DNA of 64,000 bases from an uncultured Saprospiraceae bacterium (GTDB lineage Bacteria > Bacteroidota > Bacteroidia > Chitinophagales > Saprospiraceae). Shown here piece by piece: positions 1 through 64,000 of this stretch. A program made the position numbers and the translations under genes. The notes below the pieces were generated by a model, which worked only from the letters and a program-made list of their open reading frames with translations, made no database searches and was not told the DNA's origin. The stretch lies in contig CAKZTD010000060.1 in the NCBI GenBank assembly GCA_937921595.1, positions 1 through 64,000 on the forward strand, given 5' to 3'. How positions within the stretch are numbered: position 1 is the first letter of the stretch; each line of letters begins with the position of its first letter.

Positions 1-246
1 TTCCTATATATTATTTATAGTTCTATCACAGACAAATATTACATCGGTGTATCTAAAGATATCCAAGCTAGATTAATTCGCCATAACCAAGGCACTAGTC
101 GATCAACTAGCAAAGGTGCTCCTCAATGGAAATTAATGCATATCGAAATTTTCTCTAACCGTTCCCTAGCCATGAAAAGAGAAGCATACTTAAAGCGAAT
201 GAAAAGTAGAATTATGATTGAGAAAATAATTATTCAAAATAAATAA
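1..246 (+). CDS. GIY-YIG family nuclease-like protein, 3' part (5' end outside window)
   Basis: The frame is open from base 1 to the TAA at 244-246 and gives 81 residues. They begin FLYIIYSS, continue with DKYYIGVSKDIQARL and end with MKREAYLKRMKSR. This matches the short single-domain GIY-YIG proteins (about 80-95 aa) common in Bacteroidota: the YII...YYIG core, the catalytic-type Arg in the following helix, and the late Glu of the KREAYLK helix are all visible. Only a few N-terminal residues should be missing. Such proteins are often labelled excinuclease-like, but the cellular role of this subfamily is not established. A tRNA-like element follows 26 bases after the stop. Confidence 0.85.
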   Translation, partial: FLYIIYSSITDKYYIGVSKDIQARLIRHNQGTSRSTSKGAPQWKLMHIEIFSNRSLAMKREAYLKRMKSRIMIEKIIIQNK

Positions 247-272
247 GATGAACTCTACTCTGATTCAAGATC

Positions 273-355
273 GGGACGATGCTTCGCAACACTCTGACTC
301 AGAGTATCCCGATTTCATATCGGGAGGGTCGGGAGTTCGAATCTCTCATCGCCCA
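273..355 (+). tRNA. Degenerate tRNA-like element downstream of the GIY-YIG gene
   Basis: The 3' half looks like a tRNA: a T-arm with stem GGGAG/CTCTC around the loop TTCGAAT (331-347), an acceptor strand ATCGCCC (348-354) and discriminator A355. A partner GGG(A)CGAT lies at 273-280, pairing with one bulged base. Between them are a long-variable-arm-like hairpin CCCGAT-TTCAT-ATCGGG (308-324) and a palindrome ACTCTGACTCAGAGT (291-305) where an anticodon arm would sit. There is no normal D-arm and no U33-type anticodon loop. I think it is a remnant or mimic rather than a working tRNA. Confidence 0.4.
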
Positions 356-431
356 CAAAAAAAAGTCTTTTGCATATTTAGTAGAGGCCTTTTCTAGTTT
401 ATGGAAAAGTTCGATTTATAACACAATACAA

Positions 432-465
432 AGAAAGGGGAATATCAAATGATATTCCCCTTTCT
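432..465 (-). terminator. Strong hairpin terminator after the zinc-ribbon membrane protein gene
   Basis: A 16-bp perfect stem (AGAAAGGGGAATATCA and its complement) with a 2-base loop lies 33 bases past the minus-strand stop at 499. Confidence 0.7.
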
Positions 466-498
466 AATTTAGACATAGTATATTTCTAGACTAAGAAC

Positions 499-1200
499 CT
501 ATTCCGTTTCTATCAGCTCTTTTACATCAGATGGAACTAAAGATTTGGCTGCTTTCTTCTTACAAGTCTTACACAGCTCAGAAATCCCTTTATCTTCCCA
601 TGACTGCTTTATACTTCCATTGCTAAGAGCCTTGCCTCTAATATGTTGGCAGTTATCATGTATATGATATTTATTCCCAGCAGCAGACCAGTAAACATTA
701 TCACTATCAATGCCTAGGCTTTTAGCGGCTTCATTTTGTTGATTGATTTCTTCGGTATATTTCTCTACTGATGGAGGATTGAAATCCGCTCCAGTTATAC
801 CAGCTGCAACCATTGCTATAGCTGCGATACTACCAGCAATTCCTTTGGTTTTCCCACTGATGTCCTTATTTGTAAAAATGAAGATAACCAAGGGAAGAAA
901 TGCAAGCACTCCCATGATTGCACCTAATTGATTTTGTATAAAGAACCTTGTCTTGTCTTTCTCGGATGCGGGATCTAGTTTATTGGCTTTTTTCCAAAGC
1001 GTAGAACCAGTAATAGCAAGAATCAAAATGACAACTATCGCTACGATCAACCATATCAAGGTCTCATCACTAATTAATTTTAATATCGCAAAGACTTGCC
1101 CTGCCATGGCAAGCACCCATGCTAGCACTGCGAATAATCTTAATTGTTTTGCTTTTCCTTTAGCTTCTGGACTTGCTTCGAATACGTTTTTTTCACTCAT
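499..1200 (-). CDS. Membrane protein with C-terminal HxxxC...CxxC zinc-binding-like domain
   Basis: The product is 233 aa. It starts at ATG 1200 and has about four hydrophobic helices (roughly residues 22-42, 48-68, 93-110 and 121-138), then a soluble tail. The tail reads VYWSAAGNKYHIHDNCQHIRG and, about 20 residues on, CKTCKKK. One His and three Cys in this spacing form a probable metal site like the Ada-type or short zinc-ribbon tails attached to many bacterial membrane proteins. I do not recognise a characterised family and infer no reaction. It stands alone, with a terminator just beyond its stop. Confidence 0.7.
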   Translation of the reverse strand: MSEKNVFEASPEAKGKAKQLRLFAVLAWVLAMAGQVFAILKLISDETLIWLIVAIVVILILAITGSTLWKKANKLDPASEKDKTRFFIQNQLGAIMGVLAFLPLVIFIFTNKDISGKTKGIAGSIAAIAMVAAGITGADFNPPSVEKYTEEINQQNEAAKSLGIDSDNVYWSAAGNKYHIHDNCQHIRGKALSNGSIKQSWEDKGISELCKTCKKKAAKSLVPSDVKELIETE

Positions 1201-1308
1201 TTTTATTTTTTATTTTATGACGTAAAAGTAGTATTTGAGGTCACGTTAGCTGTGTATTTGATCTTAATAAACTTCATAGAAATCAGCAGGTTTACTGAAC
1301 CTTAAAAA

Positions 1309-2703
1309 CTATCCCAAACGTCCTCTCTCTTCTTCCACCTCCTCTATCGTCTTCGGAATCCGATCACCCAATACTCGATGTCCATCATTCGTGATTAGTA
1401 TATCATCCTCAATTCGAACCCCACTGAAATCTTTATAAGTCGCTATCTTATCAAAATTTAAAAAATCACTATACTTGCCTTCACTTTGCCATTGATCAAT
1501 TAAGTCTGGAATAAAATAAATCCCAGGTTCAACAGTCAACACAAAACCTTCCTCCAATCTTCTACCTAGTCTAAGATATTTCGTTCCGAACTGATCAATC
1601 CGCTTAATCTGTTCATCATAACCAACTAGGTCTTCACCAAGATCTTCCATATCATGAACATCCAAACCGATCATATGCCCAAGACCATGAGGAAAAAATA
1701 AAGCATGGGCTCCTGCCTCAACCGCATCTTCGGTATTTCCTTTCATCAAACCTAAGGCTTTCAAACCGTCAGTAATAATCGAAGCTGCTTGAAGGTGGAT
1801 TTGCTGATAAGCAATTCCAGGCTTAAGGGCCGCGATACAATCTACTTCTGCTTTTAAAACAATATTATAGATATCTTTTTGTCGATCCGTAAAAGTTTTG
1901 TCAACAGGAAAAGTTCGAGTAATGTCTCCAGCATAACGCATCGAAGTTTCAGCTCCGAAATCCCCCAAAACTAATTGTCCACTTTCTAAAGTGTGGTGAT
2001 GATGATGATTGTGCAAGATTTGTCCATTGATCGTCATGATCGCTGGATAAGACAAATGCCCACCATGAGTCATTGCGATATCTATCGTTTTACCGACCAA
2101 TTCTTTTTCTGTCATACCTGCCTTCGCCATCTGCATCACCGCGATATGCATTTCTCTGCTCGTATTTACCGCTTTCTCCATTTCCACAATTTCTTCTGCA
2201 GATTTTATCGCTCTTTGATCAATAACCGTTTTAATTAAATTGACAGAAGCATGTTGAGAAACAGCATCAAAAGGGATATTAAAAAACTTGGAAAGCTCTA
2301 CCTGATTGATCGCTCGATAAGGTGGTAAAAAATGAATCGTTTTACGTTCTGCTTGAGCAGCATGTAATACTTTATCAATTTTTTTATACGGCATTGTTTG
2401 CTCTACGCCAACCTGAGCAGCAAGGTCTTTTATCGAAGGCAGAGGACCAGTCCATACGATATCATCTATCGTCAATTCATTACCAAAAATTATTTCTTCG
2501 TCTTTTTCAATATCAATAATCCCAACCAGATGAGGCATGTCCAATCCAAAATAATACAGAAAGGAACTGTCTTGTCTGAAGTGATAAATATTGGCTTTAT
2601 AATTCATTGGGCTATCTTCATTGCCGAGAAGTAGAACTACACCTGAGCCTAATTTTTCTTTGAGGATTTGTCTTCTCTTTTTGTAGGTTTCTGCTGAGAA
2701 CAT
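1309..2703 (-). CDS. pepP: Xaa-Pro aminopeptidase (aminopeptidase P, M24B)
   Basis: The product is 464 aa, the usual length for aminopeptidase P. An N-terminal AMP_N domain (about 1-135) precedes a pita-bread M24 domain. The dinuclear metal ligands can be read off: Asp248 (LGDFGAE), Asp260 (AGDITRTF), His343 in HGLGHMIGLDVHD, Glu392 (VEPGIYF) and Glu432 (GVRIEDD). No signal peptide is present, so it is cytosolic. It removes N-terminal residues that precede proline and could feed proline or hydroxyproline released from peptides into the catabolic genes beside it; that link is inferred from position. A run of five His (233-237) occupies a loop before the first metal Asp. Confidence 0.93.
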   Translation of the reverse strand: MFSAETYKKRRQILKEKLGSGVVLLLGNEDSPMNYKANIYHFRQDSSFLYYFGLDMPHLVGIIDIEKDEEIIFGNELTIDDIVWTGPLPSIKDLAAQVGVEQTMPYKKIDKVLHAAQAERKTIHFLPPYRAINQVELSKFFNIPFDAVSQHASVNLIKTVIDQRAIKSAEEIVEMEKAVNTSREMHIAVMQMAKAGMTEKELVGKTIDIAMTHGGHLSYPAIMTINGQILHNHHHHHTLESGQLVLGDFGAETSMRYAGDITRTFPVDKTFTDRQKDIYNIVLKAEVDCIAALKPGIAYQQIHLQAASIITDGLKALGLMKGNTEDAVEAGAHALFFPHGLGHMIGLDVHDMEDLGEDLVGYDEQIKRIDQFGTKYLRLGRRLEEGFVLTVEPGIYFIPDLIDQWQSEGKYSDFLNFDKIATYKDFSGVRIEDDILITNDGHRVLGDRIPKTIEEVEEERGRLG

Positions 2704-2742
2704 CTTGTTAATTTAGGTTTTATTTGGATACATAAGTAGTTC

Positions 2743-2870
2743 GACGGAATTATTAATACGCTATTTTTTTAAGATATTTGAAATATTCTCTCACAACTTT
2801 CCTACGGTCAGTTATTTCAACAATTTTTCAAAATCAAAATATCGTATTAATAATTTTGTTCCGTCACTTA
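2743..2870. repeat. Intergenic inverted repeat, related to a copy at 25.76 kb
   Basis: GACGGAATTATTAATACG at 2743-2760 is complemented by 2843-2865, which carries a 5-base insertion (TTTTG). The arms enclose about 80 AT-rich bases between pepP and the dehydrogenase gene. The right arm, read on the minus strand, continues into TAAGTGACGG, and this extended sequence recurs at 25759-25790. Confidence 0.65.
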
Positions 2871-2892
2871 TTTTTACAAAATACACTTTTTT

Positions 2893-4137
2893 TTAAAAAC
2901 GATGAGGATCAAAAAGTTTTATATCGATAGAAGGAGATTGTTCTTGGATCATTTCAGTGATTAGCCTTCCTGTCGCTGGCCCAAGGCTTAATCCCATCAT
3001 GGCATGTCCACTTGCTATCGTTAAATTTTCAAACTTTTTAGAATGCCCAATGTACGGCAAACCATCAGGACTACAGGGGCGGAAACCATGCCAGATTGCC
3101 TGATTATCAGGCATCGTTGGTTTAAGTTTTGGATAATATTTTGGAACGGCTTCGAGAATACCAGCAACGCGATTTCTATTGATTTTAGAAGAGAGGTTAC
3201 TAATTTCTAAAGTCCCTCCGATTCGAAGATCATCTCCCATCGGAGTCATCGCCACTTTTGCTTCTGTCAAAATACTTGGAATCTTGGGCCGGTCATTCTG
3301 ATTCTTTAATGTAACAGAATACCCTTTCCCATCTTGAAGGAGCATTTTTATTTTTAAAAACTTTAAAACCTTGGGGGTCCAGGAACCTCCCGCTATGATT
3401 AGATGATCAACTTTAATCGTCTTTTGAGTTTTGGTTTTTATCGCATTTACTTTTTCATGATTATAATCAAAACCAACGACCTCGGTATTTCCATGAAAAA
3501 TGACTCCACGTTTTTTTAAATAAACCATCATTTGATTCATCAAAACATTAGGATGAAGATGTGCATCTCCTGGATAGAACACACCGCCGATTACATCAGT
3601 CGGTGTACCTGTTTCATATGATTTTACTTCTTCTGCATTTAACACTTTTGCCTCAATTCCAATTTCATTCGCTTTCTCAGCAACTTCAATTTCTTCTTTT
3701 TGAGCTTTATGATTTTTAAAAAGCATCATCAAACCTTCTTCTTCGAAGTTGAAATTCAGTTCTGGATTTTGAGCTAAGTCTTGGTAGCACTTTTTGCTAA
3801 ACAAACTTAAATCCCTCAAAGCAGGAATTGCCGATTCGACTTTCGCAGATGAACAGGATTTGTAAAATTGCCAAAGCCATTGAGCCAATTCTAAGCTCAT
3901 CCTAGGCTTGATATAAAATGGACTTTTAGCATCGAACATCCATCGGAGTCCTTTAGTAATAATTCCTGGAGTTGCCAATGGTATGAAATGACTAGGGACA
4001 ATCATTCCCGCATTTCCAAAAGAGCAACCTTCTGAGAGATCAGATTTATCGACCACCTCGACTTCATAGCCTGCTTCATTGAGATAGTAGGCAGAGGATA
4101 AACCGATGATTCCAGCGCCGATAATTGTTATTTTCAT
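2893..4137 (-). CDS. FAD-dependent D-amino-acid dehydrogenase, probably D-hydroxyproline dehydrogenase
   Basis: The product is 414 aa from the ATG at 4137. The longer frame back to 4212 was rejected because it would overlap the upstream gene and add residues before the Rossmann strand. It begins MKITIIGAGIIGLSSAYYL, a DAO-family FAD-binding GxGxxG motif, and ends with the HAMMGLSLGPATGRLI segment typical of DadA-like enzymes. It lies 31 bases downstream of 4-hydroxyproline epimerase on the same strand. This makes oxidation of cis-4-hydroxy-D-proline to 1-pyrroline-4-hydroxy-2-carboxylate the likely reaction, passing electrons to the respiratory chain. The family is clear; the exact substrate is inferred from context. 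Confidence 0.85.
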   Translation of the reverse strand: MKITIIGAGIIGLSSAYYLNEAGYEVEVVDKSDLSEGCSFGNAGMIVPSHFIPLATPGIITKGLRWMFDAKSPFYIKPRMSLELAQWLWQFYKSCSSAKVESAIPALRDLSLFSKKCYQDLAQNPELNFNFEEEGLMMLFKNHKAQKEEIEVAEKANEIGIEAKVLNAEEVKSYETGTPTDVIGGVFYPGDAHLHPNVLMNQMMVYLKKRGVIFHGNTEVVGFDYNHEKVNAIKTKTQKTIKVDHLIIAGGSWTPKVLKFLKIKMLLQDGKGYSVTLKNQNDRPKIPSILTEAKVAMTPMGDDLRIGGTLEISNLSSKINRNRVAGILEAVPKYYPKLKPTMPDNQAIWHGFRPCSPDGLPYIGHSKKFENLTIASGHAMMGLSLGPATGRLITEMIQEQSPSIDIKLFDPHRF

Positions 4138-4168
4138 TGAAAGAATTATTCTTTTTTTTGAACACAAA

Positions 4169-5167
4169 TTATTTAACAGAAAACCCAAAAGCATAAGGAT
4201 CATCATCATCAATAATAATCGTATTGTAGCCTGTGACTCTCGCCCAGCCTTCTATACTTGGAATGATCGCATCGTAGTCTCCACATTTAGTATTCGCTTC
4301 CACTCTACCGATAAACTTACTTCCAATAATACTCTCATGGATAAACTGATCACCTTCTTTTAATTTACCCTTAGCTGCCCATTGTGCCATTCGAGCTGAA
4401 GTTCCGGTACCACAAGGCGAACGATCAATTGCTTTATCACCATAAAAAACAGCATTCCGAGCATCAGCTTCAGGGGAGAGGGTTGCCCCTGTCCAAAGTA
4501 AATGACTTAGTCCTTTTATGTTTTTATTTTCAGGATGAACGAAACTGTATTTTTCATTAAGTCGATCTCGGATGATTGGACTCCAACGAATAAAATCTCC
4601 AGCGGTATAATTTTCTAATCCAGAGAAATTTTCTTGCGGATCTATGATCGCATAGAAATTTCCACCATAAGCAACATCAACGTTCAATGTTCCGAGGCCA
4701 GGGCATTCCACTTCGAGATGCTCACTGTGTAAAAAAGAAGCAATATTGGTAAGTCTAACGGATTTCACCTTTTGGCCTTCTTGTTCATATTCAATAGCCA
4801 CTATTCCTGCTGGTGTTTCCAACCTAAGTTTCCCTGGTGTTTTCGGATTTACCAAGCCTTCTTCCAAAGCTATCGTCACCGTTCCAATGGTACCATGACC
4901 ACACATTGGGAGACAACCACTTGTTTCAATAAAAAGTACTCCAATATCATTAGCTGGATCATGCGGAGGATATAAAATACTCCCCGACATCATATCATGT
5001 CCTCGTGGTTCGAACATTAACCCTTTTCGAATCCAATCAAACTCTGCTAAAAAATGGAGACGCTTCTCCATCATATTTTCGCCTTGAAGGATCGGCCCAC
5101 CACCAGCAACAAGCCGCACTGGATTACCACAAGTATGTGCATCTATGCAAAAGAATGTTTTTTTCAT
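4169..5167 (-). CDS. lhpA: 4-hydroxyproline 2-epimerase (proline racemase family)
   Basis: The product is 332 aa. Both catalytic cysteines of the two-base mechanism are present: Cys89 in PMCGHGTIG and Cys252 in DRSPCGTGTSARMA. Trans-3-hydroxyproline dehydratases of the same fold have Thr at the second position, so this copy should be an epimerase. It converts trans-4-hydroxy-L-proline to cis-4-hydroxy-D-proline in the cytosol, the first step of hydroxyproline breakdown. The dehydrogenase follows in the same direction, and the deaminase and semialdehyde dehydrogenase lie 4.5-7 kb away beyond a sigma-factor module. The region upstream of its start carries an ATATTATTTTTGCA box resembling the presumed AraC operator at 12.55 kb. 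Confidence 0.92.
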   Translation of the reverse strand: MKKTFFCIDAHTCGNPVRLVAGGGPILQGENMMEKRLHFLAEFDWIRKGLMFEPRGHDMMSGSILYPPHDPANDIGVLFIETSGCLPMCGHGTIGTVTIALEEGLVNPKTPGKLRLETPAGIVAIEYEQEGQKVKSVRLTNIASFLHSEHLEVECPGLGTLNVDVAYGGNFYAIIDPQENFSGLENYTAGDFIRWSPIIRDRLNEKYSFVHPENKNIKGLSHLLWTGATLSPEADARNAVFYGDKAIDRSPCGTGTSARMAQWAAKGKLKEGDQFIHESIIGSKFIGRVEANTKCGDYDAIIPSIEGWARVTGYNTIIIDDDDPYAFGFSVK

Positions 5168-5247
5168 ACTTCTTTTTTTAATAAAAACTAAGGTCTAAAT
5201 TTCTTGAATTATATTTAAAAATACTCCTTTTTATTGAGCGAATGATG

Positions 5248-5261
5248 ATATTATTTTTGCA
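5248..5261. promoter_or_regulatory. Possible AraC-regulator half-site upstream of the epimerase gene
   Basis: ATATTATTTTTGCA resembles the extended half-site ATACTATTTTGCAG (reverse strand of the right arm at 12553-12606) in front of the AraC-family gene of the same pathway. The match is short and AT-rich, so this is tentative. Confidence 0.3.
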
Positions 5262-5359
5262 TCCCACATAGAAAAAATGTTAAAACAAAGGTGTATTTTT
5301 AAACTTCAGATCATCGTCTGGGGTCAAAGATTTTTTTATTTAATAATGATACCCTCTCA

Positions 5360-5388
5360 GGCAACCTTTACAATCCTTTCTGCACCAT
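5360..5388 (+). promoter_or_regulatory. ECF-type promoter candidate, copy 1
   Basis: CAACCTT-N11-CTGCACCAT occurs here and again at 7752-7778 with identical spacing. The AAC core is typical of ECF -35 elements, and the distance to the second box is near the usual 16-17 bases. The right box runs into the annotated ATG at 5387, so either the transcript is leaderless or translation starts further in. Confidence 0.5.
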
Positions 5389-5968
5389 GAAAGAAGAAAA
5401 CTCAAAAGGAAATTTGACAATATCAGAAAAAAACCTTCTGGACGGCTGTTTACAAGGAGATAACAGTTGTCAAAAAGCTTTGTATGACCAATACAAGGTT
5501 TCGCTATTTAGGGTCTGCCTGAGATATGCCAAAGATCGGATGGAGGCAGAAGATATGTTACAAGATGGGTTTATTAAAATATTTACGGATTTGTATCAAT
5601 TCAAATCTCAGGGCCCATTAGGTGGATGGATGCGACGGGTGATGGTGAATGCAGCCTTGCAGTTTATTCGAAAGAATAAAAAATTTCAACATGAAACAGA
5701 CTTAGATCACATTGCTAATATCCACCATACGGAAGAAGTTGCGACAAGTAATTTAAATGCTCAAGAGCTGACCAAATTGATTCAGAAATTACCAGTAGGC
5801 TATCGAACTGTTTTTAATTTATATGTGATCGATGGTTTTCAACATAAGGAGATTGCAAAAAAATTGAACATCACAGAGAATACTTCTAAATCTCAATTAT
5901 CAAAAGCTAAAGCTACTTTAAGGAAAATGATTGCTAAATCAGAGCTGGTAAAAACAATAAACAGATGA
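5387..5968 (+). CDS. ECF-type RNA polymerase sigma-70 factor
   Basis: The product is 193 aa with region 2 at about 30-98 (LYDQYKVSLFRVCLRYA, MLQDGFIKIF, GWMRRVMVNAALQFIRK) and region 4 at about 128-180 (LPVGYRTVFNLYVIDGFQHKEIAKKL). No DNA-binding region is truncated. Its stop overlaps the next start as ATGA, so it is translationally coupled to the membrane partner. The ATG at 5387 lies inside a promoter-like box; a TTG nine codons downstream is a fallback start. It probably activates its own gene and the lipoprotein gene at 7884, which carries the same box, but this is inference. Confidence 0.92.
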   Translation: MKEENSKGNLTISEKNLLDGCLQGDNSCQKALYDQYKVSLFRVCLRYAKDRMEAEDMLQDGFIKIFTDLYQFKSQGPLGGWMRRVMVNAALQFIRKNKKFQHETDLDHIANIHHTEEVATSNLNAQELTKLIQKLPVGYRTVFNLYVIDGFQHKEIAKKLNITENTSKSQLSKAKATLRKMIAKSELVKTINR

Positions 5969-7608
5969 AGGAAGATTTACATAAGGACGAATTTGAAGAT
6001 TTTTTCAAAGATACTTTTGAAGAAAAGTCTGATCTTGCAAATGAGCAAGGTTGGGATATTCCGTCTAACAAGGTTTGGACGAATGTAGAAAAGGCTATTA
6101 AAAAAGACGATGATTCCGATGCTGCTTTTATTTGGTGGACAGGTATACGGAAAGGCTTATTATTTTTCGGTATTTTACTCCTTTCTGCGATTACTTTTAT
6201 TGTTTTAAAAAATAATCAAAAAGAAAATTTACTTAGTAAAAAATCAACGGAAATCGTTTTAGAAAAAGATGCAAGCTCTGATCCTTCAGCAATAAATACA
6301 GATGCTCCAGAAATCTTCGAGTCAAACAAAATCAATAAGGAACAAACTGTCGAAAGCAATGATAAAAGTTCTGATCAAGCTCCAAAGGTAAATTCAAAAA
6401 GCAAGCAAAGTGAACCACTAAACCAAACTCATCTTGACAAAAATAAAGCAACTAAGTCTAGCAAAGAACATGACACTCAAAACCAAGGTCTTAAAACTAA
6501 ATCAGTAATTTCTAAACCAAAACCGAACAGAACTTCGACACCCTCTGACGTTCTTAATTCTAATGATCAAAAAATAGAAAAAGATTCTACGCAAAAAGAT
6601 ATTGCTAATTTAACTGAACCTTCATCAAGGAAAAATTTAGCAGATAACCCAGATCTGATTATCAGTAGTGATCCTTCAAATGATCTAGAAAAACCTTTCG
6701 AAACTCTAAATCTAATTCCGACTAAATCCACTTTGGCAGAATCACTAAAAACTTCCAAAGATACTTTAGCAGCAACGCTCGCATTTACAGATCTTAATGA
6801 TACTTTGAATTCAACTGATACTAAAAAAGGAGGCTTTTACATTGGCCTCATGGTCGCTCCCGCCAATAATTTTCGGGCTATCAAAGCAAAAGGAAGCACA
6901 GTGGTGCCTTTAATTTTAAACAGAGACGAAGTTGCAAAAACGACTTTCTCTGCTGGTATAAACCTAGGTTATAAAGTTTCTAAAAATTGGTCTTTCGAAA
7001 CCGGATTTAATTATTCAAAAATATCCATCCAGCATAATCGCCGTCGACAAGTTAGATATTCCACTATAGGTGAACAAGTGAATAATTCAGGTGAGTTTGA
7101 AAAAAATTACAATCTTGATTTGAGTTCTTCTGGTGGAGAGGCTAACACAGATATCGCATTGGCTAGAGACTCCGATGTTCCAATCCCTGAGAATGATTTT
7201 ATCAACCTACGCCTGAGAACGGAAAACAATATTTCTTTTGGAAGTATTCCCTTGATTGCTCGCTATCAGTTTGGAAAAGGTAAATTAAATTTTGGACTGA
7301 AAGCTGGTCTTGTAAATCGTTTTGTACTCAAAGGGGAAGTTCAAATTCAATCTGCAGAAGTCATGCGGACCGGTCTTCGCCTTGTCCTGAATGATCGTTT
7401 CTATGAACCTAGAACTTTACAAAATCTAAAATCTTATGAAGCGGATTTCTTAATTGGCGCTGGTGCTTATTATCACTTGAATGATAAATTTTGGTTGAGT
7501 GTTGAACCGACGGTTACTCGTAGTTTGAATCCTATTTTTGAGAATCAGAATTTTAAAACTTTCCCAGTTTTTCGATCTTTGGATATTGGAGTTGGGTATT
7601 TGTTTTGA
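5965..7608 (+). CDS. Trans-envelope anti-sigma-like protein with C-terminal outer-membrane beta-barrel
   Basis: The product is 547 aa. Residues 1-60 are acidic and soluble (EFEDFFKDTFEE, then PSNKVWTNVEKAI). One hydrophobic helix follows at about 65-84 (KGLLFFGILLLSAITFIVL). About 190 Ser/Lys/Asp-rich, probably disordered residues come next. From about 290 onward alternating beta-strands (GGFYIGLMVAPANNF, TFSAGINLGYKVSKNWSFETGF) end in DIGVGYLF, with the terminal Phe typical of barrel proteins. Coupling to the ECF sigma gene suggests the N-terminus binds sigma in the cytosol while the barrel sits in the outer membrane. The topology is read from sequence; the sensing role is inferred. Similar architectures seem common in this family of bacteria. 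Confidence 0.8.
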   Translation: MKEDLHKDEFEDFFKDTFEEKSDLANEQGWDIPSNKVWTNVEKAIKKDDDSDAAFIWWTGIRKGLLFFGILLLSAITFIVLKNNQKENLLSKKSTEIVLEKDASSDPSAINTDAPEIFESNKINKEQTVESNDKSSDQAPKVNSKSKQSEPLNQTHLDKNKATKSSKEHDTQNQGLKTKSVISKPKPNRTSTPSDVLNSNDQKIEKDSTQKDIANLTEPSSRKNLADNPDLIISSDPSNDLEKPFETLNLIPTKSTLAESLKTSKDTLAATLAFTDLNDTLNSTDTKKGGFYIGLMVAPANNFRAIKAKGSTVVPLILNRDEVAKTTFSAGINLGYKVSKNWSFETGFNYSKISIQHNRRRQVRYSTIGEQVNNSGEFEKNYNLDLSSSGGEANTDIALARDSDVPIPENDFINLRLRTENNISFGSIPLIARYQFGKGKLNFGLKAGLVNRFVLKGEVQIQSAEVMRTGLRLVLNDRFYEPRTLQNLKSYEADFLIGAGAYYHLNDKFWLSVEPTVTRSLNPIFENQNFKTFPVFRSLDIGVGYLF

Positions 7609-7751
7609 TTTTTTATTGGACACAGAGGACATGAAGGAGAAGACACAGAGTCTTTTGAATAGCGAGATTATAGACTATTTGTAAAACCTTAATTATCGTC
7701 AACTTTTTTTTATTTCTTTTTATTATTAATAAAAAAACTCCTCCTTCCAGA

Positions 7752-7778
7752 CAACCTTATTCAATCTTCCTGCACCAT
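7752..7778 (+). promoter_or_regulatory. ECF-type promoter candidate, copy 2
   Basis: The same CAACCTT-N11-CTGCACCAT arrangement as at 5362-5388, here 105 bases before the lipoprotein start at 7884. This gives a normal leader length and links the gene to the sigma factor upstream. Confidence 0.5.
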
Positions 7779-7883
7779 ATATTTGAAGCTTATAAAATCA
7801 AGTGCCTTTATGTATAGCTATACTTAAGTACATTTTTAAAACTCATTTAATCAACAAGCCAAGAGGCATTAAAAAAATTGAAA

Positions 7884-8609
7884 ATGAAAAATTTAGTATT
7901 TGTTTTAGTATCTATTTTGACTATAGGATTTATGACCTCATGTAATAAAGATAATGATGTCGCCACTACAGAAACATTAATTGAAGAGATTGCTACTTCT
8001 TCTGAAAAACAAAATGTAAGCAATGCCGATCTGCCAACGGTTGCTCAGGATTTTATAGCGGACGAGCATTTTGAAACGTATGTTGAATCAGCAGCTTTTG
8101 TTGAAGGAAAAGGATATGAAATTACTTTGGGAACAGAAGACATTGAGTATTTTAATGCTGAAGGATCTGTTTTGAGAACAGACCTCCACCCTAACCGTTG
8201 TCACCGACCTGGCCCTTGTGGTGGTGGTGAACGAATTCGAATTCAAGATCTTCCAGCGGGTATCGTTGCTTACATTTTAGACAACTATCCAGACGAGGAA
8301 ATTCGAAGAGCAAAAATCAAAGGAGACTATTATTTAGTAGGCATCACAGGTCCAACTGTTCTAGTTTTTGAAAGTGATAACACCTTTGTTACAGAAGCTC
8401 CATTGTTCCGATTTTGCCGAGGAGACAGATTAAACATTGACAACTTGACTGACGTCTTTACAGATTATATTACTGAAAATTATCCAGATGGAGAGATCAA
8501 AGTTGCTTACCGAATCCGAGGAAAAATTGTGATTGGTATATTAACTCCTGAAGGTAGAAAGATTCTTGTTTTCAATCTAGATGGAACGTTTCTTATGGAA
8601 CTACCATAA
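7884..8609 (+). CDS. Lipoprotein with three PepSY-like repeats
   Basis: The product is 241 aa from ATG 7884; a TTG two codons earlier is less likely. The N-terminus MKNLVFVLVSILTIGFMTSC is a lipoprotein signal with Cys20 as the lipidated residue. Three similar units follow, each beginning LP/LT...FI..(N/D)YP or equivalent and ending in a VLVF.SDNTF-like strand (about residues 48-100, 116-170 and 185-240). They resemble the PepSY-like / DUF2874 fold that is usually periplasmic. A short His/Cys/Pro/Gly-rich link (NRCHRPGPCGGG) joins units one and two. It lies downstream of the sigma/anti-sigma pair and shares their promoter-like motif, so it is a likely regulon member. A terminator follows. Confidence 0.75.
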   Translation: MKNLVFVLVSILTIGFMTSCNKDNDVATTETLIEEIATSSEKQNVSNADLPTVAQDFIADEHFETYVESAAFVEGKGYEITLGTEDIEYFNAEGSVLRTDLHPNRCHRPGPCGGGERIRIQDLPAGIVAYILDNYPDEEIRRAKIKGDYYLVGITGPTVLVFESDNTFVTEAPLFRFCRGDRLNIDNLTDVFTDYITENYPDGEIKVAYRIRGKIVIGILTPEGRKILVFNLDGTFLMELP

Positions 8610-8632
8610 AAAACATTGTACATCATGACATT

Positions 8633-8670
8633 AAAAGCGAAGAAAGCCTTAAGGTTTTCTTCGCTTTTTT
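8633..8670 (+). terminator. Intrinsic terminator of the PepSY-like lipoprotein gene
   Basis: A stem AAAAGCGAAGAAA / TTTCTTCGCTTTT with an 8-10 base loop runs directly into eight Ts. Confidence 0.85.
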
Positions 8671-8708
8671 TTCACAGATTAAATCTAAAAAATACAAAGG
8701 TTTGACAT

Positions 8709-9650
8709 CTATAATTTCCCATAAAGATAGCTCGCCGCAGCAAGGTCTTCGAGAGCGTGACCGACAGATTTAAAAAGCGTAATTTCGTTTTCATCTTTTC
8801 GCAAAAAGCTAGAAGATTTCTTACAGATTTGAAAAAGATCACCCAGGATATCTTCTTTTTTTAGCACTCCATTTTGCAGCGGAATTAAAATATCTCCGGT
8901 TTCTTTGCTTGCGCCTTCGACATTATCTACGTAAACAGAACTGCGACGAATTACTTCATCATCTGCTTCTCGAAGTGTCGGAAGATAGGAACCTACTAAA
9001 TCAACATGCTGCCCTGGCTTTAACCACTCTCCTTTTATCAAGGGCGCTGAACTCATGGTTGCTGCTGAAATAATATCTGCCTTTTCGATTCCATTTTGAA
9101 TATCTTCAATTGCTTCGATTTCGATTTTTTTATTTTCAAAACGACTTGCGATTTGTTTTGCTTTTTCAAAATTACGGCCCCAAACTTGAACCTTTTTAAT
9201 GGGCCGAATGGCAGCATGAGCTTCGATCAAATGAGCAGCCAAATATCCTGTTCCAATCATCAATAAGTTTTCGCTATCCTTTCGAGAAAGATATTGACTT
9301 GCTAATGCAGAAGCTGCAGCTGTACGTTTTACCGTTAGCAATCTCGCATCACATTGCATTAATGGAACACCCGTTTTTATATCAAAAAGCAAATACAAAC
9401 CTTGAATCGTTGGAAGATTTTTTAGTTCATTTTCTGGAGAGATCGTCACTAGTTTTACACCCAGATAATTTTCATTATCCCAGGACGGCATTAAAAGTAA
9501 AGTCGATAATTTTTCTACTATCGGATTTTTAAAATTGTGATGATGTCGAAGTGGTGTCGTATAATTTCCAGCGAAAGCGTCTTTTATAACATCTACAAGA
9601 CTAGGGTAATCGAGGAAGGAATTTAGTTGACTATTGGTGAGTTGAAGCAT
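8709..9650 (-). CDS. Ornithine cyclodeaminase / mu-crystallin family reductase, probably 1-pyrroline-2-carboxylate reductase
   Basis: The product is 313 aa, full family length. A Rossmann motif GTGYLAAHLIEAHAAI lies near residue 133, and the substrate-side TVKRTAAASALAS segment, including the conserved Arg, precedes it. Members act as NAD(P)H-dependent imine reductases or as ornithine cyclodeaminases. In hydroxyproline clusters the relative is a delta1-pyrroline-2-carboxylate reductase that gives L-proline from the product of trans-3-hydroxyproline dehydration. The gene sits just after the aldehyde dehydrogenase on the same strand, which supports that role. No trans-3-hydroxyproline dehydratase is visible in the window, so the substrate remains open. 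Confidence 0.85.
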   Translation of the reverse strand: MLQLTNSQLNSFLDYPSLVDVIKDAFAGNYTTPLRHHHNFKNPIVEKLSTLLLMPSWDNENYLGVKLVTISPENELKNLPTIQGLYLLFDIKTGVPLMQCDARLLTVKRTAAASALASQYLSRKDSENLLMIGTGYLAAHLIEAHAAIRPIKKVQVWGRNFEKAKQIASRFENKKIEIEAIEDIQNGIEKADIISAATMSSAPLIKGEWLKPGQHVDLVGSYLPTLREADDEVIRRSSVYVDNVEGASKETGDILIPLQNGVLKKEDILGDLFQICKKSSSFLRKDENEITLFKSVGHALEDLAAASYLYGKL

Positions 9651-9685
9651 TGGGATTTATTTTTATAAAAAGTGAACAAGTAATT

Positions 9686-9734
9686 AAGTCAGCAAATTAA
9701 CAATGAGACTAGCCTATTATTAACTCGCTGACTT
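9686..9734 (-). terminator. Hairpin after the semialdehyde dehydrogenase gene
   Basis: AAGTCAGCAAATTAA and TTAACTCGCTGACTT form a 15-bp stem with two mismatches, starting 14 bases past the stop at 9749. No strong U-run follows, so its efficiency is uncertain. Confidence 0.45.
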
Positions 9735-9748
9735 ATTCCTTTGCTAAC

Positions 9749-11323
9749 TTATAACTTCCCAAATTCTCCATCCATCTTCCGCCAAATTCCTGCTGGGTTT
9801 CCATCTCTCAATTCTTCTGGCAATAACTCTTGTAGGTAACTTTGAAAAGCGACCGGACGTCCAAATCTTTTGATGGCATCTGTACCAACAGATGTAAATC
9901 TAGAATCCGTCGTCGCAGGGTAAGGCCCACCGTGATGCATCGAATGGCAAACTTCAACTCCAGTCGGTACACCATTAAAGATTATCCGACCGACTTTACT
10001 TTGAAGCGTTTCAATAATTTTTCGATTAGCTATGATTTCTTCATTTTCGCCCATCACTGTTCCAGTCAATTGACCATCAAAACTTTCCACAACGGCTTGC
10101 ATTTCTGCATCATCAGCACATTGTACAACCAAAGAAAATGGGCCAAAAACTTCTTCTTTTAAATCTTTATTTTTTATGAAATCAGCCCCACTAACTGTAG
10201 CCACTGAAGGTCTCCCTTGAAATCCTGCTGCTGTCGTTTCCGACTCTCCTACTAAATTCACTCCTTCCTGAGCCAAATGATGATTTTTATTTTTTTCAAA
10301 ATTCTTACAGATACCTTCATTGAGCATGACCTCCGGTTTTTTACCTTCAATCGCTTTACCCAATTCACTAACAAAGACATCCATCGCAGCGCCACTCTTC
10401 CCAACCAACAATCCTGGATTTGTACAAAACTGGCCTACACCTTGAGTCACTGAACCTGCATATTGGTTGGCGATATTTGCTCCATTATTTTGCAATGCCT
10501 GATCCAATAATAAAACTGGATTTATACTTCCCATTTCCGCAAACACCGGAATAGGTTCTTTACGTTTTGCAGAAGCATCATAGATTGCTTTTCCGCCTTT
10601 GAGCGATCCAGTAAATGCAATTGCCTTCACTGCAGGATGCATCACTAACTTTTGACCAAGCTCAATTCCTTTGCCATTCAAAGAAGAAAAAACACCATCT
10701 GGCATTCCTGTCTTTTCTGCTGCTCTTTGGATCGCCATGGCAACATGAGTATTTGTACCCAAATGTGATTCATGTGCTTTTACAATCACGGGACATCCAG
10801 CTGCTAATGCCGATGCAGTATCTCCCCCTGCTGTCGAAAACGCCAAAGGGAAATTACTCGCTGTAAAAACTACAACAGGTCCTAATGGTCTCAACATTTT
10901 TCGGATATCAGCTTTTGGGAAAGGTTGTCGATCCGGAATCGCTTGATCAATACTTGCTTCCACCCAAGATCCTTCTTCTGCTACTTTTGCAAACATCCTA
11001 AGTTGGTTGACCGTCCGACCTCGCTCTCCTTTGATTCGACCTTCCGGCAATCCTGACTCTTGCATCGCTCGATTCACTAAGACATCATCTAGCGCTAAAA
11101 TTTCATCAGCGATAGCATTCAAAAATTCCGCCCGTTTCGAACCGGATACGTTTTTATAAGTTTCAAAAGCAGACGTTGCTATTTGCATCGCTTCTTCCAA
11201 TTCTTCATCGCTAGCGATATTAAAACTTCCGTCTAATATTCTTTGCAAACTTGGGCTAAAAACATTGATGACCTTTGTTGGAATTCCTGACTTTCTGATT
11301 CCGATTATATTTCTTCCGTCCAT
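9749..11323 (-). CDS. NADP-dependent 2-oxoglutarate semialdehyde (2,5-dioxovalerate) dehydrogenase
   Basis: The product is 524 aa, in the long aldehyde-dehydrogenase branch used for 2,5-dioxovalerate. The catalytic Glu lies in VFAEMGSINPV and the nucleophile Cys in GVGQFCTNPGLL; the cofactor loop is VVFTASNFPLAFSTAGGD and the NADP-side motif FTGSLKGG. It oxidises 2-oxoglutarate semialdehyde to 2-oxoglutarate, the last step of hydroxyproline breakdown and also of some sugar-acid pathways. The DapA-family deaminase that makes its substrate is immediately upstream on the same strand, so context favours hydroxyproline. Confidence 0.92.
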   Translation of the reverse strand: MDGRNIIGIRKSGIPTKVINVFSPSLQRILDGSFNIASDEELEEAMQIATSAFETYKNVSGSKRAEFLNAIADEILALDDVLVNRAMQESGLPEGRIKGERGRTVNQLRMFAKVAEEGSWVEASIDQAIPDRQPFPKADIRKMLRPLGPVVVFTASNFPLAFSTAGGDTASALAAGCPVIVKAHESHLGTNTHVAMAIQRAAEKTGMPDGVFSSLNGKGIELGQKLVMHPAVKAIAFTGSLKGGKAIYDASAKRKEPIPVFAEMGSINPVLLLDQALQNNGANIANQYAGSVTQGVGQFCTNPGLLVGKSGAAMDVFVSELGKAIEGKKPEVMLNEGICKNFEKNKNHHLAQEGVNLVGESETTAAGFQGRPSVATVSGADFIKNKDLKEEVFGPFSLVVQCADDAEMQAVVESFDGQLTGTVMGENEEIIANRKIIETLQSKVGRIIFNGVPTGVEVCHSMHHGGPYPATTDSRFTSVGTDAIKRFGRPVAFQSYLQELLPEELRDGNPAGIWRKMDGEFGKL

Positions 11324-11425
11324 ATTTTTTAATTTTTAGTACTGACATTTTAATTGACTCTATGTTACTTTACACTTTTGGTGCGGAATTTTAGTCTTTA
11401 GTATTTTACTTAAAACTCCTTGTCC

Positions 11426-11531
11426 AAATGAGTGAATGAGTGAATATTGGAAAAACTCTAAGCCCAAAGCCTGTTTCTTTCACGTTTGAGAGGCCATTCA
11501 CTCATTTAAAAATTCGCTCATTCGCTCATTT
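11426..11531. repeat. Intergenic inverted repeat between deaminase and dehydrogenase genes
   Basis: AAATGAGTGAATG at 11426-11438 is exactly complemented by CATTCACTCATTT at 11495-11507. The unit GCTCATT then recurs to 11531, giving alternative pairings. It may act as an attenuator or processing hairpin in the 251-base spacer. Confidence 0.5.
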
Positions 11532-11574
11532 CTAAATAACTATTCAAAAATCTAAAAATTTCACACCCAATCAA

Positions 11575-12486
11575 TTACAAGTTTTCAAATTTACTCATAT
11601 CTGGTCGATTTGCAACACCAGTGTTTATAATATTTAAAACCTCTTCTCTTTCACTACCTATGATCGGTAATCTTGGAGGTCGAACATGTTCGGTTCCAAG
11701 ACCCGTGGCTACTTCCGAAAGCTTGATGTATTGAACTAGCTTTGGATGAATATCTAATTCTAACAATGGCATAAACCATCTGTAAATTTCAATCGCTTCC
11801 TGGGTTCTTCCAGCTTTCATCAATTTGTAAATCACTACCGTTTCTCTTGGAAACGCATTGACCAATCCGGCGACCCAACCATCGGCACCAGCAGCCAAAC
11901 ATTCTAAAGCTAAAGTATCCACCCCACAATGTACTTTGTAACGATCTCCAAATGCAGTTTTAAATCGAGTAACGTTTGTGATATCTCTGGAAGACTCTTT
12001 GACCGCTTTGAAATTTTCAATCGAAGCAAGTTCTTCTAACATCGGAATGGTTACTGCAATTTTATAATCATGCGGATTATTGTATAGCATGATTGGCAGA
12101 TTTGTATTTCCTGCGACGGCTTTAAACAACTCTACAGTTTCTCTCGAATCTGCCTTGTATTGCATCGGTGGTAAAAGCATTAATCCATGCGCTCCAGTTT
12201 TTTCAGCTAACTGTGCAAGCTCGATGGCATCGTTGGTTCTGCGTTCTGCGATATTTAATATGATCGGTACATCGGCTCCGATATTTAAAGCAGCTTCGAC
12301 CAATTCTCGCCTTTCATCAAAAGAAATAGTGCTTGCTTCTCCAAGGCTGCCACCTATGATTATTCCATCAACACCCGCAGCAATTTGTGCCTTGAGGTTG
12401 TGCACAAACATTGGGATATCTAAGGAATGATCAGCTAAAAATTTTGTTGTTACGGCTGGATATACGCCTGTCCAATTTACTTGCAT
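11575..12486 (-). CDS. lhpC: DapA-family 1-pyrroline-4-hydroxy-2-carboxylate deaminase
   Basis: The product is 303 aa with a TIM-barrel Schiff-base aldolase/lyase pattern: GGSLGEASTIS near 41-51, the tyrosine of MLYNNPHDY near 135 and the lysine of FKAVKESSRD near 163. The family spans dihydrodipicolinate synthase, N-acetylneuraminate lyase and keto-sugar-acid dehydratases. Adjacency to the semialdehyde dehydrogenase, and to the epimerase and dehydrogenase in the wider cluster, points to the enzyme that deaminates 1-pyrroline-4-hydroxy-2-carboxylate to 2-oxoglutarate semialdehyde. It is transcribed divergently from the AraC-type gene, across a spacer with a clear inverted repeat. Confidence 0.85.
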   Translation of the reverse strand: MQVNWTGVYPAVTTKFLADHSLDIPMFVHNLKAQIAAGVDGIIIGGSLGEASTISFDERRELVEAALNIGADVPIILNIAERRTNDAIELAQLAEKTGAHGLMLLPPMQYKADSRETVELFKAVAGNTNLPIMLYNNPHDYKIAVTIPMLEELASIENFKAVKESSRDITNVTRFKTAFGDRYKVHCGVDTLALECLAAGADGWVAGLVNAFPRETVVIYKLMKAGRTQEAIEIYRWFMPLLELDIHPKLVQYIKLSEVATGLGTEHVRPPRLPIIGSEREEVLNIINTGVANRPDMSKFENL

Positions 12487-12552
12487 AACTTTTTTTATTA
12501 CAAATGTAATCGAATCTTTTTTATGAAAATATTCAAATTCTATCCTTTTCTG

Positions 12553-12606
12553 ATACTATTTTGTTTTAAATTGTCTATTTTTAAAATTAAAACTGCAAAA
12601 TAGTAT
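12553..12606. promoter_or_regulatory. Probable operator of the AraC-family regulator
   Basis: ATACTATTTTG (12553-12563) and CAAAATAGTAT (12596-12606) are a perfect 11-bp inverted repeat, 43 bases centre to centre (about four helical turns). It lies in the 123-base spacer between divergent genes. The right arm ends four bases before the regulator's ATG, consistent with autoregulation and control of the deaminase operon. Confidence 0.6.
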
Positions 12607-12609
12607 AAA

Positions 12610-13470
12610 ATGAAGGTCTTACCTTTTAAAATACCTTATAGTGAAGAGCGATCCTTTCGAATACAAACGGATGAACTTTCTCATTTTTATGATCGTTTCC
12701 ACCATCATCAAGAATTTCAAATTACACTGATTGAAAAAAGTCACGGGATACTTTTGATTGGAAATTCGGTGTCCAATTTTCAAGAAGGAGATTTGTTTTT
12801 AATCGGAGCGAATGTTCCTCATAGTTTTAGAAATCATGATTCATTTTATAAAAGCAAAAAACTTGAAGCGAAATCAACTTCTATTTTTTTTAATAAAACT
12901 TCTCTAGGCGATGGTTTTTTTAAAATTCCTGAATTAAAAAAACTAAGTGATTTTTTAAAAGAAACAGACAAAGGAGTTCGGATAAAAAAAATGGATAATG
13001 AATTGATTCGAAATAAAATAATAGCAATTAATTCTAAGCAAGGATTACAACGCGTTTTAAGTTTATTGGAAATACTAGATCTGTTTTCTAATTCTTCTGC
13101 GCTTGAGTATTTGTCTAATATTGGATTTTCTATGAATCCTAGAAATGAGGAAAGCAAAAAACTAGAAGCAATTTTTCAATACATAACGGATCACTATCAA
13201 CAAACAATTCGATTAGAAGAAGTTGCTGCAATTGCAAATTTAAGCACCTCCGCATTTTGCCGATTTTTTAAAACAAGAACCAGAAAGACTTTTTCAAAAT
13301 TCGTCAATGAATTTCGAGTCTCTGTTGCTTGCAAGCAATTGATGTCTGGTGATTATAATATTTCTGAAACTTGTTATCAGGTAGGCTTTAGCAATCTTTC
13401 AAATTTCAATCGCCAGTTTAAGGAAATTACGGGTTATGCTCCTTCTCGATATATTCGAATGCATCGGTGA
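12610..13470 (+). CDS. AraC-family transcriptional regulator of the hydroxyproline cluster
   Basis: The product is 286 aa. The N-terminal ~100 residues look like a cupin sensor (FHHHQEFQITLIEKSHGILLIGN and DLFLIGANVPHSF). The C-terminal ~100 hold two helix-turn-helix units: LEEVAAIANLSTSAFCRFFK and ISETCYQVGFSNLSNFNRQFKEITGYAPSRY, the AraC signature. It is read away from the deaminase gene, so it probably senses hydroxyproline or an intermediate and controls the catabolic genes. The effector is inferred from position. The inverted repeat just before its start is the best candidate binding site. Confidence 0.9.
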   Translation: MKVLPFKIPYSEERSFRIQTDELSHFYDRFHHHQEFQITLIEKSHGILLIGNSVSNFQEGDLFLIGANVPHSFRNHDSFYKSKKLEAKSTSIFFNKTSLGDGFFKIPELKKLSDFLKETDKGVRIKKMDNELIRNKIIAINSKQGLQRVLSLLEILDLFSNSSALEYLSNIGFSMNPRNEESKKLEAIFQYITDHYQQTIRLEEVAAIANLSTSAFCRFFKTRTRKTFSKFVNEFRVSVACKQLMSGDYNISETCYQVGFSNLSNFNRQFKEITGYAPSRYIRMHR

Positions 13471-13520
13471 TTAAAAGCATCTTGGGAATTTAAACACACA
13501 ATTAATAAAAAAACATAATT

Positions 13521-14090
13521 ATGGGGCAATCATTTAGTACAATTGCAATAATATGTGAAGCAGAAAGTAAAGATGAAAAATTAGAGCAGTTAATTAAAAT
13601 ACTAGAAAATGATTTCATTAAGGAAGATACTGAGGTTGAGTTTGGAACCGCAATGAATAATCTTCAGGCAAGAAGTAATGAAAGATTAATTATGATTTAT
13701 TCGAATAAAATAATAATAAAAATTGAAGATTTAACAGAAGTAATAGAGCCTAAAAAGCTACAAGAAATTAGCAAGAAACTATCTCTAGAAATTTTAAGAG
13801 CTACAAATTCTGACACAGCTGGAATAAGTCAAATATTAATTTATCAAAACGGTGAGCATATCAGAGAAAAAACTTTAGGGGAAGAATGGGAAAGCTTAGA
13901 GGAAATGCAAAAGTATTTTCCGGATGCTACTGAAAATGATTTAAGACACCCAGAAGTAGGTAAAGTATTAGATTATGAAATAAATGGAAGTGGCGCAATT
14001 TCAGTAATTGAAGAATTCGAAAGGGGGCTTATTAAGTTTGATGAATACAATGAAATAAAAGCAACTATCTATAAGTACAAAGAAAGATAA
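13521..14090 (+). CDS. Hypothetical soluble protein
   Basis: The product is 189 aa from ATG 13521. There is no signal peptide or membrane segment; it is acidic, with mixed helix and strand character. I recognise no catalytic motif. A segment near residues 38-120 alternates strands and helices (LIMIYSNKIIIKIEDLTEVI, GISQILIYQNGEHIREK), and the C-terminal part ends in EIKATIYKYKER. The gene is very A-rich. It sits between unrelated genes, with a short GGCGCCCAACAAAG sequence starting five bases after its stop, which hints at a cassette-like acquired gene. No function is proposed. Confidence 0.65.
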   Translation: MGQSFSTIAIICEAESKDEKLEQLIKILENDFIKEDTEVEFGTAMNNLQARSNERLIMIYSNKIIIKIEDLTEVIEPKKLQEISKKLSLEILRATNSDTAGISQILIYQNGEHIREKTLGEEWESLEEMQKYFPDATENDLRHPEVGKVLDYEINGSGAISVIEEFERGLIKFDEYNEIKATIYKYKER

Positions 14091-14093
14091 ATA

Positions 14094-14125
14094 CTGGCGC
14101 CCAACAAAGTACAAAAGTGTAGTTT
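14094..14125 (+). other. GGCGCCCAACA boundary-like sequence after the hypothetical gene
   Basis: TGGCGCCCAACAAAG sits immediately past the stop. GCCCAAC fits the RYYYAAC core of attC-type recombination sites, and I recall similar sequences after orphan genes in Bacteroidota. No matching GTTRRRY partner or long palindrome is visible, so at best it is a remnant. Confidence 0.3.
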
Positions 14126-14161
14126 TCGATTCGAAGCCCAGACTCCTAACATATTCTATTT

Positions 14162-15598
14162 CTAAAAAGCAACCTTTACCAACCTTAATCGGCTCTTCCG
14201 TTCACTTGGTATCACTAAAGTATTTGCAGCTACCTGAAGGGCATCTTGAAAGCGCAATTGTATTTTCTGATTAGAAGTGCTGAGCACACTATTTCGATCA
14301 AATTTTCCATTTCCATGAATTACATATTCGCTGACCGTATTTTCATACTTGATATCATCATTAAAAAGCAGCCTTAGCGAAGTTGGTGTTTTCAATAAAA
14401 AGAAAGAAGAAAATATCGCATCATCGTCTTGAGAATATTGTCGTTTAGGCAGAATAGTTTCCCAATGGGTTTCTCCATTAGGGTGCATTGAAATCATCAT
14501 GATATCCTCAAAATGATAATCAACGATATAGCCTCGACCATCTTCACCAACATAACTTCCTCTGGCAGAAGGAGACATCTGACGCTCTAATAATTTATTA
14601 CGCTCTGCAATCATAATGATTCCTCCATCTCTTCTCAAAACAATATCCTTGACGACCGTTTCAGGAATACCTTTATTATCTTTTATTCTTTTTCCTAAAA
14701 AGTCAGAAACGAATTTATCTTTAAAAGGCTTAAATGCTAAATCAATTTTATCGGTATCCTTAGCTGAAACTTTTAAGAAAAAATACCCTGTTGCTCGTCC
14801 TCTATTTTTTTCAGAATACAAACCTGCTCCAACAATATTCTCATTGAGGTTATCATAGTCAAAAAGCATATCGAAGGTCATCTTCTCTTCCATCGGGATT
14901 CGAAAAAAACTGGTTCCTCCATTTGGTGTGTCTGCATTGACATAATGAATTTCGTAGAGATGTTTATCTTTTGTACTTCTTCGATTATCTTTTCCAAGTA
15001 CATAAAACATGTCTCCTTTATTAGAAAGCAAAGGTTGTTGATAATCAACATGGAAGGTCATATCTTCTGGCGAAAAATCATTTTTCCACATAAACTCCAT
15101 GTTCTCCAAATCGAAACAGATCGCTTCGATTTTAGATTGGTGCTCAATACTATATAATAAGATTTTAGACTTATCTTCGGAACGAATTATTTGTGCTTTG
15201 GGTGGATAAAAACGACTCCCATAATTGTAAATAGTTATCGAGTCAACTAAGTTAGCTCCAGCATCGTATTTATTTGCTTTAATAATCGTCTTTCCTTTTC
15301 TTTTAAAACGGTAGATGATATTAAATTGCTCTTTATCTGCGATGACACCTAATACATCGGTTTTCTTTCGCTCAAACTCCAGTTCCTTTTTCCAGCTCAT
15401 TTGCAAATTCTCATTGTAAGCCTGAATCTCAAATTCATTGTTGGCTTTATTGCGATAAAGCAAAAATCTGTCTTTCAGCTTTCCGAGTAATTCGTAAGCT
15501 TGATCCGTACGTATACTTAGCGGCTCAGATACGGTAACCGTCTGAGCAGAGACAAAAGTAGGAAGGATAAACACTAGAAGTAAAAGTAATTTTTTCAT
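14162..15598 (-). CDS. Secreted hypothetical protein
   Basis: The product is 478 aa with a clear signal peptide (MKKLLLLLVFILPTFVSAQ, cleavage after about residue 18). The mature part is rich in beta-strands separated by turns. Repeated WKKEL/MWKND/HWETI-like strands would suit a propeller-type fold, but no named domain is evident. No lipobox, membrane helix or T9SS tail is seen, so a soluble periplasmic or outer-surface location is likely. It is transcribed in the same direction as the MORN-like gene upstream, 115 bases away, and may share its transcript. Function unknown. Confidence 0.75.
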   Translation of the reverse strand: MKKLLLLLVFILPTFVSAQTVTVSEPLSIRTDQAYELLGKLKDRFLLYRNKANNEFEIQAYNENLQMSWKKELEFERKKTDVLGVIADKEQFNIIYRFKRKGKTIIKANKYDAGANLVDSITIYNYGSRFYPPKAQIIRSEDKSKILLYSIEHQSKIEAICFDLENMEFMWKNDFSPEDMTFHVDYQQPLLSNKGDMFYVLGKDNRRSTKDKHLYEIHYVNADTPNGGTSFFRIPMEEKMTFDMLFDYDNLNENIVGAGLYSEKNRGRATGYFFLKVSAKDTDKIDLAFKPFKDKFVSDFLGKRIKDNKGIPETVVKDIVLRRDGGIIMIAERNKLLERQMSPSARGSYVGEDGRGYIVDYHFEDIMMISMHPNGETHWETILPKRQYSQDDDAIFSSFFLLKTPTSLRLLFNDDIKYENTVSEYVIHGNGKFDRNSVLSTSNQKIQLRFQDALQVAANTLVIPSERKSRLRLVKVAF

Positions 15599-15713
15599 TG
15601 ACCGGTCAATTTATATTGTGACAGGAAAATTTAGTAGGCAACCTAGAATATGGGTGTAGATTTGGTTAAAAAACATTAACCATCTCACTTGAGTATATAT
15701 TACGTAAAATAAA

Positions 15714-17003
15714 TCAATCTCGCAAGCCTTTAATTATCTCATTCAAGTCAATACGTTCTTTTTCAAGCACAACTTCATTGGCGATTTTGAGTAATCTTTC
15801 TTTGATTACTTCTGGGTCATCTGACTTCGTCACAGCACTGTACAAACTCAAAACATGTTGATTACAAACAATAGAAACATAATGCTCTTCTTGAACTGTT
15901 CGCTCGGTTTGCCCTTCGACAAATTTACTTGGCGACTCAAATGACCAATGTACCGCTTCAAGATTATTATTGGTTTTAAAAGGTTCTTTTTTGATATCAA
16001 ACTCAAAACTTGGTTCCCTTTCTTTTAAAACCAATCGTTCATAATCTACATAGGCATCCAAAGTAGATTTATTTTTTTCGGATTCATTGATGTTATCAAC
16101 AAATGTTTTTAGTGGAATGTTGAAAAGTTGAAACATCCCACCATCGATAACAAAGGTGATATTTTTCAAGTCTACGGCTCTAATATTATCTCCTCTCACT
16201 GAAACCTTGAAAAAACTTTCTTCTTCATTATAAACCTGTATATAACCGTTACCTACATTGATGTTGCCGCTTCTATAATTTTTCTCCTGGACCATTTTTC
16301 CAGCTTCGTAGATCCTGATGGTGTGCAAAATTCCTTTGGAACTCCAATATTTTGACTCTCCATCATATTTATCGTTTTTATAAACTTCGAAAGCCTTTTG
16401 CTTTCCATCTTCAAACCACTTTTTAGTAATTCCTTCCTTGAGCCCCATTTTATAATTACTCTCTAATTTAAGTGTTCCGTTGGGATACCAGTTTTTCACC
16501 ATGCCATCAGTCTCTCCATTTTTATAAAAAACCATTTGATCAGGCTGTCCACTCGCAAACCACCAATTATGCTGGCCATCTTCTTTACCTATTATAAAAT
16601 TACCTTCTGACTTTTTCTTACCGTTTTTATGCCATTCGGTACAGATCCCATTGGGTTCTCCATTCACATATACCAACTCTACTTTCTTCTTGCCAGTAGC
16701 AAACCATTGCAATTCTTTACCATGCTGCTTTCCTTTATCATATTCGGCCTCGTATATCTTTGTCCCATCTTTGGCCCACTCCTTTACTTTTCCTTGAAAC
16801 AAACCTTCTTTAATTTGAACAGCCAACTTCTTCTTGCCATTTGGATGCTCTTCCATTGCAGTCCCTGAAAAAGCTCCAATAGTATTTCGTTGATAAAAAA
16901 GACCATTAATCTGATCTAAATCAAAAACGCTTACCTTATTTTTTTGTGCAAAAGAAAGACTCGTTATTCCGGTGAGGATAAAAACTAAAAACCATTTATT
17001 CAT
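15714..17003 (-). CDS. Secreted protein with MORN/YwqK-type repeats
   Basis: The product is 429 aa with signal peptide MNKWFLVFILTGITSLSFAQ. From about residue 50 to 245 there are eight or nine repeats of about 23 residues, of the form W...G.K..E..Y..GK..G. Examples are WFATGKKKVELVYVNGEPNG and WHKNGKKKSEGNFIIGKEDG. This is the MORN-like pattern annotated as YwqK-family, here exported. A distinct C-terminal region (about 260-429) is of unknown fold. Such repeats usually serve as binding scaffolds; the toxin-antitoxin label often given to this family is not supported by anything here. The ftcD gene is divergent. Confidence 0.8.
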   Translation of the reverse strand: MNKWFLVFILTGITSLSFAQKNKVSVFDLDQINGLFYQRNTIGAFSGTAMEEHPNGKKKLAVQIKEGLFQGKVKEWAKDGTKIYEAEYDKGKQHGKELQWFATGKKKVELVYVNGEPNGICTEWHKNGKKKSEGNFIIGKEDGQHNWWFASGQPDQMVFYKNGETDGMVKNWYPNGTLKLESNYKMGLKEGITKKWFEDGKQKAFEVYKNDKYDGESKYWSSKGILHTIRIYEAGKMVQEKNYRSGNINVGNGYIQVYNEEESFFKVSVRGDNIRAVDLKNITFVIDGGMFQLFNIPLKTFVDNINESEKNKSTLDAYVDYERLVLKEREPSFEFDIKKEPFKTNNNLEAVHWSFESPSKFVEGQTERTVQEEHYVSIVCNQHVLSLYSAVTKSDDPEVIKERLLKIANEVVLEKERIDLNEIIKGLRD

Positions 17004-17304
17004 TGGATTCGAAAATTTTAATTTTTCTGGACTGAATTCCTTATTCGTTTAAAATTGATCAAAGGTAATTCTTTATGTCTATTTAATAAAAATTACGGGT
17101 GAGGGTTCAATAGGTTACGAAGGCATAACGAAATGGTATCTTTTTTCGTATGTTTTTAGCCCCACGTTTAGGAAACTTTAAAAGTTTGCTAATCGTGTCT
17201 ATTTTTTGACCAGTCCATATTTTCCTATCTCCGTTAAATAGCCTAATTTCACATCATCATTAAAACGCCTTGTGGCTTGTGCTGCATTAAAACTCATATT
17301 CAAA
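17004..17304. other. Divergent intergenic region between the MORN-repeat gene and ftcD
   Basis: About 300 AT-rich bases. The only structured element I see is the hairpin with T-run at 17163-17210. No small gene with a credible start was found. Confidence 0.6.
17163..17210 (+). terminator. Terminator-like hairpin in the ftcD leader
   Basis: The arms 17163-17179 and 17181-17197 form 15 base pairs with two internal mismatches, and are followed by TCTATTTTTT. It lies about 95 bases before the ftcD start on the same strand, so it could act as an attenuator or end an unseen upstream transcript. Confidence 0.45.
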
Positions 17305-18990
17305 ATGTCAAAACAACTTATAGAATGCGTCCCTAATTTTAGCGAGGGATCAGATATGACTATTATAAAGCAAATCACTGATCAAATTGAAAGCGTTGAC
17401 GGTGTAAAGCTATTAGACGTTGACCCTGGAAAAGCGACTAACAGAACCGTTGTCACCTTTGTCGGTGAACCAGACGCTGTTGTTCAAGCTGCTTTTTTGG
17501 CTATAAAAAAAGCTGGCGAAATCATTGACATGTCCAAACACAAAGGAGAACACCCTCGAATGGGAGCTACCGATGTATGTCCTATGATTCCTATTTCAAA
17601 TATCAGCATGGAAGAAGTGGCTCAATATGCACACAAGCTAGGCGAAACAGTTGGCCGAGAATTAGATATTCCGATCTATATGTATGAGTCTGCAGCAACG
17701 AAACCAAAATGGAAAAACCTTGCAACGATCCGCTCCGGAGAATATGAAGCGCTTCCTGAAAAATTATCAAAAGCAGAATGGAAGCCTGATTATGGTGCTG
17801 CGAAATTTAATCCTCAGGCAGGTGCAACAGCAATTGGAGCTAGAGGTTTTTTAATTGCTTATAATGTCAATCTCAATACGACTTCTGTTCGAAGAGCAAA
17901 CTCAGTGGCTTTTGATGTTCGGGAGCAAGGTCGAGTCAAAAGAATAGGCAATCCAATTACGGGGAAAGTTGCGGTAAGTAAAAAAGGAAAACCCCTAAGA
18001 AAGCCTGGTGCTTGTAAAGCGGTAAAAGGCATCGGTTGGTTTATTGAAGAATATGGTGTGGCTCAAATATCCATGAATCTTACGGATATCAATATATCTC
18101 CGCTTCATAAGGTTTTTGAAGAATGTCTAAAAAGTGCGCAAAGCCGTGGATTGCGAGTGACCGGTTCGGAATTAGTTGGTCTTGTTCCTTTGAATGTAAT
18201 GTTAGAAACAGGCAAGCACTTTCTCAAAAAGCAAAATCGATCCCTTGGCGTCTCTGAGGCTGAAATTATAAAAATTGCAATAAAATCTCTTGGATTAGAC
18301 GAATTAGGCCCTTTCGATCCTCAAAAAAAGATCATTGAATACCAGCTAGAATCCCTTAATGCGGCACCATTATTGAAAATGAACCTTGAGGAGTTTTCTA
18401 ATGAAACCGCCTCTGAAAGCCCTGCTCCTGGTGGCGGATCTATATCAGCTTATGTTGGTGCTTTAGGAATTTCATTAGCGACAATGGTTGCTAATCTTTC
18501 TGCTCATAAACGTGGCTGGGATGATCGTTGGGAGGATTTTTCAGATTGGGCAGAAAAAGGTCAAGCTAACAAAGATGCTTTACTAAGAATGGTCGACGAA
18601 GACACCAATGCTTTCAACGAAATCATAAATGCTTTTAGATTACCTAAAGGTACTACCGAAGAAAAAGCAACTAGAAAAGCAGGTATTCAGGCTGCTACAA
18701 AAAATGCCATTGAAGTTCCTTTTAAAATAATGGAACTCTCTTTACAATCTTTTGAAACCATCAAAGCAATGACTGAAATAGGTAATCCGAATTCAGTAAC
18801 AGATGCAGGTGTTGGAGCACTTTGTGCAAGAGCAGCAATCCGTGGCGCTTTTTTAAATGTCAAAATAAACAGTGCCGATCTTGATGATAAAGCTTATGTA
18901 AAAGCGATATTAAAAAAAGGACAGCAAATAGAAAAAAAAGCTGCCGCTTTGGAAAAAGAAATTTTGAAAATTGTAGATTCTAAAATGTAA
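17305..18990 (+). CDS. ftcD: Glutamate formimidoyltransferase / formimidoyltetrahydrofolate cyclodeaminase (fused)
   Basis: The product is 561 aa from ATG 17305; an earlier GTG frame adds residues not seen in the family. Residues 1-300 are the formiminotransferase part (MSKQLIECVPNFSEG, KHKGEHPRMGATDVCPMIP). From about 355 onward comes the cyclodeaminase (FSNETASESPAPGGGSISAYVGALG). The enzyme moves the formimino group from N-formimino-glutamate to tetrahydrofolate and then forms methenyl-THF plus ammonia, ending histidine breakdown. Other hut genes are not in the window, so it is a detached gene. A terminator-like hairpin precedes it and a perfect 17-bp hairpin follows. Confidence 0.93.
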   Translation: MSKQLIECVPNFSEGSDMTIIKQITDQIESVDGVKLLDVDPGKATNRTVVTFVGEPDAVVQAAFLAIKKAGEIIDMSKHKGEHPRMGATDVCPMIPISNISMEEVAQYAHKLGETVGRELDIPIYMYESAATKPKWKNLATIRSGEYEALPEKLSKAEWKPDYGAAKFNPQAGATAIGARGFLIAYNVNLNTTSVRRANSVAFDVREQGRVKRIGNPITGKVAVSKKGKPLRKPGACKAVKGIGWFIEEYGVAQISMNLTDINISPLHKVFEECLKSAQSRGLRVTGSELVGLVPLNVMLETGKHFLKKQNRSLGVSEAEIIKIAIKSLGLDELGPFDPQKKIIEYQLESLNAAPLLKMNLEEFSNETASESPAPGGGSISAYVGALGISLATMVANLSAHKRGWDDRWEDFSDWAEKGQANKDALLRMVDEDTNAFNEIINAFRLPKGTTEEKATRKAGIQAATKNAIEVPFKIMELSLQSFETIKAMTEIGNPNSVTDAGVGALCARAAIRGAFLNVKINSADLDDKAYVKAILKKGQQIEKKAAALEKEILKIVDSKM

Positions 18991-19001
18991 CTAGCAAATG
19001 G

Positions 19002-19040
19002 TTTGTTCAAGAATAAATTATACATTTATTCTTGAACAAA
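19002..19040. terminator. Perfect 17-bp hairpin after ftcD
   Basis: The arms TTTGTTCAAGAATAAAT and its exact complement are separated by five bases, 12 bases past the ftcD stop. No pure T-run follows; probably a terminator or an mRNA-stabilising hairpin. Confidence 0.6.
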
Positions 19041-19068
19041 TCATACTTTCATTTATAAAAGTATTCCC

Positions 19069-20214
19069 ATGAATAAAATAAAAATCCTAATCGCAATCAT
19101 TTTAGGTTCCTTCACAGCAGCTATTGCTCAGGAAGATTTCACCTATATTTCTGATCGAAAATTTTTCTTGCCCGACAACTTGATCGGTTATGATTTTCGT
19201 CCAAATTTCATGGAAATTCCAAATGAGACAGAAGAAGAACTTTCTCCTGGAGAATACTCTTTTGGTATTTCGAACAGCAATCTATACGTTGATGGTGGAG
19301 AGATCAAAGGTGTTTATAGTGTCAACAATATCAATCCAACAGAATACGGATACAAACTAATGTTGATGAATGCTAGGGATCCTACCATCCAAGGACATTT
19401 AAAAGTGATTGTTAATCGAAGAGCTCAAGTGGAAGCTTTGGTTTTTAAGAAATCAAAAAAGGACAAGGAGATGATTTTCTTTCTGGCTCCGATTCCTGAA
19501 GAATTGTACAATCAAGAAAAAGCATATTTCACTGATAAGAATGAAATAGAAATGCTTGAACAGGATAGTATTTGGGGCATGACGATTCATCCGTTTATGA
19601 GAATTCATTTTGACGAAGGTGGCGTGCAGGAACGTCTTCAAATGTCTGACAGTACTTCCATTGAATTTGTAGAGAAGGTGACCATAATTGAAAAGAAGAA
19701 AAAGAAAAGAAAAAAGAAAGGTAAGAAAAACCGCAAAGCAGACAAGGAGGACGAATTAGAAATGGAGGAAGGCGAAATTGCTGAGGAAGAATCAGAGGTG
19801 GAGACCGAAGAAGTTGAACAGGAAGTTGAAATCGAAGAAATCGAAGTAGAGGAAGAACTAGCCGTTGATCCGGGAGCAGTACCTCCAGTCGAAAGTGCTA
19901 AAAGCATGGAAGAAGCTATTTCTGAGGATCAAGATGTAGAAGTAAAAATTAAAATTGTTAAAGAGTATTTTATCAATATTCGAACGATTCTAACTTTTGA
20001 AGATGGAACTACGGAAGATAAAGTGGAAGAAATTCCAATCAAAAAGAATTTTACGCTTTATGAAACTGAAGCAAAAGGAGATCCTACCGTTGCACCTTTT
20101 GAATTAGAAATTAGTCCTAAAAAAGGAAAGCCTATTACGATGCGTTTGACTAAGAACAAAACAATTAGCAGCATCTATATTGGTGGCAAACATTATTTGA
20201 TGAGAGGTCATTAA
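19069..20214 (+). CDS. Secreted hypothetical protein with a charge-segregated Lys/Glu segment
   Basis: The product is 381 aa with signal peptide MNKIKILIAIILGSFTAAIAQ. Residues 22-200 and 300-381 look folded and strand-rich. Between them, about 204-270, lies a low-complexity stretch: first almost pure Lys/Arg (EKKKKKRKKKGKKNRK), then almost pure Glu with Val/Ile. The two halves could form a long charged helix or bind each other. The final strand-rich domain includes FINIRTILTFEDGTTEDK and ends in YIGGKHYLMRGH. No known family recognised; location is likely periplasmic or outer surface. The antisense serine-rich frame is a shadow of the Glu-rich part. Confidence 0.75.
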   Translation: MNKIKILIAIILGSFTAAIAQEDFTYISDRKFFLPDNLIGYDFRPNFMEIPNETEEELSPGEYSFGISNSNLYVDGGEIKGVYSVNNINPTEYGYKLMLMNARDPTIQGHLKVIVNRRAQVEALVFKKSKKDKEMIFFLAPIPEELYNQEKAYFTDKNEIEMLEQDSIWGMTIHPFMRIHFDEGGVQERLQMSDSTSIEFVEKVTIIEKKKKKRKKKGKKNRKADKEDELEMEEGEIAEEESEVETEEVEQEVEIEEIEVEEELAVDPGAVPPVESAKSMEEAISEDQDVEVKIKIVKEYFINIRTILTFEDGTTEDKVEEIPIKKNFTLYETEAKGDPTVAPFELEISPKKGKPITMRLTKNKTISSIYIGGKHYLMRGH

Positions 20215-20233
20215 CAGAAGTAAATAGTTAGAA

Positions 20234-20265
20234 GTGAGGAGTGAGTGAACTTACTCATTCCTCAC
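20234..20265. terminator. Convergent hairpin between the Lys/Glu-rich protein gene and an OMP gene
   Basis: GTGAGGAGTGAGT pairs with ACTCATTCCTCAC (one mismatch) across a six-base loop, between convergent stops at 20214 and 20279. Confidence 0.6.
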
Positions 20266-20278
20266 ATCTAAACACTGA

Positions 20279-21169
20279 TTAAAAGCTGAATCCAATCGAA
20301 GCTTGAAAAGAAAGATTAGTATCTTTATCATCTCGCGAAATATACTCCAATCCATTCGACTCCGTTCGAGAAACATCATAAAAATTATTCGTCGCATCTG
20401 TCAAACTGTAATTAGCCGTTCCGCTAATATACAATCCACTGTTGATATAAAAAGCCAATCCTCCAGTCAGACCGAAATCCAATACATTATAAAAGCTTCC
20501 GTCTTTTTCATCATAATCTAAATAGTAGGCTCCTAGTTTTTCAGGAATCGTAATCGTTCGAGTATTATTAGCAATCGTGACTACATCTGTATTCATCGCA
20601 TCAATTGGTGTATTCGCTGCAATATCATCCCCATAATAATTATAGTCTAACTCAAAAACTTCATCTACATCCGGAAATCCCGGAACATTAGAAGAAGTAT
20701 ACGTGTACTCTCCTACTCCAGAAGAACCAACTAAAAAACCAATATCTACTCCACCATAAACTTCCAACTTGCTTCCGATTTTATAATAAGCTGTCAAGGG
20801 AATATCAATGTAAGAATTCACGGTTTCCAAAAAGAATTTTCGGTTTCCAGTAGAAAGGATTTGATTGTCTTGGTCATCTGTAAAGATTTGAAAAGAACTT
20901 CCATCATAAGCATACTTTACTCCTCTTTGATTAAACAACAACTCTGCTTTCACACCCACTAAATCTGTGAAGCGATAAATCACTGCAGCTCCAACATGGA
21001 ACCCAGAATTATAATCAAAAGTCTCCAAACTATTGCCATCCGCATCCATTTCTGAATCTGCCAATAAGGTTGAAAAATTCAATCCTACTTTGAAACCATA
21101 GGAAAATTCTTGAGCATTTAAGCTCACCGAAAAAACAAGCATCAAGAACAAAACACTAAATCGATTCAT
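20279..21169 (-). CDS. Outer-membrane beta-barrel protein (porin-like, PF13568 type)
   Basis: The product is 296 aa with signal peptide MNRFSVLFLMLVFSVSLNAQ. The mature protein is all alternating strands (FSYGFKVGLNFSTLL, GFHVGAAVIYRFTDLVGVKAELLF, YIDIPLTAYYKIGSKLEVYGGVDIGFLVG) and ends with the aromatic FQASIGFSF, the outer-membrane insertion signal. This is the small eight-to-ten-stranded barrel family very common in Bacteroidota. A long Asp/Tyr-rich loop (about 165-200) would be extracellular and could bind calcium, but that is a guess. No ligand can be predicted. Confidence 0.88.
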   Translation of the reverse strand: MNRFSVLFLMLVFSVSLNAQEFSYGFKVGLNFSTLLADSEMDADGNSLETFDYNSGFHVGAAVIYRFTDLVGVKAELLFNQRGVKYAYDGSSFQIFTDDQDNQILSTGNRKFFLETVNSYIDIPLTAYYKIGSKLEVYGGVDIGFLVGSSGVGEYTYTSSNVPGFPDVDEVFELDYNYYGDDIAANTPIDAMNTDVVTIANNTRTITIPEKLGAYYLDYDEKDGSFYNVLDFGLTGGLAFYINSGLYISGTANYSLTDATNNFYDVSRTESNGLEYISRDDKDTNLSFQASIGFSF

Positions 21170-21237
21170 GTGTATTTTTTTAAATTTATAACTTATAAAA
21201 AGTAAAGATATACTTTTTCCTTTTCTCCTGTTCTCCC

Positions 21238-21669
21238 CTACAAATCTTTTCTCAACAATATGCGGTTTTCGCTAACATCCGCCTTTTCTTCAAAACCTAT
21301 AATATCAAAACCATTACGAATTCCAAATACGAGCATCGGTTTCAATCGATTACGAGTCTTAAACGTTATCGAGGTATACCCTTGCTGCCTCGCCCAAGCT
21401 TCTTGTTCCTTCGCCAATGCTTTCGCAAGTCCTTTTCGCCTCCAACTAGGATGTACAGCTCCCATCCAACTATAAAAACTTCCATCTCGTTCATAACCGA
21501 CTTTAAATCCTACAGGCTTTTCTCCTACATATCCAATTAAAATCAAATGAGGTACCCTTTTTAAACGCCTTTCGTACTCCATCTCATCATGAGGATTTTG
21601 AAATTCGTCGATTTCTTTGGACATCGAAACAATGGTTTTTATGTTTCCTTGTTTTATTTTGAATTGCAT
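21238..21669 (-). CDS. GNAT-family N-acetyltransferase
   Basis: The product is 143 aa. The GNAT core is complete: LILIGYVGEKPVGFKVGYE (strands 2-4), the acetyl-CoA pyrophosphate loop HPSWRRKGLAKALAKEQEAWARQQGY and the C-terminal strand ending in NGFDIIGFE. It is cytosolic. The substrate cannot be predicted; the short length and single domain fit small-molecule or protein N-terminal acetylation equally. It stands alone, facing the alpha/beta hydrolase gene across a 160-base spacer. Confidence 0.85.
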   Translation of the reverse strand: MQFKIKQGNIKTIVSMSKEIDEFQNPHDEMEYERRLKRVPHLILIGYVGEKPVGFKVGYERDGSFYSWMGAVHPSWRRKGLAKALAKEQEAWARQQGYTSITFKTRNRLKPMLVFGIRNGFDIIGFEEKADVSENRILLRKDL

Positions 21670-21831
21670 TTATTAACTTTAACTAGACGTAAAGAATTAT
21701 TTTTAATCTATTTGATATTCTGAAATTTTCAAAAGCAATTGATTTTAGAGAAATGGTGTTGAAAAATTTGGGATATCTTCAAAAAATAGATTCAATATAA
21801 TTTAGTCCAATAAATTAAATAAAAATAATCA

Positions 21832-22647
21832 TTGAAGATAAATAAACCAATACGATATACACTTTACCTCGCAGCAGTTTACTTGTTTATCCACATCGCT
21901 GCATATGCTCTACAAGAAAAGTTCTTCTTTTTAGAGGAAAAGTTGCATGCTGATCATCAATTTAACTTTACAAACTCCAATATTTCTGATTTTGAAGAGC
22001 TTTTTTTACCAATGGAAAACGGAGATCAGGTTAATGGGCTTTATTTCAAAACCAAAAATACAGCAAAAGGAGACATTTTATACTTCCACGGAAATGCGGG
22101 TAGCTTAGATCGCTGGGGGGATTATGCGCATCGGTTTACTGCTAAAGGATATAATATTTTAATGATTGATTATCGAGGCTATGGAAAAAGTGACGGCAAG
22201 CCTTCTGAAGCAAATTTCTATGAAGATGGTCAAAAAGCATATGACTGGATTCGTCAAAAGTCCTCTGCTCAAAATCTCATCATCTATGGTCGTTCTATCG
22301 GCTGCGGAGTAGCAACCCATATTGCTTCCAAAAATCCTGCAAAGCTACTCATCATGGAAACCCCTTTTAATAGTATGCACGATGTTGTTCAGACAAGGTA
22401 TCCTTTTTTAATTTTAAAAATTCCACTCCGTCATCGATTTCCTAATGATGAAAATCTTCATAAAATTGATTACCCTGTTCACATCTTTCATGGTACCAAA
22501 GACAAAGTGGTTCCTTATAATTGCACCCTCAAATTAAAAAAACACTTCAAATCTGGTGATCAGTTTTATACCATTAAAAATGCAGGGCATAATGATTTGA
22601 TTAATTTCCCTGAGTTTAACAAAACGCTGGATATGATCCTAGAGTAA
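21832..22647 (+). CDS. Membrane-anchored alpha/beta hydrolase (Bem46/ABHD13-like)
   Basis: The product is 271 aa from a TTG start; no suitable ATG exists before the domain. An N-terminal helix (about 8-27, YTLYLAAVYLFIHIAAYAL) anchors it to the inner membrane. The hydrolase shows the oxyanion segment YFHGNAGSLDRW, the nucleophile elbow GRSIGCG (Ser near 157), the acid in HGTKDKVVP and the base in NAGHNDLIN, so the triad is complete. The family acts on esters or acyl groups near the membrane; its natural substrate is unknown. A dispersed intergenic repeat begins nine bases after its stop. Confidence 0.88.
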   Translation: MKINKPIRYTLYLAAVYLFIHIAAYALQEKFFFLEEKLHADHQFNFTNSNISDFEELFLPMENGDQVNGLYFKTKNTAKGDILYFHGNAGSLDRWGDYAHRFTAKGYNILMIDYRGYGKSDGKPSEANFYEDGQKAYDWIRQKSSAQNLIIYGRSIGCGVATHIASKNPAKLLIMETPFNSMHDVVQTRYPFLILKIPLRHRFPNDENLHKIDYPVHIFHGTKDKVVPYNCTLKLKKHFKSGDQFYTIKNAGHNDLINFPEFNKTLDMILE

Positions 22648-22655
22648 ATTTTCAA

Positions 22656-22817
22656 TGCCGATCAACGCTTAAAATTTTGTTAGTTTTCAATTTGCTCCAC
22701 GCTAAGAACAAATGACATTAGGTATGTAGGTTTTCGGACTCTCCTAACCAGACCGACTGCGTTATGAGGGCGGGTGTCGAACACCATATACGCTCAGGTA
22801 AAATTAAGCACTTTCAA
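22656..22817 (+). repeat. Dispersed intergenic repeat, copy A
   Basis: The order TGCCGATCA..GCTTAAAA, then TTGCTCCACGCTAAGAA, then TTTTCGGACT, then CGAACACC and AAATTAAGC recurs at 54147-54286 in the same order and spacing, with scattered substitutions. Both copies lie in spacers on the plus strand. No ORF is conserved between them. Confidence 0.65.
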
Positions 22818-22902
22818 TCCGATTCTCATCAATGAAATCACTTCACTTGCAATTGCCCTGAACTTGGTGGCTTGCTAACTTATTAACTTGAATTCTTTTT
22901 CT

Positions 22903-22910
22903 TACTTTTG
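22903..22910 (+). promoter_or_regulatory. -7 box of the trmB promoter
   Basis: TACTTTTG fits the Bacteroidota TAnnTTTG box. It predicts a transcript start close to 22917 and a leader of only about 13 bases, which rules out the longer frame from 22888. A matching -33 box at standard spacing is not obvious. Confidence 0.5.
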
Positions 22911-22929
22911 TATTTCAATAATCCAAGTA

Positions 22930-23619
22930 ATGGCTAGAAGAAATAAACTGGAAAAATTTGCGGAAATTTTAAGCTTCCCAAATGTATATGAAAACTATGA
23001 TCCTAAGGCGCCACAGATCGTAGGCAAAGACGGTGTCCCCGTTGAGATGAAAGGTAGTTGGACTAAAAATCATTTTAAAAATGATAAACCTTTAGTTCTA
23101 GAATTGGCTTGTGGAAAAGGAGATTATACTTTAGGGCTCGCGGAACGTTTTCCAGATAAAAATTTTATCGGTATAGATATTAAAGGTAATCGAATTTGGA
23201 AAGGAGCACATACTGCCCTTGAAAACAAGATTGATAACGCTGCTTTTTTTAGAACTAGAATCGAGCAGATTGCTTTGTTTTTTGAAAAAGATGAGGTGGA
23301 TGAAATTTGGATTACTTTCCCTGATCCTTTCTTAAGAAAAGGTAAATCTAATCGCCGACTGACTTCTCCATTTTTCCTCAATCATTACCGGAAGTTTCTA
23401 AAAGACGGCGGAATCGTCAACCTCAAAACAGACTCTCCTGTACTTTACGAATTCACTTTAGAAACCATCGCCGAAGACGATAAATGTAATTTACTCTACG
23501 AAGATCACGACATCTATTCAAAACCACTTTATCGGCCTGAACTAGAAATCAAAACTTTCTACGAACAGATGCACTTAGAAGATGGAAGAACAATCAAGTA
23601 TGTGAAATTTACAATCTAG
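22930..23619 (+). CDS. trmB: tRNA (guanine-N7)-methyltransferase
   Basis: The product is 229 aa from ATG 22930 (MARRNKLEKFAEI), the conserved start of the Bacteroidota enzyme. The 42 bases of open frame upstream contain the promoter box. SAM-binding LELACGKGDYTLGLAERFP, the FIGIDIKGNRIWKGA acidic loop, and the hallmark ITFPDPFLRKGKSNRRLT are all present. It makes m7G46 in the variable loop of tRNAs. It is read toward thiL on the other strand. Confidence 0.95.
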   Translation: MARRNKLEKFAEILSFPNVYENYDPKAPQIVGKDGVPVEMKGSWTKNHFKNDKPLVLELACGKGDYTLGLAERFPDKNFIGIDIKGNRIWKGAHTALENKIDNAAFFRTRIEQIALFFEKDEVDEIWITFPDPFLRKGKSNRRLTSPFFLNHYRKFLKDGGIVNLKTDSPVLYEFTLETIAEDDKCNLLYEDHDIYSKPLYRPELEIKTFYEQMHLEDGRTIKYVKFTI

Positions 23620-23646
23620 GGTTTCTTTTTCCTGACTAATGGAAGC

Positions 23647-24684
23647 CTAAAAATGCTTCCAACCCTGCGCTTTAATATCATGGACATTTCCGCCTTTCGT
23701 ATGCAACTTAACACCTGCTGACGCTTCAACAATTTCTCCCATGATATAAATATCCGGCATGTATTTTACCTTTTCGATATCCTTTGGATCAACCGTAAAC
23801 AACAACTCATAATCCTCCCCGCCACTTAAAGCACAAGTAATTGGATCTATTTTAAAATCGATTGCCTGCACCTCAACTTCCTGCTTAATCGGTACCCCAC
23901 TTTCTTCGACCCAAACACCAACACCCGATTGTTTACTAATATGAAAAAGCTCCGAAGCCAATCCATCGGAAATATCAATCATAGACGTTGGAATCAAATT
24001 ACTTTTTTCAAAAACCTTGATCATATCCAGGCGAGCTTCAGGCTTCAACATCCTTCCAATGATGTAATCATTCCCTTTCATATCTGGTTGCACTTCAGGG
24101 CTAGATAAGTAAATCTGCTTCTCTCTTTCAAGAATTTGTAATCCTAAATATGCCCCACCGAGATCGCCAGTTACACAAAGCAAATCGCCTACTTTGGCAG
24201 TACTTCTGTATGCAACTTTCTCTTTGCTTACCTGACCAATTGCTGTTGTGTTTATAAAAAACCCTCGCGGAGAGGAGGTCGTATCTCCACCAACTAAATC
24301 AACATTATATTTTTTGCAGGCAGCGTAAACGCCTTCATAAAATTCATCCATTGCTTCTACAGAAAAGCGGTTTGAGATTGCGATAGATACTGTCACCTGC
24401 TTAGGTATTGCGTTCATTGCACAAATATCTGACAAACTTACCACCACTGATTTGTATCCTAAATGTTTCAAAGGAGTATACATCAAATCAAAATGGATTC
24501 CTTCTACTAATGAATCAGTAGAAATCACCGTCAACAAGCCGCCATTATCAATGACCGCTGCATCATCACCAATTCCTTTGATAGAAGATGGGTTTACTAA
24601 TTTATGATCTTTAGTCAAATGTTCAATCAATCCAAACTCTCCTAAATCATTAACATCTGTACGTTTTGTCGTTTCTTCTGACAT
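23647..24684 (-). CDS. thiL: Thiamine-monophosphate kinase
   Basis: The product is 345 aa. It has the ATP-site aspartates of the AIRS/PurM-like fold: GIGDDAAVI near 40, DSLVEGIHFD near 57-66, LVGGDTTSS near 125 and SMIDISDGLASEL near 236. It phosphorylates thiamine monophosphate to the active diphosphate cofactor in the cytosol. No TPP riboswitch or other thiamine gene is visible nearby. It converges on trmB across a 27-base gap. Confidence 0.94.
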   Translation of the reverse strand: MSEETTKRTDVNDLGEFGLIEHLTKDHKLVNPSSIKGIGDDAAVIDNGGLLTVISTDSLVEGIHFDLMYTPLKHLGYKSVVVSLSDICAMNAIPKQVTVSIAISNRFSVEAMDEFYEGVYAACKKYNVDLVGGDTTSSPRGFFINTTAIGQVSKEKVAYRSTAKVGDLLCVTGDLGGAYLGLQILEREKQIYLSSPEVQPDMKGNDYIIGRMLKPEARLDMIKVFEKSNLIPTSMIDISDGLASELFHISKQSGVGVWVEESGVPIKQEVEVQAIDFKIDPITCALSGGEDYELLFTVDPKDIEKVKYMPDIYIMGEIVEASAGVKLHTKGGNVHDIKAQGWKHF

Positions 24685-24870
24685 GTCTTTTTTTTATTAT
24701 TTTATTTCAAAAACACCATAGATATTGTTTTAAGTTTAATATCCGATTGCATCGGAATTAACTTGAAACATTCTAATAAAAGCAAGTTTCCAAACTTGCG
24801 AAAACAACCAAATGGATAAGATCAAATTTTGAAGTCGAATCACATAAATACTTCTATAGTATCCTATCAA

Positions 24871-25536
24871 TTATTTTATTTCGAAAGCATTCCAAACCGA
24901 ATCGTCTGGAGTTGGTGCAACAATCTCCTCTCGTTCATTCGAAATCGGATGAGTAAAACTCAACTTCCAGGCATGAAGATTAATGGATCGATCACGATTC
25001 CCTCTTTTGAATCCGTATTTTACATCTCCTTTTATTGGGCAACCTATTGCTGCTAATTGAGATCGAATTTGATGAAATCGGCCTGTTAGCAATTTCACTT
25101 CTAATAAGCTATAATTATCAATCTTCCCGATTACTTTATAGGTTAGTTCTGCTTTTTTAGAACCTGGCGTTTCTTCTTTTGAAGCAACGGATTTTCCATT
25201 CGTCTTTTTATAAACAAAATGCGTCAACTGATCCTCTTCTTTTTCTGGAGAATCTTTAACAACTGCTAAGTATATTTTTTCAATCGTCCGATCTTTGAAC
25301 TGCTGATTTAAATTGGCTAATGCTTTTTTGTTTTTTGCAAAAAGCACGACTCCACTTGCAGGACGATCCAGACGATGAATCAAATGAAGTTTTGACTTAC
25401 TATAAATTTCTGCTAAATCCAATAGAGATTTGTCTTCCGTTTTATCCGGCTGGACACCAAGCGCTGCTTCCTTATTAAAAGCAATCAACTGGTTATTTTT
25501 ATACAATACCTGAGCCCCAAGATCTGTCTTTTCCAT
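24871..25536 (-). CDS. RluA-family pseudouridine synthase
   Basis: The product is 221 aa, with the catalytic aspartate in LIHRLDRPASGVVLFAKN and the later KIYLAVV, LLEVKLLTGRFHQIRSQLAAIG and INLHAWKLSF motifs of the RluA/RsuA clan. There is no N-terminal S4 domain, as in short RluA/TruC-like members. It isomerises uridine to pseudouridine in rRNA or tRNA; the target site cannot be told. A short gene of 51 codons lies immediately upstream on the same strand and may be cotranscribed. Confidence 0.9.
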   Translation of the reverse strand: MEKTDLGAQVLYKNNQLIAFNKEAALGVQPDKTEDKSLLDLAEIYSKSKLHLIHRLDRPASGVVLFAKNKKALANLNQQFKDRTIEKIYLAVVKDSPEKEEDQLTHFVYKKTNGKSVASKEETPGSKKAELTYKVIGKIDNYSLLEVKLLTGRFHQIRSQLAAIGCPIKGDVKYGFKRGNRDRSINLHAWKLSFTHPISNEREEIVAPTPDDSVWNAFEIK

Positions 25537-25567
25537 TATTAGGATTTTTTGAGTTCAAAAAAATCAA

Positions 25568-25723
25568 TTAGTCCACTTCTTCATAATCAACATACTCTCC
25601 GTCATCAACATCCGGTTGGTCATCAATTTTTTTATCCATCTTTCCTCCTGGGATCAGTGGCCTTTTCAAAATCATATTATATAATATATATATTAAGCCG
25701 CCTACAATCAGAATTTTAAACAT
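25568..25723 (-). CDS. Small single-helix membrane protein (51 aa)
   Basis: The ORF runs from ATG 25723 to TAA 25568. The start has an AAGGAAAG ribosome-binding sequence four bases upstream on the minus strand. The product begins MFKILIVGGLIYILYNMIL, a membrane helix, followed by a basic segment (KRPLIPGGK) and an acidic tail (DDQPDVDDGEYVDYEEVD). The layout of a short anchor with a charged cytosolic tail resembles small DUF4834-like proteins of Bacteroidota. No function is known. It ends 31 bases before the pseudouridine synthase start. Confidence 0.65.
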   Translation of the reverse strand: MFKILIVGGLIYILYNMILKRPLIPGGKMDKKIDDQPDVDDGEYVDYEEVD

Positions 25724-25758
25724 CTTTCCTTTTTTTTGCAAAGGTAACAGACTTTAGG

Positions 25759-25790
25759 TAAGTGACGGGACAAAATTATTGATATTTGGA
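25759..25790 (+). repeat. Dispersed repeat related to the inverted repeat at 2.8 kb
   Basis: TAAGTGACGGGACAAAATT and the following TATTGATATTTGGAT match the minus strand of 2830-2871 with a few substitutions and a 4-base gap. Confidence 0.5.
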
Positions 25791-26108
25791 TAAAATGCGG
25801 AGATTCTTAGAGCTAAAGGTATATTCTAGCAAAGTTGACAAGCAGCCAAGTTAAATACGTAAACAATTAAGTCCTTATTTTTCCGAATTTATCAATCGAT
25901 CGCTTACCAAGCTCCTTTTACCCCCTAAACTTTCCACATTATCACTCGTATACTTATCCAACAGAATTCAAAAGTATAACCAACTGTAAATGAATTTAAT
26001 ACCATCAATTCTGAAATATTTGCAGTATAAATGAACTTAAGCAGTAAAATGGTGTATTTCCAAGTGTTTTGAAGCACCTAAAGCGGAAGATTCTTAGCAA
26101 TAATTTAT

Positions 26109-26116
26109 TACTTTTG
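26109..26116 (+). promoter_or_regulatory. -7 box upstream of the DUF2723 gene
   Basis: TACTTTTG fits TAnnTTTG, 52 bases before the ATG at 26168. No clear -33 box at normal spacing. Confidence 0.4.
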
Positions 26117-26167
26117 TGCTTTTCAAGAAAGATTAGATTCGACCTATAAATAATTACACTTCATTTT

Positions 26168-29100
26168 ATGAACTACAAAAAACTAAGTACGATAGCTGGC
26201 TGGCTAGTATTTGCAGTTGCCATGACTGTTTATTTCTTTTCAGCAGAGCGAACTGGAAGCCTCTGGGATTGTGGCGAGTTTATTACAGGAGCTTACAAAT
26301 TACAAGTTGTTCACCCTCCAGGAGCTCCATTATTTATCATTATCGGTAGAATGTTTGTTTCTGTAGCTGAGTTATTTACCGATACAGAAGCTCATCCGGA
26401 GAATATTGCTTTTGCAGTAAATCTAATGTCAAGTATCTGTACCGCTTTTGCAGCTATGTTTACCGCATGGGCAACAATGATTCTTGGTAAGATCGCTTTA
26501 GTAGGCAGAGAAGAAGAGCCTGACCAATCAGAAAGCATTGCAATCGTTGGCGCTGGATTAGTAGCTGGATTAACTGCTGCATTTTGTACTTCTATCTGGT
26601 TTTCAGCAGTGGAAGGCGAGGTATATGCGATGTCAACCTTCTTTACTTGCCTAACCATCTGGGCAATGATGAAATGGTATGGAGCACCAGATACTCCTGA
26701 TGCTGATCGATGGATGATTTTTGCAGTATTTGCAACAGGTCTCTCCATTGGTGTTCACCTTTTGAGTTTATTGACATTCCCAGCCTTGGCGATGTTTTAT
26801 TATTTTAAAAAGAAACCAAGTACTTCTTCTACTATGATGGCAGCCGGAGCGACACTCGGGTTTGTTTTAATATATGGATTATTTGGAAAAATTGACAATT
26901 CCTCTATTGCAGGTTTTTTAAGAATTGCTCTTTTTGCTGCTGCTGCAGTTTTTGGTTTTATAAATAGACCAAAATCGACCTATTCAAAATCAGATAAACA
27001 AGTAACAGTTCTAGGAACGATCTCTTCAGCAATTATCGGAATAGGTTGTATTTTTGTTATTCAAGAATTAATCATCACAGGTATTCCAAAACTTTGGAAA
27101 AGCCTTGAATTTTTAATGGTTAATGGTATTGGCACTGGTTTCTTATCCGGAACGTATCCTTTGATTTTATTAATCGGAGGAATTTTAGGAGGTGGTTTCT
27201 ACGCAGTTCACAAAACAAAAAGCGCTTTATTACAAAAAATAATGGTTGCTGCTTCTCTTTTAGTCGCTAGTTATTCTACTATCGGAATTGTTGTGATTCG
27301 TGCGAATGCAAACACACCGATCAACATGAATGCGCCTAGTGATCCAATGCGATTACTTCCTTATATCAATCGAGAACAATATGGTGAAAGACCATTAGTT
27401 TACGGCCCACATTACATGACTAAGGTCACCGCAGTAAATTCAGAGAACAGATATGGCCAGGTTGTAACGGCAGACGGAGATGAGCGTTATGAAATAGTTG
27501 ATGAAAAAAATTCTTACGAGTTTGACAAATCAACGAATATGCTTTTCCCTAGAATGGGACATAATGACGAAGCCCGAAAACGGCTTTACGAACAATGGAT
27601 GGGTAAAAAAGGCCCACCAAATCAAGCAGATAATATTGCTTTCTTTTTTAGATATCAGATCAAGTGGATGTACGTGAGATATTTCATGTGGAATTTCTCA
27701 GGAAGACAAAATGGAGAACAAGGTTTTTACGATTGGGATCCCAAAAGCGGAAACTGGATGACTGGTTTCGATGCTATTGATGGAGCTCGATTATACAACC
27801 AAAGTACTCTTCCTGATTCTATCAAAAATCATGAAGCTCGAAATAAATATTATATGCTTCCATTCCTCTTTGGTTTGATTGGTTTGATATTCCATTTCAT
27901 GGCAAGACCCAAAGATATGGTTGGTTTATTGGCATTATTTATCATTACGGGAATTGGTATTATCGTTTATTCTAACCAGCCTCCAAATGAACCTCGGGAA
28001 CGGGATTACGTATTAGTCGGCTCCTTTATTATATACTCAATGTGGGTCGGAATGGGCGTCCTTGGACTTTTCAAATTTGGTAGAAAATTCATGGGTAATA
28101 TTGCCGCACCTGTCTCGTTGGCTTTAGTATTAATTGCTCCTGTCTTGATGGGCACTCAAAATTTTGATGATCATTCTAGAAAAGATCATTCAGGATCTAG
28201 AGATTACGCAAGTAACTTCCTGAATTCCTGTGCGCCAAATGCGATTGTTTTCACCTACGGTGACAATGATACTTATCCACTTTGGTATGCTCAAGAAACG
28301 GAAGGCATCCGAACAGATGTCAGAGTAGTCAATCTTAGTTTGATTGCCGTTGATTGGTATATCGATCAACTTCGCAGAAAGGTGAATGACTCGCCAGCTA
28401 TCGCAATGACGATTCCTTCTGAAGCAATGCGTGGAAAGAAAAGAATTCAAATCCCGATCAATCCTCGACAATATGATAAAGAATTTAATCTGGTTTCTGC
28501 TTTGAAATTCATTGGTGAAGAGCACCCGCTTCCTTTGCAAAGTGGCAAGCAACTCGATAGTTATTTACCAGCGGATAAATTATTTATCAACGTAAATAAA
28601 CAACAGGCAATCAAAAATGGAATTGTCACCGTTCAAGATACTGCAGTTATCGTCAACCGAATGGATTTCAATATCCCGAAGAGTAAAGGACAATGGTTAT
28701 TAAAAGGAGATGTAGCAATATTGGATATCGTTGCAACAAATGCGATGACTCGTCCGGTTTACTTTGCAGTAACTTGCCGACCGGAGTCTATGCTTGGTTT
28801 AGACAAATACATGCAACTAGAAGGTCTTGCCCTTCGAATCGTTCCTGTAAAAACAGATCAAGATAGACAGTTTGGAATGGTTGGTTATGGAAGAGTGAAC
28901 AATGAAGCTGTTTATGAAAATATCATGACGAAATTCAAGTGGGGTGGTTTTGATAAACATGACACCTTTATTGATAGAAGTTATGGACCAAGTATCCAAT
29001 CGATCCGAGCAGTAATCATGAGAACAGCTCAGGAGATGATCAAAAAAGGAGACATGGATCGTGCAGCGGAATTAATGGATAAATACTTTGAGTCATTTCC

Positions 29101-29455
29101 AGAGTACAACTTCCCTTATGATCGAAATATCCTCTTCTTTGCAAGATCGTATATGGCAGCTGGCAAACCTGAAAAGGCGAAAGACGTGATTGATAAAATG
29201 GCAAACGCAACAGAACAACAACTGTACTTCATGGCTTCGTTAAATGACGAAGATCTACTTTATGGTTTTGCTACTGACGCAAATAGTTTCCTTAGTGCTA
29301 AAAACGAAATGATTCAAATTGCTCAACAGATGCAAGACAAAGAGTTGGAAGAAGCTTTAAAGACACGCTTCGCGCCGCATGCTCCACTGGAGCAAAGGTT
29401 CAGATTATTGATCCAAGCAGATCAAAAAGCACCAAGCGGACCTTTCCTCGACTAA
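26168..29455 (+). CDS. DUF2723 multi-spanning membrane protein (GT117/TMEM260-like)
   Basis: The product is 1095 aa. The N-terminal half has about ten or more membrane helices. The first loop carries the signature GSLWDCGEFITGAYKLQVVHPPGAPLF (about 30-56), with the acidic WDCGEF motif expected for a lipid-sugar glycosyltransferase active site. A large periplasmic C-terminal part (about 650-1095) includes GDNDTYPLWYAQE and a helical TPR-like tail. Human TMEM260, of the same family, is described as a protein O-mannosyltransferase, so envelope protein O-glycosylation is a reasonable guess for this conserved Bacteroidota gene. A terminator follows. Confidence 0.9.
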   Translation: MNYKKLSTIAGWLVFAVAMTVYFFSAERTGSLWDCGEFITGAYKLQVVHPPGAPLFIIIGRMFVSVAELFTDTEAHPENIAFAVNLMSSICTAFAAMFTAWATMILGKIALVGREEEPDQSESIAIVGAGLVAGLTAAFCTSIWFSAVEGEVYAMSTFFTCLTIWAMMKWYGAPDTPDADRWMIFAVFATGLSIGVHLLSLLTFPALAMFYYFKKKPSTSSTMMAAGATLGFVLIYGLFGKIDNSSIAGFLRIALFAAAAVFGFINRPKSTYSKSDKQVTVLGTISSAIIGIGCIFVIQELIITGIPKLWKSLEFLMVNGIGTGFLSGTYPLILLIGGILGGGFYAVHKTKSALLQKIMVAASLLVASYSTIGIVVIRANANTPINMNAPSDPMRLLPYINREQYGERPLVYGPHYMTKVTAVNSENRYGQVVTADGDERYEIVDEKNSYEFDKSTNMLFPRMGHNDEARKRLYEQWMGKKGPPNQADNIAFFFRYQIKWMYVRYFMWNFSGRQNGEQGFYDWDPKSGNWMTGFDAIDGARLYNQSTLPDSIKNHEARNKYYMLPFLFGLIGLIFHFMARPKDMVGLLALFIITGIGIIVYSNQPPNEPRERDYVLVGSFIIYSMWVGMGVLGLFKFGRKFMGNIAAPVSLALVLIAPVLMGTQNFDDHSRKDHSGSRDYASNFLNSCAPNAIVFTYGDNDTYPLWYAQETEGIRTDVRVVNLSLIAVDWYIDQLRRKVNDSPAIAMTIPSEAMRGKKRIQIPINPRQYDKEFNLVSALKFIGEEHPLPLQSGKQLDSYLPADKLFINVNKQQAIKNGIVTVQDTAVIVNRMDFNIPKSKGQWLLKGDVAILDIVATNAMTRPVYFAVTCRPESMLGLDKYMQLEGLALRIVPVKTDQDRQFGMVGYGRVNNEAVYENIMTKFKWGGFDKHDTFIDRSYGPSIQSIRAVIMRTAQEMIKKGDMDRAAELMDKYFESFPEYNFPYDRNILFFARSYMAAGKPEKAKDVIDKMANATEQQLYFMASLNDEDLLYGFATDANSFLSAKNEMIQIAQQMQDKELEEALKTRFAPHAPLEQRFRLLIQADQKAPSGPFLD

Positions 29456-29489
29456 AAGAAAAGACGCCATCAAGCTTGTTTTAGCTATT

Positions 29490-29527
29490 AAAACCTTTCG
29501 GAAAGTATATTTCCGAAAGGTTTTTTT
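29490..29527 (+). terminator. Intrinsic terminator of the DUF2723 gene
   Basis: AAAACCTTTCGGAAA pairs perfectly with TTTCCGAAAGGTTTT across five bases, followed by Ts. Confidence 0.88.
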
Positions 29528-29643
29528 AATTTTGAGGACTTTTTAAAACATGTAGCCATCTAAATCATATAGCCATATAGCTATATCACAGATATCACTA
29601 CAGGTTCAACATACTATCAATTTACTTTTAAACATCTCTCTTC

Positions 29644-30084
29644 ATGGCAAATAAGACAATAGCAATAGGTTCAGATCATGCTGGTTTTGATTATAAAAAA
29701 ATGATCATTGACTGGCTTAAAGAAAATAATTTTGAGGTTTTGGATATGGGACCTAACTCCAGTGACTCTGTCGACTACCCTGATTTTATTCATCCTGTAG
29801 CAAGCAGTATTGAGGCTGGAAAATCACACTTGGGAATTATCATTTGTGGAAGCGGAAATGGAGCGGCGATGACTGCGAACAAACACAAAGGCATCAGAGC
29901 GGCCATTGCATGGAATGAAGAACTATCTAGTCTTGCTAGATTACACAATGATGCAAACATCATTTCTATTCCTGCTCGATTTGTTCCTGAACAACTTGCA
30001 CTTACTATTGTTGAAACTTTTTTAAAGACTGACTTCGAAGGTGGTCGACATGAAAGAAGAGTTAGAAAAATCGCTTTTTGCTAA
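29644..30084 (+). CDS. rpiB: Ribose 5-phosphate isomerase B
   Basis: The product is 146 aa, normal RpiB length. GSDHAGFDYK near 8-17, the catalytic Cys in IICGSGNGAAMTANKHKGIRAA near 73, the HNDANIISIPAR segment and the family's usual end are present. It interconverts ribose-5-phosphate and ribulose-5-phosphate in the non-oxidative pentose phosphate pathway. Some family members isomerise allose- or galactose-6-phosphate instead, but no sugar cluster is nearby. The M28 peptidase gene lies 97 bases downstream in the same direction. Confidence 0.94.
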   Translation: MANKTIAIGSDHAGFDYKKMIIDWLKENNFEVLDMGPNSSDSVDYPDFIHPVASSIEAGKSHLGIIICGSGNGAAMTANKHKGIRAAIAWNEELSSLARLHNDANIISIPARFVPEQLALTIVETFLKTDFEGGRHERRVRKIAFC

Positions 30085-30181
30085 AAATAGAAAAACACTT
30101 TTCCCTATATAGAAATTGTTCAAAAACAAATTACGGAACAACTTCATCATTAAAACTCCTTTTGTAAAATAAATTATAATA

Positions 30182-31825
30182 ATGAAAAAATTTATTCTTA
30201 TTTGTCTCCAAGCTTTTTTCTTAAGTGCTTTACTTTTTGCACAAAGTCCAAACGTTGCTGGAAGCGCTCAGCAAATGATTACGATCAAAACGAACCCTGA
30301 CCTTAATAACTCAATCGACCCTGTTCCTCTTGCTGATGTCATTACTGCTGAAAGTTTGAAAAAACATTTAGTAATCATTGCTAGTGATGAATATGAAGGT
30401 AGAGAAACTGGTACTCCAGGAAACGCAAAAGCAGCAGATTACATCGCCAATCAATTTAAAGATTTTGGCCTGCCAGCTTTCAACAATGATTCTTATTACC
30501 AGGATGTTATTTTAAATTGGACCAAGTGGGAAGATGCTAATATTTATGTCAATGATAAAAGATATAAACACCTTTGGGATTTTATTTCTTTCCCTGGTAA
30601 AAACAAAGAGCTTATTGATTTCACAACCAACGAAGTTATTTTCCTTGGTTATGGAGTTGACGATCCAAAATATAGCGATTATAAAAAGAACAACCTAAAA
30701 GATAAAGTCATCCTTATCTACAAAGGAGAACCTAAAAACAGAAAAGGGAATTCTTACATCACCGGAAACAAGACCATGTCTGAATGGACGAGTAATCCAG
30801 ATAAAAAACTAGAGATTGCAAAATCAAAAGGTGTAAAAGCAGTCCTGATCATCGAGGATGAAATTCAGAAAGTTCTCAGCGACAACCGACGAAAACTAAT
30901 TAGTCCTCAATTGACTTTAGGTGAAATGGAAAATGCAGAAATCAATACTGCGAATAGCCTTTCTATCAAAACATCTATTGCGAAAGCGATCATGGGCAAA
31001 CAATATAAAAAAGTAGTAAAGGCTCGCAAAAAGATTAAAAAGAAAGGGAAATCTAAAGCAATAACCTTAGCAACCAATTTAAAAATCAATCAAAAGAAAA
31101 GTCAAAAAACACTTCGAGGTGTAAATGTGATGGGCTATATCGAGGGTAGTGATCCAAAACTCAAAGAAGAGGTTGTTGTAGTTAGTGCACATTATGATCA
31201 CCTTGGAATTCGTGGCAATGATGTATACAATGGAGCAGATGATAATGGTAGTGGAACTTCTACAGTTTTGGAAGTTGCCCGAGCGATGAAAGAAGCTAAA
31301 GATCAAGGCAATGGACCTCGAAGGTCAGTCCTTACTTTGCTAGTTACTGGCGAAGAAAAAGGTTTACTTGGATCTCAATATTATTCTGAAAGACCAATTT
31401 TCCCTTTAGAAAATACGGTAGCGGATGTAAATGTAGACATGGTTGGTCGAGTCGATGATAAATACAAAGACAATCCGGATTATGTTTATGTGATTGGTTC
31501 TGATCGCTTAAGTACAGAACTTCATGAAATCAATGAAACGGTTAATAAAAAATATACTAACCTGACATTAGACTATACCTATAATGAAGATGATGATCCT
31601 AACCGATACTATTACCGATCTGATCATTACAATTTCGCAGTGAAAGGAATTCCAGCAATTTTCTATTTCAATGGTACGCATGATGACTACCACAGAACTT
31701 CGGATACTGTTGATAAAATTAACTTTGAAAAAATGGCGAAAATTGCTCGACTGGTTTTCCATACTACTTGGGAATTAGCAAACCGAGACAAGCGAATTGA
31801 GGTAAACGTTACCGGAAGAAATTAA
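30182..31825 (+). CDS. Secreted M28-family zinc aminopeptidase
   Basis: The product is 547 aa with signal peptide MKKFILICLQAFFLSALLFAQ. A region of about 130-300 resembles a protease-associated insert. Zinc ligands follow the M28 order: His in VVSAHYDHLG, Asp in NGADDNGSGT, the general base Glu and ligand Glu in VTGEEKGLLGS, Asp in VNVDMVGR and His in GTHDDYHRTSDT. It is expected to trim N-terminal residues from peptides in the periplasm or outside the cell. No T9SS tail is present. A very strong terminator follows, then the 224-bp repeat array. Confidence 0.92.
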   Translation: MKKFILICLQAFFLSALLFAQSPNVAGSAQQMITIKTNPDLNNSIDPVPLADVITAESLKKHLVIIASDEYEGRETGTPGNAKAADYIANQFKDFGLPAFNNDSYYQDVILNWTKWEDANIYVNDKRYKHLWDFISFPGKNKELIDFTTNEVIFLGYGVDDPKYSDYKKNNLKDKVILIYKGEPKNRKGNSYITGNKTMSEWTSNPDKKLEIAKSKGVKAVLIIEDEIQKVLSDNRRKLISPQLTLGEMENAEINTANSLSIKTSIAKAIMGKQYKKVVKARKKIKKKGKSKAITLATNLKINQKKSQKTLRGVNVMGYIEGSDPKLKEEVVVVSAHYDHLGIRGNDVYNGADDNGSGTSTVLEVARAMKEAKDQGNGPRRSVLTLLVTGEEKGLLGSQYYSERPIFPLENTVADVNVDMVGRVDDKYKDNPDYVYVIGSDRLSTELHEINETVNKKYTNLTLDYTYNEDDDPNRYYYRSDHYNFAVKGIPAIFYFNGTHDDYHRTSDTVDKINFEKMAKIARLVFHTTWELANRDKRIEVNVTGRN

Positions 31826-31844
31826 GCTTCAATTAGTCAAAACA

Positions 31845-31883
31845 AAAAAGCGCCGATCGGAACAATTCCGATCGGCGCTTTTT
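31845..31883 (+). terminator. 18-bp perfect terminator after the M28 peptidase gene
   Basis: AAAAAGCGCCGATCGGAA and its exact complement flank a three-base loop (CAA) and end in five Ts. It works in both directions and isolates the repeat array from the peptidase gene. Confidence 0.92.
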
Positions 31884-31900
31884 CTATGTTTAAATACAAA

Positions 31901-31947
31901 GTGAGTATAGGACCAATATTACCCCCCAATAAATTGGTCCCACTCAC
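31901..31947 (+). ncRNA. Candidate structured RNA unit 1, 5' hairpin
   Basis: The C-rich loop TTACCCCC (31919-31926) is exactly complementary to GGGGGTAA at 32021-32028 in the same unit, allowing an 8-bp pseudoknot or kissing pair. The flanking TTTGC...GCAAA and TTTCCC...GGGGGAA stretches could form an enclosing stem. Transcription is not shown by sequence; the strand is chosen only for description. Confidence 0.4.
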
Positions 31948-32490
31948 CCGCTTAAGGCCACTTCTGACCTAAAGATCTTTGCATAAATTTCCCTAAAAGT
32001 TCACTACTATTTGCCTAAGTGGGGGTAACTCAAGGGGGAAGCAAAAATCATTTTCTTTAGTAATCCTCTCTCACATTTGAAAGAGTTATTTATGACATTA
32101 TTTTATATTTTTCAAGATTTACAAGTGAGCATGTGAGACCAATATTACCCCCCAATAAATTGGTCTCACTCACCTGTATAAAGTCACAAGTGACTTTAAG
32201 ATCTTTGCATTTTTTCCCGAATCAAATCACTATTTGCATAGGGGGGATTCACAGGGGGGAATAGCAAAAATCATTTTCTTTATTTTCTTATATCGCCTTT
32301 CTCATTTGAAAAGCTTCAGAATATTATTTTATTTTTTAAAGATCCAAGTGAGTATATGAGACCAATATTACCCCCCAATAAATTGGTCTCACTCACTCTT
32401 CATAAGACCACAAGTGATCCTATTTCTTTATTCAAAATGATTCGAAAATCATTTGATTATTATCGTTTAATTTAAACCTTTAAGGGGGAG
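31901..32490 (+). repeat. Tandem array of a 224-bp structured non-coding unit (about 2.6 copies)
   Basis: Units start at 31901, 32125 and 32349, exactly 224 bases apart each time. Each begins with a long hairpin (31901-31947, 32125-32173, 32349-32396): arms of the type GTGAGTATATGAGACCAAT and ATTGGTCTCACTCAC around the invariant loop ATTACCCCCCAATAA. In unit 1 the stem pair is changed on both sides (GGACC/GGTCC instead of GAGACC/GGTCTC), keeping pairing. Units 1 and 2 then share a second small stem, GATCTTTGCAT, a G-run region, GCAAAAATCATTTTCTTTA and a CATTTGAAA tail; unit 3 decays after the first hairpin. No ORF spans it on either strand. Confidence 0.85.
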
Positions 32491-32590
32491 AGGTTTTAGA
32501 GAAGGATAAGATTTTTAGTTTTCTCAAAGTATGTTTAATCTTCCTTCTTTTTAAATTATTTCTGTTACTCCATTTTCAATAACTGTGCCA

Positions 32591-32833
32591 TTACAAAAAA
32601 CTTAAATGTGTTTCTTTAACTGCTTCTTCCTCGATCAAAACAAACTCGTTTGCTGCTTTCACCTCAAGTAATTTATTGTACTCCATTTTATACTGATCGT
32701 AGTCTTCATACTCTTTATAAAGTCTAGTCTCATCGTTCTCACAATTCAATAGAATTTGAAAACACAAGTGATTATCTTTATAATAAAACTTAGTGATCAA
32801 ATTTTTGATTTTAGAACTATGAATGGTGTTCAT
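32591..32833 (-). CDS. Small hypothetical protein
   Basis: The product is 80 aa from ATG 32833. It is acidic, without signal peptide or membrane helix, and has a Tyr/Glu-rich centre (YKEYEDYDQYKMEYNKLLEV). I recognise no family. The codon use is ordinary and the frame is fully open, but there is no clear Shine-Dalgarno sequence (none is expected in this phylum). It ends 100 bases from the repeat array, pointing toward it. It might be a short real gene or a chance ORF. Confidence 0.45.
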   Translation of the reverse strand: MNTIHSSKIKNLITKFYYKDNHLCFQILLNCENDETRLYKEYEDYDQYKMEYNKLLEVKAANEFVLIEEEAVKETHLSFL

Positions 32834-33027
32834 TTTTTAACTATTTTTTCTCATAATTAAAGACGATAGTGCAATTGCAAATAGTGAGCCATATAGATTT
32901 TTTTTTATTTGTTTTCATTGCTTTTTCTTCCTTAACAAATCAATACTACTCCTATTCCATTACCTTTAGGGTTTTAAAAACAGGTCTAAACATTTTAAAT
33001 TCCGCCATTATGGCAGAAAAAACCTCA

Positions 33028-33042
33028 TGGCATATGGTTTGA
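33028..33042 (+). promoter_or_regulatory. Sigma-54-like element upstream of htpG
   Basis: TGGCATATGGTTTGA resembles the -24/-12 pattern TGGCAyr-N4-TTGC, but the -12 GC is GA here. It is 55 bases before the htpG start. A palindrome GCCATTATGGC precedes it at about 33004-33014. Confidence 0.35.
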
Positions 33043-33096
33043 AACACTCTTTAAAGTAGAAAATGATCTTATTCTTTTTAATCAAAAAAAAATAAC

Positions 33097-34959
33097 ATGC
33101 AAAAAGGGCAGATATCTGTACAAACAGAAAATATTTTTCCAATCATCAAACAATTCTTGTATTCTGATCAAGAAATATTTTTAAGAGAACTAATTTCCAA
33201 TGCGGTTGATGCAACGACCAAAGTAAAAGCGCTTTCTTCAAAAGGAATTTTTAAAGGTGATCTTGGAGATCTTACGATTGAAATCATCATCGATAAAGAA
33301 AATAAATTATTGACGATCCGTGATAAGGGGATAGGGATGACTAGTGCTGAAGTTGAAAAATACCTTAATCAGGTAGCCTTCTCTTCTGCTCAGGAATTTT
33401 TAGAAAAATATAAAAACGAAGCAATCATTGGTCACTTCGGTTTAGGTTTCTATTCTGCATTTATGGTAGCGACAACTGTGGAGGTAAATACTAAGAGTTA
33501 CAAGAAGACAGTAAAAGGTGCGGTATGGACTTGCACAGGAGATACTAACTACACATTAGACGAAAGTAAAAAGAAAGAAAGAGGAACTGATATCATCTTA
33601 CACATCGGTGATGATTCTGTAGAATATTTAGAAGAAGCACGTATCCAAGGCTTATTAGACAAATACTGTAAATTCCTTCCAGTTGAAATTAAATTCGGAA
33701 CAAAGAAAGAAACCATCTATGAAGGAGAAGGTGATGATAAAGAAGCGAAAGAAATTGAAGTAGATAATATCATCAACAATCCAAACCCAATTTGGAAAAA
33801 GCAGCCAAGGAGTTTAAAAGAAGAGGATTATAAAAGTTTCTATAACGAGCTATATCCTTTTAGTTCACCTCCATTGTTTTGGATTCACCTTAATATTGAC
33901 TTCCCATTCAATTTAACAGGGATTCTCTATTTTCCAAAATTGAATAATAACCTAGAAGTTCAAAAGAATAAAATCCAGCTTTATAGTAATCAGGTTTATG
34001 TTACTGATGACGTAAAAGAAATCGTACCTGAGTTTTTAACTTTATTACATGGTGTAATTGATTCTCCGGACATTCCATTGAATGTATCCAGAAGTTACTT
34101 ACAGTCTGATCAAAATGTAAAGAAGATCACTGGATACATTACTAAAAAGGTAGCAGAAAAATTAGCTAGTTTATTTAAAAAAGACCGCGAAGGTTTTGAA
34201 GCTAAATGGCAAGACCTTGGTGTATTCGTTAAATACGGAATGCTTTCTGAAGAAAAATTTCATGATAAAGCACACAAATTTGCTTTATTAAAAAATACGG
34301 AAGGTAAACACTTCACTATCGAAGAGTATAAAGAACACATCAAAGCAAATCAGACGGACAAGAATGATAGAATGGTAATGATCTATTCTAATAATCTGGC
34401 TGAGCATGATAGCTTTATTTCTTCTGCCAAAAACTATGGACATGATGTTCTTGAGTTTGACAATGTGATCGACAATCATTTCATGCAGCACATGGAACAT
34501 AAACTTACAGATGTTTCATTCGTTCGAGTAGATTCTGATATTGCTAGCAAATTGGTTCAGAAAGACGAGACACAGGAATCTGTATTAAGTGAAAAAGAAC
34601 AAGAGAAAATCAAAACGCTTTTCGAAAGCAAAATCAAAACTGCTGGCGCAACGGTCACAGTGGAATCACTTTCTCCAGAAGATCAACCAGTGATCATTAC
34701 TCGTCCAGAGTTTATGCGAAGAATGAAAGAGATGCAAGCCTTACAAGGTATGCAGGCCGGAGCTTTCCCGGATAGCTTTAATGTAGTGATCAATACTAAT
34801 CACGACTTAGTAGCAGAGAAACTTCTAAAAATGCGTTCTGAAGATAAAAAAGAAGAGTTTGTTTCTCACCTTTATAATTTAGCTCTCCTTAATCAAGGTA
34901 TGCTTAAAGGTGCAGAGTTGACTACCTTTATCAATAAGAGTATCGAGTTTTTGAAATAA
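33097..34959 (+). CDS. htpG: Molecular chaperone HtpG (Hsp90)
   Basis: The product is 620 aa. The GHKL ATPase domain shows ELISNAVDATTK (Glu and Asn of the ATP site), DKGIGM and IGHFGLGFYSAFMV. The middle domain includes the conserved NVSRSYLQSD loop (PLNVSRSYLQ, with the gamma-phosphate Arg), and a dimerisation domain ends the protein. An acidic insert (EGDDKEAKEIEVDN, about 210-225) links the first two domains. It folds client proteins during heat and oxidative stress in the cytosol. A strong terminator lies 26 bases past the stop. Confidence 0.96.
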   Translation: MQKGQISVQTENIFPIIKQFLYSDQEIFLRELISNAVDATTKVKALSSKGIFKGDLGDLTIEIIIDKENKLLTIRDKGIGMTSAEVEKYLNQVAFSSAQEFLEKYKNEAIIGHFGLGFYSAFMVATTVEVNTKSYKKTVKGAVWTCTGDTNYTLDESKKKERGTDIILHIGDDSVEYLEEARIQGLLDKYCKFLPVEIKFGTKKETIYEGEGDDKEAKEIEVDNIINNPNPIWKKQPRSLKEEDYKSFYNELYPFSSPPLFWIHLNIDFPFNLTGILYFPKLNNNLEVQKNKIQLYSNQVYVTDDVKEIVPEFLTLLHGVIDSPDIPLNVSRSYLQSDQNVKKITGYITKKVAEKLASLFKKDREGFEAKWQDLGVFVKYGMLSEEKFHDKAHKFALLKNTEGKHFTIEEYKEHIKANQTDKNDRMVMIYSNNLAEHDSFISSAKNYGHDVLEFDNVIDNHFMQHMEHKLTDVSFVRVDSDIASKLVQKDETQESVLSEKEQEKIKTLFESKIKTAGATVTVESLSPEDQPVIITRPEFMRRMKEMQALQGMQAGAFPDSFNVVINTNHDLVAEKLLKMRSEDKKEEFVSHLYNLALLNQGMLKGAELTTFINKSIEFLK

Positions 34960-34984
34960 ACTCGGCCGCAAAATAAATTTTCTT

Positions 34985-35020
34985 AAAAAGAGTGGATGTA
35001 TAGACATCCACTCTTTTTTT
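34985..35020 (+). terminator. Intrinsic terminator of htpG
   Basis: AAAAAGAGTGGATGT pairs perfectly across ATAG and runs into a T-tract. Confidence 0.9.
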
Positions 35021-35046
35021 GTGAGATCAAGCATCGTCTTTCCTTA

Positions 35047-35811
35047 TTAGATCGAACCTGCCGAGATCTCCTTTAACAATTCCTTTGCCTGTTCAAAATA
35101 AACACCATTATTTACTTTCACCAAATCTTCTAATAAGGCTTTCGCTTTATCCTCTGATCCTCTTTCCAAATAAATACCCGCTAACCTCCAGCTTGCTTCT
35201 TCATACAAACGATCGTCATTCATTCGAACTGTTGTTAAAAAATCAATTGCAGATTCTTCTTCGCCTATTTCCAAAGCAGACATTCCAGCATAATACGCGG
35301 CAGTCGTAGACTCCGGATTCACCTTGAGATAATCTTCGAAAAAAGAAAGACTACCTTGATAATTTTTATCCTGATACAAATGATAACCTCCTTTTAAGTC
35401 GGCAGTCAAATTGGTTGCATCAATACTACGAGTACTCAAGGCATTATCATTCTGCTCAAAATAAGCCATGTACTTATTTGATGCATTCGTATTTTGATAA
35501 TAAACATAAGCTGCACTGACACTTATCAAAAACAACAATCCAGCAGCAATTGAATTCCAGGGAATGCTTCTTGTTTTGGCCTTAGCTTCTGGAGCAGCAA
35601 CCTTAGCGTCAATACTTTCAAATAAATCATCAAAGACAACAGTACTGTCGCCTTCCATTAATTGATAACCTTCCATCGCTTCCGAACATAGCGGACAGTC
35701 GACCAAATGGTTTTCAATAGTGTACCTCAGTTCATCTGAGATATCCCCCTTTACATAATGCTCCATCTCTTTTTGCGATAAGCATTTTGTTGGTTGAAAA
35801 ATCTTTTTCAT
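35047..35811 (-). CDS. Anti-sigma-like protein: zinc-finger, one membrane helix, TPR tail
   Basis: The product is 254 aa. Residues 10-45 carry a zf-HC2 pattern: Cys10, a later His (IENHL), then CPLC, the zinc-binding anti-sigma motif of ZAS domains. One helix (about 85-103, IPWNSIAAGLLFLISVSAAYVYY) crosses the inner membrane. The periplasmic C-terminal half is made of TPR-like helical repeats (GGYHLYQDKNYQGSLSFFEDYL, AAYYAGMSALEIGEEESAIDFL). Its partner is probably the ECF sigma encoded upstream on the same strand, separated by an unusually long 359-base gap. The TPR part may sense a periplasmic protein. Confidence 0.85.
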   Translation of the reverse strand: MKKIFQPTKCLSQKEMEHYVKGDISDELRYTIENHLVDCPLCSEAMEGYQLMEGDSTVVFDDLFESIDAKVAAPEAKAKTRSIPWNSIAAGLLFLISVSAAYVYYQNTNASNKYMAYFEQNDNALSTRSIDATNLTADLKGGYHLYQDKNYQGSLSFFEDYLKVNPESTTAAYYAGMSALEIGEEESAIDFLTTVRMNDDRLYEEASWRLAGIYLERGSEDKAKALLEDLVKVNNGVYFEQAKELLKEISAGSI

Positions 35812-36170
35812 TTTTCAAAAATTTTAAGAGCACGATTATCATTAGCCTATTCTCTTTTTCAAAGAATCTCTTTTTAATGATAATAGAAAATTGTCCTCTA
35901 AGATTTATTAACGCAACAACAAATCTGACATCAATCAGATATTAGAAGGTTAGAGTTTTCCTAAATTCTAACCTTCCTGCTCCTGGCATGTACCCTTTTG
36001 ACCATGAACACGCTATAAAAACGAGATTGGTTTCCTCCGATTTTTTATGTCCTGTATATCATTCCCCAAAAATGATTTTTAAAAACTCTAAAAAATCTCC
36101 AACCCACAATAATTACGGCAAATGTCAAATAAACTCTTCCGTTAATTTTAATCGTATTTTTTAAAACCAA
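35812..36170. other. Spacer between ECF sigma gene and its zf-HC2 partner
   Basis: No gene seen. It contains a hairpin AAGGTTAGA...TCTAACCTT at about 35945-35974 and AT-rich sequence that probably carries a separate promoter for the anti-sigma gene. Confidence 0.55.
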
Positions 36171-36770
36171 TCAAATATTCTCCTCCTGTCTCTCCAACAG
36201 AAGTTTAAGTTTTCGTTTGCCATTTTGCAGAAAACTTTTGATTTGATTGAGATCAAAATCCGTTTGTTGTTCAATTTCTTTGTAGCTCTTACCTTCAATA
36301 TAAAAAAGTCGAATACATTGAATCTGAGGATCTTTGAGCTGATTTAAAGCATTGCGAACTTTGGCTTGATCATGTGTTCTACTATTAAGACTCCAAACGT
36401 CTTCATTTTCCATAAAAATTTCAGATTTTTTTTCAAAAATCTTCCATTTTTCTTGCTGCCCGTCTGAACGCTTGGTATTTCTTAGGTAAGTAAGACACTG
36501 ATGCTTAGTGATCGTGAATAACCATTTCTTAAACGAAAGGATATCTTCCGTAGGTGGTTTTTTCAAAAAAATCTCAAAAATATCCATCATGACATCTTTA
36601 CTGACCGCCTTATTTTTAAGATATTTCATACAAATACCGAAGACAAGATGGGTATATCTTTTGAATAGCTCTCCAGCATATTGATTACCTGATTCTGAAT
36701 GCATTAGGATAATTAACTCCTCATCCGAATAGGTATCTATCGATTTGGTTATTTGTAGTTTCCTCAGCAT
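36171..36770 (-). CDS. ECF-type RNA polymerase sigma factor
   Basis: The product is 199 aa. Region 2 lies at about 28-95 (AGELFKRYTHLVFGICMKYLKN, VSKDVMMDIFEIFLKK, FKKWLFTITKHQCLTYLRN). Region 4 lies at about 140-190 (LNQLKDPQIQCIRLFYIEGKSYKEIEQQTDFDLNQIKSFLQNGKRKLK). It directs RNA polymerase to a stress or envelope regulon. The zf-HC2/TPR membrane protein downstream is the likely anti-sigma. It does not share the CAACCTT/CTGCACCAT promoter motif of the 5.4-kb sigma gene. Confidence 0.92.
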   Translation of the reverse strand: MLRKLQITKSIDTYSDEELIILMHSESGNQYAGELFKRYTHLVFGICMKYLKNKAVSKDVMMDIFEIFLKKPPTEDILSFKKWLFTITKHQCLTYLRNTKRSDGQQEKWKIFEKKSEIFMENEDVWSLNSRTHDQAKVRNALNQLKDPQIQCIRLFYIEGKSYKEIEQQTDFDLNQIKSFLQNGKRKLKLLLERQEENI

Positions 36771-37229
36771 GTTTTATAAATATAAAAAATGTGAGGGAGA
36801 AATTACAATGTGCAAGAGAAATAAGCAGGGCAATCCTCAGATTTTCTTTTATTTTCTAATCAAGTGATTGCTATGCACGTGATCGCTACGCTTGTGAAGT
36901 CGTCAAATTATAGTGACCTCATAAGTGTGGTTCAAGGTCGAAGGCCTATCACAATCTCTTTTGGCGATTGTCTTAACTCTAGACAAGCAAACCCACTAGC
37001 CAAAAGACCCAGAAAAAACTACCTCCCAATCTAATTCTCTACCGTTCAGAACATATTTCCTACCATTCAGAACATTGAGTATCAAAAAAACTCACATAAG
37101 TGTTACATCACATATATTAGAGCATCGAAAAGGAGTAATTGCCATATCAGAATTATAACTAAAAGAACTAGGCATTTAATCCAAATTGATTTGATACTTT
37201 TATTACATAAACTTAAAAAAATTACAACT
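36771..37229. other. Intergenic region between sigma gene and three-repeat protein
   Basis: 459 bases with no convincing ORF. It holds the LytTR-type direct repeat at 37041-37070 and an imperfect tandem GTGATTGCTATGC / GTGATCGCTACGC at about 36866-36893. Confidence 0.6.
37041..37070 (+). promoter_or_regulatory. LytTR-type regulator binding site (two 9-bp direct repeats)
   Basis: ACCGTTCAG (37041-37049) and ACCATTCAG (37062-37070) are 21 bases apart, that is 9-bp repeats separated by 12 bases. The first matches the LytTR consensus [TA][AC][CA]GTTN[AG][TG] exactly; the second has one change. The identity extends right to AACAT. It lies 160 bases before the next gene on the plus strand. Confidence 0.55.
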
Positions 37230-37808
37230 ATGTCAAGAATTTCATTAGCTGCTTTAGGCGGAGAAAAAGGTAAAAATCTTAGTCATGCTCTTGATAAGGT
37301 TTGGCTTCAAAATGGCGTCCAAGGGGAAGGAGAAATTTTTGTTCTTGAGCAAAGGCCTAACGGTCGAGTAGCATTGGCCTGTACAGGAGGAGAAACCGGC
37401 AAATACCTTAGCCATGCTTTTGACAAATTATGGTTACAAGACGGAGTGCAAGGAGAAGGCGAAGAATGGCTATACCACAATCTTGGTGGAGGAAAAGTTG
37501 CTCTTGAATGTCTCGGTGGAGAGAAAGGTAAATACTTAAGCCACGCTTTTAATAAAATGTGGTTACAGAATGGTAATCAAGGAGAAGGAGAAGTTTGGGC
37601 ACAGAGTAATGAGCATATAGCCTGTAATGGGCTTAAGTATTCCTTTGAAAATGGAGACATCTATGAAATTAGTGCGCAAGGAGGAAAGACTAAAGTTGGA
37701 TATGGGGCTAAAAGTATAGATTGTGTTGAAAACACTCTCCAGGCAATTATGCCTGATGGGAGTACTTTGAAATATAATGGAAGCCCGAATAACTGGTCTC
37801 CTTTATAG
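37230..37808 (+). CDS. Cytosolic protein of three ~45-residue repeats (beta-trefoil-like)
   Basis: The product is 192 aa from ATG 37230; the open frame upstream is a TTG extension. Three repeats follow one another: each has LACxGGExGKxLSHAxxKxWLQxGxQGEGE-type residues, beginning near 5, 50 and 93. GKYLSHAFDK and QGEGEEW are almost unchanged among them. Threefold strand-rich repeats with a Gly-Lys-Tyr-Leu turn recall fascin-like beta-trefoils, but this is a structural guess. The remaining ~60 residues form a different strand-rich tail (GLKYSFENGDIYEI). There is no export signal. The gene is preceded by a LytTR-type site and followed by a terminator. Confidence 0.75.
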   Translation: MSRISLAALGGEKGKNLSHALDKVWLQNGVQGEGEIFVLEQRPNGRVALACTGGETGKYLSHAFDKLWLQDGVQGEGEEWLYHNLGGGKVALECLGGEKGKYLSHAFNKMWLQNGNQGEGEVWAQSNEHIACNGLKYSFENGDIYEISAQGGKTKVGYGAKSIDCVENTLQAIMPDGSTLKYNGSPNNWSPL

Positions 37809-37840
37809 AATCATACTGGTCCTAAACCCTAAAGGATATG

Positions 37841-37878
37841 AAAATGGATTTTGAATGAAAATTTGAAATCCATTTTTA
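37841..37878 (+). terminator. Terminator of the three-repeat protein gene
   Basis: AAAATGGATTT...AAATCCATTTTT hairpin, with a T-tract, 32 bases past the stop. Confidence 0.75.
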
Positions 37879-37924
37879 TTTTTTAAAAAGAAAGAAAATT
37901 AAAAGGAAAGCTTGTGTAGAACAA

Positions 37925-37969
37925 AGTGCAAACGATTTAGTCGCTAAACGTGTCTAAATCGTTTGCACT
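37925..37969. repeat. Perfect 16-bp inverted repeat in spacer
   Basis: AGTGCAAACGATTTAG at 37925-37940 and its exact complement at 37954-37969 are separated by 13 bases. It lies between a terminator and the convergent DUF4837 gene; probably the terminator of that gene on the minus strand, although no T-run follows. Confidence 0.6.
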
Positions 37970-37992
37970 GAGTGATACCAGCTAGTCAATTT

Positions 37993-39069
37993 TCAAAACT
38001 TCAATGTTCCAAAAATATGCTTTAGTTGTTGCATATAATCTCGCTTCTCTTTTCCTGGAGCATGTACAAAACCTTCAACTAAAAGGATCTCATTTTTTTC
38101 TGGATTTAGAATAGAGAAACTCATAAACGGTCCTCCCATATAATCATCAACCATTTCCCAGATACCTCTAGTCTCTACCACAAACTTTCCATTCAATTGC
38201 AAATTCGTTGCATACATTGGAAGATCGACATCATTGATGTGCTTGTATGTTCCTTCTACTTCTGTACTGACGTACAAACCAAGTTTATTAAGCTGCCCTT
38301 TAATTCCAGCCTTGGTTAATTGATCCTGACTTTCATAAGGAAACTTTTTAATAAAAATACCACTTGTCAAAAAGTCCGTTTCTTTTCTCAGCCATATCAC
38401 ATTATTAGTACTGTCTTCCATCGCTAAAAAATAATCGTAAGGCACTTTTAAGGTAACGCCCATTTTAGCTTGAACCAAAGAAACCAGTTCTCCATTGACA
38501 CCCCCTTGATAAATATTGGCTTCAACAATTTCATCATCATGCGCATTGACTCTTTTTAAAATAGTCGCCGCATTTTTTCGAATATTATCAATCAGTTCAT
38601 TTTGATTTTTTGCAAATTGATAAATCAAGAGTTGATCCTTAGCCCATTTGTTGTTACCAACAGACACATTAAATGTAGGATCTGACCCAGCCCGATAAAC
38701 GGCTTCCGAGCCAATATCTTTTTTTATCATACTCGTCGTTGGCGAACTTTCATCACTGAAGTCTCCGACAAAAAGATACGATCTATAATTTTTGCGCCCT
38801 TGCACTTCTATTAAATCTTTGGGTTCGTAAAAACGAATGTCCAATGTTGGCTCAGGCTGAGGCAAAATGATGTACGCAGAAGATAAATAATATCGTATTG
38901 TATCTCCAACTGGGCCTTCCCAGATATTTTTATCTCCGACCAATACGAGTTCATTTATTTTCCCATAAGCTACTGGCGTGGGTGTAAGCTTATCAGTAAA
39001 GTCATTGGCACAACCTACAAACAGTAACAAGCCAAGGAAAAGGAATATATTTTTGAAATAACCTTTCAT
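37993..39069 (-). CDS. DUF4837-family lipoprotein
   Basis: The product is 358 aa. The signal MKGYFKNIFLFLGLLLFVGC gives a lipidated Cys20. The mature part begins with the conserved PVAYGKINELVLVGDKNIWEGPVGDTIRYYL segment and continues with LPQPEPTLDIRFYEP and a WLRKETDFLTSGIFIKKFPY-like motif, as in the Bacteroidota-specific DUF4837 family. It is a probable inner-leaflet lipoprotein of the cell envelope. The molecular function of the family is not known to me. It is transcribed alone. Confidence 0.85.
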   Translation of the reverse strand: MKGYFKNIFLFLGLLLFVGCANDFTDKLTPTPVAYGKINELVLVGDKNIWEGPVGDTIRYYLSSAYIILPQPEPTLDIRFYEPKDLIEVQGRKNYRSYLFVGDFSDESSPTTSMIKKDIGSEAVYRAGSDPTFNVSVGNNKWAKDQLLIYQFAKNQNELIDNIRKNAATILKRVNAHDDEIVEANIYQGGVNGELVSLVQAKMGVTLKVPYDYFLAMEDSTNNVIWLRKETDFLTSGIFIKKFPYESQDQLTKAGIKGQLNKLGLYVSTEVEGTYKHINDVDLPMYATNLQLNGKFVVETRGIWEMVDDYMGGPFMSFSILNPEKNEILLVEGFVHAPGKEKRDYMQQLKHIFGTLKF

Positions 39070-39238
39070 AGAAATTTAGTTTTTTTATTCGACGACATTG
39101 AAAATACAAAATTAACAAAAAGCTCAGGCTTCTTATTCTTTTCATTTATTAAGATGCTCAATAGGTCGTTTTTGGCGTAAGTCATGCTTTTACACCCTCT
39201 CCTAACGTGATTTCTCTCTAGACTGGCCTTATAAATCT

Positions 39239-39280
39239 AAAAAGCGAGAAGCAAAACTCATCGTTTCACTTCTCGCTTTT
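39239..39280 (-). terminator. Terminator of the MoxR-type ATPase gene
   Basis: AAAGCGAGAAG...CTTCTCGCTTT hairpin; on the minus strand it ends in Ts, 19 bases past the stop at 39299. Confidence 0.75.
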
Positions 39281-39298
39281 AAATATCTAAGATCAGGT

Positions 39299-40270
39299 CT
39301 AAAATAAACCTTCAATGATGTTCTCTTCCGAAATACCTTCCGCTTCTGCTTTAAAATTTCTTACAATTCTATGTCTCAATACATACTTAGCAATCGCTTG
39401 CACATCTTCGATATCTGGAGAATACTTTCCATTGATCGCTGCATGACATTTAGCACCAAGGACTAAATACTGAGAAGCTCTAGGCCCTGCCCCCCATGAG
39501 ATATAATTATTAACAGAGTCTGTTGCTTTCGCTGTATTTGGTCTGGTCTTGGTCGCTAAACCAACCGCATATTCCAATACATTATCAGCAATAGGAATTT
39601 TTCTAATCAATTGCTGGTAGAACAAAATCTGTTCTGCAGTAACGATATTATTTAGTTCATATTTTGAATTTGATGTCGTCGCTTTGACTACTTGAATTTC
39701 TTCATCATAAGATGGATAATCCAAAGGTATGTTAAACATAAAACGGTCAAGCTGTGCTTCTGGCAAAGGATAAGTTCCTTCCTGCTCTATCGGATTCTGT
39801 GTCGCTAGTACAAAGAATGGTTTTGGTAATAAATGTCGAACACCACTCACCGTTACTGATCGCTCCTGCATTGCTTCCAGCAAAGCCGCCTGCGTCTTCG
39901 GAGGGGTACGGTTAATCTCATCCGCCAATACGATATTGGAAAACAAAGGTCCATGATTAAATTTGAAATGTCGATCTTCATCAAGAATTTCAGATCCGGT
40001 GATATCCGATGGCATCAAATCCGGTGTAAACTGAATTCTTTTGAACTCCAAGTCCAATACATCAGCAATCGTACTTACGAGAAGTGTTTTTGCTAATCCA
40101 GGTACTCCAACTAAAAGACTGTGACCATTACTAAACAAAGAGATAATGACCGCTCTGACCACTTCTTCTTGCCCAATAATTACTTTACCAATCTCTGAAG
40201 ATAGATCTCTATATGATTTAGCCAATGCATCTACTGCTTCTACATCGCTTTTATAGGCTGATTGTTGCAT
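39299..40270 (-). CDS. MoxR-family AAA+ ATPase
   Basis: The product is 323 aa. Walker A is VGVPGLAKTLLVS (about 56-68) and Walker B NIVLADEINRTPPKTQAALLEAMQE (about 113-137). Sensor 1 ATQNPIEQEGTYPLPEAQLDRF and the C-terminal lid with GPRASQYLVLGAK complete the family. MoxR ATPases act as chaperone-like remodelers together with VWA-domain proteins (Bat operons in this phylum). Here the usual DUF58 and VWA partners are absent on both sides, so this is an orphan copy or the operon has been split. Confidence 0.93.
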   Translation of the reverse strand: MQQSAYKSDVEAVDALAKSYRDLSSEIGKVIIGQEEVVRAVIISLFSNGHSLLVGVPGLAKTLLVSTIADVLDLEFKRIQFTPDLMPSDITGSEILDEDRHFKFNHGPLFSNIVLADEINRTPPKTQAALLEAMQERSVTVSGVRHLLPKPFFVLATQNPIEQEGTYPLPEAQLDRFMFNIPLDYPSYDEEIQVVKATTSNSKYELNNIVTAEQILFYQQLIRKIPIADNVLEYAVGLATKTRPNTAKATDSVNNYISWGAGPRASQYLVLGAKCHAAINGKYSPDIEDVQAIAKYVLRHRIVRNFKAEAEGISEENIIEGLF

Positions 40271-40424
40271 GTTTTTTATTTATTTGAAAAGAGTGAATCG
40301 GTTCTGTGTAAAATTCAACCAAATTTAGAAAAAATAACAGATATGTAACGCAGTTAGTATAGCCTTTGTTTCGGAAAGGTCTTTTTTAAAGCTTTAGATA
40401 GTGAGAATAGATCACTTATCAATT

Positions 40425-41894
40425 CTAATCAATATCAACATCCGTAGAGTTTTTTGAAAAAACAGAATTCTTTTTTTTGCCAGGCTCCTTTACCTTTAAG
40501 TCTTTAAAAATTATTTTATGAACATCGTCAAGGACGACTGGCGTTCTGTAATCCTTTTCTTTACAAGTAATCGAAACGTTTTCAATCTTAATATTACTTG
40601 CATGACGGATGTAAATCCCCCATGCTGGCAATTCCTTAAACATTGAAAATTCTGGATATGCTTCAATTCGCTCAGGGACTTTATCCAACTCGTCTAATCC
40701 GATCTTCGCATAATGGGGATTGCCGCCTCCCGGATATTTAATTTCTATATTTTTTAACGTAACATCCTCAATCTTAACGTCCGGCATTCCAGTAATTATC
40801 GCTGGCGAAATATTCCTTGGCATGTGCTCAATAGGACCTTCGTAAGGATAGCCTTGATCAGCTTTGGTAGCGGAAACTTCTGCATAAACATTCGACACCT
40901 GGATTTTCTTCATACTTCCTTTTCGCCCTGTTCTACGTTCACCAATCCGGAAAAAAAATACATTTCCAGTATTTATAGCAACTAGACTATCAACGACAAT
41001 ATTTTCAATTAATCCTCCGTCTACGGTAGCAAAAGTAATGGCCGATCGGTAAGTATCAAAAACGGTATTGTTAATTATTTTGATATTTTTAAATCCTCCA
41101 AAAGAATAAGATCCAAACTTTATCCCACTGGCACTCGAACGGATGGTATTATTATAAATCAATACATTTTGACAGATCTGTTTAGCACCTTCAGACTTTA
41201 GACAAATTCCATCGTCGGAAGAATCAAAATAACTATTTTTAATGATGACACTATCACAATCTAAAACATCTATTCCGTCATTATTCCAAAAACTTTTGCT
41301 ATCGACCGTAATGTTATCAACCAACAAATTTGTGCACTGGTTGTATTGCTGCACCCAGCTGGCTGAATTTTTTAAAGTGATGTCTTGGATGACTATGCTT
41401 TTACATTTTTTAAAATAAATAATTTGCGGGCGGAGACCTTCCTTAGGACGATCGCTATTCAATTTCTCATCTTTTAAAATACCTCGATAAACCATGGTCA
41501 ATACATTTTGAGATAAGTCATATCCTCTGCCATCGATTATACCCTTGCCTGTTATTCCAATATTTTCTTGATCAAGTGCAGTTATCAATCCTGTCCAATA
41601 CCCTGTTCGTTTGTAATCAAAAGGATTTACCGAACCTAATAAAACAGCTCCTTCTTCCAAATGAATCGTTACATTAGATTTTAAAGAGACTGCTCCAGTA
41701 AGATATCTTCCGACATAAAAAACCAGCCGACCTCCTCCGTTCTCATGGATATAATTTATGGCCTCTTGGATAGAATTCGTGTTCATGGTTTGACCATTTG
41801 ATTCTATTCCAAAAAAAGACGCTTTATAGTCCTTTGCAATAAGTGTGTTCACAAAAAATAAGAAGCATACTAAAAAAGTGAATTTTGATTTCAT
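40425..41894 (-). CDS. Secreted glycoside hydrolase family 28 (polygalacturonase-like)
   Basis: The product is 489 aa with a signal peptide (MKSKFTFLVCFLFFVNTLIA). The start resembles the pectate-lyase superfamily N-cap (YKASFFGIESNGQTMNTNSIQEAINYIHENGGGRLVF). Right-handed beta-helix rungs follow. GH28-type catalytic aspartates lie in FWNNDGIDVLDCD (about 205) and FDSSDDGICLKSE (about 225). The SGIKFGSYS segment replaces the classical G-H-G, so the general catalysis may differ from true polygalacturonases. It probably cleaves a uronate-rich polysaccharide outside the cytoplasm. No PUL or SusC/D partner is in the window. Confidence 0.85.
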   Translation of the reverse strand: MKSKFTFLVCFLFFVNTLIAKDYKASFFGIESNGQTMNTNSIQEAINYIHENGGGRLVFYVGRYLTGAVSLKSNVTIHLEEGAVLLGSVNPFDYKRTGYWTGLITALDQENIGITGKGIIDGRGYDLSQNVLTMVYRGILKDEKLNSDRPKEGLRPQIIYFKKCKSIVIQDITLKNSASWVQQYNQCTNLLVDNITVDSKSFWNNDGIDVLDCDSVIIKNSYFDSSDDGICLKSEGAKQICQNVLIYNNTIRSSASGIKFGSYSFGGFKNIKIINNTVFDTYRSAITFATVDGGLIENIVVDSLVAINTGNVFFFRIGERRTGRKGSMKKIQVSNVYAEVSATKADQGYPYEGPIEHMPRNISPAIITGMPDVKIEDVTLKNIEIKYPGGGNPHYAKIGLDELDKVPERIEAYPEFSMFKELPAWGIYIRHASNIKIENVSITCKEKDYRTPVVLDDVHKIIFKDLKVKEPGKKKNSVFSKNSTDVDID

Positions 41895-41992
41895 TTATGA
41901 AAATTATACTTTCAAGAAATTGAAGTAGCTTAAAGATAAAAAAAATAGGTTGAGTTATATTGGCTAACTTTAACTGGTCATATTTTTTTACT

Positions 41993-42000
41993 AATTTTGA
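41993..42000 (+). promoter_or_regulatory. -7 box upstream of the DUF6973-like gene
   Basis: TAATTTTG, matching TAnnTTTG, 34 bases before the TTG start at 42034. Confidence 0.35.
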
Positions 42001-42033
42001 CTGGCACAATCTATTCATTCTTAACAATTCAAG

Positions 42034-42987
42034 TTGAATATCTTTCGATTTTTCATTTTTCTAATTTTAATTTTCGCTACTGGTCACAGTCGACCTTTAC
42101 CGGATGTTGTACACCTAGAAGAAACTAAAAACCCAAAACTTCGACACATAAAAGGAGCTTTGCTTTCAACAAGGTTCAAATCCTTTGAAGCATTAAAAGC
42201 GGTGATCAAGATAGAATATTTTTATCCGGAATCTGTTTCAAAAACAAAACCATTGGTCCGTATTTCACATCGCAGTAATGGTCATTTAGTTAGTAGTATC
42301 ATTGAGTCTGATGTCAGTGAGAAGGATATTAACTCTGCAAAAGCAGGAAGCTTTTTAGATAAAGCAAAACTAGGATTAAGGTCTCCTTATCTTGTTTATA
42401 ACAGAAATGATATCATGCGAATCTTTCTTCTAGGAAGGCGGATTGGAAAAAAGTTTGGCGAAGGAGATGTGGCCTTTTATGATTTTGCAGAAACCATGTT
42501 ACACCATATCGATGAAGACCAAACATCAATCATAGAGTCTGAAGATTACGTTTCTGAAAAAGGATACATCAACTCATTCAATCATATCACAGCACAAGCT
42601 TTTATGACTACTATCTTCTCAGAGAAGTTAGCAGATTTTGTTGCGGATACTCATGAACGTGGTCATTTGCCTGAACTAATAACTGGGAAATTTTCTCAAG
42701 AACAAATAGATGATCTTGAAAAAGGTCCAGTAGATAATTATGTTGATGTTATCAACAATGAATGGGGACAGGAACTAGGCAAGCGTCTCAAAAAAAAATA
42801 CAATATCGACAGAACAACTTATTGGACACCTCAATTATTAAAAGATTATCTCAACGATATCCAGCTCTATTATTCGTGGGCTTTTCAGATTAGCTTTAAG
42901 CCTTATAAAACTTCCGACAGAGTGGTGATAAGATATGCGAAAAAGATCAACAGGGTGATGAATGAAGCAGCTTTATTAAAATACTGA
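42034..42987 (+). CDS. Secreted DUF6973-like protein
   Basis: The product is 317 aa from a TTG start, with a signal peptide (FRFFIFLILIFATGHS). The C-terminal half contains NSFNHITAQAFMTTIF, FVADTHERGHLPEL and VDNYVDVINNEWGQELGK. This matches the N...DxHE...(M/V)D..NN..G pattern of the DUF6973-like helical domain often found at the ends of secreted or toxin-like proteins. The N-terminal ~120 residues are strand-rich and unknown. No catalytic role is established. It converges with the pentapeptide-repeat gene, four bases apart. Confidence 0.65.
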   Translation: MNIFRFFIFLILIFATGHSRPLPDVVHLEETKNPKLRHIKGALLSTRFKSFEALKAVIKIEYFYPESVSKTKPLVRISHRSNGHLVSSIIESDVSEKDINSAKAGSFLDKAKLGLRSPYLVYNRNDIMRIFLLGRRIGKKFGEGDVAFYDFAETMLHHIDEDQTSIIESEDYVSEKGYINSFNHITAQAFMTTIFSEKLADFVADTHERGHLPELITGKFSQEQIDDLEKGPVDNYVDVINNEWGQELGKRLKKKYNIDRTTYWTPQLLKDYLNDIQLYYSWAFQISFKPYKTSDRVVIRYAKKINRVMNEAALLKY

Positions 42988-42991
42988 GCGC

Positions 42992-44251
42992 TCAGTTTAT
43001 TATTTTCTTTAAATGATAATTAGTTCGTTTGGATTTATCTATTTCTATTTTATATTTTTTTCGAATTTCTTCAGCGCCAATTACATTCCAATCACTAAGT
43101 TTATTTAGCCAATTTTCTTCTTTCACTCCTGCGATAATTAAATTCACTTCGCTCATATTGGCACCTTCTAAAGATGCTTCACTTAAATTGGAATATAGCA
43201 ATTTCGCAGTACTTAAGTTTGCAGCATTTAAATTTGCTTTTTCTAAAGTAGTCCCGTAAAGATTAACCCCGCTTAAATTGGCTTTGTTAAAAAAAGCGCC
43301 TCGGCAATTAGCCCATTTTAATTCGACATCCGTCAAATCCGATTTTTTCAATCTTGCCGATGTCATATTTACACCATTCAAAATTGCTTTTTTTAAATCC
43401 ACTTCATTCAATTCTGCCCATCCTAAATCTGCTCTATTTAATTTCGCTCCTGCAAGGTTCGCTTTTTTCAAATTCGCTCCCCACAAATCCGCATCTTTCA
43501 AATCCGCTCCACTCAATTTTGCACCTTCTAAGTTTGCTTCTCTAAAATTTGCGCCCCTTAAATCCGCACCGGTCAAGTTCACCCTTCTTAAATCTGCACC
43601 TTTTAAATCTACATTCGAGAAAGAAGTTCTTAAAACTATCTTACTAAATGAAGCAGAGTCAATATTCATTTTTGACAAAGACAACAGCAATTGCCCTCTT
43701 TCTGAGCTTAGCATTTTCCCCGTCATAATCTCTCCTTCAATAGACCGATAAGGCTTGAAAGAATAACTCAATGCGGCAATTCTATTTATCGTCTCTTCAC
43801 TCAAAGAATCATTTGACGGTTCTTTAATCTCTATATCCACTTGATTTAAAATATCACTCATCAAAACAATTAGATTGCCTTGTTTGATAGACTTTACTAA
43901 TTCTGATTGCTGCGCAATTTTATTTTTCTCAATTTCACTTTGCCACTCTGCAATCTTTTTTTGTTTAAAAATAAGCATACTCCCAACGATACTTACCGCA
44001 ACAATCAAAATAATCAACAATGTATTTGAAAATGAATATTTAGAAGCGATACGATTGGACTTGTTTTCTGAAAGATTTTTATTGCGGCGTTTAACAAAAA
44101 ACAAATAGAGCGATACGATTACAAGGCTAGTAAGAAACCCAACAATAAAAGAAGTGTACTCAAATAGATCCGACTCAAAAAAAATATTAAAGACTAAACT
44201 AATTAGAATTAAAAAGAGGACAGCAATAAGAATATTCCTTTTTGATTTCAT
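42992..44251 (-). CDS. Membrane-anchored pentapeptide-repeat protein
   Basis: The product is 419 aa. Two N-terminal helices (about 6-24 and 32-53) and a third (about 72-92) are followed by a helical linker. From about 205 to 385 there are some 36 tandem pentapeptides of the A(D/N)Lxx type (for example GADLRGANFREANLEGAKLSG), which would form a right-handed quadrilateral beta-helix about 17 nm or less in length. Pentapeptide repeats often bind proteins or mimic DNA; in this membrane-bound layout the repeat faces the cytosol or periplasm depending on the third helix. No specific partner is suggested by neighbours. Confidence 0.85.
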   Translation of the reverse strand: MKSKRNILIAVLFLILISLVFNIFFESDLFEYTSFIVGFLTSLVIVSLYLFFVKRRNKNLSENKSNRIASKYSFSNTLLIILIVAVSIVGSMLIFKQKKIAEWQSEIEKNKIAQQSELVKSIKQGNLIVLMSDILNQVDIEIKEPSNDSLSEETINRIAALSYSFKPYRSIEGEIMTGKMLSSERGQLLLSLSKMNIDSASFSKIVLRTSFSNVDLKGADLRRVNLTGADLRGANFREANLEGAKLSGADLKDADLWGANLKKANLAGAKLNRADLGWAELNEVDLKKAILNGVNMTSARLKKSDLTDVELKWANCRGAFFNKANLSGVNLYGTTLEKANLNAANLSTAKLLYSNLSEASLEGANMSEVNLIIAGVKEENWLNKLSDWNVIGAEEIRKKYKIEIDKSKRTNYHLKKIIN

Positions 44252-44272
44252 AAACTAGGATTAGCTTTTATT

Positions 44273-44977
44273 TTATTCACACTTCCACAACATCTCTGAC
44301 AACTCGTACCGCTTTTTGGTATAAGAATAATGCCACCACTCGGTTCGTATTCCTTTAAACCCATGTGCTTCGATTGTTTCTTTTAGCAATTTTCTATTCT
44401 GATTAATTTCTTTAGAATGCTTGGTGTAAGTATGATGTGCTTCTTCTCCAAAAAAGTCAAACTCCGTTCCCATGTCTAACTCTTCTCCTTTTTCATCAAC
44501 GATAGTCAAATCGACAGCCAAGCCTCGATTGTGCATTGAGCCTTTTGATGGTGGTGTTACATAACTTGGATTTTGAAATTTATCCCAAAGTTTTTGCTGA
44601 ACAGGTAAGGGACGAAAGCAGTCATACATTTTAAAACTATAACCTTTTGCTTGTAATTCTTTATTCGCAGCAGCTAAAGCTTGTGCCGCTTCTGGTCTCA
44701 AAAAACATCGACCACAATCGTAGAGTTGTTCTTCGACAAAATTATTGGTCGTAGCATATCGCATATCTAAAACAATGGTTTTATCCAATCGAGTTGGTTC
44801 GGTCCATTGTGTGGAGTCGTAATCAATTGGAGCAATCTTCGGTTTAGCAATGATTTTTTCGACAGGTTTTTCTTGAATTGTATCCTGTACTAGTACTGCA
44901 GCCCTCACGCTTTTATCGGGTTTCGAATCTTTGCAAGCGATGAAAAGAAGAATTAGGAATGGGAGGATTTTTTTCAT
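44273..44977 (-). CDS. D-Ala-D-Ala dipeptidase (VanX/M15D type) lipoprotein
   Basis: The product is 234 aa. The signal MKKILPFLILLFIAC gives Cys15 for lipidation. The zinc site is complete: His149 in GSMHNRGLAVDL, Asp156 in the same motif and His216 in TEWWHYS, with catalytic Glu213 and the substrate Arg122 (DCFRPL). It cleaves D-alanyl-D-alanine in the periplasm for wall recycling. Vancomycin resistance is not implied, since no vanH/vanA partners are present. It follows the TlpA-like gene in the same direction. Confidence 0.88.
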   Translation of the reverse strand: MKKILPFLILLFIACKDSKPDKSVRAAVLVQDTIQEKPVEKIIAKPKIAPIDYDSTQWTEPTRLDKTIVLDMRYATTNNFVEEQLYDCGRCFLRPEAAQALAAANKELQAKGYSFKMYDCFRPLPVQQKLWDKFQNPSYVTPPSKGSMHNRGLAVDLTIVDEKGEELDMGTEFDFFGEEAHHTYTKHSKEINQNRKLLKETIEAHGFKGIRTEWWHYSYTKKRYELSEMLWKCE

Positions 44978-44999
44978 TATTTGGTGTGTATGCTTTTTT

Positions 45000-45041
45000 G
45001 AAACGAAGCATCATGAAGAGTTTTTCCTGATACTTCGTTTC
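45000..45041 (-). terminator. Hairpin after the TlpA-like gene
   Basis: GAAACGAAGCATCA and TGATACTTCGTTTC form a 14-bp stem with one mismatch, 9 bases past the stop at 45050. The U-run is missing on this strand. Confidence 0.5.
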
Positions 45042-45049
45042 AAATCTCA

Positions 45050-46432
45050 TTAATCAAAGATCTCCGCTAGCTTTCTTTCCAAGGCAGGGCCTCTCAAATT
45101 TCGAGCGATAATTTTTCCTTCGCGATCCACTAGTACGGTATGAGGAATTGATCGAACACCATAAGTCTGAGCGGCTTTATTCTGCCAGCCTCTGAGGTCA
45201 CTAACATGTGGCCAGGTCAATCCATCTTTTGCGATTGCTTTCAACCACTTATCTTTTGTCTTATCTAAGCTCACTCCAAGGATTTCAAAACCTGCTTCAT
45301 TATATTTATTGTAGACTTTCACTACATTGGGATTTTCTTTTCGACAAGGGCCACACCAGCTCGCCCAAAAATCAATGAGTACTACTTGACCTTTCAGGTC
45401 ACTTAATTTGAGCATCTCCCCTTCTGGTGTTTTCATTTCAATCTCCGGAGCCTCTCCGCCAGTCACAAAACTCTTTGCTTGATCAAGCTGTCCTTTTAGG
45501 CGATCCAAAGAAACTTTGTCTGTTGTCTTTTCAAATTTTGTTATAAAAGATTTCGCATATTTTCCAAAAGCAGGATTATTTTTTGCTTGCAATCCTAATA
45601 GTGCACCGCCCAATGCATAACGCATTGCTTGAGAAGAGTCGGGTACCATTTTTAGATTTTGATCGATTAATTTTGTCACGACTTCTTCTGGTAAATTTAC
45701 AGAAGCCAAGGTTTGAGCGTATTCTTTAAACGCTTCAAACAAGTATGGAATATTATTAAAAACAGGACTTTTAAGATCCGCATTTTTAAAATATTCTGCA
45801 GCAAAATAATCTACTTCATTACTATACTTATCTGCCTTATTTGGATAACTCATCATCGTTCCTAATCCTGCGATATTTGCTATAAAAGGATTTTTAACTT
45901 TCATAGAATCTAAAAACGCTATTTGTTTTTGATCGATTATAGCCAATTCCTTTTTGATCGAAGCTTGTTTATCCGGAGCGTTCCTTGCTTGACGATACTC
46001 GCCAAGTTTCACCTGCATGTCTCTTTTATTTTGGCGAATCATTTTCAAAACACCACTATACGTGTCGTTGTATTCCGAGTTAGTAATACTGGAACTTCGG
46101 AAGGATTTACAACTTCCTTTTATGCTCATATTTTCATCACTGAAGATAACCGGCAATTTTGCTTGTGCATCCGTTCCAACATACAAAAACCTTGGATCGG
46201 CTTGTGGTAATTGTAAAGAAAAACTATCCTTTCCAATCTTTTTCAATGCCTTTATTTTTGTAAAACCAATACCGTTGAATTTATAAAGACTTAAAGGATC
46301 TTTATCGGTGCACTGATTCGCTAAAAGCAAAATATCTACTTTTTTCTTCTCGACTGTTTTTACCACTTCTTTTGGTCCACTACAGGTATAAAAAAGAAAA
46401 GTGATTGCGAATAAGAATAATTTATTTTTCAT
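45050..46432 (-). CDS. TlpA-like thiol-disulfide oxidoreductase lipoprotein with DUF4369-type N-domain
   Basis: The product is 460 aa from ATG 46432. The alternative start at 46477 would overlap ligA and place residues before the signal MKNKLFLFAITFLFYTC. Cys17 is the lipidation site. Residues 30-120 resemble the DUF4369 domain found before TlpA modules. A helical middle follows, and from about 325 a thioredoxin fold with the active site WASWCGPCRKENP. It probably reduces or remakes disulfides in periplasmic proteins such as cytochrome c. It lies 37 bases after ligA on the same strand. Confidence 0.9.
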   Translation of the reverse strand: MKNKLFLFAITFLFYTCSGPKEVVKTVEKKKVDILLLANQCTDKDPLSLYKFNGIGFTKIKALKKIGKDSFSLQLPQADPRFLYVGTDAQAKLPVIFSDENMSIKGSCKSFRSSSITNSEYNDTYSGVLKMIRQNKRDMQVKLGEYRQARNAPDKQASIKKELAIIDQKQIAFLDSMKVKNPFIANIAGLGTMMSYPNKADKYSNEVDYFAAEYFKNADLKSPVFNNIPYLFEAFKEYAQTLASVNLPEEVVTKLIDQNLKMVPDSSQAMRYALGGALLGLQAKNNPAFGKYAKSFITKFEKTTDKVSLDRLKGQLDQAKSFVTGGEAPEIEMKTPEGEMLKLSDLKGQVVLIDFWASWCGPCRKENPNVVKVYNKYNEAGFEILGVSLDKTKDKWLKAIAKDGLTWPHVSDLRGWQNKAAQTYGVRSIPHTVLVDREGKIIARNLRGPALERKLAEIFD

Positions 46433-46469
46433 GAAATTTGTTTTTTTACTTTTAAATGTAATTGACGTT

Positions 46470-48593
46470 TTACCCAATCAATTCTAAAAATTCATCTTCG
46501 GTCATGATCTCTACCGTTCCGATGGCTTGTGCTTTTTTGAGTTTCGATCCTGCTTTTTCTCCGACCACTAAAATATTAAGATTAGAGCTTACGGCACTAA
46601 TATTTTTTGCACCATTATTCTCTGCTAAAGTCTGAGCTTCTTTACGACCCATTTTCTGAAGAGACCCCGTAAATAAAATCGTTTTCCCAACTAAAGGTGC
46701 ATTGGCATCAACAACTTTAGGCCGATCTGCTTCTGTTTGACGAAGATTTACCCCAAGGGTCTCCATTTCTTTTAGCAAATTAACATTGTCAGGATTTGAA
46801 AAATATTCAATTATATTTTCTGCGACAACCGGGCCAATGTCTTTGATTTCAGTGAAGTTCTCAATGGTTTTGTCTTGTAATTCCAATACATGGTCAATTT
46901 CTCCAGCAACCAATTTGGAAACTTTCTTACCTAGATGATGAACACTCAAACTATGTAGTAAACGATGAATTGGGTTTTTCTTTGCCTTTTCGATCGCTTT
47001 TTCGAGATTAGCAGCCGACTTTTTACCAAAACCTTCTAATGCTGCTATTTTTTCATAATCTAAACGATAAATATCTGCAATATTCCTCAACCAACCCATT
47101 TCAAAAAACCGCTCTACGTAACTCTTCCCAAAACCATCAATATCCATCGCATCTTTTGAGACGTGGAAAATCATTCTTTGTATCACCTGTGCTTCGCAAT
47201 TATAATTTGTACACCGCCAAGCAGCTTCCGTTTCTGCACGCTCTAGTTTAGTATCACATACTGGACAGTTTTTTGGAAAGTCTATCACTTGCTCAGAACC
47301 ATCCCGAAGATCTTCCATTGGCTTTACAATATAAGGAATCACATCGCCTGCTCGTTCTACCAAAACGGTATCGCCGATTCGAATGTCTTTGCTAGTAATA
47401 AAATCTTCATTGTGTAAGGAAACCGAAGAGACCATTACGCCGGCCAATTGTACAGGTTCTAACTTCGCAACCGGAGTAACGGAACCAATTTTTCCAATCT
47501 GATATTCGACATTTAGCAACTTACTAGTTGCTTGTTTTGCTTTAAATTTAAAAGCAATAGCCCATCTCGGATGATGGGAAGTATAACCACATTTTTCTTG
47601 AAGCGCCAAACTATTTACTTTGATGACCATTCCATCAATCTCGTATTCGTAAGCATCTCGTTTAGCTTGCCATTCCAAAATAAAATCGTGAACCTCTTTT
47701 ATATTTTTACAAACTTTTCGCTCTTTCACCGGAATTTTAAATCCAAGAGACCCAAGAAATTCTATCGTTTCATCATGCGTTTTAAAAGCATTCATTTTAT
47801 TATTTCCTTCTTCATCAACGACATATCCTAATTGATAGATAAAGGCTTCTAATCCACGCTTTGCTACTTCCTTCGGATCTTTCATTCGAAGACCTCCTGA
47901 GGCTGTATTTCTAGGATTTGCAAACAAGCTCAAGCCCTGAGCTTCTCGGTCTGCATTCATCTTATCAAAAATATCTTTTCGGATAACCACTTCTCCTCTT
48001 AGCTCCGCTTTAGCAATTCCTTTGGAAGAGAATTCTGCTTTCAATGGAATCGATTTCATCACTCTAGCATTGTTTGTCATCTCTTCTCCAAGCGTTCCAT
48101 TTCCACGAGTTGCCCCTCTACTGAGATGATCATTTTCAAAAACCAAAGCGATACTTCCTCCATCGAATTTTGGCTCTACGCAATATTCAATATCTACGTT
48201 TTCATCCAGCAGTGTTAGCTTCTTAATTTGAGTATCAAAATCATTAAGATCTTCTTCGTTATAGGAATTGGCTAAGGACAACATTGGAATAAGATGCTCA
48301 ACCGATTCAAAGGTTTCTGTCAAATCATTCGATACTCGTTGAGTCGGAGAATCAGGTTGAATAAAATCCGGATAAGCTTTCTCTAATGCTTCCAATCTTT
48401 TGTACAAAGTGTCATATTCAAAATCACTCATTACCGGATCATTTTGAATATAATACTTCCACTCATGATAGACAATCGCTTTCCTCAAATCCTCCACTTG
48501 TTGTTCTGCTTCAAAAGCAACAGGAATTCCTTCCGTTTTCAATAATTGCTTTGATAGCTCGTATAATGACTTTTGGTCTTCTTTTTTGTACAT
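46470..48593 (-). CDS. ligA: NAD-dependent DNA ligase
   Basis: The product is 707 aa, slightly longer than the usual ~670 because of an N-terminal extension (about 25 residues) before the Ia domain. The adenylated lysine is Lys142 in EPKFDGGSIAL. An OB fold, a four-cysteine zinc finger (CPVCDTKL...CTNYNCEAQ), four HhH motifs (for example AALEGFGKKSAANLEKAI) and a C-terminal BRCT domain (from about 630) are all present. It seals nicks during replication and repair and is essential. It is read into the TlpA-like gene. Confidence 0.96.
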   Translation of the reverse strand: MYKKEDQKSLYELSKQLLKTEGIPVAFEAEQQVEDLRKAIVYHEWKYYIQNDPVMSDFEYDTLYKRLEALEKAYPDFIQPDSPTQRVSNDLTETFESVEHLIPMLSLANSYNEEDLNDFDTQIKKLTLLDENVDIEYCVEPKFDGGSIALVFENDHLSRGATRGNGTLGEEMTNNARVMKSIPLKAEFSSKGIAKAELRGEVVIRKDIFDKMNADREAQGLSLFANPRNTASGGLRMKDPKEVAKRGLEAFIYQLGYVVDEEGNNKMNAFKTHDETIEFLGSLGFKIPVKERKVCKNIKEVHDFILEWQAKRDAYEYEIDGMVIKVNSLALQEKCGYTSHHPRWAIAFKFKAKQATSKLLNVEYQIGKIGSVTPVAKLEPVQLAGVMVSSVSLHNEDFITSKDIRIGDTVLVERAGDVIPYIVKPMEDLRDGSEQVIDFPKNCPVCDTKLERAETEAAWRCTNYNCEAQVIQRMIFHVSKDAMDIDGFGKSYVERFFEMGWLRNIADIYRLDYEKIAALEGFGKKSAANLEKAIEKAKKNPIHRLLHSLSVHHLGKKVSKLVAGEIDHVLELQDKTIENFTEIKDIGPVVAENIIEYFSNPDNVNLLKEMETLGVNLRQTEADRPKVVDANAPLVGKTILFTGSLQKMGRKEAQTLAENNGAKNISAVSSNLNILVVGEKAGSKLKKAQAIGTVEIMTEDEFLELIG

Positions 48594-48775
48594 GAAGTAT
48601 GAATATAGGTCCTTAGGTAATAGAATTATTATTCCTACAAAAGTAGTTATTTAATTGAATAAATTCGGGTACTAAATTTGTACTTCTCTCGTTTGTTAGG
48701 TGATTTCATCATTTCCATAGGCTGTATTCACCTGATATTTATAAAATCAATTGATCGATTAACTATTCAATAAAC

Positions 48776-49582
48776 ATGAAAACTATTCTAACATTTATTT
48801 ATTGTTTTTTCGTTTTTCTTTCAATCGGACAAAAGTTTGATTCTGGCTATGTGGTCAATGCTGAGCATGATACCTTGTATGGTAAACTCAACATTACGGT
48901 AAACACTATTATAAAATTCAACCACAATGGCTCTAAGAGTAAATTAAAAAAACTAGACTTATTGGATTATGGTGAAGTAAAAGAACATGAATTTTATAGC
49001 TATTATGCTAAAACAGCTTTCCCTCACATTACGCGAAGAGGAATCATTTATCTAAATTCTGGTGATTCTATTCATGCTTATATTTTTAAAGAATCCGCAA
49101 GAAAAATCAATTATTATAATCTGCAAAAAGAAAAAGCAAAAGGAAAAATTGCGGATATTGATGCTTACCATATTTTTTCGGAAACCGGAAAAATCAATCG
49201 TTACGAAAGACTTGCTGTTCCTAGAACTTACAAAGCAATTATCGGAGTAAAAAACAAAGACAACGACAAGCATGATCTTTATTTCGGACGTGAACTAGCT
49301 ATTGGAAAAATTGATCTTTACTCTACTTATTCTTCCACCTCTAGCTTTTCAGGAGGTATGCATACTGCACCTGTAATGAGCAATGAATTGACGCTCGTCT
49401 ATTTATTAAAAAAAGGAGAAGAAGTCAAAATTATTCCAAGGAATAAATTGAGTTTACAAAGTGGGGATTTGCTAAAATCTATGATTAAAGATTACCCGGA
49501 ATTGGAAGCGAAGGTTGGAACGAAAGGATATCGAATAAAAAACATCAAGAAGATCATCGAGGAATACAATCAAAGAAAGTAG
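48776..49582 (+). CDS. Secreted hypothetical protein
   Basis: The product is 268 aa with signal peptide MKTILTFIYCFFVFLSIGQ. The mature protein begins FDSGYVVNAEHDTLYGKL, the pattern seen in small Bacteroidota exported proteins that describe a GxLxxxx strand pair. It is basic, strand-rich, and has a serine/glycine patch (TYSSTSSFSGGMHTAPV) near 190. No enzyme motif or membrane helix found. It is transcribed convergently with the CxxCH T9SS protein gene and ends at a shared hairpin. Function unknown. Confidence 0.72.
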   Translation: MKTILTFIYCFFVFLSIGQKFDSGYVVNAEHDTLYGKLNITVNTIIKFNHNGSKSKLKKLDLLDYGEVKEHEFYSYYAKTAFPHITRRGIIYLNSGDSIHAYIFKESARKINYYNLQKEKAKGKIADIDAYHIFSETGKINRYERLAVPRTYKAIIGVKNKDNDKHDLYFGRELAIGKIDLYSTYSSTSSFSGGMHTAPVMSNELTLVYLLKKGEEVKIIPRNKLSLQSGDLLKSMIKDYPELEAKVGTKGYRIKNIKKIIEEYNQRK

Positions 49583-49592
49583 TAAAAACTAG

Positions 49593-49655
49593 CAAGCGAA
49601 TATTTAGCAACAAATCCCTTCAAGAGGTTCTGTAAATTTGCTAAATATTCACTTG
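49593..49655. terminator. Bidirectional hairpin between convergent genes
   Basis: CAAGCGAATATTTAGCAA pairs with TTTGCTAAATATTCACTTG (one mismatch) across about 25 bases. Confidence 0.6.
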
Positions 49656-49679
49656 TTTGTTTTGCTAAGGATTAAAGTC

Positions 49680-50555
49680 TTACAGCTTCAATAATTTCGC
49701 TGTAGCAATTTTTTCATTATTAGAAAATTTCACTAAGTAAGTTCCTTTTGAAAGATCTTTTACATTATAAGAAAAGTTATTTTCTCCATTCATAAAAGAT
49801 ATCGTTTCACTCACCATAAGGCGACCTTGCATATCGAAAATATCCATACTGAATTCAGCAGAGATATCACTAATCAACTGAACTTTCATTTCTTCATGAA
49901 CTGGATTTGGGAAAAGGAAAATTTTCACACCACCATCTGCTTCGAAAGTAGAAGAAGATTCTCCTTCTGCTAATTCAATTTTAGTACATGCAGATGCATC
50001 TCCACTGTTCATGTTGTTATCATTAACTGCGTTTCCACAAGAATAAAAACTAACTGCTCCTGTACCTGTAGCTGGTGCTGTCCAATCTACTTCAAAAGTG
50101 TTGGTTTCGCTTACTCCATCATGCTCTGCATACTGGCGACCATTGCTAGTCGCAATTGCGATTTTTACATTGTTCGCAGGATTAGAAAAAGCTGCCACAT
50201 CATCTCCGTCTATATCCAAAGATGCTTTTAAAGCTAAAACTTGAAAACCAAAGCCGGCAGGATCTCCAGCGACTACTTCATTGGTCACTTTGACACGGTA
50301 AGTTTGACCCGGTACATATTCAGTAATTGCTGCTCCTGTACCATCCAAAACTTCAATTAACTGAGTCATCATAATATCCGTATTTGCACCTGTATGACAA
50401 GATGCACAAACACGAGGATTACCTCCAATCATCTCATCACCAGGAGCTGCGGTATTACCTTTACCTTGGTCATCAGCACGACCACCTGAGTGAGACATAA
50501 AAAGAAATGCTAATAAAGAGATCGAGAAAAAAGTGTAAATAAATTTAAATTTCAT
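49680..50555 (-). CDS. Secreted choice-of-anchor-V protein with CxxCH motif and T9SS sorting domain
   Basis: The product is 291 aa. A signal peptide (MKFKFIYTFFSISLLAFLFM) is followed by GNPRVCASCHTGANTD (Cys52-His56 region), a heme-c type CxxCH. A Reeler-like strand domain (about 70-190) comes next, including GFGFQVLALKAS and VDWTAPATGTGAVSFYSCGNAVN. From about 208 comes a type IX secretion C-terminal domain (FLFPNPVHEEMKVQL...NLSKGTYLVKFSNNEKIATAKLLKL). The expected path is Sec export, then T9SS to the cell surface. It may carry heme or a metal, though a redox role is inferred from one motif only. Confidence 0.85.
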   Translation of the reverse strand: MKFKFIYTFFSISLLAFLFMSHSGGRADDQGKGNTAAPGDEMIGGNPRVCASCHTGANTDIMMTQLIEVLDGTGAAITEYVPGQTYRVKVTNEVVAGDPAGFGFQVLALKASLDIDGDDVAAFSNPANNVKIAIATSNGRQYAEHDGVSETNTFEVDWTAPATGTGAVSFYSCGNAVNDNNMNSGDASACTKIELAEGESSSTFEADGGVKIFLFPNPVHEEMKVQLISDISAEFSMDIFDMQGRLMVSETISFMNGENNFSYNVKDLSKGTYLVKFSNNEKIATAKLLKL

Positions 50556-50794
50556 ATTGTTTAGCTTTTAGATTTTATATAATATTTTACAATGTCAATA
50601 CATCACAATAAAGCATTTGTAATGTTGACGATTTTTTAAAAATAAGATTCAAAATTGTCGGATTCCCTTAATCAAGGGCAAATTCAATGGTTCTTACGGA
50701 TTGGACAATAAAATGTTAAGTTAATTCAAAAATAGTAATATTTAAAGTGCTTTTTTCAAAAGTGTCTTTAATTATTCAAAAACCCCTAGCTTTC

Positions 50795-51352
50795 TCAAGC
50801 TTCGTAAGCCCAACCAGCCTCTGGATTTCTACCTTTAACTCCTTTAAAATAGCCCTCGATGACTTCAAAATCTTTGTCTTTATCTCCAGTTAAATATAAA
50901 GGAGCCCTAAATCGAACTTCTTTTTTTCCATAATCGAAAGCAACTAAGACTAATGGCACTTTAGCTCCTAAGGCCATATAATAAAAACCGGACTTGAGTT
51001 TTGTTACTTTCTTCCTGGTACCTTCGGGAGAAATTATTGTATGCAAAGTTTCATGCTCATTATATAGATTGATGACTGCATCTACAAAATTCGTGCTTTT
51101 CGTTCGTACTACGGGCATTCCATCCATCATCCGAAAAAACCATCCAAAAGGAGGTTTGAACATGGTGCTCTTCATCATATAAGTAACCCTGGTCTTAATA
51201 ATAGACCGAGCCATCAAACCCAATGGGAAATCCCAATTCGAGGTATGTGGCATAGCTACTAATATTGATTTTTTGACATCTCCCCCAGGAAACACACCAC
51301 AAACCTTCCAACCAAGGATCCAAAGTATAAATTTACTAAATGCTCTAAACAT
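50795..51352 (-). CDS. PlsC-like 1-acylglycerol-3-phosphate acyltransferase family protein
   Basis: The product is 185 aa, short for the family. The catalytic motif H-x4-D is HTSNWD (His36-Asp41), and the acyl-acceptor motif PEGTR lies near 108 (ISPEGTRKKVTKLKSGF). An N-terminal amphipathic stretch (FSKFILWILGWKV) probably associates with the inner membrane. It likely transfers an acyl group to a phospholipid precursor or an ornithine-lipid-type acceptor. No sign of truncation is seen within the core. It stands alone, divergent from the CotH gene. Confidence 0.85.
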   Translation of the reverse strand: MFRAFSKFILWILGWKVCGVFPGGDVKKSILVAMPHTSNWDFPLGLMARSIIKTRVTYMMKSTMFKPPFGWFFRMMDGMPVVRTKSTNFVDAVINLYNEHETLHTIISPEGTRKKVTKLKSGFYYMALGAKVPLVLVAFDYGKKEVRFRAPLYLTGDKDKDFEVIEGYFKGVKGRNPEAGWAYEA

Positions 51353-51470
51353 AAAAATAACAAGATTTACACCTTATAATATTTTTTAAGATTTTGGACT
51401 AAATTACAGTTAAAACAATTAATCTAAAAACGCGAAAATACGATATTGTGAGTATTAAATCGTAATTTAT

Positions 51471-51502
51471 TTTGCAAAGCCGTAAAATACCCTTTATTTT
51501 TG
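51471..51502 (+). promoter_or_regulatory. Bacteroidota-type promoter of the CotH gene
   Basis: TTTG (51471-51474) and TATTTTTG (51495-51502) match the -33 TTTG and -7 TAnnTTTG boxes with a 20-base spacer. The TTG start at 51557 follows 55 bases after the -7 box. Confidence 0.6.
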
Positions 51503-51556
51503 AAGCTCCTCCCGAAACATTTTATGAAAAAACAAATATAACTTTAAAACTGGCTA

Positions 51557-53995
51557 TTGAACTTCAAACACTTTATACTATCCTTTTGTCTTCTCCTTAC
51601 CTTTAGCGGATCACTCTTCGCTCAGGATGCCAAAGATATTCCTGCTACCCAAACTTTAAAAAACGGGATTAAGAAAAAGAAGAAAAAAAGACTGGAACTT
51701 ACTTTCTCTCAAGAAGGTGGTTTTTACACTGAAGCTGTTTCTATTTCTTTAAAATCTCCAGCAGCAAAAATTTACTATACCCTTGATGGTAGTACGCCGA
51801 ATTCGAAGTCTAGTGTTTATACCAAACCAATCGAAATCGAAAAGACGACTATCCTCAGAGCAACTGCTCGGAAAGGAAAAGTCAATAGTAAAACGATTGG
51901 TCATACTTATTTTATAAATGAACCTTATTCTAATTTCCCTACCATATCCTTAGGTGTTACTCCGGATATTTTATTCGACCCTGAAAACGGACTTTATGTA
52001 AAAGGACCTAATGCTCAGGATTCTACTTGGAAACTAGAAGGTGCAAACTTTTGGAGCCGTAAAGAGATAAAAATTAATACAGAACTTTTCGAAGTTGATG
52101 GCGAAAACGAATTCAATAGTATTACCGGATTAAGATTATTTGGAGGGATGAGTAGATTGTTTCCACAAAAATCTATGACGATTGTCGCAAGAGATTCGTA
52201 TGGTAAAAAAAGAATCCGACATAAAGTATTTGGAAAAGAAGGTTTAAAAAAATACAAGTTCCTCGTTTTAAGAAATTCTGGTAGCGATTGGGGCAAGTCT
52301 CATTTTAGAGATGCGCTCATGACGGGCCTGCTAGAAGACTGGGATATTGAAAAACAAGATTACCGCCCTTCTCATCTTTACCTCAATGGCAAGTATTGGG
52401 GAATCTATAATATTCGTGAGAAAGTGAATCGTTACTTTATTGCTGGACATCATGAGGTCGATAAAGATAGTATAGATTTGATTGAACACCGAATGACGAT
52501 TAAGCGAGGTAGTAGCCGGCATTATCGAAAGATGCTTCAGTTTTTGGAAAACAATTCCATGGCTGTTCCTGCAAACTATGCATACATCCAATCACAAATG
52601 GATGTTGATAATTTCATGCAATATCAAATTGCTCAGATATTCTTCAACAACCAGGATGCCGGGGGAAATATAAAATTTTGGAGACCACAAGAGGAAGGTG
52701 GAAAATGGAGATGGATCATGTATGATACGGATTGGGGATTTGGTCTTCACTCTTCCAAAGGCTACAAATTTAACAGTCTAAACTTCCATACTGAAACGGA
52801 TGGCCCATCTTGGCCTAATCCACCATGGAGTACACTGATCCTTAGAAAGCTTCTGGAAAGTCCAGACTTTAGTGAAAAATTTGTTACTCGTTTTGCTGAT
52901 CACCTTAATTCAACTTTTGCTACTGATAGAGTAGAGAAAAATATAAATGAGCTTTACGATCAATTGGTTCCAGAGATCGATCGACATCTCGAACGTTGGA
53001 AACTTAAAGATGACAATTGGAAATTGCATGTCAACATTATGAGAACCTTTGCGAAGGAACGACCAGATTATGTTCGCATGCATTTGATGGAAAGATTCAA
53101 CACGGGTGATCTTGTCAACATCGAAGTCGCAGCGACTGATGGTGGCCAAGTTTTGATCAATGATCAAATCAAAGTGGAAGATCAATTATTCAAAGGTCAA
53201 TATTTTGAAAACATTCCAGTTCAAATCAAAGCCATTCCAAAATTTGGTTATCGTTTTATCGGATGGAAAGGTATTGAATTGGATGACACTTCACTTGAAG
53301 CGACCATCTCACTCGAAAGAGGCAAGACGACAAAGGTCCAAGCATTGTTTGCTCCTTTCACTCATCCACTAGCTGGATCTATAATGATTAATGAGATTAG
53401 TTGTAATAATAAAAAAAGTGGTGATTGGGTCGAAATATATAACTATTCAAAAGAGCCTGTAAAGTTAGACAATTGGTATTTAACCGATAGCAAGCATTAT
53501 TTTAAATTACCTTCAGTTACGATTTCTTCTAAGGATTATGTCATCCTTTGCCAGGATAAAGAAAGGTTTTTAAAAATTCATCCAGAACAATTTAATGCGG
53601 TTGGTGATTTCCAATTTGGATTAAGCAAACGTAGCGAAACACTTGGTTTGTTTTCTGCTGATGGTGCAGCTATTGACAGCATGTCTTTTGAACTATCACC
53701 GATAGATTCTGCCTACACCTTAAGCCTTACACTTCCTTATCTGGACAATAGCGATATTGAAAACTGGGAAATCAATTACGGCAAAGGGTCTCCAAATTCT
53801 GCAAATCCATACTTTTTAGAAAGTCGAATCAAGGCTGAGCAGGAGATTTGGCTGCGTGTTGGGATTGGAATTGGTTTACTCCTTTTATTGACACTGATGA
53901 TTTCTTTTAAAAAGCGTAAACCAGAACCTGTCTTTGAAATCACTAACGACGAGGCAGATTTTGGCGAAGAAGATGTTACACCTCCTAGTCTTTAA
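51557..53995 (+). CDS. CotH-kinase protein with chitobiase-type, lamin-tail and C-terminal membrane segments
   Basis: The product is 812 aa from a TTG start, with a signal peptide ending at about FSGSLFAQ. Domain order: a chitobiase/CHB_HEX-C-like domain (about 48-125, KIYYTLDGSTPNSKS), a CotH domain (about 150-480) with RNSGSDWGKSHFRDAL, GKYWGIYNIREKVNRYF and WRWIMYDTDWGFG, then an immunoglobulin-like linker. A lamin-tail domain (about 610-720, GSIMINEISCNNKKSGDWVEIYNYS) follows, and finally one hydrophobic helix (about 762-785) with a short acidic cytosolic tail. CotH proteins phosphorylate proteins or carbohydrates outside the cytoplasm. No T9SS tail is present; instead the protein is apparently membrane-anchored. 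Confidence 0.88.
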   Translation: MNFKHFILSFCLLLTFSGSLFAQDAKDIPATQTLKNGIKKKKKKRLELTFSQEGGFYTEAVSISLKSPAAKIYYTLDGSTPNSKSSVYTKPIEIEKTTILRATARKGKVNSKTIGHTYFINEPYSNFPTISLGVTPDILFDPENGLYVKGPNAQDSTWKLEGANFWSRKEIKINTELFEVDGENEFNSITGLRLFGGMSRLFPQKSMTIVARDSYGKKRIRHKVFGKEGLKKYKFLVLRNSGSDWGKSHFRDALMTGLLEDWDIEKQDYRPSHLYLNGKYWGIYNIREKVNRYFIAGHHEVDKDSIDLIEHRMTIKRGSSRHYRKMLQFLENNSMAVPANYAYIQSQMDVDNFMQYQIAQIFFNNQDAGGNIKFWRPQEEGGKWRWIMYDTDWGFGLHSSKGYKFNSLNFHTETDGPSWPNPPWSTLILRKLLESPDFSEKFVTRFADHLNSTFATDRVEKNINELYDQLVPEIDRHLERWKLKDDNWKLHVNIMRTFAKERPDYVRMHLMERFNTGDLVNIEVAATDGGQVLINDQIKVEDQLFKGQYFENIPVQIKAIPKFGYRFIGWKGIELDDTSLEATISLERGKTTKVQALFAPFTHPLAGSIMINEISCNNKKSGDWVEIYNYSKEPVKLDNWYLTDSKHYFKLPSVTISSKDYVILCQDKERFLKIHPEQFNAVGDFQFGLSKRSETLGLFSADGAAIDSMSFELSPIDSAYTLSLTLPYLDNSDIENWEINYGKGSPNSANPYFLESRIKAEQEIWLRVGIGIGLLLLLTLMISFKKRKPEPVFEITNDEADFGEEDVTPPSL

Positions 53996-54409
53996 ATTTA
54001 ATTCACACCTCTTACCTTATCTAATTCCATCTATACTTTTCCTATTTTGCACTATTTTATAGGTAAAAACACCGTAGATCTAGCATTTAAAGCCATTTAA
54101 GGCACCTATTCTATACCAATCAACGTTATATTAGATATAGAATTCATGCCAATCAGGGCTTAAAAGATCATTGGTTTTTTAATTTACTCCACGCTAAGAA
54201 AAAACGATATACGGTATTAAATTTTCGGGCTTTTTTAACGCCGAACACCTATATATTGTTTACACTCAACTTGAAATTAAGCGTTTTAGGAGCCATATTA
54301 ACAGCTTTCAAACCTGACTCGCATAATTTGTTTAAAAATAATTTCAACTCATTAAACCTTAGTAAGAATAGTGAGTCTTAATAATGAATCAAATGATTCG
54401 TAATCATCA
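53996..54409. other. Intergenic region holding dispersed repeat copy B
   Basis: 414 bases. It contains copy B of the repeat (54147-54286) and AT-rich sequence; no ORF with a credible start. A promoter for the sigma operon should lie in the last ~100 bases, but no box is convincing. Confidence 0.6.
54147..54286 (+). repeat. Dispersed intergenic repeat, copy B
   Basis: Same ordered blocks as 22656-22817: TGCCAATCA..GCTTAAAA, TTTACTCCACGCTAAGAA, TTTTCGGGCT, CGAACACC and AAATTAAGC. It is about 20 bases shorter than copy A. Confidence 0.65.
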
Positions 54410-54964
54410 ATGGAAATGACGGACGACCAAATATTATCCTTGTTGCAAACCGAGGAAAATTATGAAAAAGGCTTTAGAGTCTTGATGGAAGCGTACCAGG
54501 AACGCCTTTATTGGCATATCCGTAAAATGGTACATCAGCATGATGATGCCAATGATGTCATTCAAAACACCTTTATAAAAGTATATCGGAGTATTGGAAA
54601 ATTTGAAGGAAAATCCAAGCTTTATACTTGGCTCTATAGAATCGCAACTAACGAATCGATTACTTTTTTAAATAAAAAAAAGAAGAAAGCGACGAGTTCG
54701 ATTGACGATGAAGATGCCAACTTAAGCAACCGTTTGAAAGCCGATGAATATTTTGATGGTGATGAAATTCAGTACCAATTACAATTGGCTCTGGAGACCT
54801 TACCAGAAAAACAAAAAATGGTTTTTAACATGAGATATTTTGATGAAGTGAGTTACGCTGATATGTCCGAAATTTTAGAAACTTCAGTCGGCGCATTAAA
54901 AGCTTCTTATCATCATGCTTCTAAAAAAATTGAAGCTTTTTTAAAAGCATCAGTAGACGGCTAA
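54410..54964 (+). CDS. ECF-type RNA polymerase sigma factor
   Basis: The product is 184 aa. Region 2 at about 22-92 (RVLMEAYQERLYWHIRKMVHQHDDANDVIQNTFIKVYRSI, LYTWLYRIATNESITFLNKKKKK) and region 4 at about 125-178 (LETLPEKQKMVFNMRYFDEVSYADMSEILETSVGALKASYHHASKKIE) are intact. The Ser/Lys linker KKKKKATSSIDDEDANL is longer than usual. It begins a compact three-gene operon with an anti-sigma-like membrane protein and a small periplasmic protein, an envelope-stress arrangement seen widely in Bacteroidota. Confidence 0.93.
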   Translation: MEMTDDQILSLLQTEENYEKGFRVLMEAYQERLYWHIRKMVHQHDDANDVIQNTFIKVYRSIGKFEGKSKLYTWLYRIATNESITFLNKKKKKATSSIDDEDANLSNRLKADEYFDGDEIQYQLQLALETLPEKQKMVFNMRYFDEVSYADMSEILETSVGALKASYHHASKKIEAFLKASVDG

Positions 54965-55004
54965 GAAACTTAGCAAAATATTAAACCTAATTAATTTTAT
55001 AATA

Positions 55005-55568
55005 ATGAATCGCAAAGAAGAAATAAGAAACGAGTTGGCTGAAATATCTCCTTTCTTAGCTGGGTTGAATCTACAGTCCGCTTTCAAAGTACCCAAGGGT
55101 TATTTTGCAGAGCTTCCAGATGCAATCCTAGAGAGTGTTTCTCCGCTGGCAGAACTAAAAAGAGCTCCTGGCTTTTCTGTTCCTAAAAATTACTTTGAAT
55201 CGCTTCCTGATCTTGTTCTTGATCGAGTAGCACCTAAGCAAGTTACAGAAACTGTAGCTGAAGTAGCTAAACCAGCAGCAACGCCTTCTTCAAGTTGGTT
55301 AGATGATGTGATCAATAGTATAGCGTTTCTTTTTCAGCCTCGCTACGCTTTGAGATTAGCCGGAGTTGCAGTCTTACTTGTTGCAGGATTCTTTTTCCTC
55401 CAAAACCCAGACAGTAGCAGCGAGGGTACACTTGCAGGAACAGATCTTGATCCTTTTGAAGAGTACGGAATTAATATAGATGACCTAAGTGATGAAGATG
55501 TTGATTTCATGCTTGAAGATCTTTTTGCAGAAGGCATCAGCGATGAAGACTTAGAAGGATTGCTATAA
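55005..55568 (+). CDS. Membrane anti-sigma-like protein of the third ECF operon
   Basis: The product is 187 aa. The N-terminal ~100 residues hold two copies of a FKVPKGYFAELPDAIL / FSVPKNYFESLPDLVL motif (about 27-43 and 55-71), a pattern common in sigma partners of this phylum. One helix (about 125-141, RLAGVAVLLVAGFFFL) crosses the membrane. The C-terminal tail is strongly acidic (DLDPFEEYGINIDDLSDEDVDFMLEDLFAEG). No zinc-finger Cys motif is present, so sigma binding is inferred from operon position. Starts 40 bases after the sigma gene and ends 51 before the next. Confidence 0.8.
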   Translation: MNRKEEIRNELAEISPFLAGLNLQSAFKVPKGYFAELPDAILESVSPLAELKRAPGFSVPKNYFESLPDLVLDRVAPKQVTETVAEVAKPAATPSSSWLDDVINSIAFLFQPRYALRLAGVAVLLVAGFFFLQNPDSSSEGTLAGTDLDPFEEYGINIDDLSDEDVDFMLEDLFAEGISDEDLEGLL

Positions 55569-55619
55569 TCAATCGATCAAATTAAATATATTTTAATCAA
55601 ACAGTAAATCTGTTATACA

Positions 55620-56048
55620 ATGAAAAAGCTATTATTAATTTTATTCGTCAGTATCAGTTTCATAGCCGGAGCAGTTGCTCAACAAGGCTTCGAGAGTAAT
55701 CCTAAAGTAAAGGATCTTCGTAAAAAATTCTTTAACAAAGAGTTGCTTTTTACGGATGCTGAAGACAAAGCCTTTTGGCCGATATTCAATAAATATCAAG
55801 GAGAAATCAAGAGTTTGACTAAGCAATATAAATCTAGAAAATATCCTGAAACGGATAAAGGTGCAGAAGACAAGATCAAAGATTCTCTTGAATTTGATGA
55901 TAAAAAATCAGCACTCAAAAAGAAATACTTGGATCAGTTTTCCAAAGTATTACCTGTAAAAAAAGTAGCGAAGATCGAACCGACGGAACGAAAATTTAAA
56001 AGAGAAGTGCTCAAACAAGTTCGAAAGAATCGCAAAGGAAAAAATTAG
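55620..56048 (+). CDS. Small periplasmic Spy/CpxP-type sensor-like protein
   Basis: The product is 142 aa with signal peptide MKKLLLILFVSISFIAGAVAQ. The mature part is helical and basic. LTDAEDKAFWPIFNKYQGEIKSLTKQYK (about 41-68) and the following helices suit the periplasmic Spy/CnrX-like fold that often follows ECF sigma genes as a sensor. It probably modulates the membrane anti-sigma from the periplasmic side. The ligand is unknown. A strong terminator ends the operon 55 bases later. Confidence 0.8.
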   Translation: MKKLLLILFVSISFIAGAVAQQGFESNPKVKDLRKKFFNKELLFTDAEDKAFWPIFNKYQGEIKSLTKQYKSRKYPETDKGAEDKIKDSLEFDDKKSALKKKYLDQFSKVLPVKKVAKIEPTERKFKREVLKQVRKNRKGKN

Positions 56049-56102
56049 AAGCCTGTAAGAAATACCTGGTTGAACAAATATTCTACAGGACAACATATTA
56101 GG

Positions 56103-56134
56103 AAAAGCTGCTTGAAATTCAAGCAGCTTTTTTT
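56103..56134 (+). terminator. Terminator of the sigma/anti-sigma/sensor operon
   Basis: AAAAGCTGCTTG...CAAGCAGCTTTT hairpin with a short loop and eight Ts. Confidence 0.9.
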
Positions 56135-56178
56135 TTAATATTAAGTTATTTGACTAATTTTTTTTTAAGCTTAATCCT

Positions 56179-56186
56179 TACCTTTG
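56179..56186 (+). promoter_or_regulatory. -7 box abutting the DMT transporter start
   Basis: TACCTTTG fits TAnnTTTG; transcription would begin near 56190-56194, at or beside the GTG start codon at 56191, suggesting a leaderless transcript. TTTG at 56149-56152 could be a -33 box but at a long 26-base spacing. Confidence 0.45.
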
Positions 56187-56190
56187 ACAG

Positions 56191-57087
56191 GTGAGTCAAA
56201 AACTAAAAGCACACATTGCGCTCTTCTTCGTAGCGCTCATTTATGGAGCTAATTTTACCATAGCAAAAGTTGTAATGGATGAGGGCTATATTGAGCCTCT
56301 TGGCTTTATCCTTCTTCGAGTTTTGAGCGGTCTTATTTTATTCTCTCTGATACATTGGTTTTTTGTTAAAGAAAAAATCGAAAGAAAGGATATTGGAAAA
56401 TTAATCCTTTGCGGTTTACTTGGAGTAGCTGTCAATCAAATGTTTTTCTTTCAGGGATTAAAACTTACCACCCCTATAAACGCTTCTCTGATCATGACAA
56501 CTTGTCCCATCTTTGTCCTGATCGTCAGTGCAATCATTCTAAAAGAAAAGGTTACACCGAAGAAGATTCTCGGCATTCTCTTCGGAGCTTGTGGAGCGAT
56601 AATACTCATCACCTATGGGCAAAAAATTCAATTTCAAAAAAATCAGGCGCTTGGCGACCTTATGATCTTAGTTAATGCTATTTCTTTTGGTACTTATCTC
56701 GTTTTAGTAAAATCGTTGATGAAGAAATACCACCCTATCACTGTTGTAAAATGGGTGTTTACCATCGGGATCATTTTTGTATTTCCTTTCGGCATCAAAC
56801 AACTTACGATGGTCGAGTGGAGTTCATTTTCTACCAACATATGGGTTGCCGTTGCTTACGTTCTCCTGTTCACTACCTTCCTCACCTACCTCTTCAATGC
56901 CTTTGCATTAAAAATCGTTCAGGCATCCACAACCAGCATCTATATTTACTTACAGCCATTAATCGCCTCATTAATCGCTATTCTTGCCGGTGGCGATGAA
57001 TTAGTGCCTGTAAAGCTCATTTCGGGGTTTTTAATTTTTATTGGAGTCTATTTAGTCAGTACTGGAAAGGTTATTTCAAAAAAATAA
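56191..57087 (+). CDS. EamA/DMT-family transporter
   Basis: The product is 298 aa from a GTG start, giving ten membrane helices in two EamA halves (about 5-145 and 150-290). The first has IALFFVALIYGANFTIAKVVM and NQMFFFQGLKLTTPINASLI, the second ends AGGDELVPVKLISGFLIFIGVYLVS. The family exports or imports metabolites, drugs or nucleotide sugars, so the substrate cannot be predicted. Positive charges are placed to give the usual inside/outside duplication. The start codon is unusually close to the promoter box. Confidence 0.9.
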   Translation: MSQKLKAHIALFFVALIYGANFTIAKVVMDEGYIEPLGFILLRVLSGLILFSLIHWFFVKEKIERKDIGKLILCGLLGVAVNQMFFFQGLKLTTPINASLIMTTCPIFVLIVSAIILKEKVTPKKILGILFGACGAIILITYGQKIQFQKNQALGDLMILVNAISFGTYLVLVKSLMKKYHPITVVKWVFTIGIIFVFPFGIKQLTMVEWSSFSTNIWVAVAYVLLFTTFLTYLFNAFALKIVQASTTSIYIYLQPLIASLIAILAGGDELVPVKLISGFLIFIGVYLVSTGKVISKK

Positions 57088-57407
57088 AAATGTCACAGAT
57101 TCATCATCCAATTCTTTCCTAAGCCACTTTTATTACATTTGTCAATATTTTCAAATATTATTTTTTTGACTTTATTATTCATCGTATATATTAACCTATG
57201 TAACAGAGTTGTTTATATGAAGATATAATAAACAATTTTAATTTATCGCAATCCTTAAATTATTGAAAATCAACATATTATACAGATTATTTTAATTTTT
57301 AATACAAAAACACTAAAGCAATTTTTTTGAAAAATAATGCGTTCCAATGCTAGTTTCTTTGCCCCTTTTTTATGTATATTTACCCATAGCATAACTACAC
57401 GTAGATC
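57088..57407. other. AT-rich intergenic region before the TPR gene
   Basis: 320 bases of very low GC. No small gene, repeat or clear terminator seen; the TPR gene promoter probably lies near TATATTTA at about 57375. Confidence 0.5.
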
Positions 57408-58832
57408 ATGAATCAACAGAATCAACGGAATTCAAACATACAAAACGCGCTCATTTCTGAGTATGAGGCGATGTCACAAAAAGGAACGGTAGGTTTCTAT
57501 GAGGAAACGGTCTTTATGACACTCATCCAGTACTACCAAGAATCCGAATTAATTGGAAAAGCAATGGAGGTTGTTGATCACGCGATCAAGCAACACGCCT
57601 ATACCTCGACCTTTCACAAGAAGAAAGCAGAACTTCTTTTAGAGAAAGGTTGTGCAACTCAAGCACTAAGTTGTTTGGATCAGGCAGAGTTATTTGCACC
57701 TTCAGAATTTGAAACTATCTTACTAAGAGTAGAGAGTCTTAATATGCTCGGGTATTTTGAAGAAGCACATGCTTTGCTAAATCAATTAGAAGATTGTGCA
57801 AGAGGAAAAGAATTGAGTGAAGTCTATCTTAGTAAAGCCATCTTATTCGAATCTCGACAGCAGTTCAAAAATATGTTTTTAGCTTTAAAAAAATCTATCC
57901 TTATTGATTCCGAAAATATGGAAGCATTAGGAAGGGTTTGGTTTAGTGTCGAAATGTCGAGATGCTTTTCAGAAAGTATTGAGTTGCATAAAAAATTGAT
58001 CGACATCGATCCTTATAATTATGTAGCCTGGTACAACTTAGGTTATTCTTATAGTGCAGAAGAAGATTATGCTAATGCAGCAGATGCTTTTGAATATGCA
58101 TACATCATCAATAACCAATTTGAATTTGCTTACCGAGATTGCGCAAATGCGTGCATTGAAATTGGACAATACCAAAGGGCTTTGGATTGCTATAAAGAAG
58201 CACTCGAATTCATAAAACCTGATAGTGATATCCTTCTCAATATTGGTTACTGTCTAGAAGAACTTGGCAATCTTTCAAAAGCAAAATCTTTCTATCTAAA
58301 ATCTGCTCATCTAAATTCTTCAGATGACCATATTTATTATAGACTAGGAGAATGCTATACTAAAGAACAAAAATGGATCTCGGCGATTGCAGCTTACGAA
58401 AAGGCTTTATCCATCGAAGATTTAAAAGAAGAATATTATACAGCGCTGGGTAATTGCTATTACCAGATTAATGAATTTGATACTGCAAACCAGCATCTTC
58501 AACGAGCTACTGAAATGGCTCCGGAAATAAGTGCATGCTGGATCCAATACGCACTTTTTCTTTTGGAAACTGAAGAGATCGAGTCCGCTTTACACATCAT
58601 TGAGGACGCACACTTTTACTCTTATGGTATTGAACTTTCGTATTGCAAGACAGCTTGCTTGATGGCCGCTGGAAATCGTCCGGAGGCGCTACGGTTTTTA
58701 AATGAAACCCTAGCAGAAAATGAATTCAATGAAGAAGATCTTTTCCAATTTCTTCCTGAATTCAAAGAAGACATAGACATTAAAAGTATTATAACTATTA
58801 ATAAAGAAAATAGACTTACTAAAGATAATTGA
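57408..58832 (+). CDS. Cytosolic tetratricopeptide-repeat protein
   Basis: The product is 474 aa. Without a signal peptide or membrane helix, it consists of about eleven TPR-type helix pairs from residue 30 to 430. The clearest are YVAWYNLGYSYSAEEDYANAADAFEYAYIINN (about 203-234) and YYTALGNCYYQINEFDTANQHLQRATEMAP (about 344-373). TPR arrays mediate protein assembly; in Bacteroidota this type is often a conserved orphan. The C-terminal tail (EEDLFQFLPEFKEDIDIKSIITINKENR) is non-repeat. No specific partner is suggested by neighbours. Confidence 0.88.
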   Translation: MNQQNQRNSNIQNALISEYEAMSQKGTVGFYEETVFMTLIQYYQESELIGKAMEVVDHAIKQHAYTSTFHKKKAELLLEKGCATQALSCLDQAELFAPSEFETILLRVESLNMLGYFEEAHALLNQLEDCARGKELSEVYLSKAILFESRQQFKNMFLALKKSILIDSENMEALGRVWFSVEMSRCFSESIELHKKLIDIDPYNYVAWYNLGYSYSAEEDYANAADAFEYAYIINNQFEFAYRDCANACIEIGQYQRALDCYKEALEFIKPDSDILLNIGYCLEELGNLSKAKSFYLKSAHLNSSDDHIYYRLGECYTKEQKWISAIAAYEKALSIEDLKEEYYTALGNCYYQINEFDTANQHLQRATEMAPEISACWIQYALFLLETEEIESALHIIEDAHFYSYGIELSYCKTACLMAAGNRPEALRFLNETLAENEFNEEDLFQFLPEFKEDIDIKSIITINKENRLTKDN

Positions 58833-59014
58833 TACTTACTTCTACTTCTTTTTTTTAGCTATCCTTTCATTAATACTACTCGAAAGGCAGCTCCTAACAA
58901 ATATTCATTTTGGGCTACGTGCGTTATTAAGTTTACTAAACAAAGATCTTCTCCAAAGACAAAAAGTATTCTTAATTACGTACGAAGCACACTTTGAGTA
59001 ATCTTCCTTTTCCA

Positions 59015-59029
59015 TGGCATGTTTTTTGC
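59015..59029 (+). promoter_or_regulatory. Sigma-54 (-24/-12) promoter upstream of the M48-like lipoprotein gene
   Basis: TGGCATGTTTTTTGC: GG and GC are exactly 10 bases apart, fitting the -24/-12 consensus TGGCAyr-N4-TTGC. It lies 70 bases before the ATG at 59099, and a longer frame from 58994 would contain it. Confidence 0.6.
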
Positions 59030-59098
59030 CATTTTCAGAATACCTTCCACTGTATTCTCCCTCCATATTGTGTTTCATTTATAACAAATCGTTCAACC

Positions 59099-59905
59099 AT
59101 GAATCGTATCATTTCCAAATCCATCTTGGGAATCTTAGGTTTATTTGTGCTATTTTCTAGCTGCAAAAAACCCAAAGAAGTCCTAGTTCATCAAGACAAA
59201 GATGAGTTCACTTTTGAGGAACAGCAAAAAATCGGTAATAATTTAGCAGATCAAATTAATCTACATTCTACCAATGCATCTATCCTTGACCGAGCATCTA
59301 ACGAAGCTTTTTATGCTTATGTTGACAGGATATTAGAAAGCATCATTAACACCAACCTCGTGGAAACCAGAAATGTTTTTGATTGGGAAATTATCATTCT
59401 AAATGATGACAACACTCGTTCGGCCTTTACTATTCCTGGTGGAAAAATTTACATCTATACTGGTCTATTGAAAATGATTAACGGAGAGCATGAGTTATTT
59501 AGCATCCTTGCTCATGAAGTCTGCTATAGTGACAAAGGAGGAATCATTGAAACGATGAAAGAAAATTACGAAGCATTTTTAATTAGTGATATAGAAATAG
59601 GAACCTATTCAACAGGAACAGACAACATTGCAAAAACAATAAATAATCTATTATACTCTGAAAAAAATGTTGCAAAAGCAGATTCCTTTGCAATGGAAAT
59701 GGTTTGTCCGTTTCAATATGAGGCTAAAGGATTAAGGTCTTTTATCGATCGGGCTGGCGAAACAACAGACCAAGTGAAATGGTTAGAAAATCGCCCAAGA
59801 TCTCCATCAACATTAATGTTTTTAGAAAACCGTGCAACGGAATGTGGAATAGAGGAACTTACTTTTACAGAAAGGTATGAGTCATTTAAAGTTCTATTGC
59901 CGTAA
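59099..59905 (+). CDS. M48-like metallopeptidase lipoprotein with a degraded zinc site
   Basis: The product is 268 aa from ATG 59099 (the frame open from 58994 includes the promoter). The signal MNRIISKSILGILGLFVLFSSC gives Cys22. RSAFTIPGGKIYIYTGLL (about 107-124) is the M48 hallmark, but the zinc helix reads HEVCY (139-143) in place of HExxH. The distal E..AD helix reads NVAKAD (190-195), with Val191 where the third ligand Glu should be. Two of three metal ligands are thus lost, so proteolysis is unlikely. The fold and lipid anchor remain; a binding or chaperone-like role is possible. A consensus sigma-54 promoter precedes it. Confidence 0.82.
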   Translation: MNRIISKSILGILGLFVLFSSCKKPKEVLVHQDKDEFTFEEQQKIGNNLADQINLHSTNASILDRASNEAFYAYVDRILESIINTNLVETRNVFDWEIIILNDDNTRSAFTIPGGKIYIYTGLLKMINGEHELFSILAHEVCYSDKGGIIETMKENYEAFLISDIEIGTYSTGTDNIAKTINNLLYSEKNVAKADSFAMEMVCPFQYEAKGLRSFIDRAGETTDQVKWLENRPRSPSTLMFLENRATECGIEELTFTERYESFKVLLP

Positions 59906-59965
59906 AAGAAAAACTTAATTTATCGAAAAGTTTTTTCAATCCAATCTAGGCAAACTCAGAATAAA

Positions 59966-60020
59966 AAAGGGTCATTTTTACTACTTGTTTATTTAAAACA
60001 TAGAGTAAAAATGACCCTTT
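59966..60020. terminator. Bidirectional 17-bp terminator between convergent genes
   Basis: AAAGGGTCATTTTTACT and its exact complement across 21 bases, flanked by A- and T-tracts, between the M48-like gene and ppgK. Confidence 0.85.
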
Positions 60021-60058
60021 AATTTTTTATTTCATTTAAGAAAATAATCAAGCGCTTT

Positions 60059-60838
60059 CTACACTCTTGATTTTTCTAATGTTTTTTCAACTTGAAAGGC
60101 ATGAACAGCAGCACCAATAATCCCAGCATTATTTAAAAGCTGAGCAGGAGTAACTGGTGTTTCTATTGTGATTAATTTTTTATATTTTTCAAACTTCTTA
60201 CTACTTCCTCCTCCAAGAACAATCAGATCCGGTGATAATAAAAGATCGATATGTTGTAAGTACCTATCGAATCGCTGTCCCCAAACTTTCCAAGATAAAT
60301 CTTGTCTTTTTCGAGCTCCATCAGAAGTATATTGCTCTACTACTTTGTTATGACCTTTCAAATAGAAATGACCAAACTCTGTATTAGGTAATAATTGCCC
60401 ATCTATAAACAAAGCAGACCCAAGTCCTGAACCAACAGTGATAATCACTACAGTACCTTTCGCTCCTTTTCCCACGCCAAACATCATCTCTGCAATCCCC
60501 GCAACATCTGCATCATTTTTCACTAGGACTTCGCATCCTGTAGCTTCTGAAAAAAGTTTTTCGATATTCGTTCCGATCCAGGATTTATGAATATTCGCAG
60601 CTGTATGAGCTACGCCATGTTTTACGATCGCAGGGAAGCCACATCCTATAAATTTGTTTTCCCAACCAAACTCTTTAACTAGCTGAGCAAAAGCTTTGGC
60701 AACTGCCTTGGGCGTAGAAGGGTCGGGAGTAGGTATGCGAATACGATCGCTTACCAGTTCTCCTTTTTTAATATCTACGATTGCTCCTTTTATTCCTGAA
60801 GCTCCGATGTCAACACCTAAATATTCTTTTTGTACCAT
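60059..60838 (-). CDS. ppgK: Polyphosphate glucokinase (ROK family)
   Basis: The product is 259 aa. LGVDIGASGIKGAIVD (about 5-20) is the phosphate loop and IRIPTPDPSTP (about 37-47) a motif typical of polyphosphate-dependent members. The catalytic Asp lies in VLVKNDADVAG (about 105) and VVIITVGSGLGSALFIDGQL continues the sugar site. It phosphorylates glucose using polyphosphate or ATP in the cytosol, the entry to glycolysis. The ROK Cys-rich zinc motif is absent, as expected for this branch. Confidence 0.92.
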   Translation of the reverse strand: MVQKEYLGVDIGASGIKGAIVDIKKGELVSDRIRIPTPDPSTPKAVAKAFAQLVKEFGWENKFIGCGFPAIVKHGVAHTAANIHKSWIGTNIEKLFSEATGCEVLVKNDADVAGIAEMMFGVGKGAKGTVVIITVGSGLGSALFIDGQLLPNTEFGHFYLKGHNKVVEQYTSDGARKRQDLSWKVWGQRFDRYLQHIDLLLSPDLIVLGGGSSKKFEKYKKLITIETPVTPAQLLNNAGIIGAAVHAFQVEKTLEKSRV

Positions 60839-60895
60839 AACATTATAAACTTAAACTAAGTATACTTCCTTTACAAAACCAAGATTGCTTCACTT

Positions 60896-61777
60896 TTACC
60901 TGATCACTCTCATTTTCATTTTTACATCTTTAAGTGGGCGATCACCGGGTTTAGTTTTTACCGAAGCTATTTTATCAACCACCTCAAGCCCTTCGATCAC
61001 CATTCCAAAAACGGTATAAGCACGATCAAGCTGTGGAGCTCCTCCGATCTCTTTGTATATTTCTTTCTGTTCAGAAGTATAATTATAATCTCCTCTTGCT
61101 TCATGCATACTCAAATCCCGATCTGAAGATTTTCGCCCTTGAACAATATAAAATTGAGATCCTGAAGATTTTTTCTCCGGATTATTATTCCTTGCTGCTG
61201 CTAATGCACCTTTCACATGGATTAGTGAATCTACAAATTCCGCAGGAATCTGATAACCTGGGCCACCGCCTCCTAAACGAGTATTTGGTTTTGCTTTTCT
61301 GGATTTCGGATCACCTCCTTGAATCATAAACCCTTGGATCACTCGGTGAAACAATAGGTCCTCATAAAAACCTTCTTCCACTAATTTTATAAAATTATCT
61401 CTGTGTTGTGGTGTAGCATCATGTAACAAAACCAACATATTTCCATATTCGGTTTCAATTTCTACGTAGCATTTCTCAGGCGATTCTACTAAAAGTTGTT
61501 TTTTCTTGGTTGCACTTTTTTCTCCTTTCTTAACTTTTAGTTCTACTGTGTAATTTCCAGAGTTCGTGTATCTATGGTTGGGAGATACTTCATCCGAGGT
61601 ATTTCCATCACCAAAGTCCCACTCATAAGTCTCTCCTTCTTTGGCTTCTTTTTCAAATTTCACCTTCGCTGGTGCTTCGCCTCCTCCGGTATAAGTAAAC
61701 TCTGCGACAGGTCGTCCACAGGAAAACATCACCAACAAACTAAAAACCCCGATACTATATTTTAAATCAACTTTCAT
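60896..61777 (-). CDS. Lipoprotein with PKD domain and cyclophilin peptidyl-prolyl isomerase domain
   Basis: The product is 293 aa. The signal MKVDLKYSIGVFSLLVMFSC gives Cys20. A PKD domain covers about 22-100 (TYEWDFGDGNTSDEVSPNHRYTNSGNYTVEL) and a cyclophilin domain about 105-293 (EYGNMLVLLHDATPQHRDNFIKL, FHRVIQGFMIQGGDP with the catalytic Arg, GSQFYIVQG). It should catalyse prolyl isomerisation at the periplasmic membrane surface, with the PKD part as spacer. The next gene upstream encodes a close paralogue without PKD, 15 bases away, so this is a tandem duplication. Confidence 0.93.
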   Translation of the reverse strand: MKVDLKYSIGVFSLLVMFSCGRPVAEFTYTGGGEAPAKVKFEKEAKEGETYEWDFGDGNTSDEVSPNHRYTNSGNYTVELKVKKGEKSATKKKQLLVESPEKCYVEIETEYGNMLVLLHDATPQHRDNFIKLVEEGFYEDLLFHRVIQGFMIQGGDPKSRKAKPNTRLGGGGPGYQIPAEFVDSLIHVKGALAAARNNNPEKKSSGSQFYIVQGRKSSDRDLSMHEARGDYNYTSEQKEIYKEIGGAPQLDRAYTVFGMVIEGLEVVDKIASVKTKPGDRPLKDVKMKMRVIR

Positions 61778-61792
61778 GCTTTCAAAATAATT

Positions 61793-62446
61793 TTAGTTAA
61801 CAATTTTTACACTCATCTTTACATCTTCAACTGGCCGATCACCTGGCTTTGTTGGAACCGCTGCAATCTTATCAATCACTTCCATTCCTTCAACTACTTC
61901 ACCAAAAACCGTATAATCATTATCTAGCTGAGGAGTACCTCCAAGTGTACGGTATAAATCTCTTTGTGCTTGAGTATATTTAACCCCTTTAGATTTTTCA
62001 ATACTACTTATTTGTGCTTCTTGAACAGGCTTACCTTGCACGACATAAAATTGAGAGCCTGATGATTCTTTTTCTGGATTCGACGCCCCTCCTGTTCGAG
62101 CTGCAGATAATGCTCCTTTGATATGTAAAGCTCCAATTTCTGCAGGAATTCTATATCCTGGACCACCTGTACCTAAGCGAACATCCGGTCCAGCGCCCTT
62201 AGATTTAGGATCTCCACCTTGAACCATAAAACCGCTGATTACTCGATGAAAAAGTAAATCTTCATAGAAACCTTCTTTCGCGAGTTTGATGAAATTATCT
62301 CTGTGCAGTGGAGTTGAATTGTAAAGCTTTACTTTCATTACGCCAAATTCCGTTTCGATTTCAGCGTAGGTAAATTCATCACCTCCTCCACAAGAAGAAA
62401 GAAGTGTTAATACACATATACCCAGAAAAAATATTACTTGTTTCAT
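61793..62446 (-). CDS. Cyclophilin-type peptidyl-prolyl isomerase lipoprotein
   Basis: The product is 217 aa. The lipobox LTLLSSC gives Cys19. The cyclophilin core is complete: EFGVMKVKLYNSTPLHRDNFIKLA, FHRVISGFMVQGGDPKSKG and GSQFYVVQGKP. Sequence identity with the cyclophilin half of the downstream gene is very high (for example FYEDLLFHRVI and TKPGDRP), supporting duplication. It folds or keeps soluble proteins in the periplasm. The two genes are probably cotranscribed. Confidence 0.94.
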   Translation of the reverse strand: MKQVIFFLGICVLTLLSSCGGGDEFTYAEIETEFGVMKVKLYNSTPLHRDNFIKLAKEGFYEDLLFHRVISGFMVQGGDPKSKGAGPDVRLGTGGPGYRIPAEIGALHIKGALSAARTGGASNPEKESSGSQFYVVQGKPVQEAQISSIEKSKGVKYTQAQRDLYRTLGGTPQLDNDYTVFGEVVEGMEVIDKIAAVPTKPGDRPVEDVKMSVKIVN

Positions 62447-62472
62447 GTTTTTAGATTTTTAAATTAATTTTC

Positions 62473-62844
62473 TTATTCTTCTTCAAGTACAGAATCGTCA
62501 GATTCTAACTCTTGGAAATAGTGAATTATTTTTTGTTTTATATAAGTTGCTTGCTCTTTTACTCCTTTCACCTGTAATGGTCGGAGCAATTTGTAATGTG
62601 GCCAGCCGTCAGCATCTCTTCCTTCGAACTCATAATAACCATCAAGGCTTAAAAGTTTACAGGCTGCAATATGCATCAGGTCTTGTTTTTCTTCTTTGGT
62701 AAAATTCTCTCCCCATCGTCCTAACTCCTGTATCCCTATCATAAACAATACACCATTGAGGTCAGGGAGAGTGTCTCTACCAAATATATCCTTCACTTTG
62801 TGTCGGACACTCAACCACTTATAATCTAACTGCCATTCTTCCAT
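62473..62844 (-). CDS. Conserved hypothetical protein
   Basis: The product is 123 aa from ATG 62844 (MEEWQLDYKWLSVRHKVKDIFG). The upstream frame to 62916 is rejected because its residues (NQPKKQLSFLFLQ) are unlike a protein start and approach the LolE gene. The protein is soluble, with a conserved WGENFTKEEKQDLMHIAACKLLSLDGYYEFEGRDADGWPHY section that I recall from many Bacteroidota proteins without function. It lies between the permease and the cyclophilin gene and may join their transcript. Confidence 0.75.
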   Translation of the reverse strand: MEEWQLDYKWLSVRHKVKDIFGRDTLPDLNGVLFMIGIQELGRWGENFTKEEKQDLMHIAACKLLSLDGYYEFEGRDADGWPHYKLLRPLQVKGVKEQATYIKQKIIHYFQELESDDSVLEEE

Positions 62845-62925
62845 AGGCTGCAAAAATAGAAAAGATAATTGTTTTTTTGGTTGGTTAGTGATTAAAATTA
62901 GACGTAGACAAGCCATTGCTAACTC

Positions 62926-64000
62926 CTACTCTGCCCGAACTAGGGCCGAAATCCGAGATGCTTTTATTGCTGGTATCAAAGATGCTAAAAAGCCAATCAC
63001 AACCACAGTCACTGTAACGATCAGAAAATCTATAAATCGCATACTAATCGGGTATGAATCAACTACAAAGCCTTGAGGAATTGGTACAATTCCAAATTCT
63101 TTTTGAAGTAGGAAAAAGATTCCAGCAATCATAAACCCAAAGGCCATTCCAAAAGTACAAAGCAATACACCTTGATTCAGAAATATATTTCGAACCATTT
63201 TATTCGTTGCTCCCATAGATTTTAAAATAGCGATATCTTTCTTTTTATCTAAAACAATCATCCATAGCGAACCGATTAGATTGAAAGCAACCAATATAAT
63301 CGTTAATGAAAAGATCATAAAACTCAACCACTTCTCAATATTCATTAATTTTAAAAAAGCTTCATCTTGTTGATAACGATCTTTCACTACATAATCCTCT
63401 CCCATCAATCCTCTGATATTTGCAAGGATTTGATCTTGCTCTTTATCCGGATCTAATCGCAACTCTAATGCACTTACTTGATCACTCGCTTTGAGTAACT
63501 TTCTCGCAAAATCCAAAGAACATAAAATATATTGATTGTCAAAATCTTGCTGGATGACAAAAGTTCCAGCAGGATATAAAAACTTCTTTATGAATGGCTT
63601 AGTTGCACTATTTTTCTTTTTGAGCGTATAGACCGCAATGGGTGTAAATTCGTTATCTACATTTACCGAAAGTTTGTTTCGCATTCCCACACCAAGAACT
63701 GCATATTGCTGTTCATTATGTTTAAAAGTCAAAGACCCCTCTCTGATGCTAGAACCAATATCTGTTACGGTAGTATAATTTTCATCTACTCCTTTAAGTG
63801 TTCCAAAATCTCCGCTTTCTTTATATTCAAAAAATGCAATTTCTTCTAAAGTTTGAGATACTGCAACTACGCCATCGATAGCTTCTAATTCTTTTATCGT
63901 TTCTGGATTCGCAGCAAAGGTTTTCCCTTTTGCTATTGTAATATTTACATCTGGATTAAAAGTGCTAAACAAGCCACTGATCAAATCTTCAAAACCATTA
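62926..64000 (-). CDS. LolE/FtsX-type ABC permease (5' end outside window)
   Basis: 358 residues are visible; the frame stays open to the right edge, so the N-terminus and first membrane helix lie beyond it. The visible part starts in the periplasmic MacB-PCD domain (FSTFNPDVNITIAKGKTF). It then shows three helices (about 222-245, 272-292 and 318-340) with the FtsX-family IAILKSMGATNKMVRNIFLNQG motif. Such permeases release lipoproteins from the inner membrane (LolCDE) or export peptides. Bacteroidota annotate this kind as a lipoprotein-release permease. The ATPase partner is not in the window. Confidence 0.9.
   Translation of the reverse strand, partial: NGFEDLISGLFSTFNPDVNITIAKGKTFAANPETIKELEAIDGVVAVSQTLEEIAFFEYKESGDFGTLKGVDENYTTVTDIGSSIREGSLTFKHNEQQYAVLGVGMRNKLSVNVDNEFTPIAVYTLKKKNSATKPFIKKFLYPAGTFVIQQDFDNQYILCSLDFARKLLKASDQVSALELRLDPDKEQDQILANIRGLMGEDYVVKDRYQQDEAFLKLMNIEKWLSFMIFSLTIILVAFNLIGSLWMIVLDKKKDIAILKSMGATNKMVRNIFLNQGVLLCTFGMAFGFMIAGIFFLLQKEFGIVPIPQGFVVDSYPISMRFIDFLIVTVTVVVIGFLASLIPAIKASRISALVRAE

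What the first reader, a model, noticed from the sequence alone, without database searches (positions are those of the whole stretch)
31901..32490. Exact 224-bp tandem array of a structured non-coding unit
Three hairpins with nearly identical sequence start exactly 224 bases apart. Each has the invariant loop ATTACCCCCCAATAA. Stem changes in unit 1 are compensated on the other arm (GGACC/GGTCC versus GAGACC/GGTCTC), as selection for pairing would give. In unit 1 the loop's TTACCCCC is exactly complementary to GGGGGTAA 100 bases on; units 2 and 3 keep a G-run instead. Further blocks (GATCTTTGCAT, GCAAAAATCATTTTCTTTA) repeat between units 1 and 2. The array has no ORF, sits behind an 18-bp terminator and ends before a small gene. 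It may encode repeated small RNAs, a sponge RNA, or protein-binding DNA. I know of no described family that fits.
Basis: partly seen in the sequence, partly recalled or inferred. Interest (0 to 1): 0.85.

Follow-up and report, generated by a model that had tools for sequence, protein, structure and literature searches.

The report
Stress-linked G-loop RNA in tandem
Three near-identical hairpins beside the Hsp90 chaperone gene of a Saprospiraceae bacterium belong to an RNA family carried by many relatives, whose stems keep pairing as they change while a GGGGGGUA loop stays fixed; it is likely a stress-controlled regulatory RNA, predicted to act by pairing with C-rich RNA, and it matches no family in the public RNA library.

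Summary
The array is real, but it reads on the other strand. Homologous units match in 139 of 399 sampled genomes of the family, a compact one-hairpin form in 42 of 399; 170 of 399 joined. Stems covary at 23 of 24 pairs, and G-U versus A-C cells (281 to 18) put the RNA on the minus strand. The loop is GGGGGGUA in 102 of 103 units. The RNA lies divergent to htpG (Hsp90) in 60 of 66 loci; some distant genera have it beside SurA-like genes. A sigma-54-type -24/-12 box precedes it: in the window at 32590-32576, and in 30 of 30 compact loci examined. htpG has one too (53 of 60). In Flavobacterium psychrophilum such promoters precede htpG and other chaperone genes (PMC9723704). The compact form is a predicted RNA of about 100 nt whose terminator loop holds the G-run; the window's genus has 3-4 units with C-runs between them. 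Rfam has no match. Likely a stress-induced regulatory RNA whose loops pair with C-run RNA. Transcription is untested, and a small target search found nothing.

The parts
31844..32565 (-). Predicted transcript of the tandem RNA, about 720 nt; its start is inferred as about 12 nt after the -12 element
   Evidence: box at 32590-32576 and terminator at 31883-31844; the transcript itself was not observed
32576..32590 (-). Sigma-54-type -24/-12 box TGGCACAGTTATTGA, directly after the stop codon of the small gene
   Evidence: score 22 of 24, 0 of 100 shuffles as high; position
32474..32496 (-). Leading hairpin AAACCTCTCCCCCTTAAAGGTTT with a C-run loop
   Evidence: similar in the relative L011
32347..32430 (-).
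   Evidence: model R1 87.5 bits
32200..32272 (-). Linker stem GATTTTTGC/GCAAAGATC enclosing two C6 runs (32259-32254, 32246-32241)
   Evidence: fold, genus alignment, positions
32124..32206 (-). Second unit: H2 and H1, G6 loop at 32155-32145
   Evidence: model R1 98.0 bits
31974..32049 (-). Second linker stem with two C5 runs (32038-32034, 32025-32021); contains TTACCCCC, complementary to the loop
31900..31980 (-).
   Evidence: model R1 91.5 bits
31844..31883 (-). Intrinsic terminator, usable on both strands, shared with the convergent M28 peptidase gene
   Evidence: inverted repeat I1
33028..33042 (+). Sigma-54-type box TGGCATATGGTTTGA in front of htpG
   Evidence: score 22 of 24; position
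33097..34959 (+). htpG (Hsp90), divergent neighbour
   Evidence: PF00183, E 1.1e-49; divergent to the RNA in 60 of 66 loci
32591..32833 (-). 80-aa gene of unknown family between htpG and the RNA; present in 29 of 66 loci, so not a fixed part

Best explanation
The array is likely a minus-strand gene for a non-coding RNA, predicted to be switched on by sigma-54 together with the neighbouring htpG chaperone gene, whose repeated hairpins all show the same GGGGGGUA loop, a loop that would act by base-pairing with C-run (UACCCC) RNA. Shown by sequence: covarying stems, the RNA strand, the near-invariant loop, the linkage to htpG, -24/-12-type boxes in front of both genes, and a terminator at the end. 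Inferred: that the RNA is made (about 720 nt here, about 100 nt in compact relatives), that protein-folding or envelope stress induces it, and that the loops are the working part. In multi-unit forms the C-runs between units could pair with loops inside the RNA, storing them or shaping the fold; in compact forms the loop sits on the terminator and would face trans targets only. Tandem copies would raise the number of loops per transcript.
For: RNA and strand: 97.1% of cells paired, 23 of 24 pairs changed on both sides, 317 double-change cells against 80.9 in shuffles; 281 G-U against 18 A-C cells, in the unfitted 16-unit alignment 26 against 1. Loop: G6 in 102 and G7 in 1 of 103 units, UA after it in 103 of 103, around stems that change outright (L056). 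Conserved place: htpG divergent in 60 of 66 loci. Promoter: 31 of 64 array-type regions score 22 or more of 24, 0.25 expected from shuffles; 30 of 30 compact loci have a box, the -12 G 61-82 nt before the loop in the 29 measured; htpG box in 53 of 60; sigma-54 gene in 30 of 30 genomes tested. F. psychrophilum: typical -24/-12 promoters before htpG, groESL, dnaK, clpB and others (PMC9723704). Pairing: 70 C-runs and no G-run in linkers and upstream stretches of 37 multi-unit loci, 17.3 C-runs expected.
Against: No expression data. 9 of 64 array-type regions have no good box on the RNA strand (score under 19). The consensus is recalled, the weights are mine, and the expression used for compact loci was written after seeing them. 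The 29 loci with one model hit show little C-run excess (8 against 4.4, with 4 G-runs), so loop-linker pairing is not general. TACCCCCCA in three genomes: 5, 5 and 5 matches, the RNA gene itself included, against 4, 7 and 3 of the reversed pattern; 2 of the 12 other sites lie before a likely start codon, in unrelated genes.
Confidence: 0.45

Rival explanations
1. A protein sponge: the same sigma-54-driven RNA, but the GGGGGGUA loops are binding sites for an RNA-binding protein that is titrated, as CrcZ or CsrB titrate theirs; more tandem units bind more protein.
For: One loop sequence held fixed on changing stems and repeated up to four times per locus. No trans target found. CrcZ (recalled) is likewise sigma-54-dependent.
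Against: C-runs complementary to the loop are enriched in multi-unit loci, which a protein site does not explain. Many loci have one model hit only (29 of 66), so little titration there. No candidate protein known.
Confidence: 0.28
2. A 3'-untranslated-region element of the small gene: the hairpins stabilise or regulate the mRNA of the 80-aa protein rather than forming a gene of their own.
For: In the window the array directly follows that gene on the same strand.
Against: The small gene was found in only 29 of 66 loci; the box lies after its stop codon; compact loci have the box right before the hairpins.
Confidence: 0.07
3. Only transcription terminators: the hairpins end transcription and the loop is kept for structural reasons.
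For: In compact loci the hairpin runs into T5 or more in 29 of 29 (partly a result of how model R3 was built). A separate terminator follows the array.
Against: 26 ordinary terminators with the same stem type in other families have no G-run loop. Internal array units have no T-run and are followed by more units.
Confidence: 0.05
4. A DNA element (cruciform, protein site or G-quadruplex) between two divergent promoters and two genes.
For: Palindromic, repeated, at a fixed chromosomal place.
Against: Paired changes pass through G-U on one strand: 281 G-U against 18 A-C; DNA pairing would favour neither strand.
Confidence: 0.03

Closest known systems
CrcZ of Pseudomonas (sigma-54-driven sponge RNA of Hfq/Crc; features recalled, papers seen as listing)
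   Same: Predicted sigma-54 promoter and repeated identical sites in one RNA
   Different: Sites here are G-run hairpin loops, not A-rich single strands; other phylum; no protein partner known; no Rfam match
FopS / GibS of Bacteroides thetaiotaomicron (PMC11697453, passages read)
   Same: Bacteroidota small RNAs of paralogous copies ending in a terminator hairpin; some made in envelope-type stress
   Different: FopS copies lie at separate loci, use the sigma-ABfr promoter and carry the seed in a single-stranded 5' part, not in the terminator loop
Rfp36 and the sigma-54 regulon of Flavobacterium psychrophilum (PMC9723704, section 15 part 1 and passages read)
   Same: htpG and other chaperone genes, and one regulatory RNA, behind -24/-12 promoters
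   Different: No homology to Rfp36 tested; other family of the phylum
Sigma-E small RNAs MicA, RybB, MicL of enterobacteria (recalled)
   Same: Would be the same role: an RNA arm of a protein-folding or envelope stress regulon
   Different: Sigma-54 in place of sigma-E; Hfq-type seeds at the 5' end; targets here unknown
GOLLD, ROOL, OLE ornate RNAs (PMC12286853, listing with abstract start only)
   Same: RNA-only assembly through loop pairing is imaginable for the multi-unit form
   Different: Far smaller repeated unit; no Rfam match in the window

Membership tests
Sigma-54-dependent small RNA (kind) | -24/-12 promoter on the RNA strand | tested here: met
   window 22 of 24; 31 of 64 regions at 22 or more, 9 of 64 below 19; 30 of 30 compact loci. 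In silico only
Sigma-54-dependent small RNA (kind) | sigma-54 encoded in the genome | tested here: met
   PF04552 over cut-off in 30 of 30 genomes tested, the window's own included
Sigma-54-dependent small RNA (kind) | transcript made and dependent on rpoN | not testable with these tools
   no expression data held
Any Rfam 15 family | score at or above the family's gathering cut-off | tested here: not met
   0 matches in the 64-kb window; weak matches in 31820-33100, all below cut-off, several on the terminator
Base-pairing regulatory RNA | exposed conserved seed | tested here: met
   loop G6 in 102 and G7 in 1 of 103, UA in 103 of 103; G4-G6 in 29 compact loci
Base-pairing regulatory RNA | complementary partner sites under selection | tested here: inconclusive
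   in cis 70 C-runs against 17.3 expected in multi-unit loci, 8 against 4.4 in one-hit loci; in trans nothing in three genomes
CsrB/RsmZ sponge | repeated AnGGA motifs in hairpin loops (motif recalled) | tested here: not met
   loop letters are YGGGGGGUA, no GGA
CrcZ sponge | repeated A-rich Hfq/Crc sites | not tested
   no scan made
FopS family | Rfam entry and single-stranded 5' seed | tested here: not met
   no Rfam match; the paper says FopS was deposited there, I did not check that the copy holds it

The most novel reading that the evidence does not exclude
The multi-unit RNA is a self-assembling stress scaffold: the G6 loops kiss the C-runs between units, within and between transcripts, building a multimer or condensate whose valency is set by the number of tandem units, made together with Hsp90 when proteins misfold.
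Probability: 0.12. Interest if true: 0.9.

Novelty: new variant of a known kind. Interest (0 to 1): 0.7.

Why it matters
If true, the chaperone stress response of a large, little-studied group of Bacteroidota has an RNA arm, a counterpart of the sigma-E small RNAs of enterobacteria but under sigma-54. The family holds a G-run loop fixed on freely changing stems and exists with one to four model hits per locus, so copy number and loop pairing can be tested directly. A named isolate carries the compact form (Portibacter lacus YM8-076).

Tried and rejected
Folding alone would not have told: z -9.08 for the minus and -7.89 for the plus strand, 20 shuffles each.

Loop-linker pairing as the general function: rejected, because loci with one model hit show little C-run excess. 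Some of those loci hold a further diverged G-loop hairpin that the model missed (L055, L059, L069), so 'one hit' is not always 'one hairpin'.

Spread beyond the family: the one order-level hit outside family f1 of 39 (G582, L101) has no G-run. The class search with R3 gave 92 of 395 genomes at E <= 0.05; of the 30 loci fetched, 4 have the loop and are from the family, 26 are from outside it and lack the loop. The remaining matches were not looked at.

Trans target UACCCCCCA: no enrichment and no shared gene. One site lies 87 nt before a TonB-receptor-like start (L272), one about 40 nt or more before a secreted-type start (L277); too few to count.

Sigma-70-type promoters: 8 found, 5.9 expected, so no lead; Bacteroidota sigma-A promoters (TAnnTTTG) were not scanned.

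Scan of named genomes: 95 stretches, 89 with Bacteroidota titles, 6 not (Yersinia, Clostridia, Exilibacterium, Thermoanaerobaculia, Rhodobacteraceae, Dehalococcoidia). Of the 89, 88 have the outer stem or htpG in the stretch; of the 6, five have neither, and the Thermoanaerobaculia bin has both, possibly a misplaced contig.

Not done: mapping on a species tree; systematic target prediction; pseudoknot folding; protein folds.

Full report
The observation. The window holds three copies of one hairpin at 31911, 32137 and 32360 (+ strand), 226 and 223 bases apart, not exactly 224, with no other copy in the 8.0-Mb genome at up to 3 mismatches. It is the strongest tandem repeat of the window (score 552, next 169) and holds no ORF of 60 aa or more. 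Rfam has no match at its cut-offs.

Homologues. A DNA search of 60 relatives found the array in the same place in three other species of the genus (not in the fourth, G003, 75% complete) and single copies in two other genera of the family; a weak hit in another family (G037, L010) has no hairpin. From 16 units I built a covariance model (R1) and searched 399 genomes of the family: 139 match at E <= 0.1, 97 of 276 among good genomes, 48 of 112 genera. I examined 66 loci in detail: those fetched with the best matches and 35 chosen from weaker ones; the weakest of the 139 were not checked one by one. A broader model (R2, 103 units) over 298 genomes of the order gave 39 hits, 38 in the family; the one outside is false.

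Strand and structure. In the MAFFT alignment of 16 units 97.9% of cells pair and nine pairs change on both sides. Over 101 distinct units 23 of 24 pairs do, with 317 double-change cells against 80.9 in shuffles; that alignment was fitted to the model and leans towards it. Mismatch types settle the strand: on the minus strand there are 281 G-U and 18 A-C cells, in the unfitted alignment 26 and 1. One unit of L056 has replaced its inner stem outright (CCTTCG/CGAAGG) around the same loop. The loop has six G in 102 and seven in 1 of 103 units, and UA after it in 103 of 103.

Place. In 60 of 66 loci htpG (Hsp90) lies divergently upstream of the RNA; the six without it include loci cut by contig ends. 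The 80-aa gene was found in 29 of 66 loci and the convergent M28 peptidase gene in 21 of 66. So the RNA goes with htpG rather than with the small gene.

Promoters. Upstream of the RNA, on its strand, lies a -24/-12 box of the sigma-54 type (TGGCAYR-N4-TTG). Of 64 regions 31 score 22 or more of 24 and 9 score under 19; shuffles would give 0.25 at 22 or more, and the reverse strand gives 7, of which 6 are htpG's own box. In the window the box begins directly after the stop codon of the small gene (32590-32576). htpG has such a box (21 or more) in 53 of 60 loci on its strand, 6 of 60 on the other. The consensus is recalled and the weights are mine. All 30 genomes tested, with and without the RNA, have a sigma-54 gene, so its presence does not discriminate. 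In F. psychrophilum, promoters with typical -24/-12 elements, at mapped 5' ends, precede groESL, lon, dnaK, grpE-dnaJ, htpG, skp, clpB and one regulatory RNA, Rfp36 (PMC9723704; outline, passages and section 15 part 1 read). A survey of sigma-54 regulons reports enrichment of heat-shock chaperones, and of the HSP90 family in Bacteroidia (PMC12316311, passages).

The compact form. Weak hits led to a shorter version: a TTGGCAAG-type box, then a hairpin with a CUGGGGGGUA-type loop that runs straight into a T-run. A model of this hairpin (R3, 10 sequences) finds it in 42 of 399 family genomes at E <= 1e-5; 11 of these were also, so 170 of 399 carry one form or the other. I examined 30 such loci: all have the box (29, where shuffles give 0.30; L255), with the -12 G 61-82 nt before the loop in the 29 measured. 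The box expression was written after seeing the sequences, and the T-run is partly a result of the model. G-runs there are 6 in 22, 5 in 6 and 4 in 1 of 29. The compact RNA lies by htpG, by SurA-like peptidyl-prolyl isomerases, or between both (L245, L246, L250, L252, L266), and in one genus by fmt. Outside the family the class search gave plain terminators in all 26 outside loci fetched. In the scan of named genomes 89 of 95 stretches have Bacteroidota titles, and 88 of these 89 have the outer stem or htpG.

C-runs. In 37 multi-unit loci the linkers and the 150 nt before the first unit hold 70 runs of five or more C, 17.3 expected, and no G-run; 28 of 37 have at least one. In the 29 loci with one model hit the numbers are 8 and 4.4, with 4 G-runs. 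Within the window's genus the linker is a conserved element, GATTTTTGC - C-run - C-run - GCAAAGATC. So multi-unit RNAs seem built to let loops pair with linkers, one-hit RNAs do not.

Mechanism. I take it as a stress-induced regulatory RNA whose G-run loop pairs with C-run RNA. 'RNA gene on the minus strand' (about 0.95) and 'under sigma-54' (about 0.85) are well supported by sequence; 'acts by pairing' (about 0.45) rests on the loop, the C-runs and the precedent of FopS RNAs that repress SusC-type mRNAs in Bacteroides (PMC11697453, passages). Against it, TACCCCCCA in three genomes occurs no more often than the reversed pattern and marks no shared gene. A protein sponge is the main rival.

Novelty. 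Literature searches for Saprospiraceae with small or non-coding RNA, structured RNAs in Bacteroidetes, sigma-54 with heat shock and sRNA, and the 224-motif paper showed no description of this RNA in the rows listed (15 of 387, 15 of 104, 12 of 81, 2 of 2, 5 of 67, 8 of 770); only listings were seen, and most subscription papers are not in that library. I rate it a new RNA family of a known kind with an unusual form: a fixed G-run loop, a compact terminator version and a tandem version with complementary linkers.

Noticed in passing
window 32591-32833 (-): 80-aa protein without a Pfam match, 35 homologues in the large protein database, none with a Pfam domain or a function in its name; it sits between htpG and the RNA in 29 of 66 loci.
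   Followed up: partly
L245, L246, L250, L252, L266: Order htpG, RNA, SurA-like peptidyl-prolyl isomerase: a cytoplasmic and a likely periplasmic folding gene flank the RNA.
   Followed up: partly
L055 near 2406, L059 near 1917, L069 near 2439, L108 upstream of 2497: Further, strongly diverged G6-loop hairpins beside the unit that the models missed, as if old tandem copies decay or re-form.
   Followed up: no
L097, L098: Two unlike hairpins in a row, the first with a GGGGGGAC loop, the second of the compact terminator type: a possible intermediate between array and compact form.
   Followed up: no
L176: A bin titled Thermoanaerobaculia carries the outer stem and an htpG hit; possibly a Saprospiraceae contig in the wrong bin.
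   Followed up: no
window 43425-43568: Tandem repeat of 75 bases with a 15-base sub-period, which looks like a pentapeptide-repeat gene.
   Followed up: no
window 37191-37808 (+): ORF with three internal repeats of about 44 residues (GGEKGKYLSHAFDKLWLQDGVQGEGE type).
   Followed up: no
L263 loop: Loop with only four G (ATAGGGGTAG) in one species of a genus whose others have five, so the fixed core may be GGGGUA.
   Followed up: no
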